From assembly GCA_001871015.1 (NCBI GenBank), contig MNUO01000080.1, positions 1-8,868 of the forward strand: a stretch of 8,868 bases of DNA, written 5' to 3'. Positions 1-8,868 of the stretch are shown piece by piece. How positions within the stretch are numbered: the stretch's first letter is position 1; each line of letters begins with the position of its first letter. The notes under the pieces were generated by a model, which saw only the letters and a list, made by a program, of their open reading frames with translations, did not search any database and was not told the origin of the DNA. The position numbers were made by a program, and so were the translations under genes. The DNA is from Candidatus Desantisbacteria bacterium CG1_02_38_46. GTDB taxonomy: Bacteria; Desantisbacteria; UBA1551; UBA1559.

Positions 1-44
1 CAGAGTTTACGCGACAATGTAGTGGCAGAGTTTACTCTGCAATT
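1..44 (+). repeat. REP-like GTAG hairpin repeat at left edge
   Basis: Positions 1-15 are the cut-off end of one unit. A full unit follows: GTAG at 20-23, then arms GCAGAGT (25-31) and ACTCTGC (34-40) around TT. The A-rich tail seen at the right border of other clusters starts at 41. The left-edge unit is a mismatched hybrid: its 5' arm is CAGAGT, but its 3' arm ACGCGAC belongs to a different stem. The GTG-initiated frame at position 22 begins inside this repeat and is not a credible gene start. Confidence 0.8.
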
Positions 45-305
45 AAAAATAAGTTTGTCAATGGTAATAGCAAACTTTTATCGAAAGCTTGTCAATGTAA
101 GCAAAATTATGGAAATAGAAGAGATAAAAAAAAGAATTGTTCAATTAGTTCAATCCTGCAAAGATACGAACGTCTTTTCTGTAAAAGAAAGAGAGATTGA
201 ATCATTAATTAAGGCAGGCAAAGAATTGAAATGTAAAAATTCAATAGTAAAAAAATTAAATTTATCCCACTATGGAAATGGCTGTTAGAAGATGTAGAGG
301 ATTGA
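45..305 (+). pseudogene. Decayed AAA_14/DUF4143 ATPase fragment
   Basis: Three pieces of one protein family can be read in order. Around 57-86 the frame reads VNGNSKLLSK, which matches the sensor region SGSNAKLLSK of the intact ATPase at 4630-5937. From about 109 to 238, one frame over, it reads QLVQSCKDTN... then VKEREIESLIKAGKELKCKN. This aligns without gaps to QLIQVCWELS... in the intact protein, with about 11 identities in 33 residues. After a further frame change near 240 it reads KKIKFIPLWKWLLEDVED and stops at 303-305; the intact protein ends IKIIPLWKWLLA. The Walker motifs are missing, and most of the gene between the sensor and the C-terminus is deleted. A 59-codon ORF from ATG 109 to 288 spans part of this but ends out of frame with the family, so I do not call it a gene. 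The low identity marks a distant relative, not a recent copy of the intact gene. Confidence 0.75.
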
Positions 306-337
306 GAGAAGAAACTTGAGTTAATCTGGAGAAATTA

Positions 338-3300
338 ATGTTTATTCTACATGGAAATTGGATACCATCTAAAAATAGCAGTGGAAAATTTCTTTTCTGG
401 GCAGAATTAACACGGGATACACCTGATATACCATTACGCAGAAGAAAAGGACAGGCTAAAACCAATAAATTCCCCCTGCATCCATTTCAGGCAAAATTTG
501 AAGAAATAAAATCTGCTCTTATTTCATTGAATCTTTCTGACATGGTAAAATTTTCAAAAGAAAAGATAATTCTTCTTCTTCCAAGTACTGAAGATTCTAA
601 AGGTAGCGGTCTTCCTCAGGTTTCCAGTCCGCTCATTTATTCTTCAGACAAAGAAGAATCTTCCTGGAGTCTTGCTCCATGGAAAGTGGATGCTTTGCAT
701 TTGCCATTTATTTCCACAATTTTCTGGCTTTCTTGTCTTCCGCAAAGAAATGAGCAGTCTTCGGATGGAATTCTTTTAGGAGATGATATCAATTTCTGGA
801 GTTTGGTTAGTAAATTTGGTCTCGAATTGGTTGCAAGGGAAAGATTCATTCCTTCAGTAGTAGAAAAAAATGGAAATCTGCATTCCCGATGGCAACCTGT
901 AATTACTCAAGGAGATGACCACGAAAGGTTTGATTTATTTTGCGAATCGATGCCTGCATCCTGCCGTGGTTTTTTTTGCGCGTCAGAGCATGCATTCTCT
1001 CCTGACGAATTGGTTCTGGATTTTTTAACAAATTTTATAGATATTTTTGTCCGTCACAACCTCCTTCTATTTATAAAAACTTTTTCTTTTGATGAAGATA
1101 TTACATCTCTCTGGCTTAATGCTCTTTCCCGCGAGGATGGTGAAATAAAAGTAAGTAGCCATCACAAGGAGGTGCTCAAGAAACACATCTCTTCCTGGAC
1201 AGAACCAGCTCGGATTGGTAAAGAAGAATCTAAATGGCAGACCTGTCTCAGACTTGAAGAACCAGAAGACATGGATGCCAGCTGGAAAATTTCTTTTCAT
1301 CTACAATCAATTGAAGACAAGAGCTTGTTAATTCCCGTTTCACTTGTCTGGAAAAAAGACGAGAGTGTTTTGAGTTTACTTGGAGAAGAATTTAATTCTG
1401 TTGAAGAAAGACTTCTTTTAGATATAGCACAAGCAGAAAGACTTTTTTCACCGTTGGGGCGCAGCTTAGAAAAGGCAGTTCCAGTATCTTCTCTTCTGAA
1501 TAAAAACGAAGCATATAACTTTCTTAAAGAAGGTTCCTGGTTATTAAAGGAATGTGGGTATAATGTGATTGTTCCTTGTTCCTTGGTTGGGACCACACAG
1601 ATTGGACTGAGTCTGAGTGTGAATCCTTTGGCAAAACCTTCAGATTCCAATAAGAGATTTTTTGGCATGGATAGTCTGGTAGAGTTTGATTGGAAAATTG
1701 CTCTTGGCGACGAAACGCTTTCATTGGAAGAATTAGAGAGAATTAGCAGGATTAAAGTTCCCCTGATTCAAATGCGTGGGAAATGGGTAGAAATCAGTGA
1801 AGATTATGTTCAAAAAATTCAGAAATTCTTATCTCAGACAAAAGAACAGAAGTTGACATTGGGAGATGCATTACGCCTCAGATTGAGAGGGAATGAAGAA
1901 GGTATCAATGTCGTAGAATTTAAACTCCATGGATGGATGGAAAAATTATCTTCTGGCGAAGAGGAATTTGCTTTAGAGGAGGCGCCTTCTAAATTTCGTG
2001 GAGAACTGCGTCCATATCAGAAACGAGGATTCTCCTGGCTTTCATTCCTTGCCCAGAAGGGTTTGGGAGCATGCCTTGCTGATGATATGGGACTTGGAAA
2101 AACAATTCAATACATAGCACTACTTTTACACCACAAAGAAAAAGAGAAAATGGACAGGCCTGTTTTATTAGTCTGTCCTACGTCGGTGGTCGGTAACTGG
2201 AAACGCGAAATTGAACGATTTTCACCTGGAGTGAAATTTCTTGTGCACCATGGAGTTGAGCGCCATAGCAAAAAAAGATTTTTTGAAGAAGTGAAAAATA
2301 AGGATTTAGTAATCACCACCTATTCGCTTGCACATCGGGATAAAGATGACTTATGCAAAGTAGGTTGGTATGGGACAGTTCTTGATGAGGCACAAAACAT
2401 TAAGAATCCACATACCAAGCAGGCAAGGGCTGTTCGGGAAATAGCGAAGGGCTATCGCATTGCTCTTACAGGAACCCCAATAGAAAATCGCTTAACTGAA
2501 TTGTGGTCAATTATGGAGTTTTTAAACCCGGGATACCTTGGCTCATATGAAAAATTTCGCAAAACTTTAGCAATTCCTATTGAGCGTTATCAGGACGAGA
2601 AATCTTCAAAAGTATTACAGATGATGGCACAGCCATTTATTTTGCGCAGATTGAAAACAGACAAAAAAATTATTCAGGATTTACCTGAAAAGCAGGAAAC
2701 AAAAGCCTATTGTAATCTGACTAAAGAACAGGTTACGCTTTACCAGGCAATAGTTAAGGAGATGTTCACAGTCATCAAGGGAGCAGAAGGAATTACCCGT
2801 AAAGGGCTAATTCTTTCTGCTCTTACAAAATTAAAGCAAGTGTGCAATCACCCGGCCCTGCTTTTGCATGACAGAAGTGAAACTATCAAGCGTTCAGAAA
2901 AACTTAACCGTTTATGCGAGATGTTAGAAGAAATCATTGCTGAAGGAAATAAAGCACTTATTTTTACTCAATATGTGGAAATGGGCAAAATTTTACAAAA
3001 GCATCTTCAGTTTTTGTTTGCCAGGGAAGTTTTATTTTTGCATGGAGGAGTGCCTCGCAAACAGAGAGATTCCCTTATTGATAAATTTCAGAAAGAGAAA
3101 GGTCCGCCAGTATTTGTTCTTTCCATAAAAGCAGGAGGTCTTGGATTGAATCTTACAGAGGCAAACTATGTTTTCCATTATGACAGGTGGTGGAATCCTG
3201 CAGTAGAAAATCAGGCAACGGATCGTGCATTTCGCATTGGACAGAAAAGAAAAGTCATTGTCCATAAATTTATCTGCACGGGGACCATTGAAGAAAAAAT

Positions 3301-3448
3301 TGACGAAATGCTCGAGCGCAAAAAAGGTCTGGCAGAAAGCATAATTGGAAGCGGAGAGTCCTGGATTACCGAGCTTTCTAACGATAAAATTAAAGAAATA
3401 TTCACTCTTCGCGCAAAAGATGCGCTCGGAATAGAAGAAGGAGTTTAA
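338..3448 (+). CDS. SNF2-family DNA helicase/translocase with SNF2-associated N-terminal domain
   Basis: A 1036-residue SNF2-type superfamily 2 ATPase, expected to translocate on double-stranded DNA and displace or remodel bound protein in the cytoplasm. The N-terminal ~560 residues include the bacterial SNF2-associated region (about 385-500, with SLVEFDWKIALGDE near 445). The two RecA-like lobes follow. Motif I is DDMGLGKT at 582-589, motif Ia is LLVCPTSVVGNW, motif II is DEAQ at 683-686, and motif III is LTGTP at 710-714. In lobe 2, ALIFTQY starts at 873, GGLGLNLT at 933, and motif VI QATDRAFRIGQ at 959-969. All ATPase motifs are intact and the length is normal for bacterial members that carry the N-terminal region. 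The ATG start has a GGAGA Shine-Dalgarno at 328-332, five bases upstream, and the N-terminus FILHGNWIP is typical of the family. Its stop lies one base before the SWIM gene, so the two form an operon. It resembles HepA/RapA-like helicases, but no specific target can be read from the sequence. Confidence 0.95.
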   Translation: MFILHGNWIPSKNSSGKFLFWAELTRDTPDIPLRRRKGQAKTNKFPLHPFQAKFEEIKSALISLNLSDMVKFSKEKIILLLPSTEDSKGSGLPQVSSPLIYSSDKEESSWSLAPWKVDALHLPFISTIFWLSCLPQRNEQSSDGILLGDDINFWSLVSKFGLELVARERFIPSVVEKNGNLHSRWQPVITQGDDHERFDLFCESMPASCRGFFCASEHAFSPDELVLDFLTNFIDIFVRHNLLLFIKTFSFDEDITSLWLNALSREDGEIKVSSHHKEVLKKHISSWTEPARIGKEESKWQTCLRLEEPEDMDASWKISFHLQSIEDKSLLIPVSLVWKKDESVLSLLGEEFNSVEERLLLDIAQAERLFSPLGRSLEKAVPVSSLLNKNEAYNFLKEGSWLLKECGYNVIVPCSLVGTTQIGLSLSVNPLAKPSDSNKRFFGMDSLVEFDWKIALGDETLSLEELERISRIKVPLIQMRGKWVEISEDYVQKIQKFLSQTKEQKLTLGDALRLRLRGNEEGINVVEFKLHGWMEKLSSGEEEFALEEAPSKFRGELRPYQKRGFSWLSFLAQKGLGACLADDMGLGKTIQYIALLLHHKEKEKMDRPVLLVCPTSVVGNWKREIERFSPGVKFLVHHGVERHSKKRFFEEVKNKDLVITTYSLAHRDKDDLCKVGWYGTVLDEAQNIKNPHTKQARAVREIAKGYRIALTGTPIENRLTELWSIMEFLNPGYLGSYEKFRKTLAIPIERYQDEKSSKVLQMMAQPFILRRLKTDKKIIQDLPEKQETKAYCNLTKEQVTLYQAIVKEMFTVIKGAEGITRKGLILSALTKLKQVCNHPALLLHDRSETIKRSEKLNRLCEMLEEIIAEGNKALIFTQYVEMGKILQKHLQFLFAREVLFLHGGVPRKQRDSLIDKFQKEKGPPVFVLSIKAGGLGLNLTEANYVFHYDRWWNPAVENQATDRAFRIGQKRKVIVHKFICTGTIEEKIDEMLERKKGLAESIIGSGESWITELSNDKIKEIFTLRAKDALGIEEGV

Positions 3449-3449
3449 A

Positions 3450-4343
3450 ATGGGACATTGGGGCTATTTCCCACACTATACACCGGCAGAGCCAAAAAAA
3501 GTAAAGGATGGAATTAAATTAGAATCAAAGAAAATTGGCAAAACCTGGTGGTCAGAAAAATGGATAAACGTGCTCAATTCTTTTGGCTGGTCCAACAGAT
3601 TACAAAGAGGAAGATCCTATGCAAGACAGGGTCAAATAGTAAATTTTAAACTTGAACCAGGAATGGTCAATGCCCAGGTTCAGGGAACTGCTTCTAATCC
3701 CTATACAGTAAAAATTAAATTGAAAATGTTCTATGACAAAGAATGGAACAAAATAATTACGGCAATGAGCTCGCGATCTGTCTTTATGGCAAAACTACTT
3801 CTTGGAGAAATGCCTCCAGATATTGAGGAAGCTTTTACTGATACAAGGATTAACCTTTTCCCCCGGGATAAAAAAGATATTGAATCTGATTGTTCCTGTC
3901 CTGATTGGGCAAATCCCTGTAAACATATTGCTGCTACATATTACGTGCTTGCCGACGAATTTGACAGGGACCCATTTATGATTTTTCTCCTGAGAGGTCG
4001 TTCCAAAGAGCAGATTATTCAGGAATTGCGAAAAATACGCCAGGAAAAATCAAAATATTTGCGCAAAACAGAGGTCAATATAAAAAAATCACAGAAAATT
4101 AAACAACCATCTCTTGCGCTTGAGCAGTGCTTAAATCAATTCTGGACAAGTGGAGAAAAACTTAGCTCTATCAAATTTTCGTTTAATCCTGCACCTGTTC
4201 AGATGTCTTTAATTAAGAGACTCGGTACACCTGTGATTTGTCGTGAGGAAAGAAAATTTTTGTCCTGGATGAAATCTGCTTATCGTATAGCAAGCAGGAG
4301 AGTATCAGAAATATTTCTGTCTGATTCCCAGGGAAATATGTAG
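3450..4343 (+). CDS. SWIM zinc-finger protein, partner of the SNF2 helicase
   Basis: A 297-residue protein with a SWIM zinc finger, CxC...CxH, seen as CSCPDWANPCKH with ligands C148, C150, C157 and H159. SWIM domains are thought to bind DNA or protein. In bacteria, SWIM proteins of this type are recurrently encoded next to SNF2 helicases, exactly as here. The N-terminal part has the usual features of the group: TWWSEKWI near 32-39, RGRSYARQGQIVNFKLEPG near 54-72, and an AKLLLGEMPPDIEEAF helix before the finger. After the finger comes FDRDPFMIFLLRGR, then a charged linker (about 190-220) and a helical C-terminus. The start is supported by AAGGAG at 3438-3443, six bases before ATG, lying inside the end of the helicase gene. 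This implies translational coupling. The TAG stop at 4341-4343 is part of the GTAG of the first downstream hairpin repeat, so the last residues may have been set by repeat insertion. The protein otherwise looks complete. Confidence 0.93.
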   Translation: MGHWGYFPHYTPAEPKKVKDGIKLESKKIGKTWWSEKWINVLNSFGWSNRLQRGRSYARQGQIVNFKLEPGMVNAQVQGTASNPYTVKIKLKMFYDKEWNKIITAMSSRSVFMAKLLLGEMPPDIEEAFTDTRINLFPRDKKDIESDCSCPDWANPCKHIAATYYVLADEFDRDPFMIFLLRGRSKEQIIQELRKIRQEKSKYLRKTEVNIKKSQKIKQPSLALEQCLNQFWTSGEKLSSIKFSFNPAPVQMSLIKRLGTPVICREERKFLSWMKSAYRIASRRVSEIFLSDSQGNM

Positions 4344-4361
4344 CAGTGTGATTTATCACAC
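4340..4361 (+). repeat. REP-like hairpin, GTGTGAT stem, overlapping a stop codon
   Basis: GTAG (4340-4343), then CA, then perfect 7-bp arms GTGTGAT (4346-4352) and ATCACAC (4355-4361) around TT. The same hairpin recurs at 8653-8668, also just after a gene. The TAG of the GTAG is the stop codon of the SWIM gene. Confidence 0.8.
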
Positions 4362-4364
4362 AAT

Positions 4365-4420
4365 GTAGTGGCCAAAAGTAGCCGACTGTAGGCACTCTGG
4401 AAGTGCAGAGTTTACTCGAC
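4365..4420 (+). repeat. 56-bp composite repeat unit, hybrid right arm
   Basis: Starts with GTAGTGGCC and contains two further GTAG tetramers. It holds a hairpin with arms GCACT (4392-4396) and AGTGC (4402-4406), and then begins the GCAGAGT hairpin. The final arm is ACTCGAC rather than ACTCTGC, so only the inner four pairs form. Near-identical units with the proper arm lie at 7737 and 7823. Confidence 0.8.
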
Positions 4421-4423
4421 AAT

Positions 4424-4445
4424 GTAGTGGCAGAGTTTACTCTGC
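4424..4445 (+). repeat. REP-like hairpin, GCAGAGT stem
   Basis: GTAG near 4424-4427, then arms GCAGAGT (4430-4436) and ACTCTGC (4439-4445) around TT. This is the commonest stem type in the window. Confidence 0.85.
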
Positions 4446-4451
4446 AGAAAA

Positions 4452-4475
4452 GTCGAGCAAGCTCGACCACTACAA
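4452..4475 (-). repeat. Inverted REP-like hairpin, GTCGAGC stem
   Basis: On the minus strand this reads TTGTAGTG followed by perfect arms GTCGAGC and GCTCGAC around TT; on the + strand the arms are 4452-4458 and 4461-4467 around AA. It is the only unit in opposite orientation and lies between two forward GCAGAGT units, a head-to-head/tail-to-tail layout like a BIME. Confidence 0.8.
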
Positions 4476-4476
4476 T

Positions 4477-4524
4477 AGTGGCAGAGTTTACTCTGCAATT
4501 AAAAAATGGTCGGTGTCCCTATTT
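4477..4524 (+). repeat. GCAGAGT hairpin plus conserved right-border tail module
   Basis: AGTGG, then arms GCAGAGT (4481-4487) and ACTCTGC (4490-4496), then a 28-bp tail at 4497-4524 starting AATTAAAAAATGG and ending TGTCCCTATTT. The same tail follows the last hairpin of the 7667-8057 cluster (8030-8057) with a single mismatch. The hairpin lacks a 3' T-run on the + strand, so it does not look like an intrinsic terminator. Confidence 0.8.
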
Positions 4525-4588
4525 TTCCAAGAATACTTAACCCTTGTACGCCATTAAAGAGGAGAAATTTAAGTTAAGGATGATTTTA

Positions 4589-4619
4589 TTGGGCAAAATT
4601 TGTAAATTTTACCTAATAC
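4589..4619 (+). promoter_or_regulatory. Possible promoter with AT-rich palindromic operator
   Basis: A perfect inverted repeat, AAAATTT (4595-4601) and AAATTTT (4604-4610) separated by GT, sits 19 bases before the ATPase start. A second GG/CC pairing lies just outside it. It falls between TTGGGC (4589-4594) and TAATAC (4614-4619), which could be weak -35 and -10 boxes, though a 19-bp spacer is long. The palindrome is seen directly. Its use as an operator is inference. Confidence 0.3.
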
Positions 4620-4629
4620 ACATAAGAAA

Positions 4630-5937
4630 ATGGACAAAAATGAAATAATTAGAATATTGGAAGATTGGAATTTCTGGAAAAGAAAACTTGATATAGGAAT
4701 TACCAGAACCTATTATCTTGATAGAGTGAAAAAATTTCTTATAACCAACCAAATTTTAGTAATCCTTGGAGCAAGGAGAAGCGGAAAATCTTTTATTATG
4801 AGGCAAATCGTTAATGATTTGATTGGCCAGGGAATAAAGAGTAACAATATTCTAATTATTAATTTTGAAGACCCTCGTTTTATAGAATTAGATGCTAAAA
4901 CTCTGCAGAAAATTTATGAAGTTTATTTAGAGTTTCTCAATCCTGAAGAGAAGCCATATATTTTTCTTGATGAGGTTCAAGAAGTCAAAGAATGGGAAAA
5001 ATGGGTAAGGATGATGCATGAACTTGGAAAAGCAAAAATTATCATTTCTGGTTCAAACGCAAAACTTTTAAGCAAGGAATTAGCTACATTGCTTACAGGA
5101 AGACATCTTGATTTAACAATTTTTCCTCTTTCATTTAGAGAATATCTTTCATTTAATAATATTGAGATAAAAGACGATCTGGATGTTATAAATCAAAGAA
5201 ATGAAATAAAAGGATCATTAAGAAAGTATCTTGAATTTGGCTCATTTCCTGATGTAGTTTTAAGCAAAGAAAAAAACCAGATTTTATTGAGTTATTTTGA
5301 AGATATATTGAGTAAAGACTTAATAAAAAGATTTAAAATTAGAAAGAGTGAAAAACTAAAAAGTCTTGCAAAATTTTATTTAAGTAATATTTCAACGCTT
5401 ACAACTTTTAGTTCCATAGAAAAATTTTTAGGAATTTCTGCTGATACAGTAGAAAAATTTTCAAATTATTTTGAGACTGCCTATATACTTTTTTTTCTCA
5501 AGAGATTTTCTTTTAAAGTTAAAGAACAAGAAAAAAGCCCAAGAAAAGTTTATAGTATAGATTCTGGTTTAGCAGGGGCAGTTGGTTTTAGATTTAGTGA
5601 GAATCTTGGAAGGGTTGCAGAAAATCTTGTATTTTTAGAATTAAAGAGAAAACAAATAGTAAATCCAAATTTAGAACTTTACTACTGGAAGGACCCGCGT
5701 CATCAAGAAGTAGATTTTTTGATAAAAGAAGAGTTTAATGTTAAACAACTCATTCAAGTCTGCTGGGAATTAAGCCGTCCCCACACAAAAGATAGGGAGA
5801 AAAGGATACTACTTAAAACAATGGAAGAATTTAATTTAAAAGAAGGTTTAATTATAACCGAGGATGAAGAGAGAGAAGAAAAGATAGATAAATTAAGAAT
5901 CAAAATAATTCCTCTCTGGAAATGGCTATTAGCATGA
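4630..5937 (+). CDS. AAA_14/DUF4143 family ATPase
   Basis: A 435-residue P-loop ATPase of the AAA_14 + DUF4143 type, common in archaea and in environmental bacteria, with no established cellular role. Walker A is GARRSGKS at 47-54. Walker B is YIFLDEVQE with D114 and E115. The sensor-like segment ISGSNAKLLSKE is near 139-150 and the TGRH arginine motif is at 156-159. The C-terminal half is DUF4143, with ENLVFLELK at 331-339, EVDFLI at 360-365, LIQVCWEL at 374-381, and the characteristic ending PLWKWLLA. This half has a PD-(D/E)xK nuclease-like layout. D362 is kept, but the usual E-x-K pair is Q376-V-C378, so nuclease activity is doubtful. ATG 4630 is the first in-frame ATG after a stop at 4603. 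No clear Shine-Dalgarno precedes it, consistent with a short or absent leader. Decayed relatives of this gene are at 45-305 and near 7511-7540. A bound partner or target cannot be read from the sequence. Confidence 0.9.
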   Translation: MDKNEIIRILEDWNFWKRKLDIGITRTYYLDRVKKFLITNQILVILGARRSGKSFIMRQIVNDLIGQGIKSNNILIINFEDPRFIELDAKTLQKIYEVYLEFLNPEEKPYIFLDEVQEVKEWEKWVRMMHELGKAKIIISGSNAKLLSKELATLLTGRHLDLTIFPLSFREYLSFNNIEIKDDLDVINQRNEIKGSLRKYLEFGSFPDVVLSKEKNQILLSYFEDILSKDLIKRFKIRKSEKLKSLAKFYLSNISTLTTFSSIEKFLGISADTVEKFSNYFETAYILFFLKRFSFKVKEQEKSPRKVYSIDSGLAGAVGFRFSENLGRVAENLVFLELKRKQIVNPNLELYYWKDPRHQEVDFLIKEEFNVKQLIQVCWELSRPHTKDREKRILLKTMEEFNLKEGLIITEDEEREEKIDKLRIKIIPLWKWLLA

Positions 5938-5941
5938 GTAT

Positions 5942-6097
5942 TATTCCCGCAGGCCTGCTCTCGTATGTAGTAATCTGGGATTAAAATACTGCATTGATGC
6001 CTGGAGCGCAACAGATTTAATTGAAAATCCGGAGGAGAAATTGAATATAAAAGTAAAAATAAAAGATGGGAGTCCGATAAGTGGGGAGATGGTATAG
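5942..6097 (+). pseudogene. Remnant of the 3' end of a papain-like (C1A) peptidase gene
   Basis: In the frame ending at TAG 6095-6097, the translation contains KYCIDAWSATDLIENPEE followed by LNIKVKIKDGSPISGEMV. The first part matches, at 14 of 14 residues, the C-terminal segment of the peptidase remnant at 7487-7666, where the catalytic-Asn motif is visible. Upstream of Lys (5984) the match breaks down and appears to carry a small deletion. The tail reads like the beginning of a beta-rich extra domain, stopped five bases before the next gene. No start codon or ribosome site belongs to it. The identification rests on the better-preserved second copy. Confidence 0.6.
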
Positions 6098-6101
6098 TCA
6101 A

Positions 6102-7442
6102 ATGCTCTTGACTAGCGAAGAGTTTAAGAAGATTTTAAAATTTGGGGAAGGGGAAACGATTGAATTTAAAAAAGAAATTTCTGCTATTCCTGATTTGGCT
6201 AAACAGTTTACTGCATTTTCGAATATCAGAGGTGGCTGGATGTTATTTGGTATTGATGACAGAAAGAAAGTTATTGGTATAAAAGCTGGAGAAAAAGAGA
6301 AACAGCTGTTGATTAACGTAGCACGCAACAATTGTCAGCCGCATATTGCAATTAAATGTGATTTATTAGATACAGACAAGAAAAGGATCTTAGTAATACA
6401 TGTGCCTGAAGGTGGGGATAAACCTTATCAGGCTAATGGTAAGGTATATGTTAGAATAGATTCTCACACCCATGTTGCTACCGGAGAAGAACTCAGGAGA
6501 CTTATTTACGAAAGTGGTCGGTTGTTTTATGAAAAACGTCCAGTGATTGAGTCAAATTTAGGGCATTTGGATGAGAAGAAATTAAAAACATATGTGCGCA
6601 GAATATTAAAACAGAAACAAAGGTTTTTTCGAGAAGGAAAAATTATTCCTACTATCGCGGGAATATTGTTGTTTGGAAAATACCCGCAGGGGTTTCTACC
6701 AACATCTACACTTAAAGCATATTTCTTTTCTGGAAGAGAAAAAGACATAAGATATATAAAAGATAAAGAAGATGTTGAAGGTACCCTGCCAGAAGTTATT
6801 GATAAAACCCTGGCATTTATACAGAAAAACCGTCGAATTATTCCAGATATGACAGGTGTTCGAAGAAAAGATATTCCTACTTATCCAGATTATTCAGCCA
6901 GAGAAATATTAGCCAATGCTGTAGCTCACAGAGATTATAGTTTAAGTGGAGCAAAGGTTGAAGTTTTAATGTTTGACGATCGAATGGAAGTCATTAGCCC
7001 TGGCAATTTACCTCCTTCTATATCAATTGAAAGGCTAGGAATAGATCATTATTCCAGGAACCCGCTAATTGCTAAAGTGTTAAACCAAATGGAGTATATT
7101 GAAGAAGTTGGGATGGGTATAAGGAGGGTTCGCGAGGAGATGGCGTCTTTAAAGTTACCCATTCCTAAGTTTGAAAATGAAGGGATTAATTTTAAGGTTA
7201 CTTTCTTATGCCCAAGGACATCTGAGATATTTGAAAAGAAGGAAGAAGTAGGTTTAACTTCTCGCCAAAAGAAAGCAATTGAATATGCAAAAGAAAAGGG
7301 TTCTATTACGACTAGGGAGTATCGGCAAATTACTGCCATTGGCAAGGTATATGCAGTGAAAGAATTGAATGATTTAGTGAAAAAAGGATTATTAAAAACA
7401 ATGGGCAAGGGAAGATCGACCAGGTATATAGTAATAGATTAG
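6102..7442 (+). CDS. Schlafen-type AlbA_2 domain protein with HATPase_c_4 and winged-helix domains
   Basis: A 446-residue protein from ATG 6102. Residues about 10-130 form an AlbA_2 (Schlafen-fold) domain: GEGETIEFKKE (E16, E21, K23), AFSNIRGGWMLFGIDD at 38-53, and GKVYVRIDSHTHVATGEEL. A GHKL-type ATPase domain follows: N-box EILANAVAHRDY (E268, N272), DDRMEVISPGNLPP at 292-305, and EEVGMGIRRV at 334-343. The last ~60 residues (385-446) look like a winged helix: LTSRQKKAIEYAKEKG... ending RSTRYIVID. Such proteins are usually annotated as transcriptional regulators or RecG-like ATP-binding proteins; some Schlafen-fold proteins are nucleases. GTG 6081 is a longer alternative start, but ATG 6102 gives the usual family N-terminus and has GGGGAG at 6083-6088, with a rather long spacing of 13. 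The gene is flanked on both sides by C1A peptidase debris. It could be a regulator or an accessory/defence protein; the sequence does not decide. Confidence 0.88.
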   Translation: MLLTSEEFKKILKFGEGETIEFKKEISAIPDLAKQFTAFSNIRGGWMLFGIDDRKKVIGIKAGEKEKQLLINVARNNCQPHIAIKCDLLDTDKKRILVIHVPEGGDKPYQANGKVYVRIDSHTHVATGEELRRLIYESGRLFYEKRPVIESNLGHLDEKKLKTYVRRILKQKQRFFREGKIIPTIAGILLFGKYPQGFLPTSTLKAYFFSGREKDIRYIKDKEDVEGTLPEVIDKTLAFIQKNRRIIPDMTGVRRKDIPTYPDYSAREILANAVAHRDYSLSGAKVEVLMFDDRMEVISPGNLPPSISIERLGIDHYSRNPLIAKVLNQMEYIEEVGMGIRRVREEMASLKLPIPKFENEGINFKVTFLCPRTSEIFEKKEEVGLTSRQKKAIEYAKEKGSITTREYRQITAIGKVYAVKELNDLVKKGLLKTMGKGRSTRYIVID

Positions 7443-7468
7443 TGAACGATTAGTGAACGATTAGTGAA
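7437..7468 (+). repeat. 11-bp tandem repeat giving stops in all three frames
   Basis: The unit GATTAGTGAAC occurs 2.9 times (7437-7447, 7448-7458, 7459-7468). The first copy contains the last codon and the stop of the preceding gene. Each copy holds TAGTGA, a double stop, and the 11-bp period places these in three successive reading frames. Confidence 0.9.
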
Positions 7469-7486
7469 AAAACTTATTTAAAATAG

Positions 7487-7666
7487 CACTCTTCTCAAAC
7501 AATATACAGTTGTGAAAATTTAGTTTTTCTGGAATTCAAAAATTCCTGGAGTAAAAACTGGGGAGACAAAGGATATGGTTATCTTGGTTATGAATATATT
7601 GAAAAATATTGTATTGACGCCTGGAGCGCAACAGACTTGATTGAAGACCCAGAAAAGATAGTAAAT
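7487..7666 (+). pseudogene. Remnant of a papain-like (C1A) peptidase joined to a DUF4143 scrap
   Basis: One open frame reads CENLVFLEFKNSWSKNWG followed by DKGYGYLGYEYIEKYCIDAW and SATDLIEDPEKIVNV. KNSWSKNWGDKGY is the catalytic-asparagine motif of C1A cysteine peptidases (NSWGxxWGxxGY), and GYGYLGYEYI fits the bacterial branch of that family. The upstream domain with the catalytic Cys and His is absent, as is any start codon. The residues just before, ENLVFLEFK, match ENLVFLELK of the DUF4143 ATPase, suggesting a fusion of two gene scraps near 7540. The frame runs into the GTAG hairpin that starts at 7667 and ends at TAG 7712-7714. By alignment with the copy at 5942-6097, the peptidase match ends where the repeat begins. 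Confidence 0.65.
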
Positions 7667-7705
7667 GTAGGGGCGCACCCACTTCGTGGGTACCCGATCA
7701 CGCCC
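7667..7705 (+). repeat. GTAG-led nested hairpin repeat
   Basis: GTAG at 7667-7670 is followed by outer arms GGGCG (7671-7675) and CGCCC (7701-7705). Inside lies a 6-bp hairpin, ACCCAC (7677-7682) with GTGGGT (7686-7691). It has the same GTAG foot as the other units but a longer, GC-rich structure, so it is probably a different REP-like subfamily. Confidence 0.7.
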
Positions 7706-7710
7706 GTTTT

Positions 7711-7733
7711 GTAGCGCCCCGATTTATCGGGAC
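7711..7733 (+). repeat. REP-like hairpin, CCCCGAT stem
   Basis: GTAGCG, then arms CCCGAT (7718-7723) and ATCGGG (7726-7731) around TT. The seventh pair is a C/A mismatch. The linker is GTAGCG rather than GTAGTG. Confidence 0.75.
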
Positions 7734-7736
7734 AAT

Positions 7737-7792
7737 GTAGTGGCCAAAAGTAGCCGACTGTAGGCACTCTGGAAGTGCAGAGTTTACTCTGC
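7737..7792 (+). repeat. 56-bp composite repeat unit
   Basis: A full unit: GTAGTGGCC at the left, a GCACT/AGTGC hairpin, and a complete GCAGAGT-TT-ACTCTGC hairpin at the right. It is the reference form for the copies at 4365, 7823, 7881 and 7984. Confidence 0.85.
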
Positions 7793-7822
7793 TTTATGTA
7801 GCGGTCGTATTCATGCGATATT
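7793..7822 (+). repeat. REP-like hairpin, GTCGTAT stem, copy 1
   Basis: GTAGCG, then arms GTCGTAT (7804-7810) and ATGCGAT (7813-7819) around TC. Five Watson-Crick pairs and two G-T pairs form. It is part of a 45-bp segment (7786-7830) repeated exactly at 7923-7967. Confidence 0.75.
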
Positions 7823-7878
7823 GTAGTGGCCAAAAGTAGCCGACTGTAGGCACTCTGGAAGTGCAGAGTTCACTCTGC
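7823..7878 (+). repeat. 56-bp composite repeat unit, TC apex
   Basis: Same as the unit at 7737 except that the apex of the final GCAGAGT hairpin is TC instead of TT. Confidence 0.85.
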
Positions 7879-7880
7879 TG

Positions 7881-7929
7881 GTAGTGGCCAAAAGTAGGCA
7901 CTCTGGAAGTGCAGAGTTCATCACTCTGC
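7881..7929 (+). repeat. Composite repeat unit with 10-bp deletion and 3-bp apex insertion
   Basis: The segment between two GTAG tetramers is lost, as expected for slippage between them. The final hairpin apex is enlarged to TCATC by a TCA insertion. The stem arms are unchanged. Confidence 0.8.
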
Positions 7930-7959
7930 TTTATGTAGCGGTCGTATTCATGCGATATT
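7930..7959 (+). repeat. REP-like hairpin, GTCGTAT stem, copy 2
   Basis: Identical to copy 1 at 7793-7822, with arms at 7941-7947 and 7950-7956. Confidence 0.75.
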
Positions 7960-7981
7960 GTAGTGGCAGAGTTCACTCTGC
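7960..7981 (+). repeat. REP-like hairpin, GCAGAGT stem, TC apex
   Basis: GTAGTG, then arms 7966-7972 and 7975-7981 around TC. Confidence 0.85.
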
Positions 7982-7983
7982 TG

Positions 7984-8057
7984 GTAGTGGCCAAAAGTAG
8001 GCACTCTGGAAGTGCAGAGTTTACTCTGCAATTAAAAAATGGTCGCTGTCCCTATTT
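7984..8057 (+). repeat. Composite unit (10-bp deletion) plus right-border tail
   Basis: The 46-bp shortened unit (7984-8029) ends in a GCAGAGT-TT-ACTCTGC hairpin. It is followed by the 28-bp tail at 8030-8057, one mismatch from the tail at 4497-4524. The rfbC start follows 21 bases later. Confidence 0.8.
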
Positions 8058-8078
8058 AATTACCATGGGGTGGTATAA

Positions 8079-8645
8079 ATGCCTTTTAATTTTAAGAAAT
8101 TAGAGATTCCTGATTTGATTCTTATTGAGCCCGTTATTTTTGGGGACGAGCGTGGCTTTTTTGCTGAGACATATAAATTCTCTGATTTTGAGAAAGTAGG
8201 TATTAAATATCAATTCGTGCAGGATAATCATTCCAAATCAAAAAAGAATATTTTAAGAGGTCTTCATTATCAATTGAATCCAGGAGCGCAGGGAAAATTG
8301 GTGCGGGTCATAAAGGGGAGCGTTTTTGATGTAGCGGTTGATATAAGAAAAGGTTCTCCTTACTACAAGAAATGGGTAAGCATTATTCTTTCCAATGAAA
8401 ATAAGAATATGCTCTGGGTTCCACCAGGTTTTGCACATGGTTTTCTCGTGCTGGAAGACGATACAGAGGTTTTTTACAAGGCGACTGCGGAATATTCACA
8501 GCAGTTAGACCGTGGAATATTGTGGAATGACACTGAAATAGGTATAAAGTGGCCTGTTGAAAACCCTGTTTTTTCAGAAAAGGATGTAAAAAACCCTCTG
8601 CTTTGTAATGCAGAAAACAATTTCGTTTATAAAAAAGAAAGTTAG
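8079..8645 (+). CDS. rfbC: dTDP-4-dehydrorhamnose 3,5-epimerase
   Basis: A 188-residue cupin-fold epimerase (RfbC/RmlC) that converts dTDP-4-keto-6-deoxyglucose to dTDP-4-keto-rhamnose, the third step of dTDP-L-rhamnose synthesis for surface polysaccharides. It is cytoplasmic. Family signatures appear in order: GDERGFFAETY at 22-32, QDNHSKSKKNILRGLHYQ at 48-65, VFDVAVDIRKGSP at 82-94, LWVPPGFAHGFLVL at 112-125, YKAT after Y133, and DRGILWND at 144-151. The expected active-site residues are present: H63, K73, Y133 and D169. The length is normal. The ATG start has a GGGGTGG stretch at 8067-8073, five bases upstream, a moderate ribosome site. No rfbA, rfbB or rfbD lies beside it in this window; the gene stands alone between two repeat clusters, and a hairpin unit starts one base after its stop. 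Confidence 0.96.
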   Translation: MPFNFKKLEIPDLILIEPVIFGDERGFFAETYKFSDFEKVGIKYQFVQDNHSKSKKNILRGLHYQLNPGAQGKLVRVIKGSVFDVAVDIRKGSPYYKKWVSIILSNENKNMLWVPPGFAHGFLVLEDDTEVFYKATAEYSQQLDRGILWNDTEIGIKWPVENPVFSEKDVKNPLLCNAENNFVYKKES

Positions 8646-8719
8646 TGTAGTGGTGTGATTTATCACACAATGTAGTGGCAGAGTTTACTCTGCTGGTAGT
8701 GGCAGAGTTTACTCTGTGC
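8646..8719 (+). repeat. Cluster of three REP-like hairpins after rfbC
   Basis: A GTGTGAT hairpin (arms 8653-8659 and 8662-8668), then a GCAGAGT hairpin (8678-8684 and 8687-8693), then a third whose right arm has an extra T (8702-8708 and ACTCTG at 8711-8716). Each is preceded by GTAG. The first matches the unit that overlaps the SWIM stop codon. Confidence 0.85.
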
Positions 8720-8739
8720 AATCAAGAGTATATCCAGCA

Positions 8740-8768
8740 TTTTTATTAAGGTTATTGTAGGTTATAAT
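8740..8768 (+). promoter_or_regulatory. Candidate sigma-70-type promoter
   Basis: A perfect TATAAT lies at 8763-8768. A weak TTTTTA at 8740-8745 is 17 bases upstream. Transcription would start near 8775, shortly before the small ORF at 8791. Confidence 0.4.
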
Positions 8769-8790
8769 CCACAATATTAAATGAGGGTTT

Positions 8791-8853
8791 ATGATAAAAG
8801 AGGCTTTGGAATTCAGAAACGAATTAGAAAAAATAAATGAATGGAGGAAATAA
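8791..8853 (+). CDS. Possible 20-residue leader or small protein
   Basis: ATG 8791 opens a frame encoding MIKEALEFRNELEKINEWRK, charged and probably helical, ending in TAA. GAGGG at 8783-8787 precedes the start, but only three bases away. Its stop overlaps the next ATG as TAATG, and it contains that gene's strong ribosome site. It could be a coupled leader ORF, a small protein, or the broken start of a longer gene. I do not recognise it. Confidence 0.35.
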   Translation: MIKEALEFRNELEKINEWRK

Positions 8854-8868
8854 TGTATTACAATTTAG
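8853..8868 (+). CDS. Start of a gene cut by the window end
   Basis: ATG at 8853-8855, preceded five bases upstream by GGAGG (8843-8847), the best ribosome site in the window. Only MYYNL is visible, too little to identify. Confidence 0.5.

Follow-up and report, generated by a model that had tools for sequence, protein, structure and literature searches.

Results

A family of GTAG-footed hairpins

The window, by which we mean the entire 8,868-nt stretch of DNA analyzed, contains short hairpins composed of a GTAG foot, a two-base YG linker (mostly TG or CG), a 7-bp stem and a TT or TC apex, followed by variable bases 3′ of the stem. A type A unit, GTAG-TG-GCAGAGT-TT-ACTCTGC, occupies positions 19–40 on the plus strand with 7/7 stem positions paired, and a type C unit, GTAG-CA-GTGTGAT-TT-ATCACAC, also paired at 7/7, lies at 4340–4361 (+). 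Positions 4424–4473 hold a heterotypic inverted pair of repetitive extragenic palindrome (REP) units, or REPIN, whose left half is a type A unit (4424–4445, +) and whose right half is a type B unit on the minus strand, GTAG-TG-GTCGAGC-TT-GCTCGAC (4452–4473). The pair is flanked at 4405–4420 (+) by a footless hairpin that, read directly from the sequence, is a chimera of the type A left arm GCAGAG and the type B right arm CTCGAC with only 4/6 pairs, and at 4475–4496 (+) by a type A unit with its foot mutated to ATAG.

The remaining units all lie on the plus strand. The type C-like unit GTAG-CG-CCCCGAT-TT-ATCGGGA (7711–7732) pairs at 6/7 positions, and two copies of a degenerate type C-like unit, GTAG-CG-GTCGTAT-TC-ATGCGAT (7798–7819 and 7935–7956), pair at 5/7 with two G-T. 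Interspersed with these are type A hairpins with displaced feet, namely GCAGAGTTTACTCTGC at 7777–7792, separated from its GTAGTG foot (7737) by a repeated insertion, GCAGAGTTCACTCTGC at 7863–7878, GCAGAGTTCATCACTCTGC at 7911–7929, whose loop on direct reading is expanded by 3 nt, and a further hairpin at 8014–8029, together with a 7/7 type A unit with a TC apex at 7960–7981. Toward the end of the window, a type C unit, GTAG-TG-GTGTGAT-TT-ATCACAC (8647–8668, 7/7), is followed immediately 3′ on the same strand by a type A unit (8672–8693, 7/7) and then by another paired at 6/7 (8696–8717). Several window copies are degenerate, having lost the foot, acquired an insertion or become chimeric.

The layout, which a first-pass annotation of this DNA had described, is real and occurs far above chance. 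GTAGYG occurs 18 times in the window, where 2.2 occurrences would be expected, and in the geometry of a 2-nt linker and 2-nt apex GTAG yields 53 hairpins per 1000 sites, compared with 2.9 for control tetranucleotides. We extended the analysis to a 462-kb sample of the host (27% of the genome) and to whole-genome pattern searches, which recovered 164 exact A/B-type units and none with the reversed pattern; a degenerate pattern lacking a pairing constraint was dropped as non-discriminating (531 hits versus 556 in the reversed control). Among 141 sites selected in the 462 kb on foot, linker and apex alone, without regard to pairing, 96 have at least 6/7 complementary stem positions. These sites comprise 66 distinct combinations of left and right arms, 25 of which are complementary (at least 6/7) against 2.8 with shuffled partners (maximum 10 in 10,000 shuffles).

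Stem covariation

Across 29 distinct units, 95.6% of stem cells are paired and all seven stem pairs show two-sided changes, giving a covariation score of 0.86 compared with 0.29 after shuffling (reached in 0/500 shuffles) and at most 0.17 for slid versions. The earlier proposal that the covarying stem reflects selection on the fold is thereby borne out, and selection on the folded hairpin is supported. Neither a single recurring stem nor an absence of excess complementarity, either of which would have spoken against that proposal, was found, since a perfect right arm exists for 12 left arms and 8 of these recur. The five stem types originally listed fared unevenly: GCAGAGT, GTGTGAT and GTCGAGC are perfect, the last on the minus strand, while the other two are imperfect. 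In CCCCGAT/ATCGGGA the pair next to the foot is a C-A mismatch, leaving a true stem of 6 bp (CCCGAT) and a linker of 3 nt, and GTCGTAT/ATGCGAT is not a full stem, being Watson-Crick at only five of its seven pairs.

The unpaired terminal GTAG, the short palindrome within the superfamily's limits (stem 5–13 bp, loop 2–20 nt), the many copies and the subfamilies with complementary stem changes identify the hairpins as members of the published GTAG REP superfamily. The A/B clusters also contain two more REP subfamilies, type C (..GATTTATC..) and type D (CAGGRCT). Contrary to what the first-pass annotation had thought, the stem variation is not unusual, because both a structure-reading recognizer and compensatory subfamilies are already in print: group-3 TnpA_REP is described as depending on foot, apex and pairing more than on the sequence of the stem (PMC8266576), and the GTAG superfamily routinely forms compensatory stem subfamilies, with 2-nt linkers and TY loops known (PMC3733652).

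Stem type follows strand

Neighboring units on opposite strands almost never share a stem. In the host sample 0/28 such neighbors do so, against 18.0 in orientation shuffles; the corresponding values are 3/124 against 23.1 at loci of relatives that carry a REP-associated tyrosine transposase (RAYT) gene and 2/116 against 5.7 in other phyla, with orientation exceptions at L193, L077 and L134. Same-strand neighbors share a stem in 36/48 cases in the host and 46/105 at RAYT loci. Genome-wide in the host, a pattern permitting A/A, A/B and B/B found 14/14 facing pairs to be A/B (GCAGAG/GTCGAG), although these pairs are related by descent and are not 14 independent events. These facing pairs were counted at gaps of 2–12 nt. 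The two halves of the element lie about 5–12 nt apart, each is self-complementary, and they have the foot and linker in common while differing in the stem interior.

The pair resembles a REPIN in being a close inverted REP doublet copied as a unit, with tandem amplification in places (for example, tandem copies at C5), and departs from one in that the same REP does not stand at both ends to pair into a long hairpin. Contrary to what had been supposed from the window, stems are therefore not freely interchangeable; for the most part, the two main types represent the strand-specific halves of a single inverted element, a heterotypic REPIN.

The strand rule is also seen in candidate phyla that carry the identical 22-mer, which occurs in genomes labelled Stahlbacteria (WOR-3), Elusimicrobia, Zixibacteria, Ratteibacteria and Planctomycetota. 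This common 22-mer points to spread between phyla or to unusual conservation. The GatB protein of the host is 60–62% identical to those of Ratteibacteria and UBA5214, too distant to assign the host to a phylum. That the hairpins are host RNA elements, such as terminators or mRNA stabilizers, kept for gene regulation rather than mobile DNA is highly improbable. The window units are intergenic and some lie at or after stop codons (4340, 8647), as such elements might, but the hairpins are not consistently followed by a T-run, the GTAG foot is conserved despite lying outside the stem, and identical 22-mers recur in unrelated phyla and in tandem arrays.

RAYT genes in the host and its relatives

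GTAG at a hairpin foot had been taken as the mark of REPs moved by RAYTs. The hairpins are indeed REPs, and relatives carrying the same REP have RAYT genes flanked by REPs, with both stem types frequently surrounding a single gene. The host assembly (88% complete) yielded no RAYT with flanking REPs. Against the Y1/HUH model NF047646, the relatives' RAYTs L152, L168 and L170 score above the curated cut-off and L151 below it (69.8 versus 80); the relatives' RAYTs also match E. coli TnpA_REP (4er8). Three host Y1 genes were rejected as the cognate RAYT. Long terminal inverted repeats (GGGGACG..., GGGTCAGACCTC...) surround both C60, which contains one stop, and C109, whose C-terminal domain is DnaA-like, in the manner of a 'TIRtron'; C53, located at the end of a contig, is an IS200-like fragment.

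Single RAYT genes of relatives with both halves around them (L164, L170, L186) make the several related RAYTs once invoked unnecessary for the two main types. The same loci bear on whether each stem type represents a distinct REP family with a dedicated RAYT, the families merely clustering together. Related genomes do hold several Y1 genes, and the linkers of types C and D are often different (CG, CT, CA), with neither type seen facing type A in inverted pairs in the host sample; given that A and B together flank single RAYTs and that A pairs with B and not with itself, the reading is already unlikely for A/B and overall quite improbable.

A different possibility is that the stem types are left and right end marks, like LE and RE of IS200/IS605, which the transposase tells apart by stem sequence. 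Plus- and minus-strand REPs, defined by gene orientation, do keep separate stem sets upstream of, inside and downstream of the RAYT. We nevertheless consider this unlikely. Left and right are assigned differently at different loci, the GGGCTTGAT stem occupying the plus strand in L169 but the minus strand in L197, and both halves retain a GTAG foot and a palindrome of their own.

An unexpected finding was that REP hairpins lie within the reading frame in about half of the RAYT genes examined: 15/31 RAYT cores have at least one internal hairpin, compared with 0.11 expected from codon shuffles. These internal REPs are often both halves in REPIN orientation, and the protein changes with their stem type, reading VVAELALL, VVAELARL, VVAQFIEH or VVARFIEH at one position. 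The balance tilts slightly toward a RAYT clade, linked to these REPs, that carries them inside its own reading frame, such that the enzyme would have cognate sites in its own gene.

Folding of natural and homotypic pairs

DNA folding predicts two separate hairpins for 11/13 natural host pairs, whereas in-silico A/A or B/B controls give one long hairpin in 26/26 and two hairpins in 0/26. By these predictions, the different stems on each strand probably keep the halves from sticking together, a simple and testable reason for heterotypy in most host pairs. The folding argument is not universal in the models, as among 36 distinct natural stem pairs outside the host 24 favor two hairpins and 12 keep the long hairpin, mostly with mismatches.

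Alternatively, the halves may be unlike solely because a near-perfect 22-bp hairpin with a 6-nt loop is lost through deletion or cleavage (by SbcCD-like nucleases or replication slippage), transposase recognition having no bearing on the difference. Such loss is proposed in PMC3733652, every homotypic version folds as a perfect long hairpin, and the natural pairs retaining the long fold are nearly always mismatched. Yet four other perfect inverted repeats (16–23 bp, loops of 4–9 nt) are present in the 462 kb of host sequence, so long perfect inverted repeats can persist and be assembled, and the strand rule extends within 600 nt around RAYT genes, where cruciforms are less likely. We regard deletion as a serious but less probable cause. 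The same four repeats led us to reject assembly loss of perfect hairpins as the reason for the missing homotypic pairs.

Discussion

We favor, with a probability of roughly 0.65, RAYT-moved heterotypic REPINs with stem-tolerant recognition and halves kept unlike. The GTAG-tagged REPs would be non-autonomous copies and remnants of an element that a short Y1/HUH RAYT mobilizes or once mobilized, with the inverted pair as the mobile unit, A (GCAGAGY) on one strand and B (GTCGAGY) on the other. The transposase would recognize the GTAG foot, two-base linker, paired stem and TY apex, and not one particular stem sequence, leaving the stem free to drift while paired. As to the cause of heterotypy, we infer that the difference is maintained because two identical halves would join in one 22-bp hairpin, abolishing the two single enzyme-bound REP hairpins.

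Known systems share much of this arrangement. In the available parts of PMC3733652, members of the GTAG REP superfamily, of which GTAG-1 and GTAG-2 are nearest in layout, have the terminal GTAG, 2-nt unpaired linker, short perfect stem and TY loop, as well as compensatory subfamilies, dimers, clusters and heterodimers, and they are associated with RAYT genes, as are the REPs of the relatives here. Their linker is GW, in contrast to YG here (TT, TC or CT in relatives), and their conserved 3-nt tail is absent here; compared with the superfamily as described there, heterotypic pairing is here near absolute and strand-coded, and the hosts are candidate phyla that those parts do not name. REPINs (Bertels and Rainey 2011, PMC3116915) are likewise inverted REP doublets copied as a unit and found in tandem clusters, whereas here the two ends are unlike and separated by about 5–12 nt. 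The E. coli BIME also has two REP types, Y and Z, in opposite orientation around one RAYT (PMC2817692), and one enzyme is reported to act on y, z1 and z2 (PMC8266576). The palindromes of E. coli REPs are imperfect and bulged, whereas in the present elements the stems pair perfectly and it is the two halves that differ from each other. The Marinomonas REPtron Mb shares the 2-nt spacer after GTAG, the perfect stem and, with type A, the TTTA apex; its TnpA_REP needs the T, T and A of the TTTA loop and accepts replacement of the entire stem but no mismatch within it. It differs in its 5-bp stem and host, and the portion of PMC8266576 available describes no heterotypic pairing.

The near-absolute, strand-tied heterodimer preference in several candidate phyla bears on the heterodimer excess for which Di Nocera et al. 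(2013) had no obvious explanation (PMC3733652). The same paper reports mostly homodimers in P. putida and P. entomophila, which runs counter to our account of heterotypy. If RAYTs do carry cognate sites in their own genes, these may serve self-limitation or keep REP and enzyme matched, and RAYT genes with embedded REPs would offer a compact system for testing how the match between a domesticated transposase and its short targets is preserved.

Hairpin units and their stems

The GTAG-tagged hairpins of the window occur singly at 19-40 and in spacer clusters at 4340-4496, 7711-8029 and 8647-8717, bordered by ordinary genes for an SNF2 helicase and SWIM-domain pair, an AAA_14/DUF4143 ATPase, a Schlafen AlbA_2 protein and a dTDP-sugar isomerase. 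Units comprise GTAG, YG and a 7-bp stem closed by TT or TC; the GTAG REP superfamily accommodates everything in the window, and the YG linker and absence of a tail set it apart from GTAG-1 and GTAG-2.

We picked sites on their foot, linker and apex alone in 462 kb of the host genome (assembly of 1.73 Mb in 133 contigs, 88% complete, the window being C120), and at least six of seven stem pairs formed in 96 of 141. Distinct paired arms numbered 25, compared with 2.8 for shuffled partners, and the excess fell at exactly the GTAG/2-nt linker/2-nt apex geometry. Genome-wide, 164 exact A/B-type units were found versus 0 matches to a control pattern, and paired units reached 9.1 per 100 kb in host contigs taken by a fixed rule. 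Every stem pair covaried, bearing out the first-pass annotation's proposal of hairpins with covarying stems.

The dominant stems are type A (GCAGAGY plus near variants, among them GCAGACC and GCAGGGC) and type B (GTCGAGY). Rarer are type C, which includes GTGYGAT, CCCCGAT and further stems with the ending GAT-TT-ATC, and type D (CAGGRCT). The CCCCGAT and GTCGTAT units, originally listed as having complementary arms, are not fully complementary. Chimeric hairpins with one A arm and one B arm (GTAGTGGCAGAGTTTACTCGAC, GTAGTGGTCGAGTTTACTCTGC) suggest that half-stems do get exchanged, leaving broken hairpins.

The window holds other repeats as well. A compound repeat, GTAGTGGCCAAAAGTAG(CCGACTGTAG)GCACTCTGGAAGT, lies between the GTAGTG foot and GCAGAG stem at 4365-4420, 7737-7792, 7823-7878, 7881-7929 and 7984-8029; across the 462-kb sample, GGCACTCTGGAAGTGCAGAG was counted 12 times. 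Downstream of REP clusters, GGTCGGTGTCCCTATTT / GGTCGCTGTCCCTATTT (4507-4527 and 8040-8057) look like ends of a TIRtron-kind terminal-inverted-repeat element. A 67-nt stretch (CTGGAGCGCAACAGA...) is present twice, at 79% identity, after the ATPase and Schlafen genes (5983-6049, 7603-7669); the copies may be what is left of a duplicated gene end.

A and B are halves of one inverted element

In the host sample the stem type is tied to the strand. Of neighbours no more than 100 nt apart, 36 of 48 on the same strand had a stem in common, as did 0 of 28 on opposite strands, versus a mean of 18 (minimum 8) opposite-strand sharers when orientations were shuffled within contigs. A whole-genome facing-pair pattern that would admit A/A, A/B and B/B found 14 pairs, all A/B, including that at 4424-4473 in the window; in contig C5 the A/B pair stands in three tandem repeats. 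A and B are therefore two halves of one inverted element. Thus, of the interchangeable stems first described, the several types stand, but free swapping does not. Type C lay upstream of type A on the same strand in 7 cases, and none was seen facing type A in the host sample.

The exact 22-mer GTAGTGGCAGAGTTTACTCTGC recurs in at least 91 stretches of other genomes, labelled, among the matches listed, Stahlbacteria/WOR-3, Elusimicrobia, Zixibacteria, Ratteibacteria, Planctomycetota and Brocadiaceae. Facing pairs with gaps of at most 12 nt were heterotypic, their halves differing in stem, in 64/64 cases in one Elusimicrobia genome and 22/22 elsewhere, RAYT (REP-associated tyrosine transposase) loci included; the two homotypic exceptions have larger spacing.

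Transposase association

In relatives sharing the REP, GTAG hairpins flank the gene for a short Y1 protein (~150 aa; matching NF047646; closest structure 4er8), often with both stem types per side. Because both types flank one gene, one enzyme probably serves both halves, a reading supported by PMC8266576, in which Marinomonas-type TnpA_REP requires loop bases and perfect pairing yet tolerates stem swaps, and E. coli TnpA_REP works on three types of REP. A RAYT may have moved the host copies, and its recognition would ignore most of the stem. The proposed RAYT link is seen in relatives. In the host assembly, at 88% completeness, none of three Y1 matches has GTAG hairpins beside it, and the RAYT clade of the relatives was not found. 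Host Y1 genes L001 (C60) and L002 (C109) have long inverted repeats as flanks (AAAAAGGGGACG..., GGGTCAGACCTCAACATC) rather than REPs, and the L002 protein carries a DnaA-like C-terminal helix-turn-helix.

REP hairpins inside RAYT genes

Strict GTAG hairpins lie within the reading frame of 15 of 31 RAYT cores (loci L163, L167, L168, L170, L173-L178, L184, L186, L194, L198 and L201), a count whose effective number of cases is reduced by kinship; the codon-shuffle expectation is 0.11, and the remaining long open frames of these loci hold 0.057 hairpins per 400 bp. Genes with two internal hairpins of the common kind have them pointing outward with different stems, as in a REPIN (an inverted REP pair). 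L170, for example, has GCCGAGC and GCCAACC both inside and outside the gene. Hairpins at other positions in L184 carry the same stems, and L186 has three in-frame repeats of its second hairpin. The first position carries several stems with compensating changes, and the protein differs accordingly. On the protein tree the embedded state is clustered, yet requires several changes. REPs within other genes are already known; our literature search found no account of them inside RAYT genes, which is weak evidence of novelty.

Folding of heterotypic pairs

Heterodimer REPs were reported in 2013, their preference being said to have no obvious explanation (PMC3733652). With DNA parameters, naked-strand thermodynamics serving as a proxy only, 11 of 13 distinct natural host pairs gave two individual hairpins, whose bases were often connected by GTAGTG/CACTAC, and homotypic versions formed one long hairpin in 26/26. 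Elsewhere, 24 of 36 distinct natural stem pairs favoured two hairpins and 12 a long, mostly mismatched one; an explanation in which heterotypy keeps the halves apart therefore suits the host well without being universal. In L048 and further JAHJSU loci, one folded strand of the Elusimicrobia pair GCAGAG/GCAAAG favours two hairpins and the both-strand average is mixed; the fold may differ between strands owing to G-T versus A-C mismatches. Bertels and Rainey proposed that a long hairpin escapes the transposase and that the clover form is its substrate (PMC3116915). Most of the present pairs agree with this idea, without proving it, and heterotypy may exist to keep the two halves apart.
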